Source: Treponema sp. | Lineage (GTDB): Bacteria; Spirochaetota; Spirochaetia; Treponematales; Breznakiellaceae | Length of the DNA: 64,000 bases | Reading direction: 5' to 3' | NCBI GenBank assembly: GCA_012517385.1 | Contig: JAAYUZ010000139.1 | Span: 1-64,000, forward strand | Shown here: positions 1 through 64,000 of the stretch, piece after piece | Numbering within the stretch: position 1 is the stretch's first letter | How the letters are laid out: each line of letters starts with the position of its first letter | The notes under the pieces: generated by a model | Database searches by the model: none | What the model was told of the DNA's origin: nothing | Seen by the model: the letters and a program-made list of their open reading frames with translations, nothing else | Translations under genes and position numbers: made by a program

Positions 1-2322
1 CAGCACCGCCACGGCCTTTTTCATCACCCGGGCGCTGCGGATAACCTGGGGCAAAAACATTTTTCCCGCCCCAAACCGGTCCCCAACCTCATTCATACCC
101 TTCATCAGGGGTCCTTCTATGACATCAAGGGACCGGGGGTAGTGGGTTCTCGCTTCCAGCACATCAGCTTCGATATAATCTTCGATACCCTTTACAAGGG
201 CATACTGGAGCCGTTCTTCCACCGGCAGGGCCCGCCAGGCGTTTTTATCAGTGCCGGGCTTTTTTAAACCGCCGCCCCCGGTTCCTGCGCTGCCAGCCCC
301 GGAGCTGCCGGCATTGCCGGGTCCGCCGGCACCAGCCCCTTCGCCAGCACCGCCAGCCTCAGCAGCCTCTTTCAGTTCCAGCGCCAAGGCGAGGAGCCGC
401 TCCGCCCCATCGCTCCGTCGGGCCAGTACTACATCCTCGGCGGCTTCTCTGAGTTGCGGGTCCAGTTCATCATAGGGGACTAGCCCTGCGGGGTTCACGA
501 TGGCCATGGTCAGTCCCGCCTCTATGGCATACTTCAGGAACACCGCGTGCATGGCCTCCCGAACCATGTCATTGCCCCGGAAACTAAAGGACAGGTTCGA
601 AACCCCGCCGGAAATCTTTGCCCCGGGACAATGTTCCCGTATCCAGCGGCAGGCTTCTATAAAATCCAAGGCGTACCGGTCGTGTTCGGGAATACCCGTC
701 GCAATGGCCAGCACGTTAGGGTCAAAGATGATATCTTCGCCCCGCATACCATCCTGAATCAGGAGCTTATATGAACGGTCCGCAACCTCGATTTTTCTCT
801 GATACGAATCGGCCTGGCCCCGCTCATCAAAGAGCATGACCACCACCGCAGCCCCCATTCGCCGTGCTATACGGCTGCGGCGTAAAAACTCCTCTTCTCC
901 TTCCTTCAGGCTGATGGAATTGACAATCCCCTTTCCCTGTAAACACTTCAATCCCGCTTCTATGGCTTCCCAGCGGGAGCTGTCTACCATCACAGGAACT
1001 CGTGCAATTTCCGGATCAGCCAGGGCCAAATTCAAAAACTTCTGCATGGCCCGCGGCGCATCCAGGAGGGCATCATCCATACACACATCGATGATAGATG
1101 CCCCCGCTTCCACCATCTCCCGGGCTATACTGAGGGCTTCATCATAGCGTTCTTCCTTGATAAGCCGTAAAAATTTGCGGCTCCCCGCCACGTTGGTCCG
1201 TTCCCCCACATCGATAAAACCGACCGCCGGGTCCACCATAAGGGGTTCAAGGCCCGATAATACAGTTTTAGCCAAGGCTCCTGAGGCCAGTTCTTCCGGG
1301 ATTTTCCTGGGTTTGTAATTCGCTGCTATCCGGGCAATTTCTGCAATATGGGCAGGGGTGGAACCGCAGCAGCCCCCCACAATATTGACAAGCCCATCCT
1401 TTAAAAAGGCTTCAATATGGCCCGCCATTGTCTGGGCCGATTCATCATATTGGCCAAACCGGTTAGGGAGCCCCGCATTGGGATGGGCACTCACTAGTAC
1501 AGGGGCAATCTCCGAAAGGGCAGCCACATGGGGATAGAGCCGCTCCGCACCGAGAGAACAGTTAAGTCCAATGGACCAGGGCTTCCCGTGCATGACCGAT
1601 ACACAAAAGGCTTCGACAGTTTGACCCGACAGGGTCCGGCCCGCCGCATCTACAATAGTCCCGGATATCATAAGAGGCACATCATAGCGACCCGCCGCAG
1701 CCCCCTCCGGATCCGCAGAACACCGCTCATCCAGCAGTTTCTGAATAGCCGAGATGGCCGCCTTTGCATTCAATGTGTCAAAGATGGTCTCTATCATGAG
1801 GATATCCGCACCCCCATCCAGAAGCCCCCGGGCACTATCATAATAGGCCGCTTCCAGTTCATCCCAGGTAACTGACCGGGCTCCCGGATCATTCACATCG
1901 GGGGATATACTGGCGGTCTTGCTGGTTGGCCCCAGTATTCCCGCCACAAAACGGGGCTTGGCTCCGGTACTGTACCGATCCGCCGATTCCCGGGCAACCC
2001 GGGCGGCGGCCACATTGATTTCGTAAGCCCTGTCCTGGAGGTCATAATCCGCAAGGGATATGGCATTGGCATTAAATGAATTGGTTTCTATGATATCCGA
2101 ACCGGCCCGCAGATAGGCCTGGTGAATCGAGGCAATCACCGCCGGTTTAGTGATACAAAGAATATCGTTACAACCTGACAGCGGTTTTGTATGATGTAAA
2201 AACTCATTTCCCCGGAAATCAGCCTCAGAAAGATTAAATTTCTGAATCATGGTACCCATGGCACCATCCAGAAGGAGAATCCGTTCCGCAGAAAGGGCAT
2301 CTAATTGTTCGCGAATAGTCAT
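1..2322 (-). CDS. metH: Methionine synthase (cobalamin-dependent, MetH), 3' end truncated by window edge
   Basis: Reverse complement from ATG at 2322 reads [31 protein letters not shown]...; contains the [10 protein letters not shown] zinc-site motif, pterin-binding domain segments ([23 protein letters not shown]) and the B12 cap-domain motif [17 protein letters not shown]. No stop before position 1. Confidence 0.95.
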
Positions 2323-2428
2323 GGTTCTATTGTATCGAAAAGCTGCTTTCGTAAAAAGATAAGTATCATTCTTTTGTCATACTTATTGACGTTACCCATA
2401 CTTTTTGTCACCATGAACACACTACCCT

Positions 2429-3217
2429 ATGCAAGCAATTTGGACTGAATCATTTACCGTAAGAACCTGGGATGTGGACCGGAACAACCGGCTCAGCCCC
2501 GCATCTCTTTTTAATTTTTTTCAGGAAGTAGCGGGAAACCATGCTACAGAACTGGGGGTCGGTAAGGACACCCTGCTCCGAAACAATCAAGCCTGGATTC
2601 TTTCCCGTATGTCCGCCATACTCTACCGGCGCCCCGGTTGGGGAGAGACAATCACCGTACGGACCTGGCCCCGGGGCACGGAAAAACTCTTTGCAATCCG
2701 GGATTACGATATGATCGATGGTTTTGGCAGCACCATCGCCCAGGGACGTAGTGCCTGGCTCCTTGTAGATGTGGAAAAACTGCGGCCCCTCCGTCCCCAG
2801 GCCCTCACGGAACACCTGCCAACCAATACGGATATGCCCGCGATTCAGGATGGCGTACAGGCCCTGTCCCAACGGCAGGAACTCCAATCGGCGGGGAGCC
2901 GAAGGGCGGCCTATTCGGACATAGACTACAACGGACATGTAAACAATGCCCGCTATATTCAGTGGATTCAGGATATGCTTGATGAATCGGTCCTGGACGG
3001 GGCGAACAAGTTCCGGCTTGACATCAACTATCTGGCAGAAATTCGGCCCCAGGAAACCATTTCTCTATGGAAAAGCACTATTCCCCTTCAGGAAGCATCA
3101 AACAATGGGAACGCACTATTTACCCCCTTCGAAATCACCGAGTTCTGGGCCTTCGAAGGGAAACATATCGATACGGACCAGAGTTCGTTTCGTGCGGAAC
3201 TGCGTTGCGGAGCCTAG
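2429..3217 (+). CDS. Acyl-ACP thioesterase (FatA/FatB-like double hotdog)
   Basis: 262 aa; hotdog features such as SLFNFFQEVAGNHA, DYDMIDGFG and DIDYNGHVNNARYIQWI. Confidence 0.85.
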   Translation: MQAIWTESFTVRTWDVDRNNRLSPASLFNFFQEVAGNHATELGVGKDTLLRNNQAWILSRMSAILYRRPGWGETITVRTWPRGTEKLFAIRDYDMIDGFGSTIAQGRSAWLLVDVEKLRPLRPQALTEHLPTNTDMPAIQDGVQALSQRQELQSAGSRRAAYSDIDYNGHVNNARYIQWIQDMLDESVLDGANKFRLDINYLAEIRPQETISLWKSTIPLQEASNNGNALFTPFEITEFWAFEGKHIDTDQSSFRAELRCGA

Positions 3218-3220
3218 CCG

Positions 3221-3955
3221 ATGAACATATCCCTAGAAATTGTCCCCCGGGATGAACCCACGATTGCAGAGAACATCGCCATCGCATCCCGCTTTCCGGA
3301 AATTACCCTCATCAACATACCTGACCTGCTCCGTTTCCCCATCCGCTCCTGGGAAGCCTGCCCATTCATACCTGCAACATATCAAAGCATTCCCCACCTG
3401 CGGGCCATCGATTTTAATATGGATGAACCCTTTCCGCTTACCGACTATTTCAGGAACCATCATATTGATACGGTGCTGGTGGTAGCCGGCGACCCGCCCC
3501 AGGATATGAAGCACCGGGTTTTTCCAACCCACACGACGGATTTTATAAAAAAACTGAAACGGGAACTTCCCGCTCTTACTATTTATGCAGCCTTTGACCC
3601 CTACCGGTCCAATATCCGCTATGAGCTGGATTACCTTAAGGCCAAGGAGGACAGCGGGGCTGATGGCTTCATGAGCCAGCCCTTTTTTGATGTACGGCTC
3701 CTGGAGATCTATGCTGAATACCTGGAGGGCCGTACCGTATTCTGGGGTGTCTCACCGGTCCTTTCAGAAAAAAGCCGCAACTACTGGGAAGCCCGAAACC
3801 GGGCCATTTTTCCCCGCTCATTCCGGCCAGACCTGCACTGGAACATCAGCTTTGGCCGGCAGGTACTGCAATTCTGCAAAACCCACCGCTTTGATCTGTA
3901 CCTTATGCCCATACGGGTCGACCTGGATACCTATCTGCAGGGCCTCTTTAGTTAA
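3221..3955 (+). CDS. Methylenetetrahydrofolate reductase-family (MetF-like) protein
   Basis: 244 aa; SLEIVPRDEPTIAEN, VLVVAGDPPQD, YAAFDPYRS and DSGADGFMSQPFFD fit the MTHFR barrel; sits next to metH. Confidence 0.75.
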   Translation: MNISLEIVPRDEPTIAENIAIASRFPEITLINIPDLLRFPIRSWEACPFIPATYQSIPHLRAIDFNMDEPFPLTDYFRNHHIDTVLVVAGDPPQDMKHRVFPTHTTDFIKKLKRELPALTIYAAFDPYRSNIRYELDYLKAKEDSGADGFMSQPFFDVRLLEIYAEYLEGRTVFWGVSPVLSEKSRNYWEARNRAIFPRSFRPDLHWNISFGRQVLQFCKTHRFDLYLMPIRVDLDTYLQGLFS

Positions 3956-3998
3956 AAACCGCAGAAAAACGGGCGATTAGATAGCCCCTGTTCAACTA

Positions 3999-4085
3999 AG
4001 TGGGTGGTTCCGTCCCCTGACTCTATTATGCCAGCGGGTGGTTCCGGCCCCTGGCGCTATTATGCCAGGGGATGGTTCCGGCACC
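3999..4085. repeat. Imperfect ~34-bp tandem repeat, 2.5 copies
   Basis: AGTGGGTGGTTCCGTCCCCTGACTCTATTATGCC / AGCGGGTGGTTCCGGCCCCTGGCGCTATTATGCC / AGGGGATGGTTCCGGCACC. Confidence 0.85.
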
Positions 4086-5478
4086 AGGTTTCCAGGGCTT
4101 CCCGCAGATCGGCCCGGTCTATCCCCCAGTTTTTTCCAAAACGAGCAAGGAGCTCCTCGGAAAGTTCCATAAATCTACTGAATACATCCCCCGCTTCTGG
4201 CAAGAGACGGGAGATCAGGTCATCAAAGTGGCCCCGGTTTACGATGAGCTCCCAGAAACGGGCAAAGTTTTTCACCCTGTCCAATTCGGATCTGGATAAG
4301 GTCGCTGTTTCGAGCACCTCATAGGGGGGCCTTTCATCAAACACCATTCCAAAGGGGCCGTCATGCCGGGCAATCGGAGTGCCGGGGAGTTTTTTTAATA
4401 TACCAAGCTGAATTTCCGTGGGCCGGACCGCCCAGAGCATATTAAAACTCCGGGCAAAACTTTCCAGGGTTTCGCCGGGGAGACCCGCAATAAGGTCCGC
4501 ATGGACAATTGCATTGGTCTCATCCCGGAGGAAACGGAGGGCTTCCTGTTCCTTTTCCGGGTTGCTCGGTCTTCCAATCCTGCGGGCTACCTCTGGGGTA
4601 AAGGTCTGGATCCCCACCTCCAGCCTGAGGGTACCGGCCGGAAACTGCCTGAGTACATCCCGAAGCCTGTCAGGGAAACGGGATGGGACCATTTCGAAAT
4701 GCACATAGGCCGGCGGCTCTATCCGCTCAAGAAAAAACAACAGAATCTTCTCAGCCCGCTCATAATCCAAATTAAAGGTCCGGTCAAGAAATTTAAAGCC
4801 CTTCGCCCCCCGGACAAAGAGTCCTTCCATGTCGGATAAAAAGGTCTCCAACGGAAACGTACGTACCCTGCGATCAAGGGAACTAAGGCAGAATTCGCAT
4901 CCGAAGGGACAGCCCCGGGAAGCTTCCACATAGATGAGTTTTCTATTGATATCTTCATCCGTATAGAGATGATAGGCGCTCCGTATCAGATCCAGGGGTA
5001 CCGGGTGAGCAAGGATCCATCTGTCTGACCGCACTCCGTACCGGTCCAGCTGCTCCAGGGGTTCTTCAAAGAACAGGTGTTCCATGAGGCTCTGAAACAC
5101 CAATTCCCCCTCCCCCCGTACTATCCAATCGGCCATCCGGACCAGGGGCGCCTCATCGGACAAGTAGGATACTTCCGGGCCTCCCAGAACAATGATAGGG
5201 CGCGGCACTAGTTCCTTTTGATCGGCCGACCAATAGGCTTCCAGGGCTTTGAGCAGGGCCAGGGTGGCTTCATGGTTCCAGATATACACCGACAGGGCCA
5301 GAACCCGGGGCCGTTCCGCTATGATGGCGGATACCTTTTCTTCCAGTGGCTGGCGCAGGGCAAATTCCAGAATAGCACTCCGTTCTGCCAGTGCTCCCAG
5401 ATTAGCCTGCAGCAAACGGAGCGCCAGGGATGGATGAATCCATTTTGCGTTAATTGTAGCTAAGACTATTTCAGCCAT
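4060..5478 (-). CDS. B12-binding-domain radical SAM protein
   Basis: 472 aa; radical SAM motif EASRGCPFGCEFC, N-terminal B12-binding-like domain with ILGGPEVSY, C-terminal extension. Confidence 0.85.
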   Translation of the reverse strand: MAEIVLATINAKWIHPSLALRLLQANLGALAERSAILEFALRQPLEEKVSAIIAERPRVLALSVYIWNHEATLALLKALEAYWSADQKELVPRPIIVLGGPEVSYLSDEAPLVRMADWIVRGEGELVFQSLMEHLFFEEPLEQLDRYGVRSDRWILAHPVPLDLIRSAYHLYTDEDINRKLIYVEASRGCPFGCEFCLSSLDRRVRTFPLETFLSDMEGLFVRGAKGFKFLDRTFNLDYERAEKILLFFLERIEPPAYVHFEMVPSRFPDRLRDVLRQFPAGTLRLEVGIQTFTPEVARRIGRPSNPEKEQEALRFLRDETNAIVHADLIAGLPGETLESFARSFNMLWAVRPTEIQLGILKKLPGTPIARHDGPFGMVFDERPPYEVLETATLSRSELDRVKNFARFWELIVNRGHFDDLISRLLPEAGDVFSRFMELSEELLARFGKNWGIDRADLREALETWCRNHPLA

Positions 5479-5487
5479 AAACCAGGC

Positions 5488-6144
5488 TTACTGGGGAAAA
5501 CTGGCAGCCCCAAACAGGTTGAGGGTGCCGGTCCGCCACTCATCGTAGGCCTCCAGCACCAGCCGCTCCACATCCTGCCAGTTATCGGCCCTGGGCCCCG
5601 GCAGGTCCCGATTGGTCGAATTGGAAAAAACTATGGTGCGGCATCCCTGTTCCCGCAGGCGCTCCACATTGGTTGGGGAATCATCAATATAAACATGGGC
5701 TCCTACGGCTCCCTTGTCCTTCATGAAACAGAGGTCCCAATAGGGAATATCATGGGCATCGAGCCACTCTACGGTCTGGGTTATTGAGGTTTTATGAAAA
5801 TATTTAAGGAACAGCCGGTGGGTTATAATACGAATCCGAATACCCCGGACTGAAAGTTTCCGGAGGGTAGCCGGCGCATCCTTTATGGGTTTCATGACTC
5901 TAAAGAGATCCCGCTGGGTTACCGCAAAGCGGTGGAGCCTGTCATAGCCCCCATATTCGTCTATGCCCCATTCATGGAGTCCAAAAGAAACATCCTGCTT
6001 CAGACTTTCCAGTGGACGGTCCAGCCATTCGGCGGCGATTTCCCGCATGGCCCCATAAAAGTCGCCAACCACCTCGTCCAGGTCGACCCCCAGAATAAAA
6101 CTGCTCTCATCCATGGTGTTCATCCTGTTCTTTCGTCTGTTCAA
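5488..6144 (-). CDS. HAD-family 5'(3')-deoxyribonucleotidase-like protein
   Basis: GVDLDEVVGDF and VYIDDSPTNVERLREQGCRTIVF; true start may be an internal Met (MNTMDESS). Confidence 0.65.
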   Translation of the reverse strand: MNRRKNRMNTMDESSFILGVDLDEVVGDFYGAMREIAAEWLDRPLESLKQDVSFGLHEWGIDEYGGYDRLHRFAVTQRDLFRVMKPIKDAPATLRKLSVRGIRIRIITHRLFLKYFHKTSITQTVEWLDAHDIPYWDLCFMKDKGAVGAHVYIDDSPTNVERLREQGCRTIVFSNSTNRDLPGPRADNWQDVERLVLEAYDEWRTGTLNLFGAASFPQ

Positions 6145-6934
6145 GCGAGGTGAGCAGGTTTGCCTCTTCTTCTAATTTTTTCCGATCCAGGTATTCCTTC
6201 TGTTTGAGCATTGCCGCGGGCACTCCGTAGGCTTCCTCCAGGTGGGAAGGGGTAAGAAGCTCCGCAGGACTTCCCATATCAATGGATCGATTCTTTTTAA
6301 AGAGAAGTACCGTTTCGGCGTACTTTTTAGTAAGGTCTAATTCGTGCAGGGACACATATATCGTGACACCTGTAGCTTTCTGGTAGGATCTGAAAAAATC
6401 CAGGGCCGCTTCCTTCTGCCGATCCTCCATGGCAAATACGGGTTCATCCATAAAGATGGACCGGGACCCATAGAGGGCTGCAAAGGCCAGAAGGGTTCGC
6501 TGCATTTCACCCTTTGAAAGCCGCGCCAGGGGCCGATTGCGCAGATTGGTTAATTCAAAAACAGAGAGGACCTGACTATAAAAATCCTCCCCCTTCATCG
6601 CATGAAAGCCCCCTGCATACACCTGCTCCAGGAGGGCTCCCAGGGGCTCTTCCGTTTCGAATTCCATATTTTGATAAATGAACGAAGCGTATGCGTTCCG
6701 CTCGTCCTCACTGGCAAAGAGCCGGGTATCCCTGCCCAGAAGGGTAATGGTTCCTTCCTGAGGCATAAGTCTCCCTGCAGCCAGCAGCATAAGGGTTGAT
6801 TTGCCGGCCCCATTTGGACCCACAAGGCTCACAAAACCGGTTGGCAGGGTAGCCGAAAAGTTCGAAAAAACCGGTGCCTCCCCTTCGGGGTACTGAAAAT
6901 GCACCTGATGAAATACAGACAATCCGTTAGTCAT
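6107..6934 (-). CDS. ABC transporter ATP-binding protein
   Basis: Walker A GPNGAGKST, signature LSKGEMQR, Walker B SIFMDEP; no permease gene adjacent. Confidence 0.85.
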   Translation of the reverse strand: MTNGLSVFHQVHFQYPEGEAPVFSNFSATLPTGFVSLVGPNGAGKSTLMLLAAGRLMPQEGTITLLGRDTRLFASEDERNAYASFIYQNMEFETEEPLGALLEQVYAGGFHAMKGEDFYSQVLSVFELTNLRNRPLARLSKGEMQRTLLAFAALYGSRSIFMDEPVFAMEDRQKEAALDFFRSYQKATGVTIYVSLHELDLTKKYAETVLLFKKNRSIDMGSPAELLTPSHLEEAYGVPAAMLKQKEYLDRKKLEEEANLLTSLEQTKEQDEHHG

Positions 6935-6992
6935 GCTTTTATTCTAGCATGAAGGGCCTTCTTATCCTATACTTTTATATGGAGGGAACACC

Positions 6993-8075
6993 TTGAATCG
7001 GATGTATCAGTGGCTGTTACTCACCATGGTCATCACCTTTTTTTCAAGCTGTGTCCAGCCGGAAATTAAGGTTGCCCTGCTTACCAAGTTAGAAGCGGGC
7101 TCTATCATCGGGACAAGCGAAATTGCCGCTGTAAAGGAATTTGAACGTACCCACCCGAACAGCCGAATACATGTCATACCCTTTGATGATGGATGGGATC
7201 CGGTCCGTACCAAACAGGCCTATGGGGAAGTTCAAAGGAACAACATTCAATTCCTCATTACAAGCCACACTTCTACCTGTGCAACTGAAATTATATCTGA
7301 CATAAACAGGGATAAACGGCTTACCATAGTTACCGGTGCCACTACAACCCAATTAAGCAAAAAGGATGATTACATTTTGCGTATCATCCCCGATGCAAAT
7401 CAGGAACAAACAGCCATTGCTGCTAAGATTGCTGAGTTAGCCCCTAAAAACATCCTTATCATTCGAGACCTGTCCAATCCGGGTTATGTTATACCTGCCC
7501 AGGAAGCAGTTATTTCTGAATTACGTCGCCTTGTAAATACAGTAAAAATAAAGACCTATGATATTGATGCAAATAAAATTGATATAACCGGTCTTGCACC
7601 TGTAATGACCGATGCTTCCTATGAAGTCCTGTATGTTCTCATTGGTGGTTATAGGAACATTGCGGGCAATATCGCACAATATTTTTATACCTTTCACCCA
7701 GAAGCGACCATTTTCTTTACCCCCTGGATGAACAACAAGGAACTGATTAACACCGCCGGGCCTGCAATTTCCAAATCAATACTTCCATCACTTTTTCCTT
7801 CGAGAAAGGAATCCCCCAATATCGAAGCCTATATGTCCAGCATAGAAACCAATCTTCACCTCAGCCCAACCATTATCAGCCTTAAGGTGTATCAAGCCCT
7901 TGAACTGCTCGATCTTGCCTTCAGAGCAAGGGCTGCCAATCCAGAAAAAGCAAAGACCTGGCTTCTTTCACAAAAAACAATAGAAACCCGTCTTGGATCT
8001 ATTACCTTTGATGCCTTTGGTGATTCTTCAGCAGGTTATTACTTTATTACCGATATCCCAGGAGAATTTAATTGA
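6993..8075 (+). CDS. Type 1 periplasmic-binding-protein-like lipoprotein (branched-chain amino acid receptor-like)
   Basis: Signal peptide and lipobox (VITFFSSC); body resembles Leu/Ile/Val-binding proteins; overlaps the next gene by 3 nt. Confidence 0.75.
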   Translation: MNRMYQWLLLTMVITFFSSCVQPEIKVALLTKLEAGSIIGTSEIAAVKEFERTHPNSRIHVIPFDDGWDPVRTKQAYGEVQRNNIQFLITSHTSTCATEIISDINRDKRLTIVTGATTTQLSKKDDYILRIIPDANQEQTAIAAKIAELAPKNILIIRDLSNPGYVIPAQEAVISELRRLVNTVKIKTYDIDANKIDITGLAPVMTDASYEVLYVLIGGYRNIAGNIAQYFYTFHPEATIFFTPWMNNKELINTAGPAISKSILPSLFPSRKESPNIEAYMSSIETNLHLSPTIISLKVYQALELLDLAFRARAANPEKAKTWLLSQKTIETRLGSITFDAFGDSSAGYYFITDIPGEFN

Positions 8076-10069
8076 AAAGAAAGGTGCAGAGTCTCCGGTT
8101 CTATCTCTTCACCCTAGAAGTAATAACTATTATTAGTGGGAGTCTTTTTATTTTCAGTTCCTTTATTTACTTACAAAATAAGATATTTAATGATTTTTCT
8201 AACCGGAGAAAATCTGAGCTTTCCAGTATTGAGATGCTTATCTATGCAAAAATTCAGCAAGCATCTCATAATTTAGAGCTATTAGCATCTTCAGAAAATT
8301 TTTCCGGGGGTGCTTTTATTTCTGACTTTTCCGATATTTTTATAATTTCCAACAATACTATTACAAAAATTATCAAACAAAGCAAAAACTCAGCATTATT
8401 TACTGGTTTTAAATTTTCTAAAGAACTCAATACTTATTTTTCCCGATCCTTCTTTTCTACCGTTCGACGTTCCTATGTGTTTTATTCTATAGAAGATGAA
8501 AAACCAGGTATATATATGAGTATCTCCACATCCGTGGGTTTACTCGTTGGCCGGATACCCCTAGAATCTCTCAACAATGATGTTGCCCGGCTTGTACAGT
8601 TCGACGGTTCAATCGTACTGATCACCAATTCCGATGGGATCCCCTACACCAGTATAGGCGGAAATGTACCCAGCATTCTATTGAATCAACCCAATGGCAC
8701 TACCATCACCATACAAAACAAACAGTATGTCCTCAACCGCCTCGCCAGTATCTGGCTATCATCGGATATTGTATTACTCACGCCAACTAGCCAGTTACAA
8801 TACTTTTATACTCAAATCAAGATGCTCGTAATTTTTGCATTAACAGCATTCATAGGGATCCTGATGCTCAGATATTTCATACTACATCTCTTATTTATTA
8901 AACCTATAGAGATCTTTACAAAGGCCTTAAACCAATGGGAAACAAATACCATGCTTCCGGAAGTTCCAGCTGCCATCCAGGGGGTAGCAGAAATACAGCT
9001 CTTAGCAAAGACATTTTATGCCAAGGCAAATGAAATTGCTCAAATGAATGAACGACTGGAAGAACAGCTTCAGAATATGGGTCAACAACTCAGTTCTGCA
9101 CTGGATAAGGTCCTTGTTTCAGAAAAACTGGCAGTCCTGGGTAATCTTACTGCAGGACTCGCCCATGAATTAAATACCCCCCTTGGAGCCATCATTTCCA
9201 CCGCAGAAACGATCCGAAATGCAATTACTAAAATTAAAGCGGATCTTTGTGACTTGTTAACTAAAAACAATCCGGAAGCTAATACACTATTTCTCCAATT
9301 GCTCACCTCATGTGGTAAAACTCAGACAAGCCTTAGACAAAGAATAACATTTATAAATAATCTGGAAACACACCAGGTGAAAAACGCAGAAGAAATTACC
9401 GATGACCTTATCGACATGGAAATCTCTTTGGATGCTCCGGATCTAGAACAGCAAATAGAACATCTTAAAGATGCGCAACATATTATTAAAACAGCCTATT
9501 ATTTTAATATCTTGGAAAAGGATAATGCGATTATTCAAAGCGCGGCTGAACGGGCAGCTTTAACCCTGAAGGCTCTGAAACAATGGACCTATGATGAAAA
9601 GGGCAATACAGTCCCGGTATGTATAAAAGAAGAGATGGAAACCATCCTTACCATGTATTACAACCGTACAAAATATACTATTCAGGTAATGAGAGAATAT
9701 GTGGATGAAGGCTGGGTCCTGGCCAATCCAGAGCGCCTGAATGCGGTCTGGGTAAATCTTATAAACAACGCCATTCAGGCCATGGAACAGGGTGGGACCC
9801 TGACAATCAGGATTGAAAAATTACATCGAGCATCAGATTATATCCAGGTGCAGATTACCGATACGGGCATTGGAATTCCTGAAGAGAACAAACCCAAAAT
9901 ATTTACACCCTTCTTTACGACTAAGCCTCGAGGTGCTGGTACTGGCATTGGGCTGGACTTGAGTAAGCGGATTGTAGAAAGTTTTTCGGGATCTATTTCA
10001 TTTACAAGCCGGCCGGGACTTACCACCTTTACGGTAATACTCCCGGCATACAATAAAGAACAAACCTAG
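8072..10069 (+). CDS. Membrane sensor histidine kinase (TTG start)
   Basis: Two TM segments, H-box GNLTAGLAHELNTPLGAI, N-box VNLINNAIQAM, G1 DTGIGIPEEN, G2 GTGIGLDLSKRIV. Confidence 0.9.
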   Translation: MKRKVQSLRFYLFTLEVITIISGSLFIFSSFIYLQNKIFNDFSNRRKSELSSIEMLIYAKIQQASHNLELLASSENFSGGAFISDFSDIFIISNNTITKIIKQSKNSALFTGFKFSKELNTYFSRSFFSTVRRSYVFYSIEDEKPGIYMSISTSVGLLVGRIPLESLNNDVARLVQFDGSIVLITNSDGIPYTSIGGNVPSILLNQPNGTTITIQNKQYVLNRLASIWLSSDIVLLTPTSQLQYFYTQIKMLVIFALTAFIGILMLRYFILHLLFIKPIEIFTKALNQWETNTMLPEVPAAIQGVAEIQLLAKTFYAKANEIAQMNERLEEQLQNMGQQLSSALDKVLVSEKLAVLGNLTAGLAHELNTPLGAIISTAETIRNAITKIKADLCDLLTKNNPEANTLFLQLLTSCGKTQTSLRQRITFINNLETHQVKNAEEITDDLIDMEISLDAPDLEQQIEHLKDAQHIIKTAYYFNILEKDNAIIQSAAERAALTLKALKQWTYDEKGNTVPVCIKEEMETILTMYYNRTKYTIQVMREYVDEGWVLANPERLNAVWVNLINNAIQAMEQGGTLTIRIEKLHRASDYIQVQITDTGIGIPEENKPKIFTPFFTTKPRGAGTGIGLDLSKRIVESFSGSISFTSRPGLTTFTVILPAYNKEQT

Positions 10070-10075
10070 ATAGGT

Positions 10076-12229
10076 TTATATCCACTTGGACATGAGAATA
10101 ACCGTGGTCCTTTCATGGACATAATACTCTTTCTGTGAAGGGATTGCCTGTTCAAGCCCGGGGCTTACAATGTCATCCGGGGATGGGAGGCTCGTATCCA
10201 CCACACGGAACCATTTTTTACCCCGGGGTGCTTCAGCTATGGTAAAAAGGCAACCCTCCCGGCTGGAATTAAACATGATGTAAAAATCATTATCATCCCT
10301 GTCGGCAAAGGTGTCGGCCTTACTCCCATCAAGGCGATATGCAAGGCGTTTATCAATCTTTGCCCAATCGGGACTGTTTCCATGTTCATCAAACCAGGTA
10401 ATATCCGGAATCGCATTATAGTTCCCATCCTTACCGGTAAAAAATTCCGGCCTCAGAAATGCGGGATGTTTCATCCTGAAGGCAAGCATTTCCTTTACAA
10501 ACCGGTAAAAATCCCTATGTTCATCGACCAGGGTCCAGTCATACCAGGAAATTTCATTATCCTGGCAGTAGGCATTGTTATTGCCTCGCTGGGTCCGTCC
10601 CATCTCATCTCCACCCAGTAACATCGGGGTACCTAAGGAAATCATAAGGGTTGTGATTAAATTGCGCATCTGTCTGAAACGGATTGTCTCAATCGCAGGG
10701 TTCTTCGTTGGTCCTTCGAAACCGTAATTACAGCTGAAATTCGCACCATGTCCGTCCCGGTTTTCTTCTCCATTTTCCTCATTATGTTTTTCTGCATAGG
10801 ACACCAGATCCCGGAGAGTAAACCCATCATGGCTTGTAATAAAATTGATGGAATGGAAGGGTTTTCGTCCATCTCTTAAATACAGATCAGAACTTCCTGA
10901 AAGCCGGGTGGCAAAATGACGGGCTTCGAAGGCATCACCTCGCCAGAATTTTCGAACATCATCCCGGTACCGATCATTCCATTCTGCCCACCGGCCTCCG
11001 GGGAACCATCCCACCTGGTAAGCGCCGCCAGCGTCCCAGGCTTCTGCAATAATCTTGGTATTGCGCAGTACCGGATCTTCCGCAATCCGTTCCAGCATGG
11101 GTGGGTTTTCCATAAGCCTCCCCTGCTGATCCCGCCCTAGTATAGAACCAAGATCAAAACGGAACCCATCCACATGCATTTCAATAACCCAGTACCGTAG
11201 ACAGTCCAGTATAAAGGTTCGTACCACCGGATGATTACAATTCAATGTGTTCCCGCAACCGGAATAGTTTTTATAATACCGTTTATTTTCATCAAGCATG
11301 TAATAGATCGTATTATCGATACCACGAAACGAAAAAGTAGGGCCCAGTTCATTCCCCTCTGCGGTATGGTTAAACACAATATCCAGAATTACCTCTATCC
11401 CCGCCCGATGCAGGGCTTTTACCATCTCTTTAAATTCCCTTACCTGAGCACCGGGAGTTCGGTCTGAGGCATAAGAACCTTTCGGTGCGAAAAATGCTAC
11501 CGTAGAATAGCCCCAGTAATTTTTAAGCTGCTCTCCAGTCCTGGGATTTATCCTGGGGATTTCATTTTCATTAAATTCCTGAATCGGCATAAGCTCCAGA
11601 CTGGTAATTCCTAATTCTTTTAAATGGGGAATTTTTTCAATTATGCCCCGATAGGTACCAGGATGGTCTACCCCAGAACTGGGGTGCATGGTTAACCCTT
11701 TTACATGGGTTTCATATAAAACGCTAAAGCGGAGCGGATAATTGAGCGGTTTATCCCCCTCCCAATTAAAGGTATCATCAATAACAATACATTTAGGCTG
11801 GTAAGGCGCATCATCTTCATAAGAAAAAGAAAGGTCCGCATCGGGCATGTTCGGGTTATATCCTACACACTTTGTAAGATCCCATTTCGATAAATCGGTT
11901 AATGCCTTGGCATAAGGATCGATGAGGGTTTTATGGGGATTAAAACGAAATCCCTTTTCAGGTAGATAGGGACCATCAACCCGGTACAGATAGAGGGCTC
12001 CTGCTTCAAGCCCCTTCACATGACAATGCCATAGGTCTCCCGTGCGGTTTTTATGGGGATCTAATAGTATTTCATCTGATGGTACGGTATCCTCAGGGGA
12101 TTCAAAAAGTACCAGGGTTACTGCAGTCGCATGCCGTGAAAAAAGAGAAAAATTTACACCCGTACTGGTGATTTCTGTTCCAAGGGGTAGGGGTTTGCCA
12201 CTTTCTATGGTATATTTAGCTTTAGCCAT
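10076..12229 (-). CDS. glgX: Glycogen debranching enzyme GlgX (GH13 isoamylase type)
   Basis: 717 aa; VILDIVFNHTAEGNE, DGFRFDLGSILGRD, IAEAWDAGGAYQVG, NFITSHDGFTLRDLVSY. Confidence 0.93.
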   Translation of the reverse strand: MAKAKYTIESGKPLPLGTEITSTGVNFSLFSRHATAVTLVLFESPEDTVPSDEILLDPHKNRTGDLWHCHVKGLEAGALYLYRVDGPYLPEKGFRFNPHKTLIDPYAKALTDLSKWDLTKCVGYNPNMPDADLSFSYEDDAPYQPKCIVIDDTFNWEGDKPLNYPLRFSVLYETHVKGLTMHPSSGVDHPGTYRGIIEKIPHLKELGITSLELMPIQEFNENEIPRINPRTGEQLKNYWGYSTVAFFAPKGSYASDRTPGAQVREFKEMVKALHRAGIEVILDIVFNHTAEGNELGPTFSFRGIDNTIYYMLDENKRYYKNYSGCGNTLNCNHPVVRTFILDCLRYWVIEMHVDGFRFDLGSILGRDQQGRLMENPPMLERIAEDPVLRNTKIIAEAWDAGGAYQVGWFPGGRWAEWNDRYRDDVRKFWRGDAFEARHFATRLSGSSDLYLRDGRKPFHSINFITSHDGFTLRDLVSYAEKHNEENGEENRDGHGANFSCNYGFEGPTKNPAIETIRFRQMRNLITTLMISLGTPMLLGGDEMGRTQRGNNNAYCQDNEISWYDWTLVDEHRDFYRFVKEMLAFRMKHPAFLRPEFFTGKDGNYNAIPDITWFDEHGNSPDWAKIDKRLAYRLDGSKADTFADRDDNDFYIMFNSSREGCLFTIAEAPRGKKWFRVVDTSLPSPDDIVSPGLEQAIPSQKEYYVHERTTVILMSKWI

Positions 12230-12297
12230 ACTACAATAATACCATATTTATCGTTCCTTGGTATGTATTTTATGTAAACTTAAGAGAGGTTCTGAGA

Positions 12298-13677
12298 ATG
12301 TTTCGAGTACCTGTTATCACCAGCGATCTGGAATTAATCGAGCAAATCCAGACAGCTTCTTACTCCTTAAGCAATTCCCTGCAGCCGGTCTTTATTTCCG
12401 GCGTAGAACCAGTGCTGGAATACCTAAAATACGAATTACCGGAGATGAAAATTCTCGATTTTTGCGGCGAAGGTCCCTGTAAGGACGCAGCAATTGCCAT
12501 TCTCGCAGCCATTAAAGAGGATCCCTGGCTGCATTATGGCGGACTTATAGTTATTCATTCTATAGAAAACGACAAAGAACTGGCTGAACACCTGCATGAG
12601 TCAAATATCATTGCAGTTATTCATAAGAGAGAATTTAAAACCAATTGTGAACGGCTTCTGCGTATTCTGGCCCACAATAAACAGTTTCTGTTTCAGCGGG
12701 GTATACAGCAGCATCTTCTGCGAAGCATTTCAGGGACCTTTGTCATTGATAATGACCCCCTGGATATTGCGGTCTACACAAATCTGGTAACAAACTATCT
12801 CTATAATACAAACCTGGTAAACCGGGATGATCGGGATAAATTACATGTGGCCCTGCAGGAACTCCTGGTCAATGCCATAGAACACGGGAACTGCAAAATA
12901 AGTTTTGAAGAAAAGACCGCCTGGCTCGAAAAAGGTAAAAATGCCATGGACCTTATCAGAGAAAAGAACAAGGATCCTGCCATAGCAGCAAAAAAGGTGC
13001 GTCTTTCCTACACCATCAGCCCGGAACAATCTACCTTTACCATTGCTGACGAAGGTGATGGGTTTGACTGGAGAAGCAGGTTAAGTTCAAAACCCAGTAT
13101 TGGGCTTCACGGTATGGGTATCCGGATGGCTGGGGTTTATGTGCAGAACCTGACCTATAATGACAAGGGGAATGAAGTCAGCTTTAACGTGGTCCATCAA
13201 AAGGATGCAAGCAATATGGTTCCCCGGATCTTCAGCGATCAGGAAGAAATTCATTTTAAAGCAAAGGAAATTGTTGTCCGGGAAGGGGATACATCAGATT
13301 ACCTATACTATATTGTCTCCGGCAGATACCTGGTATTTTCCGGTAACCGCTGTGTTTCTTATTTAACTCCCGATGACATGTTTATCGGTGAAATGTCCTT
13401 CTTACTTTCTAACCAGCGGACCGCCACCGTTGTAGCGAAGGATGGTGGCACCTGTATCAAGGTTTCTAAACAGGACTTTGTAGATTTGATTAAACGGAAT
13501 CCCCACTACGGCATTTTCCTTGCCCGACTTCTTGCACAACGGCTTACCCGTCTTAATGCACGGACAGTAAAGCTGAATGCGGAGTATATGAAATTGAAAC
13601 AAGAACTGGAGCAGCTCAGGGCAAACTCTGCTCAAGAGCTGGTTGAAAGCTTCGAGCCTCCCGAAACATCCGTATAA
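12298..13677 (+). CDS. Signalling protein: receiver-like N-terminus, RsbW-like HATPase, C-terminal cyclic-nucleotide-binding domain
   Basis: HVALQELLVNAIEHGNCKI (N-box), IADEGDGFDW (G1), IGLHGMGI (G2); cNMP-like fold VVREGDTSDYLYYIVSGRY...GEMSFLLSNQRTATVVA. Confidence 0.8.
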   Translation: MFRVPVITSDLELIEQIQTASYSLSNSLQPVFISGVEPVLEYLKYELPEMKILDFCGEGPCKDAAIAILAAIKEDPWLHYGGLIVIHSIENDKELAEHLHESNIIAVIHKREFKTNCERLLRILAHNKQFLFQRGIQQHLLRSISGTFVIDNDPLDIAVYTNLVTNYLYNTNLVNRDDRDKLHVALQELLVNAIEHGNCKISFEEKTAWLEKGKNAMDLIREKNKDPAIAAKKVRLSYTISPEQSTFTIADEGDGFDWRSRLSSKPSIGLHGMGIRMAGVYVQNLTYNDKGNEVSFNVVHQKDASNMVPRIFSDQEEIHFKAKEIVVREGDTSDYLYYIVSGRYLVFSGNRCVSYLTPDDMFIGEMSFLLSNQRTATVVAKDGGTCIKVSKQDFVDLIKRNPHYGIFLARLLAQRLTRLNARTVKLNAEYMKLKQELEQLRANSAQELVESFEPPETSV

Positions 13678-14323
13678 AGGTTGTCCGGTCCACCCCTGCT
13701 GCACCAAGACGGGTCTTATATTCCAGGGGCATACCCAGATCCCAAAACGTAAAGCCCTTCTGTTCAAGGAAGCGGGCTGTTAACACCATTTGGACTGTAC
13801 CAGCGCTATTTTCTGTATAAAAACCGGAATAACTGGTGTATACCCCTCCATAGAACACCCCAAATTCACCGGCTGCCAGTGTTGATCCCCGATACAATCC
13901 AAAGGCAGAACAGAAAGCCTTCTGTGGGGGAGGCCCATCTCCAGCAGCAGACCAGGAAAGCTGTAATAGCGCTTTTTGAAGCGGTTCGGTCAGCCAATCA
14001 TCCCCATGGGTAGCAATACAGGCCTCCAAGATGGGCTCTATAGCATCAAAGGGTTTTAAGGTATACCGGCTCAATTGGGGTTTCACCGATTTTGAAATGT
14101 GAAGGTTCTTAAAAAAGAGAATACTTCGCTCCAGGTGCAGCTTTGGCAACAGGAAGGTATCTGCCCCATCCCGAACAGACATCACCAGGAAGCCCGCTTC
14201 CATAAGGCTCTGAATAAAATCTGGCGCAAAGGATTGGGCAATACAAAATTCATCAGGATAGTTTTCTGCAATAAGAAAATCGACCACCTGGTCAAAATCC
14301 ATACCTGGACTCAGTAAAAGCAT
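13616..14323 (-). CDS. Divergent leucyl/phenylalanyl-tRNA--protein transferase-like protein (Aat family)
   Basis: LHISKSVKP, THGDDWLTEPL, STLAAGEFGV, WDLGMPLEYKTRLGA resemble Aat; classical N-terminal WWSPDPR motif not seen. Confidence 0.6.
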   Translation of the reverse strand: MLLLSPGMDFDQVVDFLIAENYPDEFCIAQSFAPDFIQSLMEAGFLVMSVRDGADTFLLPKLHLERSILFFKNLHISKSVKPQLSRYTLKPFDAIEPILEACIATHGDDWLTEPLQKALLQLSWSAAGDGPPPQKAFCSAFGLYRGSTLAAGEFGVFYGGVYTSYSGFYTENSAGTVQMVLTARFLEQKGFTFWDLGMPLEYKTRLGAAGVDRTTFIRMFREARSFQPALEQSLP

Positions 14324-14325
14324 TT

Positions 14326-15036
14326 TTATTTTCTATTAAATAATTCTCGAATAGATTTAAAGAATCCCCTGGATGCTCCTTCTTTTTCCAGGCGGCCGGC
14401 GAAACGGTCCACATCCGTTTCTGTTCCAGATACAAGGGCAATATCCCCTTCTTTGAATCTATAATCAGGAGTAAAGAGCTGGTAAGCTGTTTCATTTGAC
14501 CGGACCGATATAAGATTTAAGCCATATTTTTTTCGCAGATCCAATTCCAATACGGTTCGTCCGATAAAAGAATCGGGTATTTCTACTTCTGCAATAACCA
14601 GGTTCCCCCCAACCGGAAGGTAATTTAAAACCAGATTAGACACGATCTGGGGTACAATCCGTTTAGCCGCCTCACGGTTAGGGAACACGACCTTGGTAGC
14701 TCCCACAATCTCAAGGATTTCTCCATGGGCATCGGTTTCAGCTTTGGCGATGATCGTATGTACCCCTAATTTTCTGCAATAGCTGGCTGCCAATATAGAA
14801 GCCTCTATGTTTTTACCCATATCTATGACCACTGCATCGATATGTTTAGGCAGGGTCTTTTCGAGAGCCTCCTGGTTAATCACATCCATGCCTATAGCTG
14901 CAGAAACGGTGTCCCGGTAACGATCCAACACCTCCCGATCCTTATCTATAATCAGGATATCCACATCCATTTCTAGTAGTTCAGCTAACACCGCTTCACC
15001 AAAATAGCTTAATCCTAAAATAGCAACCTGTTTCAT
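14326..15036 (-). CDS. TrkA/KtrA-type potassium transport regulatory subunit (RCK)
   Basis: VAILGLSYFGEAVLAEL, DILIIDKDREVLDRYRD, RCK_C LVSGTETDVDRF; next to KtrB/TrkH. Confidence 0.88.
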   Translation of the reverse strand: MKQVAILGLSYFGEAVLAELLEMDVDILIIDKDREVLDRYRDTVSAAIGMDVINQEALEKTLPKHIDAVVIDMGKNIEASILAASYCRKLGVHTIIAKAETDAHGEILEIVGATKVVFPNREAAKRIVPQIVSNLVLNYLPVGGNLVIAEVEIPDSFIGRTVLELDLRKKYGLNLISVRSNETAYQLFTPDYRFKEGDIALVSGTETDVDRFAGRLEKEGASRGFFKSIRELFNRK

Positions 15037-15039
15037 AGC

Positions 15040-16356
15040 TTACCCCAATAAGACCGATCCCTCAGGATAGGTTATATCATATTTCTTATAGCGCACCAGA
15101 GAGAAGGAAAGAGATATCAGCCCAATTCTACCGGCAAACATAATGCATATAATCACCAGTTTACCTGCTAAAGAAAGCTGCGGTGTAAGTCCAAGGCTGA
15201 GTCCTACCGTACCAAAAGCGGAGACTACTTCAAACACAATTGCATCAAAGGCTAGACCCCGATTCCCTTCGATAAGGCTTAATACCAAGGCTCCCAGTAA
15301 CAAAAGACTCAGGGCTTTTAAGAAAAAGACCGTTGCCCTATTCAGGGTATAGCCGGTAATCCGATGCTTACCTATTTGAATGTCCCCCTCCGGACTGGGA
15401 TGACGGATCATCAATATGATGATTATAAAAATTGTAGATACCTTTATTCCCCCTGCGATTGAACCAGGGCCTGCACCGATAAACATAAATAAAATCGTGA
15501 AAACCTTTGATGGCTGGCTTAGTAAGTTCTGGGGCACCGTATCAAAACCAGCCGTTCGAGGAGTGACTGATTGGAAAAGAGCATTTATGATTTTATCTCC
15601 CAGAGGCAATGTTATAAAACTATTCGTATTCTCAAAGTAGAAATAAACGATAAACCCCAGTCCTATTAAACCAAGGGTCATTCCAAGCACAACCCTGCTG
15701 TGAAAATTTAAATATCGGCTTTTCCTCGTTATCCGCCGGTACAGGTCCTGTAATACGATAAATCCAATACCGCCAAGTATGATCAGCAGTATAATTGTGA
15801 TAAGAATCCCAGGATTTTGGGCATAAGCTTCCAGACTATCCGGAAAAAGAGAAAATCCCGCATTACAAAAGGCTGAAACCGAATGAAAAATACCATAAAA
15901 ATAAAAATCCGGTATGCCAGCTTGGTTAAAGCAGAAAGAAAGAACACCAGCTCCTATGGTTTCGATAATAAGAGTGGTAGCCATAATGGTGAGCACAATT
16001 CTGCGTGGATCGTATTCTACCCCATCAACATAAAAACTGCGGATCGTAGAGATTCTGCGAAAGGGGATACGGCTTCCGGGCAGTATTAAAAGCAGAGAAG
16101 TAAAACTGATAATGCCGAGGCCCCCAAGCTGTATCAGTAATAAAATAATAATCTGGCCAACATGACTAAAGCTGCCCATATCCACCGTACTTAGACCGGT
16201 AACACAGACCGCAGAGGTGGCTATAAACAGGGCATCTATAAATGAAACAGGTTTTGCCTGTGAGATGGGAAGCGTTAAAAAGATACTGCCCGCACCGATG
16301 AGAAAAACAAACAGCACTACAAGATACCAGGAATCGGAGCGAAAACGAAGTCGCAT
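15040..16356 (-). CDS. TrkH/KtrB-type potassium transporter membrane subunit
   Basis: 438 aa polytopic protein; filter-like segments SAVCVTGLSTVD, SAFCNAGFSL, VTPRTAGFDTV, SAFGTVGLSLGL. Confidence 0.92.
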   Translation of the reverse strand: MRLRFRSDSWYLVVLFVFLIGAGSIFLTLPISQAKPVSFIDALFIATSAVCVTGLSTVDMGSFSHVGQIIILLLIQLGGLGIISFTSLLLILPGSRIPFRRISTIRSFYVDGVEYDPRRIVLTIMATTLIIETIGAGVLSFCFNQAGIPDFYFYGIFHSVSAFCNAGFSLFPDSLEAYAQNPGILITIILLIILGGIGFIVLQDLYRRITRKSRYLNFHSRVVLGMTLGLIGLGFIVYFYFENTNSFITLPLGDKIINALFQSVTPRTAGFDTVPQNLLSQPSKVFTILFMFIGAGPGSIAGGIKVSTIFIIIILMIRHPSPEGDIQIGKHRITGYTLNRATVFFLKALSLLLLGALVLSLIEGNRGLAFDAIVFEVVSAFGTVGLSLGLTPQLSLAGKLVIICIMFAGRIGLISLSFSLVRYKKYDITYPEGSVLLG

Positions 16357-16419
16357 AAACGTACTATAGGCATTTTTTTATTGAGCGTCTATAATTTTTA
16401 ATATATCGGGAGGTTTCCA

Positions 16420-17388
16420 ATGGATGAAATTAAACGGGTATTGATTGTTGGAACCGGTGCGGTTGGTGCGGCCATTGCGTCTATCATTTCAGAACACATA
16501 CCAGGTTCGGTGTACGTTCTCGCCGATGGCAAACGCTTTGAACGTTATAACCGAGACGGTTTTATCGTAAATGGTAAAACCTACCATTTCCCAGTCGTAT
16601 CCCCCGTTTCTACCCATAGCCAATTCGACCTTATTATTGTTGCGGTAAAACACCATCATCTTTCAGAAGCAATACAGCAGATGAAGGCCCATGTGGGAGC
16701 CAATACAAGCATACTTTCGTTGATGAACGGCATTTCCAGCGAAGAGCAACTGGGAGCCAGGTTCGGAGCCGGACCTGGGGCACCTGAAGGAGTTCAGCTT
16801 CCGCCCTATGCCATGATTTTAGGGATTGATGCGGTTCGAATCGGAAATGAAACCCGTTTTGCATCTACGGGCAGAATTTTCTTTGGCGAAGCCACCAATA
16901 ACAAGGCAGCCCTCAGCCCTCGGGTCCAACGGATTGCCAGGTTCTTTGAAAAAGCAGGGGTACCCTACGAAATTCCCGAGAACATGCTCCGTTCTCTCTG
17001 GTTTAAATTCATGATCAACGTGGGCGTAAACCAGGCTTCAGCCATACTCCGGGCCCCCTACCGACTGTTTCAAACCAACTCCGAAGCAAAGGCTGTCATG
17101 GAAACTTTGCAGCGGGAAGTTATTGCACTATCCCAGGCTATGGGAATTAATCTGAACGAACAGGATCTGGGTAATTGGGAAAAAACGCTTTCAACACTGC
17201 ATCCGGACAACCTGACCTCCATGTGCCAGGATGTACTTGCAAACCGAAAAACAGAGGTAGAAATGTTTGCCGGTACGATCGTTCAGCTTGGGAAACAATA
17301 TAAGGTCCCCACACCAGCCAACGAGCTGGTCTATAACCTTATTAAGGCCATAGAGGCAACCTATATCCCTGGAACTGCTAACCCTTAA
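16420..17388 (+). CDS. panE: 2-dehydropantoate 2-reductase
   Basis: VLIVGTGAVGAAIASIISEH Rossmann motif; WFKFMINVGVNQASAILRAPY typical of ApbA/PanE. Confidence 0.85.
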   Translation: MDEIKRVLIVGTGAVGAAIASIISEHIPGSVYVLADGKRFERYNRDGFIVNGKTYHFPVVSPVSTHSQFDLIIVAVKHHHLSEAIQQMKAHVGANTSILSLMNGISSEEQLGARFGAGPGAPEGVQLPPYAMILGIDAVRIGNETRFASTGRIFFGEATNNKAALSPRVQRIARFFEKAGVPYEIPENMLRSLWFKFMINVGVNQASAILRAPYRLFQTNSEAKAVMETLQREVIALSQAMGINLNEQDLGNWEKTLSTLHPDNLTSMCQDVLANRKTEVEMFAGTIVQLGKQYKVPTPANELVYNLIKAIEATYIPGTANP

Positions 17389-18196
17389 CGGCTCCCATGG
17401 TAAGTCCCCGGACCACATATTTCTGAAATAACATAGTCAGAACTATGGCCGGGGCAATGATAACCATAGTCGCAGCCATCACCGCACCCCAATCTACCTC
17501 TGCATAGGAGACAAAGTTATAGACCGCGATAGGAAGGGTCTTTGTCTTTTCCATGCTGAGAACCTGAGAAAACATGAAATTGTTCCATGAAAAAAGAAAG
17601 GCCAACGTAGTGGATGTTACAATTCCTGGGGTCGATACGGGTAGAACGATCTCTATAAAAGTCCGCTGTCGGGTGGCACCATCAACCCGGGCGGATTCTT
17701 CTATTTCCAATGGTACGGATGCAAAAAAGCTCGTCATAATCCAGACCACAATAGGCAGCCCAATAAGCATGTGACTCAGAATCAATGCAATATAGGTATC
17801 TATCAGCATCAATCTGGAAAATAAGAGGTACCATGGTAAAAGCAGCGCAATACCAGGCATAAGACGAGCCACAAGAATTAGCAGTCCCAGCTTTTCCTGT
17901 TTATAGCGGGCAATAGAATAGGCCGCAGGAAGTCCTAATAACAAAGATAATACAACCGCAGTAATACCCACCACTGTGGAATTATAGAAAAACTGCAGGA
18001 AGTTTTGTTCCTGAAATACCTTGCTATAGTTTTGCATAGTCGGTTGAAAAACCCATTTAGGAGGATAGGCGGTAATATCAACCTGAGTTTTAATTGAGGA
18101 TATAAAAATCCATATCAGAGGAAATAAAACCGGGACAACAACAAATAACACCAGGATATAAAATATAAGTTTTGATACAAGGCGTTTCATGGTCAT
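17378..18196 (-). CDS. Carbohydrate ABC transporter permease (MalG family)
   Basis: EAA loop EIEESARVDGATRQRTFIEIVLPVSTPGI; 272 aa. Confidence 0.92.
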   Translation of the reverse strand: MTMKRLVSKLIFYILVLFVVVPVLFPLIWIFISSIKTQVDITAYPPKWVFQPTMQNYSKVFQEQNFLQFFYNSTVVGITAVVLSLLLGLPAAYSIARYKQEKLGLLILVARLMPGIALLLPWYLLFSRLMLIDTYIALILSHMLIGLPIVVWIMTSFFASVPLEIEESARVDGATRQRTFIEIVLPVSTPGIVTSTTLAFLFSWNNFMFSQVLSMEKTKTLPIAVYNFVSYAEVDWGAVMAATMVIIAPAIVLTMLFQKYVVRGLTMGAVKG

Positions 18197-18199
18197 ACC

Positions 18200-19081
18200 C
18201 TACTCCTCCAACCGTTGTCGTAATTTTGCTACGACATAACTGAGCAACATGACTACAACAAAGAGGAAAAAGAGTACGACCGAAGCATGGCCAAGACGGA
18301 AATAATTAAAGGACAAATTGTAAGCATAAATATTTAAGGTTTCAGAAGCAAAGCCCGGACCTCCGTTCGTCATCGAATAAATTATATCATAGGTTTTAAG
18401 GGCATCAATTGAACGAAGTACCACAGCGGTTAGAATGACAGGTGAAACCATAGGGAGGGTAATTCTCCAGAAGATTTGCAGCCCATTAGCCCCATCAACT
18501 TTAGCGGATTCATAGGGTTCAATTGATAAACCAGCAAGACCAGCGAGCATGATGAGGGCCATCATGGGGGTCCATTGCCATATATCGACAATAACAAGAG
18601 AGGGTATTACCAGCTGTTTATCAGCAATCCATTTCAAAGGTGCAAGACCTGCACTCCGCAGAACCCAGTTAGCCAAACCGATTGTGGGTTCATAGAACAG
18701 AGTCCAGGCAATTCCGATAGCTACCGGGGTAGAAACCATAGGCAGCAAAAGGCTCATTTTTACAAAGTTTTTTCCCAGAAATTCCCTATTCAGGATTAAA
18801 GCCCAGATCATTCCCAGCACTGTTTCTACACTGACCGCAAAGGCGGTAAAATAAAAGGTCCGTCCCAGGGCTGCCCAGAAGCGCCCCTCCTGTAAAATCG
18901 AAAGATAGGTTTTAAAACCCACAAAACGGGGAGGTAACCCCGAGGTCAGATTCCAATTGGAAAAACTGATAGTGAAGGTATAAAAAACAGGAAAGACCAT
19001 CATTAAGGCAACAAATAAAACTGCTGGCAGCGGAAAAAGTATTTTAATATGCCGATCTACAAAAGAACTCTCTAACATCAT
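18200..19081 (-). CDS. Carbohydrate ABC transporter permease (MalF/UgpA family)
   Basis: EPYESAKVDGANGLQIFWRITLPMVSPVI EAA loop; 293 aa. Confidence 0.92.
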   Translation of the reverse strand: MMLESSFVDRHIKILFPLPAVLFVALMMVFPVFYTFTISFSNWNLTSGLPPRFVGFKTYLSILQEGRFWAALGRTFYFTAFAVSVETVLGMIWALILNREFLGKNFVKMSLLLPMVSTPVAIGIAWTLFYEPTIGLANWVLRSAGLAPLKWIADKQLVIPSLVIVDIWQWTPMMALIMLAGLAGLSIEPYESAKVDGANGLQIFWRITLPMVSPVILTAVVLRSIDALKTYDIIYSMTNGGPGFASETLNIYAYNLSFNYFRLGHASVVLFFLFVVVMLLSYVVAKLRQRLEE

Positions 19082-19096
19082 TACTCCTGAATAAGA

Positions 19097-19123
19097 GCTG
19101 TCCAGGCATACTACCTGGACAGC
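19097..19123 (-). terminator. Intercistronic hairpin between solute-binding protein and permease genes
   Basis: Perfect 10-bp stem GCTGTCCAGG-CATACTA-CCTGGACAGC; no long T tract. Confidence 0.6.
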
Positions 19124-19150
19124 ATAAAAGATATACAGTAGAGGTTTTTG

Positions 19151-20434
19151 CTATTTACCGAGCTCACCAGCTGCATCCAGAAGTTCATTGACCTTCTTGG
19201 CAGCATTTTTGGCAGCTGCAGCAATATCTCCGGTTCCGCCAGTGTCAATGGAAAGAACAATAACGTCGCCAATTGCATCCCGGGCTTCACCGACAGCGGT
19301 CATGAGCGGCCGATCATAGGGAGTCCCAATGGGTCCCATTTTTACAGCAGTGGTTGCAAGCTGCTGATCAAATTTGGCAAGGATATTTGCATCGGTCCAC
19401 ACAGAATTGCGGGCCATGGTAATACCCTTATCAATCATCGCCTTTATTGCCAGTTCCTTACTGGTCGCCCACATCAGGAAATCATAGGCCAGATCTTTAT
19501 TCTTAGACTGTTTTGAAACAGCCATACCCCAGGATACTACAATGAACGGATGATTTCCCTTAGGACCAGCAGGCATCAATGCGACACCGACCTTATCAGC
19601 TACCTGTGATTTGGTCGGATCCTTCAGATTACCAAGGAATACGCTAGCATCGGTCCACATGGCAACCTGACCAGCCTGGAACAAAGCCTGGCCCTGGGCC
19701 CAACTCATATTGGTTACTCCCGGCGGGCCATATTCTTTCAGCATCTTTCCATAGAACTTAAAGGCTTCGATCGCCTCAGGACTGTCGACTACAGCCTTTC
19801 CATCCTTAAGGAAATCGCCGCCAAAATTGTACAAATAGGTCGAGAATTGGGTTACCGCAGCCCCTCTTTGTCCACGGGAAACAATTCCGTAAATATTTTT
19901 GTCAGGATTATGGAGTTTCTTCGCTGCTGCAATCAGTTCATCAAAGGTGGTGGGAGGATTCAGCCCTGCCTGCTTGAACAGGTCAGTTCTGTAATAAAGC
20001 ACCTGCCATTCAGTTACCAATGGAATTGTATACACAGCCTTAGCATAGGTTACCGCATCTACCGCACTCTTAGAGTAGTCGGCAAAGTTATAGTTTGCCG
20101 GTGTTTTTTTAGTATTATTGATATACGGGGTCAGGTTTTCATACCAGCCATTCCTATAGAAAAGCTTTCCTTCCTGGAGCGGCCGGGTCATGAAAACGTC
20201 GACTGTAGAAGATCTGGTTGCAAATTCCGTAGTCAGTTTCTGGGTCAGTTGATTTTCATCATAGCTTTCCACATTCACCTTCACACCGGTTTTTGCTTCA
20301 TATTCTGCAATGAGCGGTTTTAATACCTCCGCATAGGGATGGTTCGCCAGCAAGACCCGAATGGATTTGGTCTGTGCGGAGACACCAAAGACGACAGCAA
20401 TCGTCATAAAAAGAACGATAAGGCTTCGTTTCAT
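19151..20434 (-). CDS. Carbohydrate ABC transporter substrate-binding protein (family 1)
   Basis: Signal peptide MKRSLIVLFMTIAVVFGVSA; extracellular sugar-binding fold; ORF track starts at 20467 but the MKRS start is preceded by GAGGTT. Confidence 0.9.
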   Translation of the reverse strand: MKRSLIVLFMTIAVVFGVSAQTKSIRVLLANHPYAEVLKPLIAEYEAKTGVKVNVESYDENQLTQKLTTEFATRSSTVDVFMTRPLQEGKLFYRNGWYENLTPYINNTKKTPANYNFADYSKSAVDAVTYAKAVYTIPLVTEWQVLYYRTDLFKQAGLNPPTTFDELIAAAKKLHNPDKNIYGIVSRGQRGAAVTQFSTYLYNFGGDFLKDGKAVVDSPEAIEAFKFYGKMLKEYGPPGVTNMSWAQGQALFQAGQVAMWTDASVFLGNLKDPTKSQVADKVGVALMPAGPKGNHPFIVVSWGMAVSKQSKNKDLAYDFLMWATSKELAIKAMIDKGITMARNSVWTDANILAKFDQQLATTAVKMGPIGTPYDRPLMTAVGEARDAIGDVIVLSIDTGGTGDIAAAAKNAAKKVNELLDAAGELGK

Positions 20435-20503
20435 AGAACCTCCTCTCTCAATAATGAGCTTTATCATATTATTATCCTGATTTTTCTAACCGTCAATAAA
20501 AAT

Positions 20504-20540
20504 ATGAAATAAATTTTTATTGTATGAAATTATTTTTCAT
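20504..20540. promoter_or_regulatory. Candidate RpiR-family operator, two dyads
   Basis: ATGAAA-N5-TTTTAT at 20504-20520 and ATGAAA-N5-TTTCAT at 20524-20540, 20-bp phasing, between divergent transporter and rpiR-type genes. Confidence 0.6.
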
Positions 20541-20554
20541 GCTAAACTTATGAC

Positions 20555-21400
20555 ATGCCTCATACTAGTTGTATTATTAAAATTCATGAAGCCAAAAACT
20601 CCTTCAGTGCTAAAGAGGCACAGATCGCTGATTTTATTCTGCAGCATCCTCAATCGTCGGTATATCCAACCATAGAAGAACTGGCAGAGCAGATCGGCGT
20701 TTCTGAGGCGACCCTTTTTCGATTTGTACGGAAGCTGGGTTATTCAGGATACCAGCAATTCAGAATTGCATTGGCAACCGATATCGCCAGTCCCCAGCAA
20801 CGGGTATATGAGACCACCTTAGAACACTCTCAGGAATCTACTGTTTCACTGGTATTCAATACCAACATCCGTGCCCTGCAAGAAACCTTGCAACACATCG
20901 AGCCTGAACACATTAAAAAAATTGCTGAACTATGTGTTGCCAGCAAACGGATATTTTTCTTTGGCCTTGGAGGTTCATCCATAGTTGCCCTTGATGCGTA
21001 TCATAAATTGATACGGACAGGACTTTCTTGCGGCGCACCCACAGATTTTCATATGCAGCTTATGCAGGCTTCACAGCTTTCACCGGAAGATACGGCAGTC
21101 CTCATTTCCCATACCGGTGTAAATCGCGATGCCTTAGATCTGGCCGAAGCAATTAAAAAACAGGGTGCCCAGCTTGTGGTCATTACAGATGCCAGAAGAT
21201 CTCCGCTTTTAAAGTTGGCAAATCATAGTCTCTTTGCCTATTCACAAACTTCACCCTATGTTTCTGAAGCCTTTTCTGCTCGAATTGTACAGCTCGCAAT
21301 AATTGACTGTCTTTATGTATCAATCATGGAAGCGCTTGGACAAAAGGGGTTCGATAACCTGGAGCGGATGAGAAACGTTATTGCCCAAAGAAGAATCTAA
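20555..21400 (+). CDS. RpiR-family transcriptional regulator (HTH + SIS domain)
   Basis: EELAEQIGVSEATLFRFVRKLGYSGYQQFR HTH; SIS domain FFFGLGGSSIVALDAYHKL...ISHTG. Confidence 0.92.
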   Translation: MPHTSCIIKIHEAKNSFSAKEAQIADFILQHPQSSVYPTIEELAEQIGVSEATLFRFVRKLGYSGYQQFRIALATDIASPQQRVYETTLEHSQESTVSLVFNTNIRALQETLQHIEPEHIKKIAELCVASKRIFFFGLGGSSIVALDAYHKLIRTGLSCGAPTDFHMQLMQASQLSPEDTAVLISHTGVNRDALDLAEAIKKQGAQLVVITDARRSPLLKLANHSLFAYSQTSPYVSEAFSARIVQLAIIDCLYVSIMEALGQKGFDNLERMRNVIAQRRI

Positions 21401-21416
21401 AACCGGAGAGAAAGCC

Positions 21417-22448
21417 ATGAAAGCCTTACTGTTAGATGGAATCAGGCATTTTAGTTATGTTGATGTACCCATACCATCCATTACAGCGTCAGACCAGGTT
21501 TTGATACAAATCAAAGCCGCTTCTATCTGCGGCAGCGATGTCCATGGTATGGATGGCTCTACGGGCCGCCGTATCCCGCCCATCATCATGGGCCATGAAG
21601 CATCGGGCATTGTTTCTGCGGTAGGCCCAGGAGTACGTAAGGTTGCCCCTGGAGACCGGGTAACCTTTGATTCAACCATATACTGCGGAGAATGTTTTTA
21701 TTGTCGCCGCGGGGAGGTAAACCTCTGTGATAACAGGCGGGTTATCGGAGTATCCTGTCAGGAATATAAACAGGACGGCGCCTTTGCGGAGTACCTGGTG
21801 GTTCCAGAACGGATTATCTACCCGCTTCCCGAAGGGGTCGATTTTATTCACGGAGCGCTCACCGAACCAGTCGCTGTTGCTGCCCATGCACTTACTCTTG
21901 CAAGATTAACTCCCGGCGATACGGTTCTTATTGTCGGGACTGGACTCATTGGACTTCTGCTGCTTCAGCTAGTCCGCCTGCACACATCAGGTACCATAAT
22001 AGCCGTAGATATTGATGAAAAGCGTCTCGCCCTGGCAAAAACCCTTGGAGCGGATGTAACCCTGCTTGCTGATAAAGAAACTGGTTCTCGGATAAAAGCA
22101 TTAACCCATGGTAGAGGCGCTGACCAGGCCTTTGAAGTAGTCGGTTCAGAAAAAACTGTTGCCGCAGCCATAGAAGGTTTACGAAAGGGAGGCAGACTAA
22201 CACTGGTCGGGAACCTCAGTCCATCAATTAACCTGCCCCTCCAATCGGTCGTAACCCGTCAGCTTGACCTCCAGGGATCCTGTGCAATCGCCGGCGAATA
22301 TCCCCTTGCTCTGGAACTTATGGCAGCCCATAAAATCAACTTGGATCCGATCATCAGCAAAGTCGCACCTCTTAAAGAGGGGGCCCTCTGGTTTGAACGG
22401 CTCTACAACCGCGAAGGCGGTCTTATGAAGGTTGTTCTGGAGCTGTAA
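21417..22448 (+). CDS. Zinc-dependent medium-chain alcohol/polyol dehydrogenase
   Basis: CGSDVHG, GHEASGIV, structural zinc site CGECFYCRRGEVNLC, Rossmann VLIVGTGLIGLL; ORF track starts at 21381, MKALLLDG start preferred. Confidence 0.9.
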   Translation: MKALLLDGIRHFSYVDVPIPSITASDQVLIQIKAASICGSDVHGMDGSTGRRIPPIIMGHEASGIVSAVGPGVRKVAPGDRVTFDSTIYCGECFYCRRGEVNLCDNRRVIGVSCQEYKQDGAFAEYLVVPERIIYPLPEGVDFIHGALTEPVAVAAHALTLARLTPGDTVLIVGTGLIGLLLLQLVRLHTSGTIIAVDIDEKRLALAKTLGADVTLLADKETGSRIKALTHGRGADQAFEVVGSEKTVAAAIEGLRKGGRLTLVGNLSPSINLPLQSVVTRQLDLQGSCAIAGEYPLALELMAAHKINLDPIISKVAPLKEGALWFERLYNREGGLMKVVLEL

Positions 22449-22449
22449 T

Positions 22450-23523
22450 ATGAAAAGAATACGATTTGGAATTCTCACCTATGGAAAAGTTGCCCATCTC
22501 CATGCCCAGGCGCTGCAGGCTATACCGGAACTGGAGCTTGTGTCAGTTTGGGGACGGGATCGGGAAAAACGGGAACAGTTCGCAGAGACCTACAACATAA
22601 AAGCCTTTGACGACATTTCAAAGATGATTCGGACCGCCCAGGTTGATGCAGTGCTGGTCGCATCTCCCCACCCTCAACATGTCGAACACAGCCTGGAAGC
22701 CCTGGAAGCGGGAGCCCATGTACTCATAGAAAAACCAATGGCGCTCCATACCAACGATTGTGACCGGATTATCGAAACTGCCCAGAGGGTAAACCGTATA
22801 GTAGGGGTCATCAGTCAGCGCCGCTGGTACCCGGCGGTGCAGCGGATTCGCAGGGCCATCGATGAAGGTAAACTCGGAAAGCCCATGATTGCCCAGGTGA
22901 CCATGCTTGGATGGAGGGACGAAGCCTATTACAGAAGCGACCCCTGGCGTGGGAGCTGGACCGGAGAAGGAGGAGGGGTTCTAGTAAATCAAGCCCCCCA
23001 TCAATTAGACCTGCTCCAATGGTTCATGGGACCGGTAACCGAAGTTTTTGCCTACTGGGATAACATTAATCATCCCTATATCGAAGTAGAGGACACCGCC
23101 CTTGCATTGGTACGCTTTTCTTCTGGCGGTATGGCAAACATACTGGTAAGTAATTCCCAAAAGCCGGGGATTTATGCAAAGGTTCATATACATGGGTCAT
23201 CTGGCGCATCGGTGGGGGTGCAAACCGACGGGGGGGCCATGTTTGTGGCGGGGCTATCTAAAGTTACAGAACCGCCGATCAATGATATCTGGACTATTCC
23301 GGGGGAAGAAAACAAATTACAGCAATGGACACAGGAAGATAATCAATTCTTTAAATCTATCGACGCTACGACCTATTTTCATGGGCTCCAGTTTAAGGAC
23401 TTCGCCGAAGCAATCGCACTTAACCGTCCGCCCCTGGTGGATGGACTGGAGGGGCGTAAAACTATAGCCCTAATAGAAGCCATATACAAATCAGGCAGGG
23501 AACATCGTCCAGTCAGCCTATAA
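22450..23523 (+). CDS. Gfo/Idh/MocA-family oxidoreductase
   Basis: MKRIRFGILTYGKVAHLHAQAL; VLIEKPMALHTNDCDRII; GGGVLVNQAPHQLDLLQW. Confidence 0.92.
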   Translation: MKRIRFGILTYGKVAHLHAQALQAIPELELVSVWGRDREKREQFAETYNIKAFDDISKMIRTAQVDAVLVASPHPQHVEHSLEALEAGAHVLIEKPMALHTNDCDRIIETAQRVNRIVGVISQRRWYPAVQRIRRAIDEGKLGKPMIAQVTMLGWRDEAYYRSDPWRGSWTGEGGGVLVNQAPHQLDLLQWFMGPVTEVFAYWDNINHPYIEVEDTALALVRFSSGGMANILVSNSQKPGIYAKVHIHGSSGASVGVQTDGGAMFVAGLSKVTEPPINDIWTIPGEENKLQQWTQEDNQFFKSIDATTYFHGLQFKDFAEAIALNRPPLVDGLEGRKTIALIEAIYKSGREHRPVSL

Positions 23524-23569
23524 TTTTCTCATTGAAAGGGGCCTTCCATAATGCTATGCTGGTAACATA

Positions 23570-24517
23570 ATGGATGTTACAAGAGTAGCTTCTGCGCTTT
23601 TACAGGGTGCCGCCCAGGTTATTAAGGGAAAAGAAGAATTCCTGGAATACCTCATAACAGTACTTCTTTCTGGCGGTCATGTGCTCCTCGAAGATCTGCC
23701 AGGCCTTGGCAAAACAACGGTCGCAAAAACCCTTTCTCATCTTATTTCAGACGGGGAAGGAAAACCCCTCCCATTCAAACGGATCCAATTTACCCCCGAC
23801 CTCCTGCCCTATGACATTACCGGCGTAGACATCTTTGATCCCGATCTGCACAGTTTCCGTTTTGTCCCCGGCCCGATTTTTGCAAACCTGATCCTCGCCG
23901 ATGAAATTAACCGCACAACCCCTAAGGTGCAGTCGGCCCTCCTCGAAGTCATGGCTGAACAACAGGTCACCGTGGGGTCCGTAACCCGGCCAGTCCCCTC
24001 CCCCTTCATGGTAATAGCAACACAGAATCCGGTAGAAAGCGAAGGCACCTTTCCGCTCCCTGCGGCCCAGCTGGACCGGTTTATGATGCGGCTTTCCCTC
24101 GGATATCCCCACAGGGATGCGGAGCTGCAAATTTTGGATACTAATCCATCCGAATTGGTACTGAGCCATCTGGAACCGGTCATTACTGTTGATGAACTGC
24201 TCCAGGCTAGAGCCCTGGTAGACCAGGTGTACTGCCATCCAAATCTTAAGGAAGCCCTGGTGGATCTGGCGAGGGCCACAAGGAATCATAGTGACATTCG
24301 GCTCGGTGCAAGCCCCCGATCAGCCCTGCATCTCTTAAAAGCAGTCAGAGCCTATGCCTTCATTAAAGGCAGGACCTATGTGGTAGACGAGGATGTAATT
24401 ACACTGGCGCCCCTGGTGCTCAGCCACCGGCTTAAAATGGTCGATCCCCGAACAGAGGCCTCACCCCTTATTCGGAGGCTTGCCATTGAACACTGTAACA
24501 AATATGACTATTCATAA
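23570..24517 (+). CDS. MoxR-family AAA ATPase
   Basis: LLEDLPGLGKTTVAKTL; ILADEINRTTPKVQSALLEVMAEQQVTVG; ATQNPVESEGTFPLPAAQLDRFMMR. Confidence 0.95.
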   Translation: MDVTRVASALLQGAAQVIKGKEEFLEYLITVLLSGGHVLLEDLPGLGKTTVAKTLSHLISDGEGKPLPFKRIQFTPDLLPYDITGVDIFDPDLHSFRFVPGPIFANLILADEINRTTPKVQSALLEVMAEQQVTVGSVTRPVPSPFMVIATQNPVESEGTFPLPAAQLDRFMMRLSLGYPHRDAELQILDTNPSELVLSHLEPVITVDELLQARALVDQVYCHPNLKEALVDLARATRNHSDIRLGASPRSALHLLKAVRAYAFIKGRTYVVDEDVITLAPLVLSHRLKMVDPRTEASPLIRRLAIEHCNKYDYS

Positions 24518-25712
24518 CAGTGCTTCTATAACTGTTTTTTCCTGGGTCCTTGCCCTATTAACCCTTGGAACAGGGCTGTTTATTAAAGAGATTATCCTGA
24601 CCCTGACAGCACTTTTCACCCTGTTTATTTTAAGCTGGTCCCTACTTAGTGTATATCTGCTCAGGCAGATCTATAAAAATGAAGCTAAAAAGCTGTTCTG
24701 CACGATCACACCAACGGATGGACACACAGGGACCCAATTACAGGTACAGCTTTCTGGCCTGGCAATTCCTTCCGTATTCCGTCTTAGCCTGCCCGGCATT
24801 GTTACCTTTTATGAACTGGTTCTAAAAACCTCGGATGGCAAAATTCTAAGCGCGACGATTCCCCTTTCCTCTGCAGATCTGTCTACGAAACACCTTTCAG
24901 CAAAGGGTCTTTCTGTTACCCTTGAAACCGACGCCGCCTCCCGAGGGGTGTATTATACCGAGTCATCACGGCTCGCCCTCCGTGACATCTTTGGATTTTA
25001 TACCCTTACCATTCCCATACCATATCCTGAAACAGAATCATTGATACTGAGACCAAAACCAGCCAATGATGGCATTCACTTGATACTCCATTCAGGAGGT
25101 TCTACCAGAAGAGAGGACCAGCGGTACCAGCGGACAGAGGACTTAACCGAACACCGACCCTATGTTCCCGGCGATGATCCCCGGCGTATCAACTGGAAAC
25201 TCTTTGGACATTCGGGGGATCTGTTTATCAGACAGGCAGAACAGGAACCCCCGCCCCTTGCTGAATATGTACTGGTGTTAGATACATCGGTAGATTATCG
25301 CTTATTTTCTCAAGAAGAGGGCCAGATCCTCGTGGATTCCCTTTGTGAACAGGGGCTTGCAGTAGCCTTTGAACTTGCCCAGCGGAAGTATTCCATCACC
25401 CTTAGTTATCCAGGCAGCGGTATATATACACCCGATGCAAACAGTATTTCTAAAGCCCTGGCATACCCGGCAGCGATTTCACTCCTTTCCAATAGATACG
25501 TTCCTGACCTGCCCCATACCGCAAGCATCCTCATTCTTGCTATTCCTCGAATACTGCCCGCGGCCGACTCTGCTCTGGATACACTTCTCGCTAAACCGCA
25601 CCAATGGACTCACCTTCATTTCATCAATCCTGCAAAGGTACTTAATCAGAACAGGTATCAGAACACATATGAAGCCTGTATCCGCTATTATGGACAAATC
25701 CATGAAACATAA
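24504..25712 (+). CDS. DUF58-domain protein
   Basis: YVPGDDPRRINWKLFGHSGDLFIRQAEQE is diagnostic of DUF58; follows MoxR. Confidence 0.9.
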   Translation: MTIHNSASITVFSWVLALLTLGTGLFIKEIILTLTALFTLFILSWSLLSVYLLRQIYKNEAKKLFCTITPTDGHTGTQLQVQLSGLAIPSVFRLSLPGIVTFYELVLKTSDGKILSATIPLSSADLSTKHLSAKGLSVTLETDAASRGVYYTESSRLALRDIFGFYTLTIPIPYPETESLILRPKPANDGIHLILHSGGSTRREDQRYQRTEDLTEHRPYVPGDDPRRINWKLFGHSGDLFIRQAEQEPPPLAEYVLVLDTSVDYRLFSQEEGQILVDSLCEQGLAVAFELAQRKYSITLSYPGSGIYTPDANSISKALAYPAAISLLSNRYVPDLPHTASILILAIPRILPAADSALDTLLAKPHQWTHLHFINPAKVLNQNRYQNTYEACIRYYGQIHET

Positions 25713-28700
25713 AGGGCCGCCAGTACTTAGTACCGTTATATACAGCCTTTCGATAGGCATTTTCCTCATCCATATACAACTCCTCCTGGTACCCATTGGT
25801 CACCCGATCTTTTTTATTGTCTCACTCCTTGCAGCCTTCGCCATTGGAATAGGAAAACGGCGCTGGACACCGCTTATACTGCTGGTATTTCCCTGGCTGG
25901 TAAAAATCCTGGTGCTTTTAATGAGCCTTATAGCTCCCGCAAAATCGATCAGCTTTGATCAGATGCTCCTTTTCTTTGATCATAATTTTCTTGCAGCCCT
26001 GCTTCCCTTTTATTGGATGGGTCTCAGTACCTTCATGGCAGGCATTTCTTTTAAAGCTCTGCATTGGAACAGGATATGTAACAGCCTTTTGGTATTGGTG
26101 TTCTTTTTACTCATAAGGAGCCGGCAATTCACCTTTTATGTCTGGCCCACCGCAATGCTGGTAGTCTTTGCATTGATAATCATCCTCCAATTCGTATCCC
26201 TCATGCTGGCCTTCCCCAGCCAGGGCTTCCCCCTCCAGGCCTTCCCCCGTCAGAGCTTCCCCCTGCGACGCACCATTGGTTCAGGGCTTTTTCTGCTTCT
26301 ATTCTTTGGCATATTAAGTATTATTGTTTTAAGAAAACCCGCAGAAGAACAGGCTACCGAACAGGGCGGCGGTCTTATAAAACCCGATCTCTTCCGCTTT
26401 GATTTTTCCCAGTTTCTCCGTCTGGAAAGTGAAATATCACTCAAAGAAGACCTGGTTCTTATTGTCCATAAGGACCAGGAGGATTCACATATTTTAATCC
26501 GCCGTTACATCCTTTCGGGATACGACACTAAAAAAGGATTCTATCGGGAACCGGTAAAGGATGAGGCAGAACATCCCCAGGAACTCCCGGCCAGTGAAAC
26601 CATCCTCTCCAATCCAACCTGGCAGGCCCGTAGAACAACCGAACAGGAATATTTCCTCATTAACTTTGATCCCTCTGCCTTTATTGCAATGAATAGTCCC
26701 CGGAGCATCAGTCCCCTCAAAACATGGGACACTACCTCATTTTCTTCTGCATACCGGGTTCAAAGTGAGACCAGCGAAGTCATGCCCTTTGAACTGATCG
26801 ATGCAGTGCCATACAATAAAACAACCGCTGCCAGCCTTGGACTCTCAGAACAGGAATATCTGTGGTACACCAACTATGGGAGTGATCAACGAATTAAAGC
26901 ATTAGGGGACCAGCTCACCGAAGGTTTAGAAACCTATTGGGAAAAAATACAGGCAATTTATGAATATTTAAAACATGGAGACTACCGCTACAGTCTGAAA
27001 CCGGGGCTTGCTTCCGATGGGGACCAGCTGGGTCGCTTTCTTTTTACTACAAAAAAAGGCTACTGTTCCTATTTCGCCTTTTCCATGGCCCTGCTCCTCA
27101 GGTCCCAGGGAGTCCCCGCCCGGGTTGCGGTAGGTTTTTTCATCGATCCTGACACGGGAGCCTTTAATTACTACCCCATCTTATCCAACATGGCCCATGC
27201 ATGGGTAGAAGTATACTTCCCGTCCTATGGTTGGATAGAGTACGATCCCACCACAAGTATCCTTGCAGAAGGTGAAACCTTTCGGTTTTCCCAGGGAGTT
27301 CAGCAGCAAACCTTTGAACGGCTCCTTGGAGAAATCCTGCAGAACCGGGATAAGTTAGCCCTGGTAAACCAGCAATCTCCACCTGAAACACAAAGAGGCA
27401 TATCAGAGCTTTTTGGTCCTATGGGCCATTGGTTTATCCATAAGTGGCCTATCGTCGCCCTTTTACTCTATATAGTTGGTATTCTATTATTTAGAAATTA
27501 TTATGCATGCTTATCCTGGTACCATAGGGTAATCACCCATAAGTTCCGTCTTACTGCAACATACCGTTTTAAACACAGCCTGCGGATCCTTTGTCTTTCG
27601 GGTGTCTATAAGCCGCACCATGTTAAGTCCCGCTCCTTACAGGAACAAATACAACAGATAGAGGCATCATACGGAATTACCCTGCTACCTCTGTTTACGG
27701 TGTATCAGGAAGCCCGTTTTGCCAGCCCGGACTATCCTATTACTGTAGATTCGATTCTCAGAACCTATGAAGTATTCATGACTTCATATAAGAAAAAAGT
27801 TCCTCTGTTGCGGCGATTAACAGCCCAGGTATTTCCTTTTATAACTATGATACTACCCTGTAAAGGGTCCTGGCCTAAACTAGTAGGTATCCTGCTACTT
27901 GTAACAAGCCTTTTTCAGAGCCAAGCCAATATGACCGCCCAAAATCAGGGCGCCCAGGAAATCCTTAGCCAGGCACAGAAGCTCCGTGAGGAAGAACGGT
28001 GGGAACAGGTTATTTCCCTTCTGCAAAGGGCAGAAAGCCTTTATCCCCTGGACAGCCGCTTCCCCGCAGAACTTGGGGATATCTATAACACCCGCGGTTT
28101 ATATAATCTCGCCTGGAATGCCTATCGTCGCGCCGAAATCATAGACCCGGAAAACAGTGAGCTGTGGTATCAACTATCGTATGTAGCAGGACGTTTAAAT
28201 AAGAATGAAGAATCTATTCAGTACCTGCAGCAGATCCTGGCTAAAAACCCGGATAACAGGGATGCAATCGGAGACCTGGGATGGATGTATTTTAAAACCC
28301 ATCGTCTTTCCGAGGGAGAAAGGCTCCTGACCGAATCCTTGGATCGGTTCGGACCTGACCAGGGCCTTGAAATGACCCTGGCAACCATCTATTCCGATCA
28401 ATACCGCTATGAAGATGCAAAAACCTATTATCTTAAGGCCATTAAACATGCCGAAAAAAGCGGCTTTAAACTCTTTCTCGCCGTCGCTTATTACAATCTT
28501 TCCATACTGGAATCCCGTTTTTACCATTTTGCCAATGCCCTTGCCAGCACCAACCTTTCCTTACAGCACACAGAACGGTCTTCGGGACACCTGGCCAGGG
28601 GAGAATTATTCCAGCGACGGCTCGATTTCACCAAAGCCTATGGGGAATATCTTGCGGCCTATGAGATGGATACTTCCCCCCTCTCAAAAATAAACATGGC

Positions 28701-29652
28701 CCAGTTGTATCAGCAGACAGGAAACCTTAAAGAAGCAAAAACCTATGCTGAAAATACGATACAACAGACCGATCTTTCATGGATGGTCAATTATGGCACC
28801 GATATTGACCGGTATAAAAAGGATCTGCATCAAATCCTGAGAGAGACCTATAGGGGACTGGCAAATCAAGAGAGGCTCTCCTATAAGGCTACTCCATGGC
28901 AGCAGATCCTCAGTCTTTTCCAATGGATTCGATATAAGGCGGCGGAAATCTGGCAGGAACAGCTTTTTACTTACTATACAATGCAGGCCGCCAAGGCCTA
29001 CGGGGTAGAAAACCAGAAACTAGACGCCTTGCTCCATTATTATCTCGGATTACAAACCTATCCCTGGCGGGCACAGGCATATCTGCAGGAAGCAATGGAC
29101 TATGAAACAAAACTCATAGAAGCAGCCCTACCCACCTATCTCTACGAATCAGGTAAACTCCAAAAGCAGAGTACACCAATTATTCAAGCAATCAATCTTT
29201 TTGACCCGGTCTGGGAACGGGACATGATTGCCGACGCCTATGCGGAACTGGCAGGAATCTATCAGAATCAGGGAAAGATTGATGAAGCCCAGTCGAGTAT
29301 TGAAGCCCTCTATGCCTTAAACCATGGGGCTCTGCTTCAGCGTGGTTTACGGCTTCCCATCAAACTGGACCTGCAGGGTACCTATGCAAGCCCATCGGAA
29401 GCGGAAAGATATAGAAAAACCCTCTCTGCCATATTGAATCGCTCTGGCTTACGGATCCTTACAAACAAATCGACCCGATTTACCCTAATCCTTAACAGAA
29501 CAGATAGCACTATTACGTGCACACTTTATGATTCGGTTAAGGGGTCCACATTGCGGGAAAAGACCATGATCCTTCCAGATCTCTCTGCCGAAAGCCGGCT
29601 GCGCTTTAGCCATGAACTGCAGCAAGCACTTTTTTCAGAATTAGGGCAATAA
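25690..29652 (+). CDS. Large transglutaminase-like membrane protein fused to a C-terminal TPR region (~1320 aa)
   Basis: Multiple N-terminal TM segments; TGc core KKGYCSYFAFSMALLLRSQGVPARVAVGF...AHAWVEVYFPSYGWIEYDPT; TPR-like repeats after ~28000. ORF track starts at 25369 inside DUF58; start likely 25690 or 25702. Confidence 0.88.
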   Translation: MDKSMKHKGPPVLSTVIYSLSIGIFLIHIQLLLVPIGHPIFFIVSLLAAFAIGIGKRRWTPLILLVFPWLVKILVLLMSLIAPAKSISFDQMLLFFDHNFLAALLPFYWMGLSTFMAGISFKALHWNRICNSLLVLVFFLLIRSRQFTFYVWPTAMLVVFALIIILQFVSLMLAFPSQGFPLQAFPRQSFPLRRTIGSGLFLLLFFGILSIIVLRKPAEEQATEQGGGLIKPDLFRFDFSQFLRLESEISLKEDLVLIVHKDQEDSHILIRRYILSGYDTKKGFYREPVKDEAEHPQELPASETILSNPTWQARRTTEQEYFLINFDPSAFIAMNSPRSISPLKTWDTTSFSSAYRVQSETSEVMPFELIDAVPYNKTTAASLGLSEQEYLWYTNYGSDQRIKALGDQLTEGLETYWEKIQAIYEYLKHGDYRYSLKPGLASDGDQLGRFLFTTKKGYCSYFAFSMALLLRSQGVPARVAVGFFIDPDTGAFNYYPILSNMAHAWVEVYFPSYGWIEYDPTTSILAEGETFRFSQGVQQQTFERLLGEILQNRDKLALVNQQSPPETQRGISELFGPMGHWFIHKWPIVALLLYIVGILLFRNYYACLSWYHRVITHKFRLTATYRFKHSLRILCLSGVYKPHHVKSRSLQEQIQQIEASYGITLLPLFTVYQEARFASPDYPITVDSILRTYEVFMTSYKKKVPLLRRLTAQVFPFITMILPCKGSWPKLVGILLLVTSLFQSQANMTAQNQGAQEILSQAQKLREEERWEQVISLLQRAESLYPLDSRFPAELGDIYNTRGLYNLAWNAYRRAEIIDPENSELWYQLSYVAGRLNKNEESIQYLQQILAKNPDNRDAIGDLGWMYFKTHRLSEGERLLTESLDRFGPDQGLEMTLATIYSDQYRYEDAKTYYLKAIKHAEKSGFKLFLAVAYYNLSILESRFYHFANALASTNLSLQHTERSSGHLARGELFQRRLDFTKAYGEYLAAYEMDTSPLSKINMAQLYQQTGNLKEAKTYAENTIQQTDLSWMVNYGTDIDRYKKDLHQILRETYRGLANQERLSYKATPWQQILSLFQWIRYKAAEIWQEQLFTYYTMQAAKAYGVENQKLDALLHYYLGLQTYPWRAQAYLQEAMDYETKLIEAALPTYLYESGKLQKQSTPIIQAINLFDPVWERDMIADAYAELAGIYQNQGKIDEAQSSIEALYALNHGALLQRGLRLPIKLDLQGTYASPSEAERYRKTLSAILNRSGLRILTNKSTRFTLILNRTDSTITCTLYDSVKGSTLREKTMILPDLSAESRLRFSHELQQALFSELGQ

Positions 29653-29995
29653 GGACAAGCCAAAGGCATACAATAACAACCGCCGCACCCCACTGTTTCT
29701 TAAGCGACAGGGGGTGTTCATTTGCCTCCGCTTCACAGGCTGAAACAATGTCCTTAGGCACAAGTCTAACAGCCAGTCCCACCAAAAGCGGCAGAATAAT
29801 AACATCATCCAGATAACCAAGAAGGGGAATAAAATCGGGTATCAGATCGATGGGCGAAAGGGCGTATCCCAGAGCAATAAGCGCCATAACCTTTGCTGAC
29901 CAGGGTGTTCCAGGGTGTCTTGATACATAGTACAGTGTACCGATGGTGCGTTTAGCCCACTGGGCTGCCGCATCCAGTTGTTTTTTTAATCCCAT
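29606..29995 (-). CDS. DUF1232 (YkvA-like) membrane protein
   Basis: ALIALGYALSPIDLIPDFIPLLGYLDDVIILPLL signature. Confidence 0.9.
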   Translation of the reverse strand: MGLKKQLDAAAQWAKRTIGTLYYVSRHPGTPWSAKVMALIALGYALSPIDLIPDFIPLLGYLDDVIILPLLVGLAVRLVPKDIVSACEAEANEHPLSLKKQWGAAVVIVCLWLVLIALILKKVLAAVHG

Positions 29996-30011
29996 ACTCT
30001 AATCTTAGAAA

Positions 30012-30057
30012 AAATAAAAAACTCTGCCTACAGGCCCAGAGGGCTCTGCGGCAGAGT
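30012..30057 (-). terminator. Intrinsic terminator downstream of FMN-binding protein gene
   Basis: ACTCTGCC...GGCAGAGT stem, then TTTTTTATTTTTTC on the minus strand. Confidence 0.75.
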
Positions 30058-30079
30058 ACACAGCGGGTTAATAGACTTT

Positions 30080-30901
30080 TTATTTAGCTGCCTTCAGAGC
30101 TGTGGTCGCCAGCTGTAAGAAGGACCCCACATGGATTGATACACCAGAAATGGCATCGGTTTTCCCATCCGCTTTTACCGCAATCTTTGCAGGATCCTGG
30201 GCATTAATCAGTGCTGCTTCAGCCTTAGCTGCCTGTTCATGCCATTCAGCCTGGGCTTTGCCGAATTTTACCATACCATAGTTACCGCTTGCGGATTCTA
30301 CAATCTTAGACTTTTTTGCGCTGTCTTTGGAAATACCGTTCCAAACCACATCCACAATCCGGCCATTTACAACCGTAATAAGAACAGTTTCTTTCCAGCC
30401 AGAATCTTTGTCAAAATCGGGCTGTTCCGCATAGTACCAGCCATCCTTCGCATACAAGCCTTTGGCAACGGGCCCTGCGGCGATTGCCTTCTGGGCAAGA
30501 TCAAAGAATTCCTTTACCTGGATGGAAGCACCGGAGATTGCATCGGTATGACCTTCGGCATCGGAATATTTATTGAACTTGTAATCCTGGGTTTTTACCA
30601 GATACTGTTCAACCTTTTCTGCCTGCTGGTACCATTCAGCCTGGGCTTTACCAAATTTAACCATGTTATACTTTCCAGCCTTATCATAGGCCTTCTTATC
30701 TGCTGCTCCGGCAATATTGCTCACCCCATTCCAGTTGGCAGCGGTAATTTTACCACCCTTTACTTCCAGAACCACCTGGCTTTTCCAGCCGGAGGAACCG
30801 AATCCATCCTGCTCTGCAAAATATTTGCCATCCTTTAAGGTTTGGGCGCTCAGGGATACACCGAGGGCGACCATTACAGCAACAAAACCAAATCGCTTCA
30901 T
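30080..30901 (-). CDS. Secreted protein with two tandem FMN-binding domains
   Basis: Signal peptide; two homologous halves, each with VKFGKAQAEWY/HEQA... and TDAISGASIQ / TDAISGVSIH, resembling flavinylation motifs. Confidence 0.85.
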   Translation of the reverse strand: MKRFGFVAVMVALGVSLSAQTLKDGKYFAEQDGFGSSGWKSQVVLEVKGGKITAANWNGVSNIAGAADKKAYDKAGKYNMVKFGKAQAEWYQQAEKVEQYLVKTQDYKFNKYSDAEGHTDAISGASIQVKEFFDLAQKAIAAGPVAKGLYAKDGWYYAEQPDFDKDSGWKETVLITVVNGRIVDVVWNGISKDSAKKSKIVESASGNYGMVKFGKAQAEWHEQAAKAEAALINAQDPAKIAVKADGKTDAISGVSIHVGSFLQLATTALKAAK

Positions 30902-30949
30902 ACTGACCTCCATAGAATTGTTGTTATATAATACAATTCTTATCTATAA

Positions 30950-30978
30950 ATTATATTCGATACAAGTTTAATTGTCAA
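30950..30978 (-). promoter_or_regulatory. Consensus sigma70 promoter for the FMN-binding protein gene
   Basis: Minus strand TTGACA-N17-TATAAT, exact match to both hexamers with 17-bp spacing. Confidence 0.85.
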
Positions 30979-31049
30979 GGAAGAGAAGCGCCTCTCAAAA
31001 CCACCTATATAAGACGTGTACAAATATATAATAAATTGTTATATTTTAA

Positions 31050-31088
31050 GAGGTTTTTGCAAAAGTCTATTACTTTTGCAAAAACCTC
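31050..31088. repeat. Perfect 17-bp-stem hairpin
   Basis: GAGGTTTTTGCAAAAGT-CTATT-ACTTTTGCAAAAACCTC. Confidence 0.9.
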
Positions 31089-31145
31089 CACTGTTTAAAA
31101 AAACATCCCAGATTGTTTTAGTGTCCATAATGATAAGGAGGCCCC

Positions 31146-33071
31146 ATGCGGCAGACATTATTTGACATGGTACAGCAAGCCAGAACCCGTTTTGGTGATA
31201 AACCCTTTACCTTCAGGAAAACCGACTCAGGCTGGGTTTCCAAAACCTTTAATCAAAGTTTCGACGAAAGCCGACTCTTTGCTTCATTTCTCCTTGAACA
31301 GGGTTATGAAGCTCAGGAGCGGGTCGCCATCTACGCCGAAGGGAGCCCCAACTGGATTGTGGGAGAATATGGCATCATCATGGCAGGCCTCATCGCAGTC
31401 CCCCTCTCCTTTAAGCTGCTCCCCGAAGAAATCTGTTACCGCCTCGACCACTCAGAAGCGAAGATGGTACTGACAAACAGCAACCACCTGGAAAAAATTT
31501 GCCGGGTTGCCCAGGATATCGCGGCAAAAACAGGCCGAACCATCGATATCGTCAGCCTCGATGAAGACCAGGACCTTTCATCAATCTCATACCCTAAAAA
31601 TCATTTATTCAGGATTGATGAAGCCCGCTCGCTGGGCGCAGCAGCCCTGGAAAAAAACCGCAGCCGCTTAGATAGTATCGAAAAGGACTGCAGCGAAGAC
31701 ACGGTGGTCACCATCTCCTACACATCGGGAACGACCGGAAACCCCAAGGGGATTATGCTCACCCATAAAAATTATTATATAAACAGCCTGGACTCGGTAA
31801 ACATCTTTAAGGTTCCGGAAACCGGGTATCGCAACTTTGTCATCCTGCCGGTAGACCACTCCTTTGCCCAGACCGTAGGCATCCATTCATCAATCCAGCG
31901 GTGCATAGAAATGTGGTTTGTCGATTCCCGAGGCGGCGGTATGGCTATTCTCAGGAATATTCCTGTCAACATGAAGGAAGCTGAACCTATATTCATGATG
32001 ACCGTGCCCGCCCTCTCAGGAAATTTCATGAAAAAGATGCAGTCTGAAATTGATAAACGGGGCGGTATCGTAAAAGCCCTGTTTGATATGGGCATTAAGG
32101 CAGGTATCAACTATTGGGGAGATGAATCCTATCCCAAACCGGGTATTAAAACCCTATTAAACGGCCTTATGTATTTCCCCCTGAAAAAACTTGTACTAGA
32201 CAAGGTTAGGACCGAGGTTTTTGGTAAACGGGCCCAATTCTTTACCGGAGGGGGCGCCAGCTTTGATATCGGACAGCAGCGCTTCTACCGGGCATTGGGG
32301 ATGCCCCTGTATCAGGGCTATGGAATGACCGAAGCATCGCCGGTTATTTCTACCAATATCGAAGGCCACACGAAACTGGGAACCTCCGGAATCGCCCTGG
32401 ATCATGTAGAGATCCGGATTATGCGGGACGATGGGACTGTTGCTCAAGCCGGAGAAAAGGGAGAAATCTGTGTCCGTGGTCCCAATGTCATGAAGGGCTA
32501 TTTTAAAAATCCTGAAGCTACCAAAGAAGCTATTGTCGATGGCTGGCTTCATACCGGTGACCTGGGCTGGCTTGATGCGGATGGGTATCTCACCGTCGCA
32601 GGCCGGGCTAAGGCGCTCCTCATCTCTGCGGATGGAGAGAAATACAGCCCCGAAGGGATCGAAGATGCAATCGTAAACTCAGCAAAAGTAGTAAACCAGG
32701 TAATGGTCTGGAATGACCATAAAAAATTCACCTGTGCCCTGATTACTCTGGATGATGACCAGGTAAGAAAACTGATAAAGGAACACCATATAAAAACACG
32801 GGAGGACCTGTTGGAGCATATCAAGGAGTCCTTCTACAGTTTCCGCTCCGACCCCTCATACCGGAACATGGTACCCCTTAACTGGACCCCTGCCACATTC
32901 CAAATTGTACCGGAAGCCTTCAGTGAAAAGGATGGGCTCATCAACTCTACCATGAAACTCGTCCGATACAAGGTGGTCGAAAAATATCAGGATCTCATTG
33001 AATATATCTACACCGAGGGTTCCAGTTATAAGAATAACCGGAATCTGGAAGCCCTCTCAAAATACCTGTAA
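31146..33071 (+). CDS. AMP-binding long-chain acyl-CoA synthetase
   Basis: TISYTSGTTGNPKGIMLTHKNY; YQGYGMTEASPVIS; GWLHTGDLGWLDADGYLTVAGRAKALLISADGEK. Confidence 0.93.
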   Translation: MRQTLFDMVQQARTRFGDKPFTFRKTDSGWVSKTFNQSFDESRLFASFLLEQGYEAQERVAIYAEGSPNWIVGEYGIIMAGLIAVPLSFKLLPEEICYRLDHSEAKMVLTNSNHLEKICRVAQDIAAKTGRTIDIVSLDEDQDLSSISYPKNHLFRIDEARSLGAAALEKNRSRLDSIEKDCSEDTVVTISYTSGTTGNPKGIMLTHKNYYINSLDSVNIFKVPETGYRNFVILPVDHSFAQTVGIHSSIQRCIEMWFVDSRGGGMAILRNIPVNMKEAEPIFMMTVPALSGNFMKKMQSEIDKRGGIVKALFDMGIKAGINYWGDESYPKPGIKTLLNGLMYFPLKKLVLDKVRTEVFGKRAQFFTGGGASFDIGQQRFYRALGMPLYQGYGMTEASPVISTNIEGHTKLGTSGIALDHVEIRIMRDDGTVAQAGEKGEICVRGPNVMKGYFKNPEATKEAIVDGWLHTGDLGWLDADGYLTVAGRAKALLISADGEKYSPEGIEDAIVNSAKVVNQVMVWNDHKKFTCALITLDDDQVRKLIKEHHIKTREDLLEHIKESFYSFRSDPSYRNMVPLNWTPATFQIVPEAFSEKDGLINSTMKLVRYKVVEKYQDLIEYIYTEGSSYKNNRNLEALSKYL

Positions 33072-33081
33072 GGAGTAGTAC

Positions 33082-34254
33082 ATGGAGAATAGAAGATATT
33101 TATTTACCTCTGAATCGGTCGGGGAAGGACACCCCGATAAACTCTGTGATCAAATATCCGATGCCATCCTCGATGCCTGCCTTGCCGAGGATCCCATGAG
33201 CCGGGTCGCCTGCGAAACCTTTGCATCCACCGCCATGGTATTGGTGGGAGGAGAAATCACCACCAATACCTTTGTAGATATCCAGCAGGTAGTCCGGGAT
33301 GTGGTAAAGGATGTCGGATATACAAACCCCGCCTATGGCCTGGATTATGAATCCATGGCCGTACTCGACATGATCCACAGCCAATCACCGGATATCAGCC
33401 AGGGCGTTTCAGGAACCGGCCTGGAAGAATTTAAGGGCCAGCAGGGGGCTGGAGACCAGGGCATGATGTTCGGCTTTGCCTGCACGGAAACCCCCAACTA
33501 TATGCCAGCCCCGATCACCCTGGCCCACCAGATTCTGGATAAGGCAACCCTGCTTCGTAAGGCTAAAATCATTCCCTGGCTTCGTCCGGACGCAAAGAGC
33601 CAGGTTACAATCCAATATGAGGGCCACAAACCGGTCCGTATCGACACGGTCGTTGTTTCCCATCAGCACGATGATGGTATTTCCTATGAAAACATTAAAG
33701 AAGCCATTATCGAAGAGATCATTAAACCCGTATTAGCCCCTACAGGTCTCTTGGATACCAAAACCCGCTATTTTATCAATCCAACCGGCCGTTTCGTCAT
33801 TGGCGGACCCTATGGTGACACAGGACTGACGGGAAGAAAAATAATTGTAGATACCTACGGCGGCATGGGCCGTCATGGCGGAGGCGCCTTCTCAGGCAAG
33901 GATCCCACTAAAGTAGACCGTTCCGCAGCTTATATGGCCCGCTATGTGGCAAAAAATATCGTTGCTGCCGGTTTTGCAGAACGCTGTGAGGTTCAGCTTG
34001 CCTATGCCATCGGCGTACCATTCCCCGTATCCGTCATGGTAGACACTTTCGGGACTAGCTCAGTCAGTGAAGCGGCCATTGAAAAGGCTGTTCAAGAAGT
34101 GTTTGATCTTTCCCCTGCGGGAATCATACAAACCCTTGATCTAAGGAAACCTATATATAGAAAAACAGCTACATACGGCCATTTCGGCCGGGATGATTTC
34201 AGCTGGGAAAAGACCAATAAGGTCGAAGCTCTACAAAGGGCTATTTCGAAATAG
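33082..34254 (+). CDS. metK: S-adenosylmethionine synthase
   Basis: [59 protein letters not shown]. Confidence 0.98.
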
Positions 34255-34255
34255 T

Positions 34256-34675
34256 ATGGATCCGGTTCGCCTGCACTCATCTATACTTGAGCATGCTCAA
34301 TTACAGTTTTCCCGTTCAGGCGGACCGGGGGGCCAGAATGTAAATAAGGTTAACAGCCGGGTCGAAATCCGCATCCATATTGATGAGCTTCAGGGGCTTT
34401 CGGATGCGGAGCTCCAGCGGCTCAGAACCGTTCTTTCAAATAGAATCACCAACAGCGGAGAGCTGGTACTGACAGCCAGTGATGAACGATCCCAGCTGGA
34501 TAATAGGGACCTTGCATTTCAGCGTCTTGAACAGCTGATTAGTTCTGCCGCCAAACTGCCCAAACAGCGCAAACCGACAAAACCAACCAGAGCTTCCCGG
34601 GAACAACGAATTTTACATAAAAAACTTACCAGCTTAAAGAAATCTCATCGAAGATTTCATCAACCTGAAGAATAA
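34256..34675 (+). CDS. Peptide-chain release factor-like protein (ArfB/YaeJ family)
   Basis: SRSGGPGGQNVNKVNSRVEIRI with a basic C-terminal tail; ORF track start at 34193 overlaps metK, ATG at 34256 preferred. Confidence 0.85.
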   Translation: MDPVRLHSSILEHAQLQFSRSGGPGGQNVNKVNSRVEIRIHIDELQGLSDAELQRLRTVLSNRITNSGELVLTASDERSQLDNRDLAFQRLEQLISSAAKLPKQRKPTKPTRASREQRILHKKLTSLKKSHRRFHQPEE

Positions 34676-34684
34676 GGAACACCC

Positions 34685-35800
34685 ATGAAAGACCCACGAA
34701 TGACTAAACTCGCCCACATCCTGGTCAACTATTCTCTCAAATTACAGCCAGGGGAAAAGGTCCTGATTCAGGACACCAATCTTGAATTGGATTTTGTTAA
34801 AGAAATTGTAAATGCGGTCCATGATGCAGGGGCCATTCCCTTTGTGCAACTTAATGATAAAAATCTTGAACGCACCCTTTACAGCAGGGCCACCGAAGAA
34901 CAATTCAAATGGCAGGCAAAGTTTGAACGGGACCGTATGAAGGAGATGGATGCCTTTATCGGCTTTACCTCTCCCCGGAATGTCTATGCCTGGTCTGATA
35001 TGCCGGGAACGCAACAGGACCTCTACAATCGCTATATTACTAAACTGGTGCATATGGAAGAACGGGTTCCCAATACCCGCTGGGTAGTCCTTCGATTCCC
35101 ATCGGCAGCCTTTGCTCAGATGGCTGCCATGAGCGAAGATGCCTTTGAGGAATTCTACTTCAATGTATGCACCCTTAATTACGAAAAGATGTCAAAAGCC
35201 ATGGATCCCCTGGTGGAACTGATGGAAAAGACTGACAAGGTACGTATCATCAGCCCCGGTACGGATCTTACCTTTTCTATAAAAGGGATCCCTGCTATTA
35301 AATGTGACGGTACCATGAACATTCCCGACGGGGAAGTCTATACCGCTCCGGTGAAAGATTCCGTTAACGGAACTATTACCTACAATACGCCCAGTGATTA
35401 CCAGGGTTTTGTATATGAATCAATTTCCTTCGATTTTAAAAACGGCAAAATTGTTTCAGCTAAAGCGAATGATACTGAACGGATTAACCGTATCCTTGAT
35501 ATCGATGAAGGAGCCCGCTATGTGGGTGAATTTGCCATAGGGGTAAATCCGTATATCACCAAACCAATGAAGGAAACCCTCTTTGATGAAAAAATTGCCG
35601 GATCCATCCATTTTACCCCTGGGAATTCCTACGATGACTGCGATAATGGGAATAAATCGGCCCTCCACTGGGATCTGGTACTCATACAACGGCCCGAATG
35701 GGGCGGCGGAGAAATTTGGTTCGACGACCGCTTGATCCGAAAGGATGGATTATTCGTTATCCCGGAGCTGGCAGGCCTGAATCCAGAAAACCTGTTGTAA
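34685..35800 (+). CDS. M29-family aminopeptidase
   Basis: 371 aa; NYSLKLQPGEKVLIQ, MNIPDGEVYTAPV, HFTPGNSYDDCDNGNKSALHWDLV. Confidence 0.88.
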   Translation: MKDPRMTKLAHILVNYSLKLQPGEKVLIQDTNLELDFVKEIVNAVHDAGAIPFVQLNDKNLERTLYSRATEEQFKWQAKFERDRMKEMDAFIGFTSPRNVYAWSDMPGTQQDLYNRYITKLVHMEERVPNTRWVVLRFPSAAFAQMAAMSEDAFEEFYFNVCTLNYEKMSKAMDPLVELMEKTDKVRIISPGTDLTFSIKGIPAIKCDGTMNIPDGEVYTAPVKDSVNGTITYNTPSDYQGFVYESISFDFKNGKIVSAKANDTERINRILDIDEGARYVGEFAIGVNPYITKPMKETLFDEKIAGSIHFTPGNSYDDCDNGNKSALHWDLVLIQRPEWGGGEIWFDDRLIRKDGLFVIPELAGLNPENLL

Positions 35801-35819
35801 CTACAAGAGATCATCATAT

Positions 35820-35851
35820 GGCGTACCTTGATACCCAGGTACGCCTTTTTT
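35820..35851 (+). terminator. Intrinsic terminator
   Basis: GGCGTACCT-TGATACCC-AGGTACGCC followed by TTTTTT. Confidence 0.9.
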
Positions 35852-35852
35852 A

Positions 35853-35886
35853 GGTTTCAAATGTTTCACGTGAAACATTTGAAACC
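35853..35886. promoter_or_regulatory. parS site within a perfect 34-bp palindrome
   Basis: GGTTTCAAATGTTTCACGTGAAACATTTGAAACC; core TGTTTCACGTGAAACA at 35862-35877 is the consensus ParB-binding site. Confidence 0.93.
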
Positions 35887-35902
35887 CATCCTTCAAACAC
35901 TG

Positions 35903-36337
35903 CTACTTAAAAATGAAATAAAAAATCAAAGCTACTGAAAACATTATCATAAAGCCCGCGATCATTAACCCTAATGTTTTTGAATACCCCTTTGGCCGTA
36001 TTTCTCCCATTTCGTCAAGTTTTGTAATGATAGGATGCAAGGTTATATAGTAAATGCCGATGGATACTATGGTTACCACAACACCTACTATTTTTGATGC
36101 TTCATTCCCAAAGATTACTATATTGAGAAGCAGAACAATAAATATTAGTTTACAATTGGCAACCCAATTCACCAGGTATTTTGAATATAGGTAATTTTTT
36201 TCATCCTGTTTTGCTCGTTCCCATCCTTCAAAGGAAGCCATACTGTTTCCGTATGTAAAATCAGGCTTAACATACATAATTACTACATTGGATAGTTCCA
36301 ACAATATAAAAACGATAATAGCAATGTTTAAAATCAT
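35903..36337 (-). CDS. Small integral membrane protein of unknown function
   Basis: 144 aa with predicted TM helices; good Shine-Dalgarno (GAGAGGGA) upstream. Confidence 0.6.
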   Translation of the reverse strand: MILNIAIIVFILLELSNVVIMYVKPDFTYGNSMASFEGWERAKQDEKNYLYSKYLVNWVANCKLIFIVLLLNIVIFGNEASKIVGVVVTIVSIGIYYITLHPIITKLDEMGEIRPKGYSKTLGLMIAGFMIMFSVALIFYFIFK

Positions 36338-36423
36338 TTTTCCCTCTCAGTTTTCTTCCTTTGTATAGGTAAAGGCTTCTATCCGTTTAATTCCTAAGAC
36401 TTGATACATTTCTTTTTATATAT

Positions 36424-36458
36424 GAGGCTCTTTCTAAACTCGGTGGTTTTAAAAGAGC
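36424..36458 (+). repeat. Hairpin repeat copy 1
   Basis: GAGGCTCTTTCTAAACTCGGTGGTTTTAAAAGAGC; near-identical inverted copy at 37613-37648. Confidence 0.75.
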
Positions 36459-36504
36459 AACCTTAGATGTATTTGCAGTATTCCTACTACACTATACTAC
36501 ATTT

Positions 36505-36618
36505 GCTTAACTTGCAATTCTGGCCCGAAGGGCTTGGCACACTTTTTGTCGAGCGTTCGCCAGCGTAGCTGGGGTGCGATTGCAAAAAGTGTGCCAATAG
36601 GAATTGGCAGGTTAAAGC
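36505..36618 (-). repeat. attC-like structured inverted-repeat element downstream of vapC
   Basis: Outer arms GCTTAACTTGCAATTC / GAATTGGCAGGTTAAAGC with bulges; inner perfect 15-bp stem TTGGCACACTTTTTG (36534-36548) / CAAAAAGTGTGCCAA (36583-36597); apical CCAGC-GTA-GCTGG. Confidence 0.5.
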
Positions 36619-36638
36619 AGTTATCAGAAATTGTTCTT

Positions 36639-37034
36639 TTACTCTATCTCTACACCAATCTCTTTTGCTATTGTTTTCAATTTTTTATCTTGTGTTAATA
36701 GAATCGCACCATTTCTTCTTGCAATTACTAAATACAATAAATCATATACAGAGTGTTTAATTCTTATTCCTTCATTTAATGCTTCTTCATTATTCTCTGA
36801 AATATCTATGTATTCATCAATTAACTCATCACAGTATTTAAGTCGTTTTTGTACTTCTTCTTTACTCAAGAGTCCTGCCATAGCATATTTCCACAATACA
36901 TTTGCAGTTTCTGCTTTATACAATTCTGACGTTATGACTTTTGATGCTTTCTCAATCTTTCTTTCATATATTTCTGCACCTTCACGAGATAGCGCTACTT
37001 CTATTCCAGCACTTGCATCCAAAACAATAATCAT
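36639..37034 (-). CDS. vapC: PIN-domain ribonuclease toxin (VapC family)
   Basis: MIIVLDASAGIEVAL, TSELYKAETANVLWKY, SVYDLLYLVIARRNGAILLTQDKKL; overlaps antitoxin gene by 4 nt. Confidence 0.9.
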   Translation of the reverse strand: MIIVLDASAGIEVALSREGAEIYERKIEKASKVITSELYKAETANVLWKYAMAGLLSKEEVQKRLKYCDELIDEYIDISENNEEALNEGIRIKHSVYDLLYLVIARRNGAILLTQDKKLKTIAKEIGVEIE

Positions 37035-37276
37035 CTTTCGCGATCCTCTCTTATCAAAATAGCAGGATCAGGAAACTTATTTGCATCAACTATAATGTCA
37101 TTTCTTATTTCCTCTAAAATTCTTTTCCTTCTAGAAATTCTGCTTTCTTTGTAGTTTAAAGCCTTCCTTAATAAAACTATCGTTTCTTGAGTAATGCTTC
37201 GATTATCTTGTTCTGCAATTTGTGAGAGTTTTTCATATAGATCTTCAGGCATATCTCGTACTTGCAATAGTGGCAT
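37031..37276 (-). CDS. vapB: Ribbon-helix-helix antitoxin (FitA/VapB-like)
   Basis: MPLLQVRDMPEDLYEKLSQIAEQDNRSITQETIVLLRKAL; start at 37276 has GGAGGGA SD; ORF track start at 37324 is upstream of the SD. Confidence 0.85.
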   Translation of the reverse strand: MPLLQVRDMPEDLYEKLSQIAEQDNRSITQETIVLLRKALNYKESRISRRKRILEEIRNDIIVDANKFPDPAILIREDRER

Positions 37277-37288
37277 AAAATCCCTCCT

Positions 37289-37316
37289 GTATGCAATATT
37301 AATACTTAATGCATAC
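37289..37316. promoter_or_regulatory. Candidate autoregulatory operator of vapBC
   Basis: Inverted repeat GTATGCA-N14-TGCATAC immediately upstream of the vapB SD. Confidence 0.5.
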
Positions 37317-37537
37317 TTTTTCAAGATTATGCTATTTGTTTACTGTATATACTAATAGTATTGCACACGAAGTGTGTCTTGCTAATATATAATTATTTCG
37401 TAAATGTAAAATACCGCAAGAGGTTTTTACAAATACCCCGCATCTCGAATAATAGTACTACATCACCGATTGAATATATGGATATACCGGAAAACCTTCT
37501 AAAAACATATATTGATCACGAAAAATAGAATAATATC

Positions 37538-37557
37538 TTTGTTTCACGTGAAACAAA
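37538..37557. promoter_or_regulatory. Second parS site
   Basis: TTTGTTTCACGTGAAACAAA; core TGTTTCACGTGAAACA at 37540-37555 identical to the first parS. Confidence 0.93.
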
Positions 37558-37594
37558 AAAAAGAGGCTGTCCTCAACCTTCAGGACAGCCTCTT
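37554..37594 (-). terminator. Intrinsic terminator downstream of gyrA
   Basis: 13-bp perfect stem AAGAGGCTGTCCT/AGGACAGCCTCTT; minus-strand T tract from the AAAAAAAA run adjoining parS. Confidence 0.85.
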
Positions 37595-37612
37595 ACCTTA
37601 ATAGCAACCGCA

Positions 37613-37648
37613 GCTCTTTCAAAACACTCTGAGTTTTGAAAGAGCCTC
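37613..37648 (-). repeat. Hairpin repeat copy 2, inverted relative to 36424-36458
   Basis: Minus strand GAGGCTCTTTCAAAACTCAGAGTGTTTTGAAAGAGC; perfect 13-bp stem. Confidence 0.8.
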
Positions 37649-37652
37649 ATCA

Positions 37653-40202
37653 TTAAACTTCAGTATCTTCATTCAGGTCCGAATCCTGACTCTCGGGTTC
37701 GGTTTCCATCGCAGGATCTACCGCTTCGGTTTCTGCTGTTTGATTTTCATCCGAATCATCCAGATGTTCTTCATCCTTTTCGCGGGCAATCCGGTCTACA
37801 CCGATAACGAAATCGGGTCGTTCTATATTGACAATACGAACCCCCTGGGCAGAACGGCCCATGACAGAGATTTCATTGACGGCCACCTTAATCGACTTGC
37901 CCTGACTGGTGATACACATGATGGAATCTTCATCACCGACAGAAACACAGCCAACCAGTTCCCCGGTTTTTTCACTTACCGTATAAATCCTCTGGCCGCC
38001 GGTAGCCCGTCCATGGGAAGAAAATTCTGAATACTCAACTCGTTTCCCGTATCCAAATTCGGAGAGGATCAGCATTTTTTCATCATTATCCACCCTGAGG
38101 ACCCCCGCCAGTTCATCATCAGAATCGAGTTTGATGCCACAGACACCGCGGGAAGACCTTCCGCTGGCCCGTACTTCCGCTTCTTCAGTCCTGAGAGCCT
38201 GCCCTTTTCTGGTAATAAGAACAATCTCATCGCTGCCATTGGTAAGCAAGGCGCTCACCAGATTGTCCCCCTCATCAAGATTGATGGCGATAATACCCCG
38301 GGTCTTTGCATTTGCAAATTCTATGGTTTGTACCTTCTTAACCACTCCTCTGGCGGTTCCCATGAAAATAAACTGATCTTCAGAGAAATCCTTAAAGGCT
38401 ACTACGGTAGTGATATCCTCGTTCGGAGAGACCGCCAGAAGGGACTTAATATGGGCACCCCGTGAGGTTCGAGACCCCTCTGGAATTTCATGGACCTTCA
38501 TCCAATAAGCCTTACCCTTATTGGTTATGTACATGATGTAATCATGGGTAGAGGCTACAAAGAGCTGCTTTACAAAATCGTCCTCCGACAATTTTGCACT
38601 GTTCATCCCCTTCCCTCCCCGGCCCTGGCTCTTATAGGCACTGACCGGGACCCGTTTAATGTAGCCCAGGTTGGAGATGAGAATAACCATCTCTTCTTTT
38701 TTAATCAGGTCTTCTATATTGATGGACTCCACCTCGTCGGCCACAATTTCTGTCCGGCGGGGATCACCATACTTTTCAGAAATAAGATTAATTTCATCCT
38801 TAATTACACCCCGAAGCTTTTTAGGATCATCCAGCAGAGATTGCAGATATGTAATAAGATTTTTTAATTCTTCCAGTTCCTGTTTCAGCTTTTCTACTTC
38901 CAGACTGGTAAGGCGTCCTAACCGCATATCTACGATAGCCTGAGCCTGGGCTTCAGAAAGCAGGAACCGTTCCATTAAATTCTTTTTGGCTAAGTCCACA
39001 TCCCGGGAAGCCTTAATAATGGCGATAACTTCATCGATATGGGCCAACGCAATAACAAGACCTTCCAGGATATGGGCCCGCTCCTGGGCTTTACGTAAAT
39101 CAAACCTGGTGCGCCGGGTTACCACATCGACCCGGTGTTCAACATAGTAATGGATCAGTTCCTTTAGATTAAGGCATCTGGGTCTGCCTTCTACCAGGGC
39201 CAGGTTGATGACCCCAAAGGAGGACTGCAGCGCCGTGTGGGAGAACAGCTGATTCAATACCACTTTAACAATGGCACCTTTCTTTAACTCTATGACAATC
39301 CGCAGCCCATCCCGGTCAGATTCATCCCGTATTTCTGAAATACCATCGATAACTTTGTCGCGGACAAGTTCCGCAATCTTTACCAAAAGGTTCGCTTTAT
39401 TAACAGCATATGGTATTTCATTGAATATAATAGATTCTTTGCCTGTTTTTGACGTTTCAACAACAAAGCGTCCGCGGGTAATTATTTTTCCCCGACCGGT
39501 TTTATAGGCCTCCCGAATACCCCTGCGTCCAAAAATTATACCCCCTGTGGGATAATCAGGGCCCTTAATATAATGCATGAGCTCATCGATGGTAATGTCG
39601 GGATTATCAATATAGGCACACACCGCATCGCATACCTCTTTGAGGTTATGGGGCGGCATATTAGTTGCCATACCTACCGCGATACCGCTGGATCCATTGA
39701 TAAGCAGATTGGGGACCGCTGAAGGTAGTACAACCGGTTCGGTTAGGGATTCGTCATAGTTGGGTACGAAATCGACGGTTTCTTTCTTGAGGTCCGCCAG
39801 CATTTCATCCCCAATGCGGGAAAGTTTCGCTTCGGTATAACGGGATGCTGCAGGAGGATCCCCATCTATGGAACCAAAGTTACCCTGCCCTTGAACCAGG
39901 GGATACCGGAGGGAAAAATCCTGAGCCATCCGAACCAGGGCATCATAGAGGGACATATCTCCATGGGGATGATATTTACCCATGGCATCACCGGTGATAC
40001 GGGCACTCTTTTTCGTAGCCGCATTAGGGTGCAGCCCCAGTTCATCCATGGCATAGAGGAGCCGCCGGTGTACCGGCTTAAGTCCATCCCGAACATCCGG
40101 AAGAGCCCGGCTTACGATGACCGACATGGCATAGTTGAGGTATGCGGTCTTTATTTCATCTTCTATTGCAACAGGAATTATTTTTCCACCCGATTCAGCC
40201 AT
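37653..40202 (-). CDS. gyrA: DNA gyrase subunit A
   Basis: [33 protein letters not shown]; GyrA-box-like QGRGGKG; acidic C-terminal tail. Confidence 0.98.
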
Positions 40203-40213
40203 AACAACAACCT

Positions 40214-42468
<2,255 letters not shown>

Positions 42469-43905
42469 ATGGCTGTTTGGGATTATGAAATCTTCTGGAA
42501 AGAAGCGATGAACCAGATTCAACAAGAACTGGAAGAACAGGAATTTGTCATGTGGTTTAACCTCCAATATCTTCGTTCAGAGGAACAAAGTATCGTAATC
42601 GGGGTACCCTCTTCGTTCTATCGTGACCAGGTTAAAATTCGCTATCAATCATTTATAGAAGGAAAATTACATGACCTTTCAGGTCAAAATATCACGCTCC
42701 AGTTTGAGGTGGTTCCCAAAAAACCCATTAGTCAGGAAGCTGGTTCCGTATCCAGGGGACAGACTTCTGGGACCTCCCATGAAAAAACATCAACATCTTC
42801 ACATACAGAAAGTAATCCCAAAGTATATAATCAGAGTAATCCGGCCCCTTCAATACAACAAAAGGACCCCCATCCCCTACTCCGCCGGGATTACACTTTT
42901 TCCAACTATGTTATCGGCGATAATAACAGTTTTGCTGCGAATGCAGCTTTGGCAATATCTAAAAATCCTGGTACAGCCTACAATCCTTTCCTGGTTTACG
43001 GAGGGGTTGGTCTTGGCAAAACCCACCTTATGCAGGCGATCGGTAATTATATCTATGAACATTCTAATGCCAAAATTATCTATATTACCGCAGAAACCTT
43101 TACCAATGAATTTGTTCAAGCACTACAGGCGAATAAAACCGCGGCTTTTAAAAATAAATACCGTTTTGTCGATGTACTCCTGGTAGATGATATCCACTTT
43201 TTACAGAATAAAATTGAAACCCAGGAAGAGCTGTTTCATACCTTTAATGCTCTTTACGATGCTAACAAGCAGATGGTATTCACCTGCGATAGACCGGTCT
43301 CAGAATTAAAACATCTTTCAGACCGGCTTAGATCCCGTTTCGAACGGGGACTTACCGTAGACCTGCAGCCGCCAGATTATGAAACACGGCTTGCAATACT
43401 TAAAAAGAAAGCAGAAGCACGAAACGGTACCATACCTCAGGAAGTACTTGAACTGGTGAGTAAAAACATCACCTCCAATGTCCGTGACCTCGAAGCAGCC
43501 CTGACAAAACTCATTGCCTATACAGAACTGGTTCAAAAACCAATTACCATAGAAATCGCCCAGCAGCATCTTAAGGATGTTTTTGCTTCGCCAAAACAGG
43601 CAAACATGTCTATAGAGGTTATTCAACGGGTAGTGGCTGAATATTTTTCGCTTTCCTATAATGATCTCAAAGGAAAAAAGCGGACCCAAAATATTGTACT
43701 TCCCCGACAAATTGCCATGTATATAGCCCGAGAAATCACTGAATACTCTACAACCGAATTAGGTCTTGAGTTTGGAGGCAGGGATCACACTACGGTAATG
43801 CATGCATGCCAGAAAATTGAAGAACGGATTCGTTCAGATCCCACTCTGGAACCCATGATTCAAAACTTGATTCGATTAATAAAGGATTATAGAACAAAGA
43901 TCTGA
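42469..43905 (+). CDS. dnaA: Chromosomal replication initiator DnaA
   Basis: NPFLVYGGVGLGKTHLMQAIGNY; DVLLVDDIHFLQNK; FGGRDHTTVMHACQKIE. Confidence 0.99.
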   Translation: MAVWDYEIFWKEAMNQIQQELEEQEFVMWFNLQYLRSEEQSIVIGVPSSFYRDQVKIRYQSFIEGKLHDLSGQNITLQFEVVPKKPISQEAGSVSRGQTSGTSHEKTSTSSHTESNPKVYNQSNPAPSIQQKDPHPLLRRDYTFSNYVIGDNNSFAANAALAISKNPGTAYNPFLVYGGVGLGKTHLMQAIGNYIYEHSNAKIIYITAETFTNEFVQALQANKTAAFKNKYRFVDVLLVDDIHFLQNKIETQEELFHTFNALYDANKQMVFTCDRPVSELKHLSDRLRSRFERGLTVDLQPPDYETRLAILKKKAEARNGTIPQEVLELVSKNITSNVRDLEAALTKLIAYTELVQKPITIEIAQQHLKDVFASPKQANMSIEVIQRVVAEYFSLSYNDLKGKKRTQNIVLPRQIAMYIAREITEYSTTELGLEFGGRDHTTVMHACQKIEERIRSDPTLEPMIQNLIRLIKDYRTKI

Positions 43906-44101
43906 AAACATGTTATTATAATGGGTATAGATGGTGGAAAACATTAGTAGCTGTGGGAATGTGGAAAAGGTTATTAGACTTTTCCATGAATTGTGGATAT
44001 TATAAATATATATCATATAATGATATATAAAAGGTATCCACTTGTTAATGGACTCTACTATTACTACTACTAATATATATATTAATAAGGAGATAGGGGT
44101 T
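43906..44101. other. Candidate unwinding region, dnaA-dnaN intergenic
   Basis: DnaA-box-like TGTGGAAAA 43960-43968 and TGTGGATAT 43992-44000; 9-bp inverted repeat 44007-44029; CTA CTA TTA CTA CTA CTA at 44055-44072 then AT-rich tract. Confidence 0.7.
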
Positions 44102-45205
44102 ATGAAATTTATTTGTGATCGAAGCATACTTTCCAGAGAAATCGGAATAGCCCAGGAAATAATCTCAAGCAAGAATGCTATTTCTATACTTTCAAATGTA
44201 TATCTTGAAGCTTCTAATAATACGCTTCTTGTTAAGGCCACCGATATAAAAGTCAATTTCGAAACCCGCCTTCCGGTTACCGTGGTAGAAGAGGGATCTA
44301 CAACCGTCTTTTGTGATAAATTCATAGGTATTCTCAACTCAATTCCCGATGGTGAAATTGAGTTCGAACAGACTGAAAATAAGATAGTTATAAAACCCAG
44401 CTTTAAAAAGATTAAGTTCCAGCTGAAGAGTATTGCGGCTGACAAATTCCCCGAATTTCCTTCTCCTGGAAATGCCCAATCCTTTGATATACCTGTAAAA
44501 GACTTAAAAGCAATGATTATGCAAACCGTATTTGCTGTATCTGATGACGAAACCCGTTACTATATGAACGGTGTTTTCTTTGAAAAACAGGATAATGATC
44601 TGGTAATGGTAGCAACTGATGGAAGACGGCTGGCATATATCAAAAAGCCCATAGCTTCTCCTGTACCCGATTTTGCCGGTGTTATTATTCCACCAAAAAT
44701 ATTAAGCCTTGTAATGAAACGTGCAGGGGACGAAGGAATGGCCACCATCAGGGTAACTGAAAAAAACATATTTATAACCTTTGGAGCCTACCAGCTTTCT
44801 TCAGTTCTAATCGAAGGGCAGTTTCCAAACTATAAGCGAGTTATTCCTGAAAGTCAGAGCCATTCTTTTACGATTAACCGGCAGGAAATGCTTGATGCAT
44901 TAAAACGGGTTTCCATATTGGTTGAACAGAAATCGCGCAGGGTCTACCTTATGGTCAGTCCTGGTATGCTCTCTGTTGTATCCGAAGAAAGTGAAATCGG
45001 TGCAGCAAAGGAAGATATTCCCTGTCAATATGCCGGAGATGAAGTTTCTATAGCTTTGAATTATCGGTATATCGAAGAGCCCTTTAAGGTGATGACGGAA
45101 GAGTCTGTAAGCATCTATTTTACCGAAGCCAATCGGGCAATTACCATAAAGCCAATACCTGAAAAGGACTTTTTCCATATTGTAATGCCGATGCAGCTTG
45201 AATAA
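44102..45205 (+). CDS. dnaN: DNA polymerase III beta sliding clamp
   Basis: MKFICDRSILSREIGIAQEIISSKNAISILSNVYLEA; C-terminal HIVMPMQ; start at 44102 preferred over ORF-track 44042. Confidence 0.97.
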   Translation: MKFICDRSILSREIGIAQEIISSKNAISILSNVYLEASNNTLLVKATDIKVNFETRLPVTVVEEGSTTVFCDKFIGILNSIPDGEIEFEQTENKIVIKPSFKKIKFQLKSIAADKFPEFPSPGNAQSFDIPVKDLKAMIMQTVFAVSDDETRYYMNGVFFEKQDNDLVMVATDGRRLAYIKKPIASPVPDFAGVIIPPKILSLVMKRAGDEGMATIRVTEKNIFITFGAYQLSSVLIEGQFPNYKRVIPESQSHSFTINRQEMLDALKRVSILVEQKSRRVYLMVSPGMLSVVSEESEIGAAKEDIPCQYAGDEVSIALNYRYIEEPFKVMTEESVSIYFTEANRAITIKPIPEKDFFHIVMPMQLE

Positions 45206-45208
45206 TGA

Positions 45209-46276
45209 ATGGCCTTTTCTAACTTAAGGACCGTCGGTTTTCGTAATCTCCGTGATGGAACCATCGATTTCCCCAGCAAATCCGTATTTTTTGTTGGGGA
45301 AAATGGACAGGGTAAAACGAATATACTGGAAGCACTCTATGTGTGTGCCTATGGTGGATCCTTTCGGGGTGTCAGGGACTCATATCTTATCCAGGATGGT
45401 AATAGAGAGGCTTCAGTATCCGCTTTAATTACAGGTGCTATTGAGCATCGGGTAACTGTAAAAATTCTTGGAAGCCGAAAACAGTTACAGATTGATGAAA
45501 AGCCGGTTCAAAGCCGTAAAGAACTCCTTTCAATCAGTCCCACGATTATTTTTTGTCATGAAGATATGGAATTTATTTCGGGAAGCCCCGAACGACGTCG
45601 CTGGTTTTTTGATCAGACCTTAAGTTTGTATGATTCTTTGTATCTAGAAGACCTTCAGCGCTATCGTCATATTCTGAGGATCAGAAACACGGTGCTAAAA
45701 GAGGGAAATCTGGATATGCTGGATACTTTAGATATTCAGCTCATCCATATTGGCTGTTCCTTAATTGAAAAAAGGGAAAGGGTTTCCGAGCAATTTTCTC
45801 ATGTTTTTTCAAAACTCTATGAAGCTATAACCGGGATTGATGGGGTCATACTGCGCTATAAACCTTCATGGCACACAAAAGATGTGGACCGGCTTATTGA
45901 GCATTTACAGAATCTTCGTGAACGGGAACTTCTTTTAAAGATGAGTGTATCCGGACCACATCGGGACCGATATCAATTTATCCGCCACGAAGATGAATTT
46001 GAAGTGCAGGCGTCTACTGGACAACGCCGTCTTTTAGCCCTACTTCTTCGTATAGCCCAGGCAAAACTCTTTACGGTCATGTCTAATAGGCTCCCGGTAC
46101 TACTTTTAGACGATGTCTTATTAGAATTAGACCCAGAAAAGCGACGAAATTTCTTTTCTGTGCTGCCGGATCATGAACAGGCTTTTTTTACCTTTTTGCC
46201 GGAAGAACCCTTTGACCGGTATCAACAGGGTGATACTTTGGTGTATCATGTAAAAGAGGGAGCAGTATATCTATGA
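45209..46276 (+). CDS. recF: DNA replication/repair protein RecF
   Basis: VFFVGENGQGKTNILEALYVCAYGGSFRG; STGQRRLLALLLRIAQAKL; LLLDDVLLELDPEKR. Confidence 0.97.
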   Translation: MAFSNLRTVGFRNLRDGTIDFPSKSVFFVGENGQGKTNILEALYVCAYGGSFRGVRDSYLIQDGNREASVSALITGAIEHRVTVKILGSRKQLQIDEKPVQSRKELLSISPTIIFCHEDMEFISGSPERRRWFFDQTLSLYDSLYLEDLQRYRHILRIRNTVLKEGNLDMLDTLDIQLIHIGCSLIEKRERVSEQFSHVFSKLYEAITGIDGVILRYKPSWHTKDVDRLIEHLQNLRERELLLKMSVSGPHRDRYQFIRHEDEFEVQASTGQRRLLALLLRIAQAKLFTVMSNRLPVLLLDDVLLELDPEKRRNFFSVLPDHEQAFFTFLPEEPFDRYQQGDTLVYHVKEGAVYL

Positions 46277-46728
46277 GAAAGGCGGGGGATATTCTTTCAT
46301 CCTTTTTTAATGAACGACTAATAAAAGAAGGTCAAAAATATTCAAATCTTTTTAAATCCTGGGCTCAAATTGCGGGAGACCAGCTTTCAGCCCATAGCCG
46401 GATTGTAGAACTGGAACGGAATATTCTCATTGTAGAGGCAGATCATCCTGGTTGGATCATGATTTTACAGTCTAAAGAACAGGAGCTGCTAGAACGGGTA
46501 CGCCGGTCATTTCCTGAATTGGAATTACATGGAATCAGCTTTAGGCTAAGTAAAGGAACAAAGGTCAGTTCATCTACCATATCCCCACCAGAACAGAAAA
46601 TACCTGCTAGCGATACTTCCATGTCTGAAAAGGAATCCTCCGAGGTTGATTATGATCGTATTCAGGATCCTCAATTTAAAGAGGTATTGCAGCGTCTTGA
46701 GCGGAGTATTAAATCAAGGTATACATAG
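46273..46728 (+). CDS. DUF721 / DciA-family protein
   Basis: 151 aa; LFKSWAQIAGDQLSAHSRIVELERNILIVEADHPGWIMILQSKEQELLERV; position after recF. Confidence 0.85.
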   Translation: MRKAGDILSSFFNERLIKEGQKYSNLFKSWAQIAGDQLSAHSRIVELERNILIVEADHPGWIMILQSKEQELLERVRRSFPELELHGISFRLSKGTKVSSSTISPPEQKIPASDTSMSEKESSEVDYDRIQDPQFKEVLQRLERSIKSRYT

Positions 46729-46729
46729 G

Positions 46730-46759
46730 TTGACGAAAAATATATCTTTGTTCTATACT
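46730..46759 (+). promoter_or_regulatory. Sigma70-type promoter upstream of rpmH
   Basis: TTGACG-N18-TATACT. Confidence 0.6.
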
Positions 46760-46793
46760 TCGGTGCCGTTATATTGATCAAGGAGATTCTCCC

Positions 46794-46949
46794 ATGAAAC
46801 GTACATATCAGCCCAGTAAAGTAAAGCGGAATCGGAAATTTGGTTTCCGCGCACGAATGAAAACCCGGGGTGGCCGCCTCGTTCTAAAGCGGCGTCGGGC
46901 TAAGGGTCGGGCCAAGCTGACTGTTTCCGACGAAAAGAAACCCTATTAA
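46794..46949 (+). CDS. rpmH: 50S ribosomal protein L34
   Basis: [51 protein letters not shown] (51 aa); absent from the ORF track. Confidence 0.98.
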
Positions 46950-47313
46950 AAAAGGTATTGAACTGTCTTTCCGGTTTCGATCAGCGGAACGACTAAAGGG
47001 AAGGGAAGAAATACGAAAAGCTTTTGCCGATGGGAGAAAGTTTTCCTGTAATGGTGCAAAGCTTTTTGTAATTCAGAACGGCTTGCCGGTGAACAGAATT
47101 GCCTTTACTTTCGCGCGGAAATATGGAAATGCGGTTCAGCGAAATCGTTCCCGGCGTTTAAGCCGGGAAGTTTTTCGTTTATTAAAAGCTCGGCTTCGCT
47201 CTGGTTATGATTTGGTCCTTTTAGTGTATCCTGGCGGGGATACCTTCAATAACCGGATGGAACAGCTTGAAATTCTATTTCAGAAAGCCGGCTTGTTTTT
47301 GGATAAAACGTGA
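46945..47313 (+). CDS. rnpA: Ribonuclease P protein component, start codon uncertain
   Basis: Frame reads [81 protein letters not shown]; the ORF track begins at an internal TTG (47083). Confidence 0.85.
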
Positions 47314-47531
47314 AAGGTATTATTCAAAACCTGATGCTCCTTTTAATCAGGTTTTACCAGAAGGCTATCTCTCCACACTTTCCTCCCTCATGTCGGTATA
47401 CCCCGACTTGTTCACATTATACATATGAGGCAATTCAAAAATATGGGCCTGTAAAGGGTCTTTTGATGGGAATTAAGCGAATACTCCGGTGTCATCCGTT
47501 TCATCCAGGCGGTTATGATCCGGTACCCTAA
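47310..47531 (+). CDS. yidD: Membrane protein insertion efficiency factor YidD
   Basis: [35 protein letters not shown]...[14 protein letters not shown]. Confidence 0.97.
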
Positions 47532-47549
47532 TATATCGAGGAATTTTTA

Positions 47550-49373
47550 ATGGACGAAGAAAAACGAATATTGCTAGCCGTAGTGCTTTCTGTGGTAGTC
47601 ATATCTGGAAGTTTCATGTTGCAGAGCTATTTAGCTCCTCCTCCCAAAACTCCGGTTTCAACAACTGAACAATCCCAACCTGTCGAACCTAAGGAAACGG
47701 TACAAACTGCTGAAACAAGTTCATCTGTTCAGGTTCCAACGAATACAACTGAAAATCTTGATTTCGTACTTAATGAAGAAGCCGCTCCAGTGGCTGAAGA
47801 AAAGGTTACCATAGAGACCAATCTGGTTAAGGTAGTGCTTTCTAATAAGGGAGGGGATATACTCTCCTATAAATTAAAGGAACACAAAGATAAAAACGAT
47901 TTTGTTGAAATGGTTCTTCCTGCCGGATCGGAGGAATCTCATGCCTTCACCATCGCCTTTGGTGGTATTGAAGCAAAACCCCGGACTGAACTTTTTACTG
48001 TAAATCGGATTTCCGATACGGTAGTAGAATTTTATCGCGATTACACGTTGCCTAAAAATGGTACAAACAGCAGTAGTACAGATACTGCCACATTCCGTCT
48101 CATTAAACGGTATGAATTTAAAAATAATGATTATATGTTTCAGCTTTCTGTAACATTGGATGGTGGGTACTCAGTACCAAGCCTTAATTTTAACGGTGTT
48201 GCCTATACCCTGGAATTTGGTCCCCAGATTGGGCCATATTTTGAAAAACTCGATCAACGTTACGAATACCGTCATTATTATACGTACACAAACGGTAAGC
48301 AAAAGACCGAAAAGGTCGATAAAAAAGCGCCAACCCTCATCAACTCCAGGATTTCCTGGGCTGCTATAGCTGGAAAATATTTTACCTTTATTGCGGTTCC
48401 CGATGCGACAAATTATACCTACGCATTCTCATCGGTACCTGTCCCAGGTTTACAGGATACTTCCCGCTTTTATGTAATTCGGCCTGCCTTGAATGGGTCC
48501 CGGACTACCGATGTGCTTCGTTTCTATCTAGGACCTAAAACTCAAAAAGCACTTGCAGCCTATGATGTAAGCGATAAAAATGCCTTTAAACTCAGTGGCA
48601 TGAACATGACCAGTGTTGCAAATACAAGCGGTATTCTTGGACCGGTTGAAACGGTACTGAAATGGTTCTTGCTTCTTTTTTATAAAATAATTCCTAATTA
48701 TGGTATAGCGATCATTCTTTTAACTATTCTGGTAAAAATAGTAATGTTCCCGATGACAAAGAAGGGTTCTGAATCGACTATACGGATGCAGGAACTTTCT
48801 CCAAAAATAAAGGAACTTCAGGATAAATATAAGGATAATCCTAATAAATTAAATGTGGAAATGGCGGAACTCTATAAGAAAGAGGGCTATAACCCCCTGT
48901 CTGGTTGTCTTCCCATGCTTATACAGATTCCTATTTTCTTTGCCATGTATAATCTCTTTAATAATCATTTTGATCTCCGGGGTGCCATGTTTATCCCGGG
49001 CTGGATACCTGACCTCTCTCTTCCCGAATCGGTATTCAGCTTTGCTCCCTATAGAATACCGATTCTGAACTGGAGTGATATCCGCCTTTTGCCCTTTATC
49101 TATCTGGTTTCACAGCTTCTCTATGGAAAGGTGACCCAGACTCCAGACCAGCAGAATAACACCCAAATGAAGATGATGCTCTATGCAATGCCGATCATGT
49201 TCTTCTTTATCCTCTATGATGTTCCATCGGGTCTGTTGGTATACTGGATTATGTCAAACCTGCTTACCCTGGTACAGCAGATGATTATTAACCGGTACCT
49301 GCATAAACATAAGGCGATGAGGGCTGCCGCTGCCGAGCCGGTAATTGCACCAAAGCGGAAGAAGTCTAAATAA
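47550..49373 (+). CDS. yidC: Membrane protein insertase YidC
   Basis: 607 aa; ILLAVVLSVVVISGSFMLQ N-terminus; YNPLSGCLPMLIQIPIFFAMYNLFNNHFDLRGA. Confidence 0.97.
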   Translation: MDEEKRILLAVVLSVVVISGSFMLQSYLAPPPKTPVSTTEQSQPVEPKETVQTAETSSSVQVPTNTTENLDFVLNEEAAPVAEEKVTIETNLVKVVLSNKGGDILSYKLKEHKDKNDFVEMVLPAGSEESHAFTIAFGGIEAKPRTELFTVNRISDTVVEFYRDYTLPKNGTNSSSTDTATFRLIKRYEFKNNDYMFQLSVTLDGGYSVPSLNFNGVAYTLEFGPQIGPYFEKLDQRYEYRHYYTYTNGKQKTEKVDKKAPTLINSRISWAAIAGKYFTFIAVPDATNYTYAFSSVPVPGLQDTSRFYVIRPALNGSRTTDVLRFYLGPKTQKALAAYDVSDKNAFKLSGMNMTSVANTSGILGPVETVLKWFLLLFYKIIPNYGIAIILLTILVKIVMFPMTKKGSESTIRMQELSPKIKELQDKYKDNPNKLNVEMAELYKKEGYNPLSGCLPMLIQIPIFFAMYNLFNNHFDLRGAMFIPGWIPDLSLPESVFSFAPYRIPILNWSDIRLLPFIYLVSQLLYGKVTQTPDQQNNTQMKMMLYAMPIMFFFILYDVPSGLLVYWIMSNLLTLVQQMIINRYLHKHKAMRAAAAEPVIAPKRKKSK

Positions 49374-49400
49374 GCATTTTTTCTTGCGAGGAGTATTCGT

Positions 49401-50087
49401 ATGACATATGAATTTGAAGGCCGTACCGAAAAAGAAGCGATCGATCGGGCGGCGGAAGAACTGGGTTTAGAAAAGGATCAATTTGATGTAGAAATCCTTG
49501 AAACCCAACGATCGACCCTATTCAAAAAAGGCTTTGTCCGTATTCGGGTTCATACGGACGAGCCCGTATCGGTTCCCCGAGAAACCAGTGTTTCAAAACC
49601 CGTATTCGGTGATCCGGAGCCAAAAAATGATTTTGAGTCTCAACTGGTAGCTTTTGTCTCCACCCTGATTGAAAAAATGGGATACCCTGGGAAAGTAAGT
49701 ATCCTGTTCAGGGAAGATAAAAAGGTGGGTTTAAAAATAGATTCTGAACATTCTTCCATTCTCATTGGTAAGAAAGGTAAGAATCTTGACTCCCTTCAGT
49801 TACTGGCCAATATCTATGCCAGCAAGTTAGGCTATGATGATACCCGGGTTATTTTGGATGCTGAAAATTACCGGATTCGTCGCGAAGAATCCCTGGTCAG
49901 GTTAGCCTATACAGTGGCTGATAAGGTCCGTGAAAGTAAGGGCTCTATTCTCCTTGAACCCATGAATCCCTTTGAACGCCGGCTGATCCATACTACTTTA
50001 AATGATATTGCCGATGTGGAAACTAAGAGTGAGGGTGAAGGTCTTTATAAACAAGTTCGTGTCTATTATAAGGGTGTTCGCCGGTAA
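49401..50087 (+). CDS. Jag/KhpB-family RNA-binding protein (Jag-N, KH, R3H)
   Basis: YEFEGRTEKEAIDRAAEELGLEKDQFDVEIL; GKKGKNLDSLQLLANI; MNPFERRLIHTTL. Confidence 0.92.
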   Translation: MTYEFEGRTEKEAIDRAAEELGLEKDQFDVEILETQRSTLFKKGFVRIRVHTDEPVSVPRETSVSKPVFGDPEPKNDFESQLVAFVSTLIEKMGYPGKVSILFREDKKVGLKIDSEHSSILIGKKGKNLDSLQLLANIYASKLGYDDTRVILDAENYRIRREESLVRLAYTVADKVRESKGSILLEPMNPFERRLIHTTLNDIADVETKSEGEGLYKQVRVYYKGVRR

Positions 50088-50108
50088 ATAGAACAAGTTT
50101 TGTAACAT

Positions 50109-50151
50109 AGCCGACTTCATCATGGTTTTGATGGGGTCGGCTTTATTTTTA
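50109..50151 (+). terminator. Intrinsic terminator after jag
   Basis: AGCCGACTTCATCA/TGATGGGGTCGGCT (two G-U pairs), then TTTATTTTT. Confidence 0.85.
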
Positions 50152-50175
50152 GTGTCTGATATGAGGGAGTTATAT

Positions 50176-50967
50176 ATGAAAAAAGCTCTATTAACAACTT
50201 TATTAGGTCTTTTTTGTATTTTGCAGATTTTTTCACTCAGCCTTTCTGATCTTATTTCTCAAGATAGTTTAGTTGCTCTTGAAAAAAATGGAAAAGTAAT
50301 TAGGGTCCAAACGGGTAAAGGCCAGGCTCAACTGATTCCAGAATATAGTCCCCTTAAACTGTCGGTAAAAATTATAGAAGAACAGCTCAAACCGTCGATT
50401 ATAGTTGAAAACCTCTATCTTTTTCGTAAACCTGCTGCGAAAACAGGAAAGGTTTGGACAGAGGAAGAACAACTTCATTTGTTTAACAAAATCCGTTCAA
50501 TTAGTACCTTAACAGGTATCGAGTATTATTCTGCAAGCCGTAAACAGATGCGGACCTTTTATGAATATTCCTACGTAATTGACAACCCTGAGGCCAAAAA
50601 GACCATTTCAGACCCGATTGATAGGGTGCTTCCCACGGAGACAACCCTCTATGCCCGCCAGAAGGATCTAACCTTTGGGGATAATGTCTATCGATATGAT
50701 TATAAAACGACAAACAACAGCTTAATCTTTATCCAGACCAATATGACTACCTTGTCATACGGTATTATCCCGCTGGTACAAAAGGAAAATCTTAAATCCC
50801 TCATCGCAATCATTGATGTTGATGAAGGGTTATTGCTGTATGCGGGAACCTTTGCAAAGGCGAGTACCATCCCTGGGGTAGAAGGAAAAATAAGGGATTC
50901 ATTTTCTAACAGGACTGAAGCGATCTATAAGTGGTTTGTTTCAAAAGCCGAGACTGTGTTTAAATAA
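50176..50967 (+). CDS. Exported protein of unknown function
   Basis: Signal peptide MKKALLTTLLGLFCILQIFSLS; ORF-track start (50122) falls inside the preceding terminator, so 50176 preferred. Confidence 0.7.
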   Translation: MKKALLTTLLGLFCILQIFSLSLSDLISQDSLVALEKNGKVIRVQTGKGQAQLIPEYSPLKLSVKIIEEQLKPSIIVENLYLFRKPAAKTGKVWTEEEQLHLFNKIRSISTLTGIEYYSASRKQMRTFYEYSYVIDNPEAKKTISDPIDRVLPTETTLYARQKDLTFGDNVYRYDYKTTNNSLIFIQTNMTTLSYGIIPLVQKENLKSLIAIIDVDEGLLLYAGTFAKASTIPGVEGKIRDSFSNRTEAIYKWFVSKAETVFK

Positions 50968-50972
50968 AAAAA

Positions 50973-51007
50973 GGGAGTTTTTCAGGCATTAAGCCTGAAA
51001 AACTCCC
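50973..51007. terminator. Bidirectional terminator-like hairpin between convergent genes
   Basis: 15-bp perfect stem GGGAGTTTTTCAGGC-ATTAA-GCCTGAAAAACTCCC; minus-strand T7 tract. Confidence 0.85.
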
Positions 51008-51029
51008 ACCTTCCTTACAGGTTAAAAAC

Positions 51030-51890
51030 CTACTGGAGCAGCTGCAATACGCCCTGGGATTTCTGGTTCGCCTGGGCCAGCATGGCATTGCCAGCCTGAC
51101 TCAGGATTCGATCCTTGGTGTATTTGACCATTTCATTGGCCATATTGGTATCACGGATGCGTGATTCTGCGGCCTGCATATTCTCAGCACCGATATCGAT
51201 ACCGCGAATAGCATGTTCCAGACGGTTCTGGTAAGCTCCAAGATCGGCCCGCTGCTTGCTGACCTTTTTAAGAGCTTCATCTAGGGTTCCAATGGCACGG
51301 TTAGCATTATCAGGATCTGCGAGAGAAAGAATGCTATTGTCACCAGCATTTCGGACCCCAAGGCCCTTAGATGTCATGGTGCCAATATACACGCGTTCGC
51401 GCTGATCCATGTTAGCTCCAATATGGAACCACATGGATGCGGTTACCGCGTTTTCTCCGGTTGCCCGGGCAAACCGGCCGGTCAGCATATTCATACCGTT
51501 GAACTGTGCATGGGATGCAATCCGGTCAATTTCATCTACCAGCTGGGAGACTTCGACCTGAATCTGCATCCGGTCTTCTGCGGTATAAATACCGTTAGAA
51601 GCCTGGACAGCCAGTTCACGGAGACGCTGAATGATGTCCTGGGATTCCTGCAGATATCCTTCAGCGGTTTGAATGAAGGAAATACCGTTCGAAGCGTTGG
51701 TGGACGCTTGGTTCAAACCGCGGATCTGGCTCCGCATCTTTTCAGATACGGCTAATCCGGAGGCATCATCACCGGCGCGGTTGATCCGCATGCCGCTGGA
51801 TAGTTTCTCCATACTCTTGTCCATACTGGTCTGAGTAACCCGGAGAGACCGATCGGCATACATTGCGCTCAGGTTGTGGTTAATAATCAT
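51030..51890 (-). CDS. flaB: Flagellin FlaB core filament protein
   Basis: [60 protein letters not shown]-terminal [25 protein letters not shown]. Confidence 0.97.
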
Positions 51891-52132
51891 AGACTTCACT
51901 CCTTTGGCGTTTTCGACGCAAACCGCTTAGGGCGGGTGTGGCGCCGCGGCATCCTTGCCGTTGCTCTACGAAGCTGAAACGTGCCTGGAACCCTCGACCC
52001 GCCCGAAAAGGAAGGGTTGAGGATTTCGAGATGAGACGATGCAGTATCAGAAGCCCGACGGGCATGAAACTGATTCATCTACCTCATTTTGAGTATCGGA
52101 ATTACAAAGGGCGGCTAAAGAGGAAAATAAAA

Positions 52133-52546
52133 CTATTTAGAAATTCCTGAAGGTCTGCAGCGGGAACATCCTAGCACATGAACATGGGATCTGCCGGGTT
52201 TATCAAATAACCGGGCTACAAGGACATCCTGGGGAGCCAGGGTTGCCTTACATACGGGACAAATCCGTTTCCGGTCACCTGAGAGGCAGTACATACAGCC
52301 ATAAATATGCATGAGACGGTCCGAACCGTTCATCGATGGAAATGCGGAGGACCTGACCCGTTCACCGGGAGCAAGTTTGGCGGAACAGACCGGACAGGTT
52401 CTAGGATCCCCTGGCAGCCCTTCCTGAGGAGTTTTATAATAACTGATGGTTTTTTTGGGAGAAAAACCAAAAAAAAGTGAGTATCCAAAATAGAGAAGTC
52501 CAGTCCCTATAATGATAAAAAGAAGTATTTGAATTACATCTGCCAT
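52133..52546 (-). CDS. Membrane-anchored zinc-ribbon-like protein of unknown function
   Basis: N-terminal TM helix followed by CPVC...CMYC...CPVC...CSRC motifs. Confidence 0.6.
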   Translation of the reverse strand: MADVIQILLFIIIGTGLLYFGYSLFFGFSPKKTISYYKTPQEGLPGDPRTCPVCSAKLAPGERVRSSAFPSMNGSDRLMHIYGCMYCLSGDRKRICPVCKATLAPQDVLVARLFDKPGRSHVHVLGCSRCRPSGISK

Positions 52547-52605
52547 GATATATGGTTATATTATATCATCTTGGCTATATCCTGGAATAGGAGTATACTT
52601 AGGTT

Positions 52606-53298
52606 GTGTCTACCTTATATGTTATTGGTACTCCTATTGGAAATCTGGGTGATATTACTTTTCGTGCTGTAGAAATACTTAAAACTGTTGATGTTGTTGC
52701 CTGTGAAGATACCCGTCAGACTCTGAAATTGTTGAATCATTTAGGGATTTCGGTCCGTCTTCTTTCTTGCCGATCCCAAAACGAAGGTATTGCGGCAGAT
52801 AAGGTAATTAAACTGCTGGATGAGGGTTTAACGGTAGCCTATGCAAGTGATGCTGGGACCCCAGGAGTAAGTGATCCCGGAGCAGTGCTTGTTCGGGCGG
52901 TGGTTCAAGCGGGGCATGAGGCTATTCCGATACCCGGACCGTCTGCTTTTGCTTCGCTGGTAAGCATTGCCGGTGGTTTAGATAAAACCGTTATTTTTGA
53001 AGGCTTTCTTTCACCAAAACCGGGCCGCCGCAGAGCCAGGTTGCAAGAGCTTTTAAATACCGAAGATGCCTTTGTTTTATATGAATCTCCCTTTAGAATA
53101 CTCAAGTTATTGCAGGATCTTGCCGATCTTGATAAGGACCGATATCTCTGTATTGGACGTGAAATGACCAAATTTCACGAAGAGTATCTTCGTGGTTCAG
53201 CGGGTGAACTTTTAGAACTCTTACAGTCCAGGGATAGTCAAAAAGGCGAATTTTCAGTGTATGTATCTGGAAAGAAAAAGGATAAACTATTAGAATAA
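52606..53298 (+). CDS. rsmI: 16S rRNA (cytidine-2'-O)-methyltransferase RsmI (GTG start)
   Basis: LYVIGTPIGNLGDITFRAVEILKTVDVVACEDTRQTLKLLNHLGI; SDAGTPGVSDPGAVLVR. Confidence 0.96.
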   Translation: MSTLYVIGTPIGNLGDITFRAVEILKTVDVVACEDTRQTLKLLNHLGISVRLLSCRSQNEGIAADKVIKLLDEGLTVAYASDAGTPGVSDPGAVLVRAVVQAGHEAIPIPGPSAFASLVSIAGGLDKTVIFEGFLSPKPGRRRARLQELLNTEDAFVLYESPFRILKLLQDLADLDKDRYLCIGREMTKFHEEYLRGSAGELLELLQSRDSQKGEFSVYVSGKKKDKLLE

Positions 53299-53340
53299 AA
53301 GAGCCGATGTACTCTGTATACGGCAAGGCAGGGCGTAATT

Positions 53341-53625
53341 ATGACAGTAGACAGAATTGGTTCCATTGATCCTATTCAAAACAGCAAAAAGACTGGGAAA
53401 CCGGAATCGGTCCATAAAAAGGGCGATATCGATTCGGTTAATCTCTCCAATGAAGCTGTAGAGAAGGGTGATCTATATCAAGCTATTGAACTGGTATCTT
53501 CCGCCGCAGATGTTCGTGCTGAGAAAATTGCTGAATTAAAGCAAAAAATTAATGATCCTGCCTATATTAATGATACGGTAATCAATAAGACTGCTGAAAA
53601 GATCATGGATCTTTTTGGTCTATAA
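53341..53625 (+). CDS. flgM: Anti-sigma-28 factor FlgM
   Basis: 94 aa; C-terminal VRAEKIAELKQKINDPAYINDTVINKTAEKIM typical of FlgM. Confidence 0.85.
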   Translation: MTVDRIGSIDPIQNSKKTGKPESVHKKGDIDSVNLSNEAVEKGDLYQAIELVSSAADVRAEKIAELKQKINDPAYINDTVINKTAEKIMDLFGL

Positions 53626-53628
53626 CAT

Positions 53629-54774
53629 ATGCCTGACATTTCTTTTAAGCTAGATCCCAGAATCATCATTGGCCCTGATACGGTTAATCGGCTGGGAAGT
53701 GTCTGTGCTGAATATGGAAACAGGGTTGTTCTGGTAACAGAACAGGTTCTATATGAAAATAAAATAATCGATCGAGTTGTTCAGGTTCTTGAAGATTCAC
53801 AGGTAGAAACTATCGTTTTTGATGAAATGCCTCCCCAGGCAACTGCAGAAATTGCTGAGCAAGTAGCCGAACTTGCCCGTGGTGGCCGATGCGGAGCAGT
53901 GATTAGCCTTGGTGGTATAAAAACTCAGGCTATTGGACGTTTGGCTTCCATGTTAATAGAACCGGGGGCCTATCTTTTTGATTTATTGGATGGACAAGTC
54001 CCTCATTGGAAGTGTCTTCCCTATATTGCGGTCCCTACAAGCGGTAGAGATCCCTTTCTATTTTCAGATCGATTTATAGCAGTCGATCCCCGGGATCGAA
54101 CGGTTAAAGTAGTTCATACACCCGCAGGCCTCTGTGTGGCTGCAATAATTGATAGCGGAGTTTCGGAATTGCTGTCCGATAAATTTGCCGCCACGGTAGC
54201 TTTTGATGGCCTGTGTGTAGCAATAGAATCCTATTGTTCTACCAAGTCTAATTTCCTGTCCGATGCAATTTTAGAGCAAGCTATTATTTCGTATGGTTAT
54301 ATTTTAGATTCCTTCTCAGAAAATAGAACCTTTGATCTGGTTGGCAGCTCATCCCATGCGGGATTTTTAACAGCCCTGGGGTCTGCCGTAAGCGCCCCTG
54401 GTATAGGTACTGCACTGGCTTATGCCATAAATGGCCGTTTCCCAGTAGCAAAATCCTGGTGTTCCACGGTGTTGCTGCCCCATATTATGGAACGGCTCGT
54501 GGCGGCAAGGCCTGAAAAATTAGCCAGAATAGCGGAACTGCTGGGTGAGCCTGTTCAGGGTGTGCCGACCGCTGAAGCTGCGGGTCTTGCGATCGATGGG
54601 GTCAGGCGGAGAATGGGCGTTTTATCGGTACCAGGTCGGCTTAAGGATTTTAATTTAGTGCTTGATAGACTTGTTCCAGTGGCTGAAACCGCCCGTAATC
54701 TTGATTTTATTGCCTATTCTCCACGGCCAGTTACGAGCGATGAAGCATACGATATACTAAAGCAGGCTTTTTAG
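53629..54774 (+). CDS. Iron-containing alcohol dehydrogenase/glycerol dehydrogenase-like protein
   Basis: FKLDPRIIIGPDTVNRLG; GGRCGAVISLGGIKTQAIGRLA; PYIAVPTSGRDPF. Confidence 0.75.
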   Translation: MPDISFKLDPRIIIGPDTVNRLGSVCAEYGNRVVLVTEQVLYENKIIDRVVQVLEDSQVETIVFDEMPPQATAEIAEQVAELARGGRCGAVISLGGIKTQAIGRLASMLIEPGAYLFDLLDGQVPHWKCLPYIAVPTSGRDPFLFSDRFIAVDPRDRTVKVVHTPAGLCVAAIIDSGVSELLSDKFAATVAFDGLCVAIESYCSTKSNFLSDAILEQAIISYGYILDSFSENRTFDLVGSSSHAGFLTALGSAVSAPGIGTALAYAINGRFPVAKSWCSTVLLPHIMERLVAARPEKLARIAELLGEPVQGVPTAEAAGLAIDGVRRRMGVLSVPGRLKDFNLVLDRLVPVAETARNLDFIAYSPRPVTSDEAYDILKQAF

Positions 54775-54780
54775 GTTTTC

Positions 54781-55599
54781 ATGATCACCCTGGAAAAATT
54801 ACTTAAATTACCACGGCATCAGCGGTTGCGTAAAATTGAAAAAATCCTTACCCAATATGAATATCAACTGGTCGGAAAACAGCTAGGTACAGAAAAAATT
54901 TCTGATGAATATATTCAAAACATAGTTTATCTGCTTGTACAGGACAACGAGTTTGATGAACCTATACGAGAATATTTAAAAAGCAAGTATCTGGAATTAC
55001 AGACCCAGATAGGTAATCGGGAGCCTGTGAATAGAATCCGACACCTGCTTCTATCCCTATTGGGTACATCCGTGGCTGATTGGGATTTTATTGATGCGGA
55101 GGGGCGGCTTTCCCGAACCAGAGACCAATATATTTCTGGAATGCAGGTCTTTTTAGAAGACATTCGCTCACCTTTTAATGTGGGAGCCATGTTCCGGACA
55201 GCTGAATGTTTTGGAGTAGAAAAAATATACCTTTCATCCTTCTGTGCGGATCCTTTGCATCCACGGGCTGAACGAAGCGCCATGGGCTGTGTTGCAATAG
55301 TTCCATGGAAACGACGATCCCTGGAAAATCTGGATGGCCCCCTATTTGCTCTGGAAACTGGCGGAATTCCCCTGAATGAGTTCATGTTCCCCGAAAACGC
55401 TACAATGATTGTCGGATCTGAAGAATTGGGAGTTTCCCCTGAGGCGTTACAATTAGCTGACTCATCACTTGGCAGAGTGAGTATCCCTACGATTGGAGCA
55501 AAGGGCTCTCTCAATGTGGCTGTCGCCTTCGGTATCGCGATGCAGCGATGGCATCAATCCATCGCCCATCGTCTAAAACCTCAGCCCCTGGACCGCTGA
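54781..55599 (+). CDS. TrmH/SpoU-family RNA methyltransferase
   Basis: FLEDIRSPFNVGAMFRTAECFGVEKIYL; IVGSEELGVSPEAL; VSIPTIGAKGSLNVAVAFGIAM. Confidence 0.92.
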   Translation: MITLEKLLKLPRHQRLRKIEKILTQYEYQLVGKQLGTEKISDEYIQNIVYLLVQDNEFDEPIREYLKSKYLELQTQIGNREPVNRIRHLLLSLLGTSVADWDFIDAEGRLSRTRDQYISGMQVFLEDIRSPFNVGAMFRTAECFGVEKIYLSSFCADPLHPRAERSAMGCVAIVPWKRRSLENLDGPLFALETGGIPLNEFMFPENATMIVGSEELGVSPEALQLADSSLGRVSIPTIGAKGSLNVAVAFGIAMQRWHQSIAHRLKPQPLDR

Positions 55600-57086
55600 T
55601 TTTCCCGTTTAAAGCCCGCAGCAAATTTCTCCAACAGGACTTCGAGCTGTTTTTCATTTGAAATTCCAAAGGATGCGAGGGGTTTTTTATCAATTTGATC
55701 GAAGGTAACAGTTCCTGATTCATACTCACAGAGCATATTTGCCAGATAGACCGTTTCGACCAGGTCTTTAAATTCAGCGGGTGCAACGTTAGGATCATGA
55801 TGTAACCGGATCGCACTTACCAGGTTGTCGGGAAAATTCCACTTTTGCGCGATCAGAGCTCCGATTTCAGCATGATTCAAGCCTGCTGAAAGATCTTCGA
55901 AGGTAGAAGCCGGTATTCCCTTTTCTACACAGAAGGTCTTTATTTTATTGAGCAAATCGGGATGTACATTGGCAAAGATAATTTTACCCATGTCATGCAG
56001 AATGCCGCCTACAAACACATCATCGAGCAGATTCCGGTCTTTACGGAAGTTTTTTGCTAGATTGTATGCATAAAAGGCGGTTTTATATGAATGGTCCCAA
56101 AGGATGCGTTTATCGGTTGTATCATCACCTAATATCTTCTGGGTGCCATAGGAATAGAGCATGTTTTTAATACCCCGGATTCCAACCATTTTCACCGCTT
56201 CTGATATGCTATCGACCTTTTTGGAGAGCATAAATTGAGCTGAGTTAACGACCTTTAAAAGGTCTGCGGTCATGGCCGGATCCATGGAAATCTGACGGGC
56301 AATATCAGCCATTTCAGATTTTGGATCATTGATGAGTTTTTGAATCATCACAATGTTTTCGGGGAATTGGGGCAGGGATGTAATCTGATCTACTATGGCT
56401 TGAGAAAGGATTGAGAGGTTTTCAACCCGGGTCTGGTCCAGAGGAATGGATATGCGGGCTATTGTTTCAGTGTCGCTGGCTACAATATCAAAACAATCCT
56501 CATCGAGACCTATCTTTTTTAACATAAGGACGAGGATTACTAATCCCAGACCGGCTCCTTCGGAGTCATCCAGTACCTGAGTAAGGGCTTCTTCGAGAGA
56601 ATTGTATTGACGTGACCGGGCAAGCTTATCATGTATACGGATGAGTTCCGTTTTTGTAATTGCTACATTATTGCGTACTTCTAAATTGATAATTTGAGCC
56701 TTTACATGAAGAATAATTTTAATATACAGGCCCTTTTCTTTCTGTAGCTGCAGGTAATGGGCGATATTATCCATCGTATCCTGTTTAAAATTCGCCATAC
56801 CCAGCTTATAATCCTCTGGATTATTAAGATCCAAGCCCCGTTCCTGGAAATATACCCGTTTGGTATTTGCCTTTTTTGCATTTACTGCCAGTTCCCTCAG
56901 GCAATAGGATAGATAATCCTTGAGCTTTTCCTGACCAAGTTCTTTCAAGAAGGCCTCAAGAACCTCCTCGATGTACATTTCGATTTCATGGGGTAATGTG
57001 TAAGTTGTGATGGTGAGGGGAATCCCCGAATTGATGGCTTTTTTAATTCTAGAAACATCAACAACTAATTCCTGTGAAACAGCCAT
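55581..57086 (-). CDS. HDOD-domain protein with N-terminal histidine-kinase-like ATPase module
   Basis: YCLRELAVNAKKANT (N-box-like), DDSEGAGLGLVILVLMLKKIG (G-box-like); HDOD core LPQFPENIVMIQKLINDPKSEMADIARQISMDPAMTADLLKVVNSA. Confidence 0.85.
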   Translation of the reverse strand: MAVSQELVVDVSRIKKAINSGIPLTITTYTLPHEIEMYIEEVLEAFLKELGQEKLKDYLSYCLRELAVNAKKANTKRVYFQERGLDLNNPEDYKLGMANFKQDTMDNIAHYLQLQKEKGLYIKIILHVKAQIINLEVRNNVAITKTELIRIHDKLARSRQYNSLEEALTQVLDDSEGAGLGLVILVLMLKKIGLDEDCFDIVASDTETIARISIPLDQTRVENLSILSQAIVDQITSLPQFPENIVMIQKLINDPKSEMADIARQISMDPAMTADLLKVVNSAQFMLSKKVDSISEAVKMVGIRGIKNMLYSYGTQKILGDDTTDKRILWDHSYKTAFYAYNLAKNFRKDRNLLDDVFVGGILHDMGKIIFANVHPDLLNKIKTFCVEKGIPASTFEDLSAGLNHAEIGALIAQKWNFPDNLVSAIRLHHDPNVAPAEFKDLVETVYLANMLCEYESGTVTFDQIDKKPLASFGISNEKQLEVLLEKFAAGFKRENQRSRG

Positions 57087-57164
57087 ACTTTGTTCCTTAT
57101 AAAAAATGGGAAAATTCTATGTAAAATTATAGCATTATAACAATTACTTCCGCAAGGATAATGC

Positions 57165-59561
57165 TTATGTTTCATATCGTTTAATGATGGTAGCCATCCG
57201 TTTAAGCTCCCGGGAAACGATACCATTGATAGAATCGGGAGGAAAATTCCCATCCTCATCGGCTATCCCTGCGGGCCTTCCCATGAAAACTTCGAGGGCC
57301 TCATCGATGGTGTTTACCGCATAAAGGTGGAATAGGCCTGCCTTGATATCACTTTGAACCTTTTGATTTAGAATGATGTTATTTAAGTTCCGTTTCGGAA
57401 TTAACACTCCCTGGGTGCCGGTAAGCCCCTGTTTTGCACATATGGTATGGAATCCTTCTATTTTTTCTGAGACTCCTCCAACGGGCTGCATATCCCCGAG
57501 TTGGTTAACACTGCCGGTGATTGCCAGGTCCTGTCGCAGAGGAATGCCGGAAATAGCTGAAATAATCGCACAAAGCTGGGCAGCGGTGGCTGAATCGCCA
57601 TCTATAGGTGTGTACATTTGTTCGAAACAAAGGCTCGCAGTGATTGAAAGGGGGAAGGTTCTTGCATATCTTGAGCGCAGATAGCCAGAGAGAATAAGCA
57701 CCGCCTTGTCGAATATTTCACCTGATAAACCTGATTCGCCTTCGATATTAATAACACCACCGTCTCCTGGTGCGACTTGGGCGGAAACGACGACGGGAAT
57801 ACCGTAAGCGTAATAACCCCGGTCGTGGACCGCAAGACCATTAATTTTGCCAATAGCACTGCCTGTAAATTGAATAATAATTTCGTTGGCTAAAATCATG
57901 GATTGGATGGATTCTTCCGGTAAGCGATGTAAATAGGCTCGGAGCTCCAGGGTTTTTTGTATAACCTCCGCTGAAATTTCATCAAGCTGATGTTCTTTGG
58001 CATACCAGGTCGCCTCCCTCAGTAAATCTACTACTAAAGAGAACCGGGTGCTGAGCTTTTGACGATGTTCTGCATCCCGTACGCTCCATTCAAGCACCGC
58101 TGAAACCCCCGATGGATTAAGGGGTAAAAGCTGTTCTTCCTGTACAATTTTATGTAAAAACGCTGCATAGCGCTGCTGGGAATGTTCATTCCTGTTCATG
58201 GTGGAATCGAATTCAGCACATATCTTAAATAATTTTTGAAAATCCGGATCGGTCTGGTACATGATGTCATAGGTAGATTCTTCGCCAATGAGGACAACCT
58301 TGACAGAGAGTTCAATCGGCTCCGGTTTTATGATGAGGGGGCTTGCAAGAGGGCTTGGCGGACATTGAATTTCCACAACCCCGGTCTGCAGTACCCGTTT
58401 CAGGTAAGGCCATGCCTCTTCATCCTGAATGATATCCTCTGCCCGAAGTACAAGGATGCCTCCTGCGGCTTTAATGAGGCTGCCCGCTCTGATTCGCAGG
58501 TATGCGGATCGCAGTTCTTCAGTCATCGAACCAGGGGGTTCAATGGTCCCCACCAGGTTCGTGAGGGTGGGGCGATTTTCGAAAATAACCGGTGGCGTAT
58601 CTATCCCTGAACGGTCCACTATAATATTTACCCCATAACGAATAAGAGCTGAAGGGTGGTTATGGCTTCTTTGGGTTTCCTTTTCCAGTCTCTCAGGATA
58701 GAATAACGGCAGGTGTCCTATAATATCCTCTTCCATAGCCTTTAGCCAGGTTAGGATTGGTTCATAGGGAAACGCCTTTGCAAGCCCTTCTATATGCAGA
58801 TGGATATCCGGTTTTAACATTTCCTTTGATAGTTCCTGTACTTTTCTATCCAGATCCATCCGTTCCCGTTTTAATGTATCGAAGAGTCCCTTCATTTTAT
58901 CAATGAGGGTGTAATAGGTTTCACGGAGCCTATTCCATTCATCAGCAGAAAGATTACCGCTTGCAACCTGGGTTTGCAGATCTTCGAATGAAATAGGGAT
59001 CCCATCCCGCAATGGAACAAGATCGGTACTTTGTGATTCACCTTCGTTGATCTGAACTATCTGAAAGCCCTGGGTTGTGGCTTCAGTTTCAAAGGCGCTT
59101 AAAATTTTGTTTTCCTGCTGCTCTAAAGATGAAACAAGATTGCTTTTTTGTAATTTAAAGGCATCACTTTCCCGATGTAAGCGAACCAAACGTTTAACTT
59201 CTTCAATAAAATCATGAAGATGTTGTTTAAATTGTCTTCCTGTACCAGCAGGTACTTGGATGATATGAGGTTCTGTGGGTACTACATAATTTGAAACATA
59301 CAGAAAATCTTGCAAGCCCCTTTGGGGTGGATTATAGTTTTTAAGTGCTTTTAAGAGAGCGGTTCTTCGGCCCGTACCAGGTGCGCCCTGGATATAGATA
59401 TTATAACCCTTAGCCTGTATGCCAAGTCCTAAAGAAAGGGCTTTCATGGCTCGGCTCTGGCCAATAATGGTAGCATCTGAATCGGTCGAATTGTTCAATT
59501 CAGGAGGAAGAATGGTAAAAATGATATCTTCTGGAGATAATCTGTAGGTGTTGATGTTCAC
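57165..59561 (-). CDS. Lon-like ATP-dependent protease (AAA + Lon_C)
   Basis: YIQGAPGTGRRTALLKAL; catalytic TPIDGDSATAAQLCAIISAISGIPLRQDLAITGSVNQLGDMQPVGGVSEKIEGF. Confidence 0.93.
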   Translation of the reverse strand: MNINTYRLSPEDIIFTILPPELNNSTDSDATIIGQSRAMKALSLGLGIQAKGYNIYIQGAPGTGRRTALLKALKNYNPPQRGLQDFLYVSNYVVPTEPHIIQVPAGTGRQFKQHLHDFIEEVKRLVRLHRESDAFKLQKSNLVSSLEQQENKILSAFETEATTQGFQIVQINEGESQSTDLVPLRDGIPISFEDLQTQVASGNLSADEWNRLRETYYTLIDKMKGLFDTLKRERMDLDRKVQELSKEMLKPDIHLHIEGLAKAFPYEPILTWLKAMEEDIIGHLPLFYPERLEKETQRSHNHPSALIRYGVNIIVDRSGIDTPPVIFENRPTLTNLVGTIEPPGSMTEELRSAYLRIRAGSLIKAAGGILVLRAEDIIQDEEAWPYLKRVLQTGVVEIQCPPSPLASPLIIKPEPIELSVKVVLIGEESTYDIMYQTDPDFQKLFKICAEFDSTMNRNEHSQQRYAAFLHKIVQEEQLLPLNPSGVSAVLEWSVRDAEHRQKLSTRFSLVVDLLREATWYAKEHQLDEISAEVIQKTLELRAYLHRLPEESIQSMILANEIIIQFTGSAIGKINGLAVHDRGYYAYGIPVVVSAQVAPGDGGVINIEGESGLSGEIFDKAVLILSGYLRSRYARTFPLSITASLCFEQMYTPIDGDSATAAQLCAIISAISGIPLRQDLAITGSVNQLGDMQPVGGVSEKIEGFHTICAKQGLTGTQGVLIPKRNLNNIILNQKVQSDIKAGLFHLYAVNTIDEALEVFMGRPAGIADEDGNFPPDSINGIVSRELKRMATIIKRYET

Positions 59562-59634
59562 AATTGAAGCTCCTTATAGTAAACTATGAGCGGAAGAAGA
59601 GGAGAAATCAAGGGCAATCGTACTGGAGGGTTTT

Positions 59635-60408
59635 ATGATAGCTGTAGACGATGTAAATGGCAAAATTCTGTACCAGGATTCGGAGCATATGTTTATCTGG
59701 CTGGGAGCTGATCCGGAGAGTGCGTCCGGTGTTGTACAGACAAACCAATATCTTATAATCGATAAGGGTCGAGGTGTTCTGCTTGATCCAGGTGGAATTC
59801 ACCTTTTTGCCAGGGTTGTTGCTGTAGTAAGCCGGTATATTTCCCTTGATAAAATAGATGCTATCTTTTTTTCCCATCAGGATCCGGATGTATCTTCCGG
59901 TATAGCCCTGTGGCTTGGGGTTACTTCAGCAAAAATATATGTAAGCTCCCTTTGGCTGCGGTTTTTGCCCCACTTTGGTATAGTTGATCAGAGCAGAATG
60001 GTAGGCATAGAAGAATTTGGGAATGCCTATAAACTGGGATCCGGTGCTTTGCTGCGTTTTCTGCCAGCCCATTTCTTACATTCTACTGGCAATTATTCCG
60101 CTTTTGATGAACGGTCCCGAATACTATTTTCCGGAGATATTGGAGCAGCAGTGTTTCCTGCCGGAAAGGAACAGCTTTTTATCGATGATTTTGCTGCAGC
60201 TTTACCATATATAGAACCATTCCATAAACGGTACATGGCTTCCAATAAAGCTACTTCCCTGTGGGTTCGTCAGGTGCGGGAATTAAAGCCCCAATTGATA
60301 GCAGCCCAACATGGAAGTGTGTTTCGTGGAGAGGCGGTGTCTGATTTTCTTGAGTGGTTAGGAAAGCTAACCTGTGGAATCGATACTATCGAATCAATCT
60401 ATAGATAA
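59635..60408 (+). CDS. Stand-alone metallo-beta-lactamase-fold di-iron protein (ODP-like)
   Basis: FFSHQDPDVSSGIALWLG, LPAHFLHSTGNY, RILFSGDIGAAVF, AAQHGSVFRG; flavodiiron-type fold without flavodoxin domain; adjacent to a soluble MCP. Confidence 0.8.
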   Translation: MIAVDDVNGKILYQDSEHMFIWLGADPESASGVVQTNQYLIIDKGRGVLLDPGGIHLFARVVAVVSRYISLDKIDAIFFSHQDPDVSSGIALWLGVTSAKIYVSSLWLRFLPHFGIVDQSRMVGIEEFGNAYKLGSGALLRFLPAHFLHSTGNYSAFDERSRILFSGDIGAAVFPAGKEQLFIDDFAAALPYIEPFHKRYMASNKATSLWVRQVRELKPQLIAAQHGSVFRGEAVSDFLEWLGKLTCGIDTIESIYR

Positions 60409-60426
60409 GAGGGCAGGAATACTAAT

Positions 60427-61287
60427 ATGGATAACACGACATCCTTTGAAAACAGTTCTCTCGCCCTTCGAAAACTTGTTGGTGGATACAATAAAAGCGT
60501 TGTTCTAAACACGGTAACACTCCGGTCTTTAGATATCATCGGTTATAATTTGGAACGGATTGGTTCCGGGCTTTCTACGATTGTCGCAGCCTTTGAAGAA
60601 ATTCGTGCAACAAGCCAAAATACCTCTCAGAATGCTGACAAGATCGATTCTATGATGGATGGTATTTTAACGAAGAATGCCAGCACCGGGACGGAAATAA
60701 CCCAAAGAGTTCAAGACATTAATCAGGCAGTTGAGGGGACCGCGAGGTTATCTGCTCTTTTTGCAGATTTAGCTGAAAAAGCGAAAAGTATTGCTTCGGT
60801 GACCGGATCTATTCAGGATGTTTCAGATAGGACTAATATTTTGGCTATTAATGCGTCTATAGAAGCCGCTCGGGCGGGAAATGTTGGTAAGGGATTTCGG
60901 ATTATTGCCAATGAGGTTCGTACCCTTGCGGGGCAGACCGGGGATTTTGCAAAATCAATTGAAACCACCATCAGCGATTTTGAGTCAGTGGTTGGACAAA
61001 TTACGGAAGAATTGCAGGGTTTTACCAAAGTGCTTGAATCGTTTAAACAATCCTTTGCAACCGTACTCGATAGTTTTCAGACCAATGCAAAGGCCATTGA
61101 TGAAGCTGGTGCTTTTTTGAATCAGATTTCTGGTTCAATTCGGGAAGAAACAACCGCCTTAACCGACGGTTTAAGTTCCCTTGAAAAGATTTCTACATCC
61201 TTAAAGGATACTAATGTTGTATTTGCTGCCCTATTGAAGACCTACGGAAATTTGGATACCCTCCTGAACAAGGAAGGAAATCGTTAG
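60427..61287 (+). CDS. Soluble methyl-accepting chemotaxis protein
   Basis: [49 protein letters not shown] is the MCP hairpin tip; no TM segment. Confidence 0.93.
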
Positions 61288-62684
61288 TGTCCGATTTGGT
61301 TTTACTTGTTTGGCTGCTCATTGTTCTGGTCGGCTTGGAGCTTGTTCGACCCTTCGTTAAAAGTATCCGGGATATTACTGGTATTATACTCTTTCCTATC
61401 TTAGCCTTAGTTCTTTTACTCCTCGTATTATATATTTATGGTTTTAGACCGGAGTTGGTCCCCTTAGGTGTTTTTATTTTCATTATTGTATTATTTCGGA
61501 TTCCAAAACTTATTTCTCTTTTACAAAGATTACGGGAAGATGAAGATAGAACCCCTTCGCTTGTTTTATTTTTTATAGGTTTTCTTTTTTTATCGGTTAC
61601 CGGAGCTGTTGCCATAGTATTTTCTCCTTCTAAGGAGTTTTTGTCAGGTAAGGATACTGCACCTTTAGCGGCAGCTAAGGATAACTATGAAACCTTCGTT
61701 CTGAAAGACTCCTCTGTTGGCACAGAATATTTTATTCGATCCTACAAGGTATCCGCTGAAAAAACACGGGGCACCATTCTTGTTATTCCGCCGGTAAGCG
61801 GGTCCGTTGAAGTAGTAGATTCCATCTGTACACCCCTTTTTGCTAAGGGGTTGTCAATAGTAACCCTATCTCAAAATGGTTTAGATTTGCCAGCCTATGA
61901 TGTGTTACATAAACCGGTGGCTCCGTCTATAAAAAGGACTGCTGAGTATTTGCTCAGCTTTATTGCCGGCTTGCGATATAAGACTCCCAATGAGTATGGG
62001 CGCAGTATCGAAGATGAGCGCCTTCGGGCAATAGAACGGGTGATTTCCCAGGGGGAGTATGAACTCCCTTTGTATATTATCGGTTATGGTGCAGGCGGGG
62101 CTGCAGCGTTTCGCTATCTTGCCCAACACAAGGATAATCCTGTTTCAGCCCTTATCAATATAGAAGGCCCGCTGTTTTATAGCCTTGAATTTAATGAACG
62201 TGATAGAGAAGCTTCGGGGGTGAAAGGCTTTTTTGCTACCCTATTACCCCGTTCGTTTAGCCATATTGGTACTGTTCCGCTCATCGAAAAGCCCCTCATG
62301 GTGCTTGTTTCAGACAGGATCAAAAAGACTGAGGAAAGAGATTATAGATATGCTACCCTGGTGAGAGTTGTTCATCAAGCTGAAGCTCCTGCCGTACTGG
62401 TGGCATTAACCGGAGCTGGTCCCTTTGATTATTCAGATGTTACCGTTCAATATCCAATTTATTCTGCCCTGATGAGTGGTATAGGGAATAGGGTGCGCAG
62501 TTCTGACTACTATGTTGAATCAACCGCTGCCCTTATTAATAACTTTATTTGCAGTATTGAGAAAATGCAAACCGAAGCGAGCGATACGGTTCGGGGTGTG
62601 CCATATCCTGTATCGGGTGATGTGTACATGGAGTATAATGGGTATTCCAATAGTTATAACCCCAGGGAGGTTTTAGGAAAATGA
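61287..62684 (+). CDS. Membrane-anchored alpha/beta-hydrolase-like protein (GTG start)
   Basis: Several N-terminal TM helices; serine-hydrolase-like YIIGYGAGGAAAFRYLA. Confidence 0.6.
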   Translation: MSDLVLLVWLLIVLVGLELVRPFVKSIRDITGIILFPILALVLLLLVLYIYGFRPELVPLGVFIFIIVLFRIPKLISLLQRLREDEDRTPSLVLFFIGFLFLSVTGAVAIVFSPSKEFLSGKDTAPLAAAKDNYETFVLKDSSVGTEYFIRSYKVSAEKTRGTILVIPPVSGSVEVVDSICTPLFAKGLSIVTLSQNGLDLPAYDVLHKPVAPSIKRTAEYLLSFIAGLRYKTPNEYGRSIEDERLRAIERVISQGEYELPLYIIGYGAGGAAAFRYLAQHKDNPVSALINIEGPLFYSLEFNERDREASGVKGFFATLLPRSFSHIGTVPLIEKPLMVLVSDRIKKTEERDYRYATLVRVVHQAEAPAVLVALTGAGPFDYSDVTVQYPIYSALMSGIGNRVRSSDYYVESTAALINNFICSIEKMQTEASDTVRGVPYPVSGDVYMEYNGYSNSYNPREVLGK

Positions 62685-63442
62685 CCACGAAACAGCTTGA
62701 TACCTACTTTCGTTCATTTTTGGATATTGAAGGCTTTTTACAGATGGATGATTCAGTAAATGGTCTGCAGGTGGATAATGATGGCAGGGATATTCGTAAG
62801 GTAGCCTTTGCGGTGGATGCTTGTCTTGAATCTTTTTCCCTGGCAGCCCAGCGTGGAGCGGGCATGCTCTTTGTGCATCACGGTCTGCTTTGGGGGAAGC
62901 CTGCTCCTATTACCGGAATTATGCGGCAGCGTTTGCAGGTGCTCATGGCTAATAATATTGCCCTCTATGGGGTGCATCTGCCCCTGGATCAGCACCCGGA
63001 GGTGGGAAACAATGCAGCCCTGGCGGATCTGCTTGGACTTGAACAACGGGAACCCTTTGGTGATTATCATCAGAGAAAAATTGGCTACAAGGGTGTGTTG
63101 CCCCAACCTATTTCTATTGATGAGGCGGTGAAACGGATAAGTTTTATGGGGCGGCCTCCTTTAGGAGTATATCCCCTTGGTAAAAAAGAAATTAGAACTG
63201 TTGCAATTGTGTCTGGGGGCGCCGCTATGGAGGCTTTTCAGGCGGTGGATGAACAGGTGGATTTGTATATTACCGGTGAAAGTTCCCATTCTGTGTACCA
63301 TTATGCACTTGAGGGAAAATTGAACATGATCGCTGGGGGGCATTATTCAACCGAAGTGTGGGGCGTTCGCAGGGTCATGGAAAAACTGGCAAATGAGTTT
63401 TCTATTGAAGTAGAATTTCTCGATATACCGACTGGGCTGTAA
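62681..63442 (+). CDS. Nif3-like dinuclear metal-center protein
   Basis: DDSVNGLQVDNDGRDIRKVAFAVDACLESF; LFVHHGLLWG; YITGESSHSVYHYALEGKLNMIAGGHYSTEVWGVR. Confidence 0.93.
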   Translation: MTTKQLDTYFRSFLDIEGFLQMDDSVNGLQVDNDGRDIRKVAFAVDACLESFSLAAQRGAGMLFVHHGLLWGKPAPITGIMRQRLQVLMANNIALYGVHLPLDQHPEVGNNAALADLLGLEQREPFGDYHQRKIGYKGVLPQPISIDEAVKRISFMGRPPLGVYPLGKKEIRTVAIVSGGAAMEAFQAVDEQVDLYITGESSHSVYHYALEGKLNMIAGGHYSTEVWGVRRVMEKLANEFSIEVEFLDIPTGL

Positions 63443-63459
63443 AAAGAGGAGTTTTTTAT

Positions 63460-63978
63460 ATGGATAGCAAAAAAAAGGTATTGCCTTTTTTATTAACATT
63501 ATTGGTGGTGCTTGCAGATCAGCTTTCTAAGGCTTTTATTGTATCCCGCTGGCCAAGAGAAAATACCTTTATAAAAGATGTGTTTGGAAATGATTTTTTA
63601 TGGATTATCCATGTACGCAATAAGGCTATTGCTTTTAGTATTGGGGAAGGTCTACCTGACCAGATAAGGGCTCTTCTGTTTATAATACTACCTTTGGTTG
63701 TTATTGGCGTTTTGATTGTTTATTATGTTAAGACCAATGAATTTTCCTCGTTTCAACGCTGGGTTGTGGCTGGTATTATAGGAGGAGGCTTGGGGAATCT
63801 GATTGACCGAATCTGGCGGCCCGAAGGGGTAGTCGATTTTATCAGTGTAAATGTCTACGGTCTTCTTGGGTTTGCTCGCTGGCCGACCTTTAATGTGGCC
63901 GATTCCTGTGTGGTTGTCTGCGGTATTTTGCTTGTATTGAGCATGTTGTTTTCTGCGAGGACAGAAAAGAAGGAGTAA
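63460..63978 (+). CDS. lspA: Lipoprotein signal peptidase (signal peptidase II)
   Basis: ADQLSKAFIV; IHVRNKAIAFSIG; GGGLGNLIDRI; VVDFISVN; WPTFNVADSCV. Confidence 0.95.
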   Translation: MDSKKKVLPFLLTLLVVLADQLSKAFIVSRWPRENTFIKDVFGNDFLWIIHVRNKAIAFSIGEGLPDQIRALLFIILPLVVIGVLIVYYVKTNEFSSFQRWVVAGIIGGGLGNLIDRIWRPEGVVDFISVNVYGLLGFARWPTFNVADSCVVVCGILLVLSMLFSARTEKKE

Positions 63979-63980
63979 TT

Positions 63981-64000
63981 GTGAATAAAAAGGCTAATAC
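63981..64000 (+). CDS. Start of a further CDS (GTG start), truncated by window end
   Basis: AAGGAG SD then GTGAATAAAAAGGCTAATAC. Confidence 0.4.

Follow-up and report, generated by a model that had tools for sequence, protein, structure and literature searches.

Genes and features of the vapBC locus

The DNA analysed here (the window) is a stretch of 64 kb on contig C52 of a Treponema sp. draft genome (G000; 2.97 Mb in 201 contigs). The locus of interest is the interval between an aminopeptidase gene and gyrA, in which a toxin–antitoxin (TA) gene pair and a hairpin are found on the minus strand (Table 1). The gene for the PIN-domain toxin is preceded by that for the antitoxin, which it overlaps by 4 nt, as in VapBC modules. 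The antitoxin scored just below the cut-off for the FitA-like family PF22513, and an in-frame TTG is situated upstream of its ATG, at 37324. NCBIfam provided no named family for vapB or vapC, nor for a 144-aa membrane-like ORF at 35903-36337 on the same strand. That ORF, which had no Pfam match either, is absent from the syntenic intervals of the three congeners examined. A search of the whole window against Rfam at gathering scores returned no matching family.

Matches to the promoter motif in this stretch were not above chance. The promoter-like motif upstream of vapB, together with its partial conservation in the congener G003, supports a cassette that could express itself away from the integron promoter, as TA cassettes are described to do (PMC11023631), and vapBC is likely to be driven by a promoter of its own.

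Table 1. Features of the vapBC locus in the window, with the evidence for each
Feature	Position	Strand	Evidence and remarks
Target, left half (dispersed intergenic repeat)	36424-36499	+	In silico joining; alignment to empty copies
Complete integron gene cassette, 886 bp	36500-37385	-	5' TTAGCAAG..., promoter, vapB, vapC, attC, 3' ...AAATG
attC site, covariance match	36493-36630	-	R1 model; cassette-borne part is 36500-36630
L' arm and spacer CAAGTTAAGCAAATG, including GTTAAGC	36500-36514	-	Cassette ends at G 36500; earlier labelled R' box
Variable terminal structure: perfect 15-bp stem and loop between the L boxes	36534-36597	-	Folding
L'' arm CTTTAACCTG... with extrahelical base	36605-36617	-	Earlier labelled R'' box
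Decayed R'' box (approximate place)	36622-36628	-	TCTGATA, against CCTAACA in intact sites; AAC to GAT
vapC, toxin gene, PIN domain, 131 aa	36639-37034	-	PF01850, E 8e-12
vapB, antitoxin gene, ribbon-helix-helix, 81 aa from ATG	37031-37276	-	PF03869 (Arc), above cut-off
Likely cassette promoter TTGAAA-17-TAATAT with overlapping operator-like GTATGCA/TGCATAC	37289-37324	-	Motif; partly conserved in G003
Target, right half (same repeat copy)	37386-37433	+	In silico joining; alignment to empty copies

The hairpin downstream of vapC

An earlier note on this DNA had described a hairpin with outer arms CTTTAAC and GTTAAGC, inner arms GCCAATTC and GAATTGC that differ by one extra base, and a strong 15-bp stem, and had likened it to an integron attC site. 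These strings were all found in place (36611-36617 and 36505-36511, 36601-36608 and 36514-36520, and 36534-36548 with 36583-36597, respectively), as was the spacing of 20 nt on the minus strand between the vapC stop codon, which ends at 36639, and the hairpin edge at 36618. Folding as single-stranded DNA with DNA parameters gave z values of -6.4 for the vapC strand and -7.3 for the other strand, and none of 200 shuffled sequences was as low.

A covariance model (R1) was derived from 21 different attC sites of the congener G001, with the window excluded. It is apparent that R1 recognizes the window at one place, the predicted element (36493-36630, minus strand), with a score of 74.8 bits and an E value of 1.6e-15 for 171 kb searched; with the filters off and only the local stretch searched, the E value was 1.3e-17. 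The match extends over the full length of the model (1-124 of 124) in the order R''-L''...L'-R', with a bulge in the L box at the attC extrahelical position. The bulge base is C in most sites and T on the minus strand of the window, a variant that also occurs in G001. The next-best R1 score near the element was 16.3 bits and came from this hairpin read on the opposite strand, and no second attC site was detected by R1 in the 64-kb window. The congener-built model and the attC array beside intI in the same lineage (see below) identify the hairpin as an integron attC site.

The position first given to the element (36505-36618) was correct, but its extent of approximately 114 nt was not, as the covariance match is longer. 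The outer arms had been taken for the R boxes. Both the covariance model and an alignment of 27 G001 attC sites place them instead in the L box, so that assignment was rejected; in the R1 alignment the true R'' and R' boxes are situated approximately 5-10 nt further out. Recombination requires an R'' triplet AAC and an R' triplet GTT. In the window these read GAT and GTA, the latter as G|TAG in place of the intact G|TTAG. The earlier description had implied an intact site, whereas the one observed has both triplets mutated and is solitary, outside any array. With these triplets, the element is classed as a degenerate attC site that is probably inactive nowadays.

The specificity of R1 was apparent from a set of 61 relatives, in which matches were obtained in 12 of the 15 genomes with an above-cut-off IntI versus five of the 46 without one (Fisher p 1.2e-6). 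In G062 and G065, which belong to another family, the model also picked up attC arrays next to intI. Over the whole of G000 it yielded three attC matches only, each behind TA genes; a loop related to that of the window site is present on contig C13. A dispersed hairpin repeat unconnected with cassettes was also considered, and was rejected on the basis of these three matches and their relationship to the array beside intI.

The integron integrase and its cassette arrays

The window contains no integrase gene, as had been noted before, but an integron integrase is encoded elsewhere in G000. An open intI gene is found on another contig, C192; it scored 373 bits against TIGR02249 at the contig level and 372 bits as a 442-aa protein (curated cut-off, 265). 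The best PDB match was the Vibrio cholerae integron integrase 2a3v (E 1.9e-65), and the alignment runs through the integron-specific insert, GVFLPEAIALKYPHAEFEWSWYWLFPS. This stretch is not known from Xer proteins. The attI region and the start of the first cassette are visible on C192, which ends approximately 0.4 kb past intI, and no cassette array was found in the G000 draft.

An array is present in G001, which is available as one contig of 3,239,340 bases. Its intI is located at 1926802-1928088 on the minus strand, and the cassettes follow on the plus strand from an attI-like start beside it. The integron comprises intI, attI and approximately 42 cassettes in about 50 kb, with 42 R1 array matches delimiting 42 cassettes. 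Blastn with the window element reported eight matches in this genome, all of them clustered near 1.94-1.98 Mb. Direct reading of the sequence gave 27 regular attC sites, with the consensus CTAACAACTGCTTCAACCTG...CAGGTTAAGCAAATGTTAG and one unpaired base in the L box; the terminal stem shows compensatory changes, with both sides altered in 12 of 32 pairs. The window attC is homologous to the sites of this array, so that related elements do exist in the lineage, as the earlier note had asked.

Modules resembling attI (...GGGGTATAATATGGGGGATG|TTAG), with cassettes, were also observed at G001:C1:1790970, G001:C1:3020050 and G003:C63:7291, with no intI match nearby. In an IntI tree, for which outgroup sampling was biased toward relatives of the query, the IntI of this genus branches apart from a clade of 20 other spirochaete IntI proteins (support for that clade, 100/99). 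The genus intI is, moreover, transcribed divergently from its cassettes. The separate branch and the divergent transcription suggest a second integron acquisition in Treponema-like spirochaetes.

Extent of the cassette and its occurrence in relatives

The same vapB gene, with a truncated vapC, is present in G003, with 84% nucleotide identity to the window copy. The similarity begins exactly at TTAGCAAG, position 37385 of the window, so that an identical cassette 5' end is found at two unrelated locations. In G003, ...TATAGAGGGGCATAATATGGGGGATG ends at this point. In both G000 and G001, the first cassette next to intI has that module in front of it; vapBC therefore occupies the place of a first cassette at an attI-like site in G003. 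The R'' box that follows the G003 copy, TTGCTAAC, is intact and complementary to the cassette start. A distant vapBC relative (41% amino acid identity) is cassette 40 of the G001 array. Taken together, the start of homology, the attI-like position, the R'' box and the G001 relative define the window cassette as 886 bp running from 37385 to 36500 on the minus strand.

The 3' end of the cassette matches the ...CAAATG|TTAG of congener attC sites, and one base (T) is common to both junctions. The unit is discrete, with its genes followed by attC in the same orientation and its 5' end at the R' TTRRRY side; the gene-then-attC order that had been compared to an integron cassette is thus that of a whole mobile unit.

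Broken vapC genes were seen at two places: that of G003:C63 is truncated after 88 aa, and a copy at G001:C1:307562-307950 contains an internal stop and is divided between two frames.

The insertion site

When the sequences flanking the cassette were joined in silico, they formed one copy of a dispersed intergenic repeat of approximately 125 bp, 40 copies of which were scored in the G000 draft. Members of this family read GAGGCTCTTTCAAAACTC...GTAAAAATACTGCAAGAGG and contain internal inverted repeats. A simple empty orthologous site was sought in G001, G002 and G003 and was not found. The four genomes all differ from one another in the aminopeptidase-gyrA interval, and paralogous copies of the repeat were therefore used as empty sites. 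These read ...CTATACTATGTATATAATTATT..., as compared with ...CTATACTA(cassette)TATATAATTATT... in the window.

The interruption is clean to approximately 2 nt, the window falling about 2 nt short of the repeat consensus within an AT-rich stretch of variable length. The earlier note had proposed a comparison with an empty locus for a clean G/TT junction. A near-clean junction was indeed recovered, against dozens of paralogous empty copies, but the G/TT was not: the window junctions are A|TTAGC...AAATG|TAG (that is, A|TTAG and G|TAG), which do not match the canonical G|TT. This mismatch may reflect either a target that was poor from the start or drift since the insertion. Because of the non-canonical junction and the shortfall of about 2 nt, strictly conservative recombination is not proven. 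The site is neither attI nor attC, and its empty form is recoverable from the paralogous copies.

Other elements were observed in this interval. In G001 it contains a mazEF cassette with its own attC (G001:C1:3233214-3233322 and upstream), the junctions of which are clean G|TT: GGGAG|TTAGCCGG...CCAATG|TTATTT. The sequence TGTTTCACGTGAAACA, which we take to be a parS-like ParB site, has only two exact copies in the whole G000 draft, at window positions 35862-35877 and 37540-37555, on either side of the cassette locus. Similar palindromes, TTTCACGTGAAA, occur in the syntenic interval of G001, G002 and G003.

Lone cassettes in the genus

Single attC sites away from arrays and attI-like sites were found at seven places in the genus: on contigs C52 (the window), C13 and C58 of G000, near 467k and 3233k in G001, on C216 of G002 and on C19 of G003. 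All seven follow type II TA genes, as determined by inspection of ORFs, although about 0.8 kb intervenes at C58. By the same kind of inspection, 11 of the 42 cassettes in the G001 array are TA modules, many of them duplicates. The difference in TA share corresponds to a Fisher p of 0.0004 (seven of seven) or 0.005 (six of seven), in a comparison that is post hoc and made between non-independent units. In other genera, lone attC sites are also found with non-TA genes.

Different TA cassettes were observed at shared loci. The aminopeptidase-gyrA interval holds vapBC in G000 versus mazEF in G001. Behind the same HD-GYP gene, G002 (C216) and G003 (C19) carry two different TA pairs, each with one attC and with nearly the same left breakpoint. 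It is possible, if rather doubtful at this stage, that the integrons of this genus seed the chromosome with TA cassettes at non-integron sites, that those which are self-expressed and addictive are selectively kept, and that at some loci different TA cassettes repeatedly land or are exchanged.

Origin of the cassette

The locus is very probably a lone vapBC cassette with its attC site that was inserted by IntI at a non-integron site, inside a repeat, and has since decayed. Insertion by IntI is suggested by the cassette boundaries and by the presence of IntI in the genome. The IntI of G000, or that of an ancestor, would have excised the vapBC cassette from an integron as a circle, and the cassette attC would then have recombined with a secondary site (attG) inside the dispersed repeat. 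In this way vapBC would have become a resident chromosomal module under its own promoter, with the edges of attC decaying afterward (R'' from AAC to GAT, R' from GTT to GTA). Given these decayed edges, the cassette is probably stuck, and the mutated triplets suggest that it is immobile at present.

The non-canonical junction bases are also in keeping with arrival of the cassette by homologous recombination, or inside a repeat that itself moved, rather than through IntI acting at the site; the repeat family that received it has many copies and could be mobile. A second repeat copy interrupted by a cassette was not seen, however, and the other lone cassettes of the genus are situated outside this repeat, the one at 3233k in G001 having clean G|TT junctions; arrival by such a route appears unlikely. 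A further possibility is that the cassette is what was left of a former array or CALIN at this locus after the others had been deleted. The occurrence of mazEF with attC in the same interval of G001 is consistent with that history. The flanks of the window cassette, however, join up as one repeat copy and hold no traces of other cassettes or of attI, no other attC is present within the window, and the G001 cassette has different flanks and junctions of its own. An array remnant is, on these grounds, quite improbable.

It could also be argued that the hairpin is merely a vapC terminator or a mobile hairpin repeat of the REP or MITE kind, and resembles attC by chance. It has a 15-bp stem and T-rich arms, its first arm scores as terminator-like, and it may additionally act as a terminator. 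As a sole explanation, this is refuted by the R1 E value; the placement of the bulge at the extrahelical position and the restriction of the element to three genome copies, each behind TA genes, likewise argue against it, and a chance resemblance is scarcely credible.

Comparison with known systems

Single attC sites without an integrase have been termed SALINs (PMC12690207), and IntegronFinder 2 discards them by default owing to false positives, while conceding that they can be real (PMC9024848). The window resembles a SALIN or single-attC CALIN in having one attC behind one cassette and no intI nearby. It differs in that dozens of paralogous repeat copies show the target in its unoccupied form, and in that a congener has the same cassette at an attI-like site. 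Insertion of cassettes into genomes at attG sites has been described by Loot et al. (2024), as cited in PMC12901181 and PMC12444791. The window cassette is similar in its location outside attI and attC and in its gene-then-attC orientation, whereas the event considered here is natural, old and in a spirochaete, with a junction that lacks G|TT.

Chromosomal integrons are known from Treponema (Wu et al. 2013, PMC3607928), and attC sites without intI have been reported for T. phagedenis. The present genus shares with these a spirochaete chromosomal integron with attC arrays, but it has a different IntI lineage, with intI divergent from the cassettes. Its attC sites are also longer (102-136 nt in the R1 training set, as compared with matches of mostly 65-70 nt in G062 and G065). 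In the chromosomal integron of V. cholerae, 19 cassettes carry TA genes and have promoters of their own (PMC11023631); the window cassette likewise carries a type II TA pair with a likely promoter of its own, but is situated outside an array. Lone attC sites, attG-type insertions and Treponema integrons are thus kinds already known, of which the window locus is a well-documented further case.

The locus is a natural example, resolved almost to the base, of a gene cassette that has moved out of an integron into the ordinary chromosome. Approximately 40 sibling copies of the repeat preserve the target as it was before insertion, and a relative has the same cassette at an attI-like site. Examples of this kind show by what route integrons contribute genes to the genome outside their arrays, and they point to a bias that could be tested, namely that the cassettes which persist alone are toxin–antitoxin modules.
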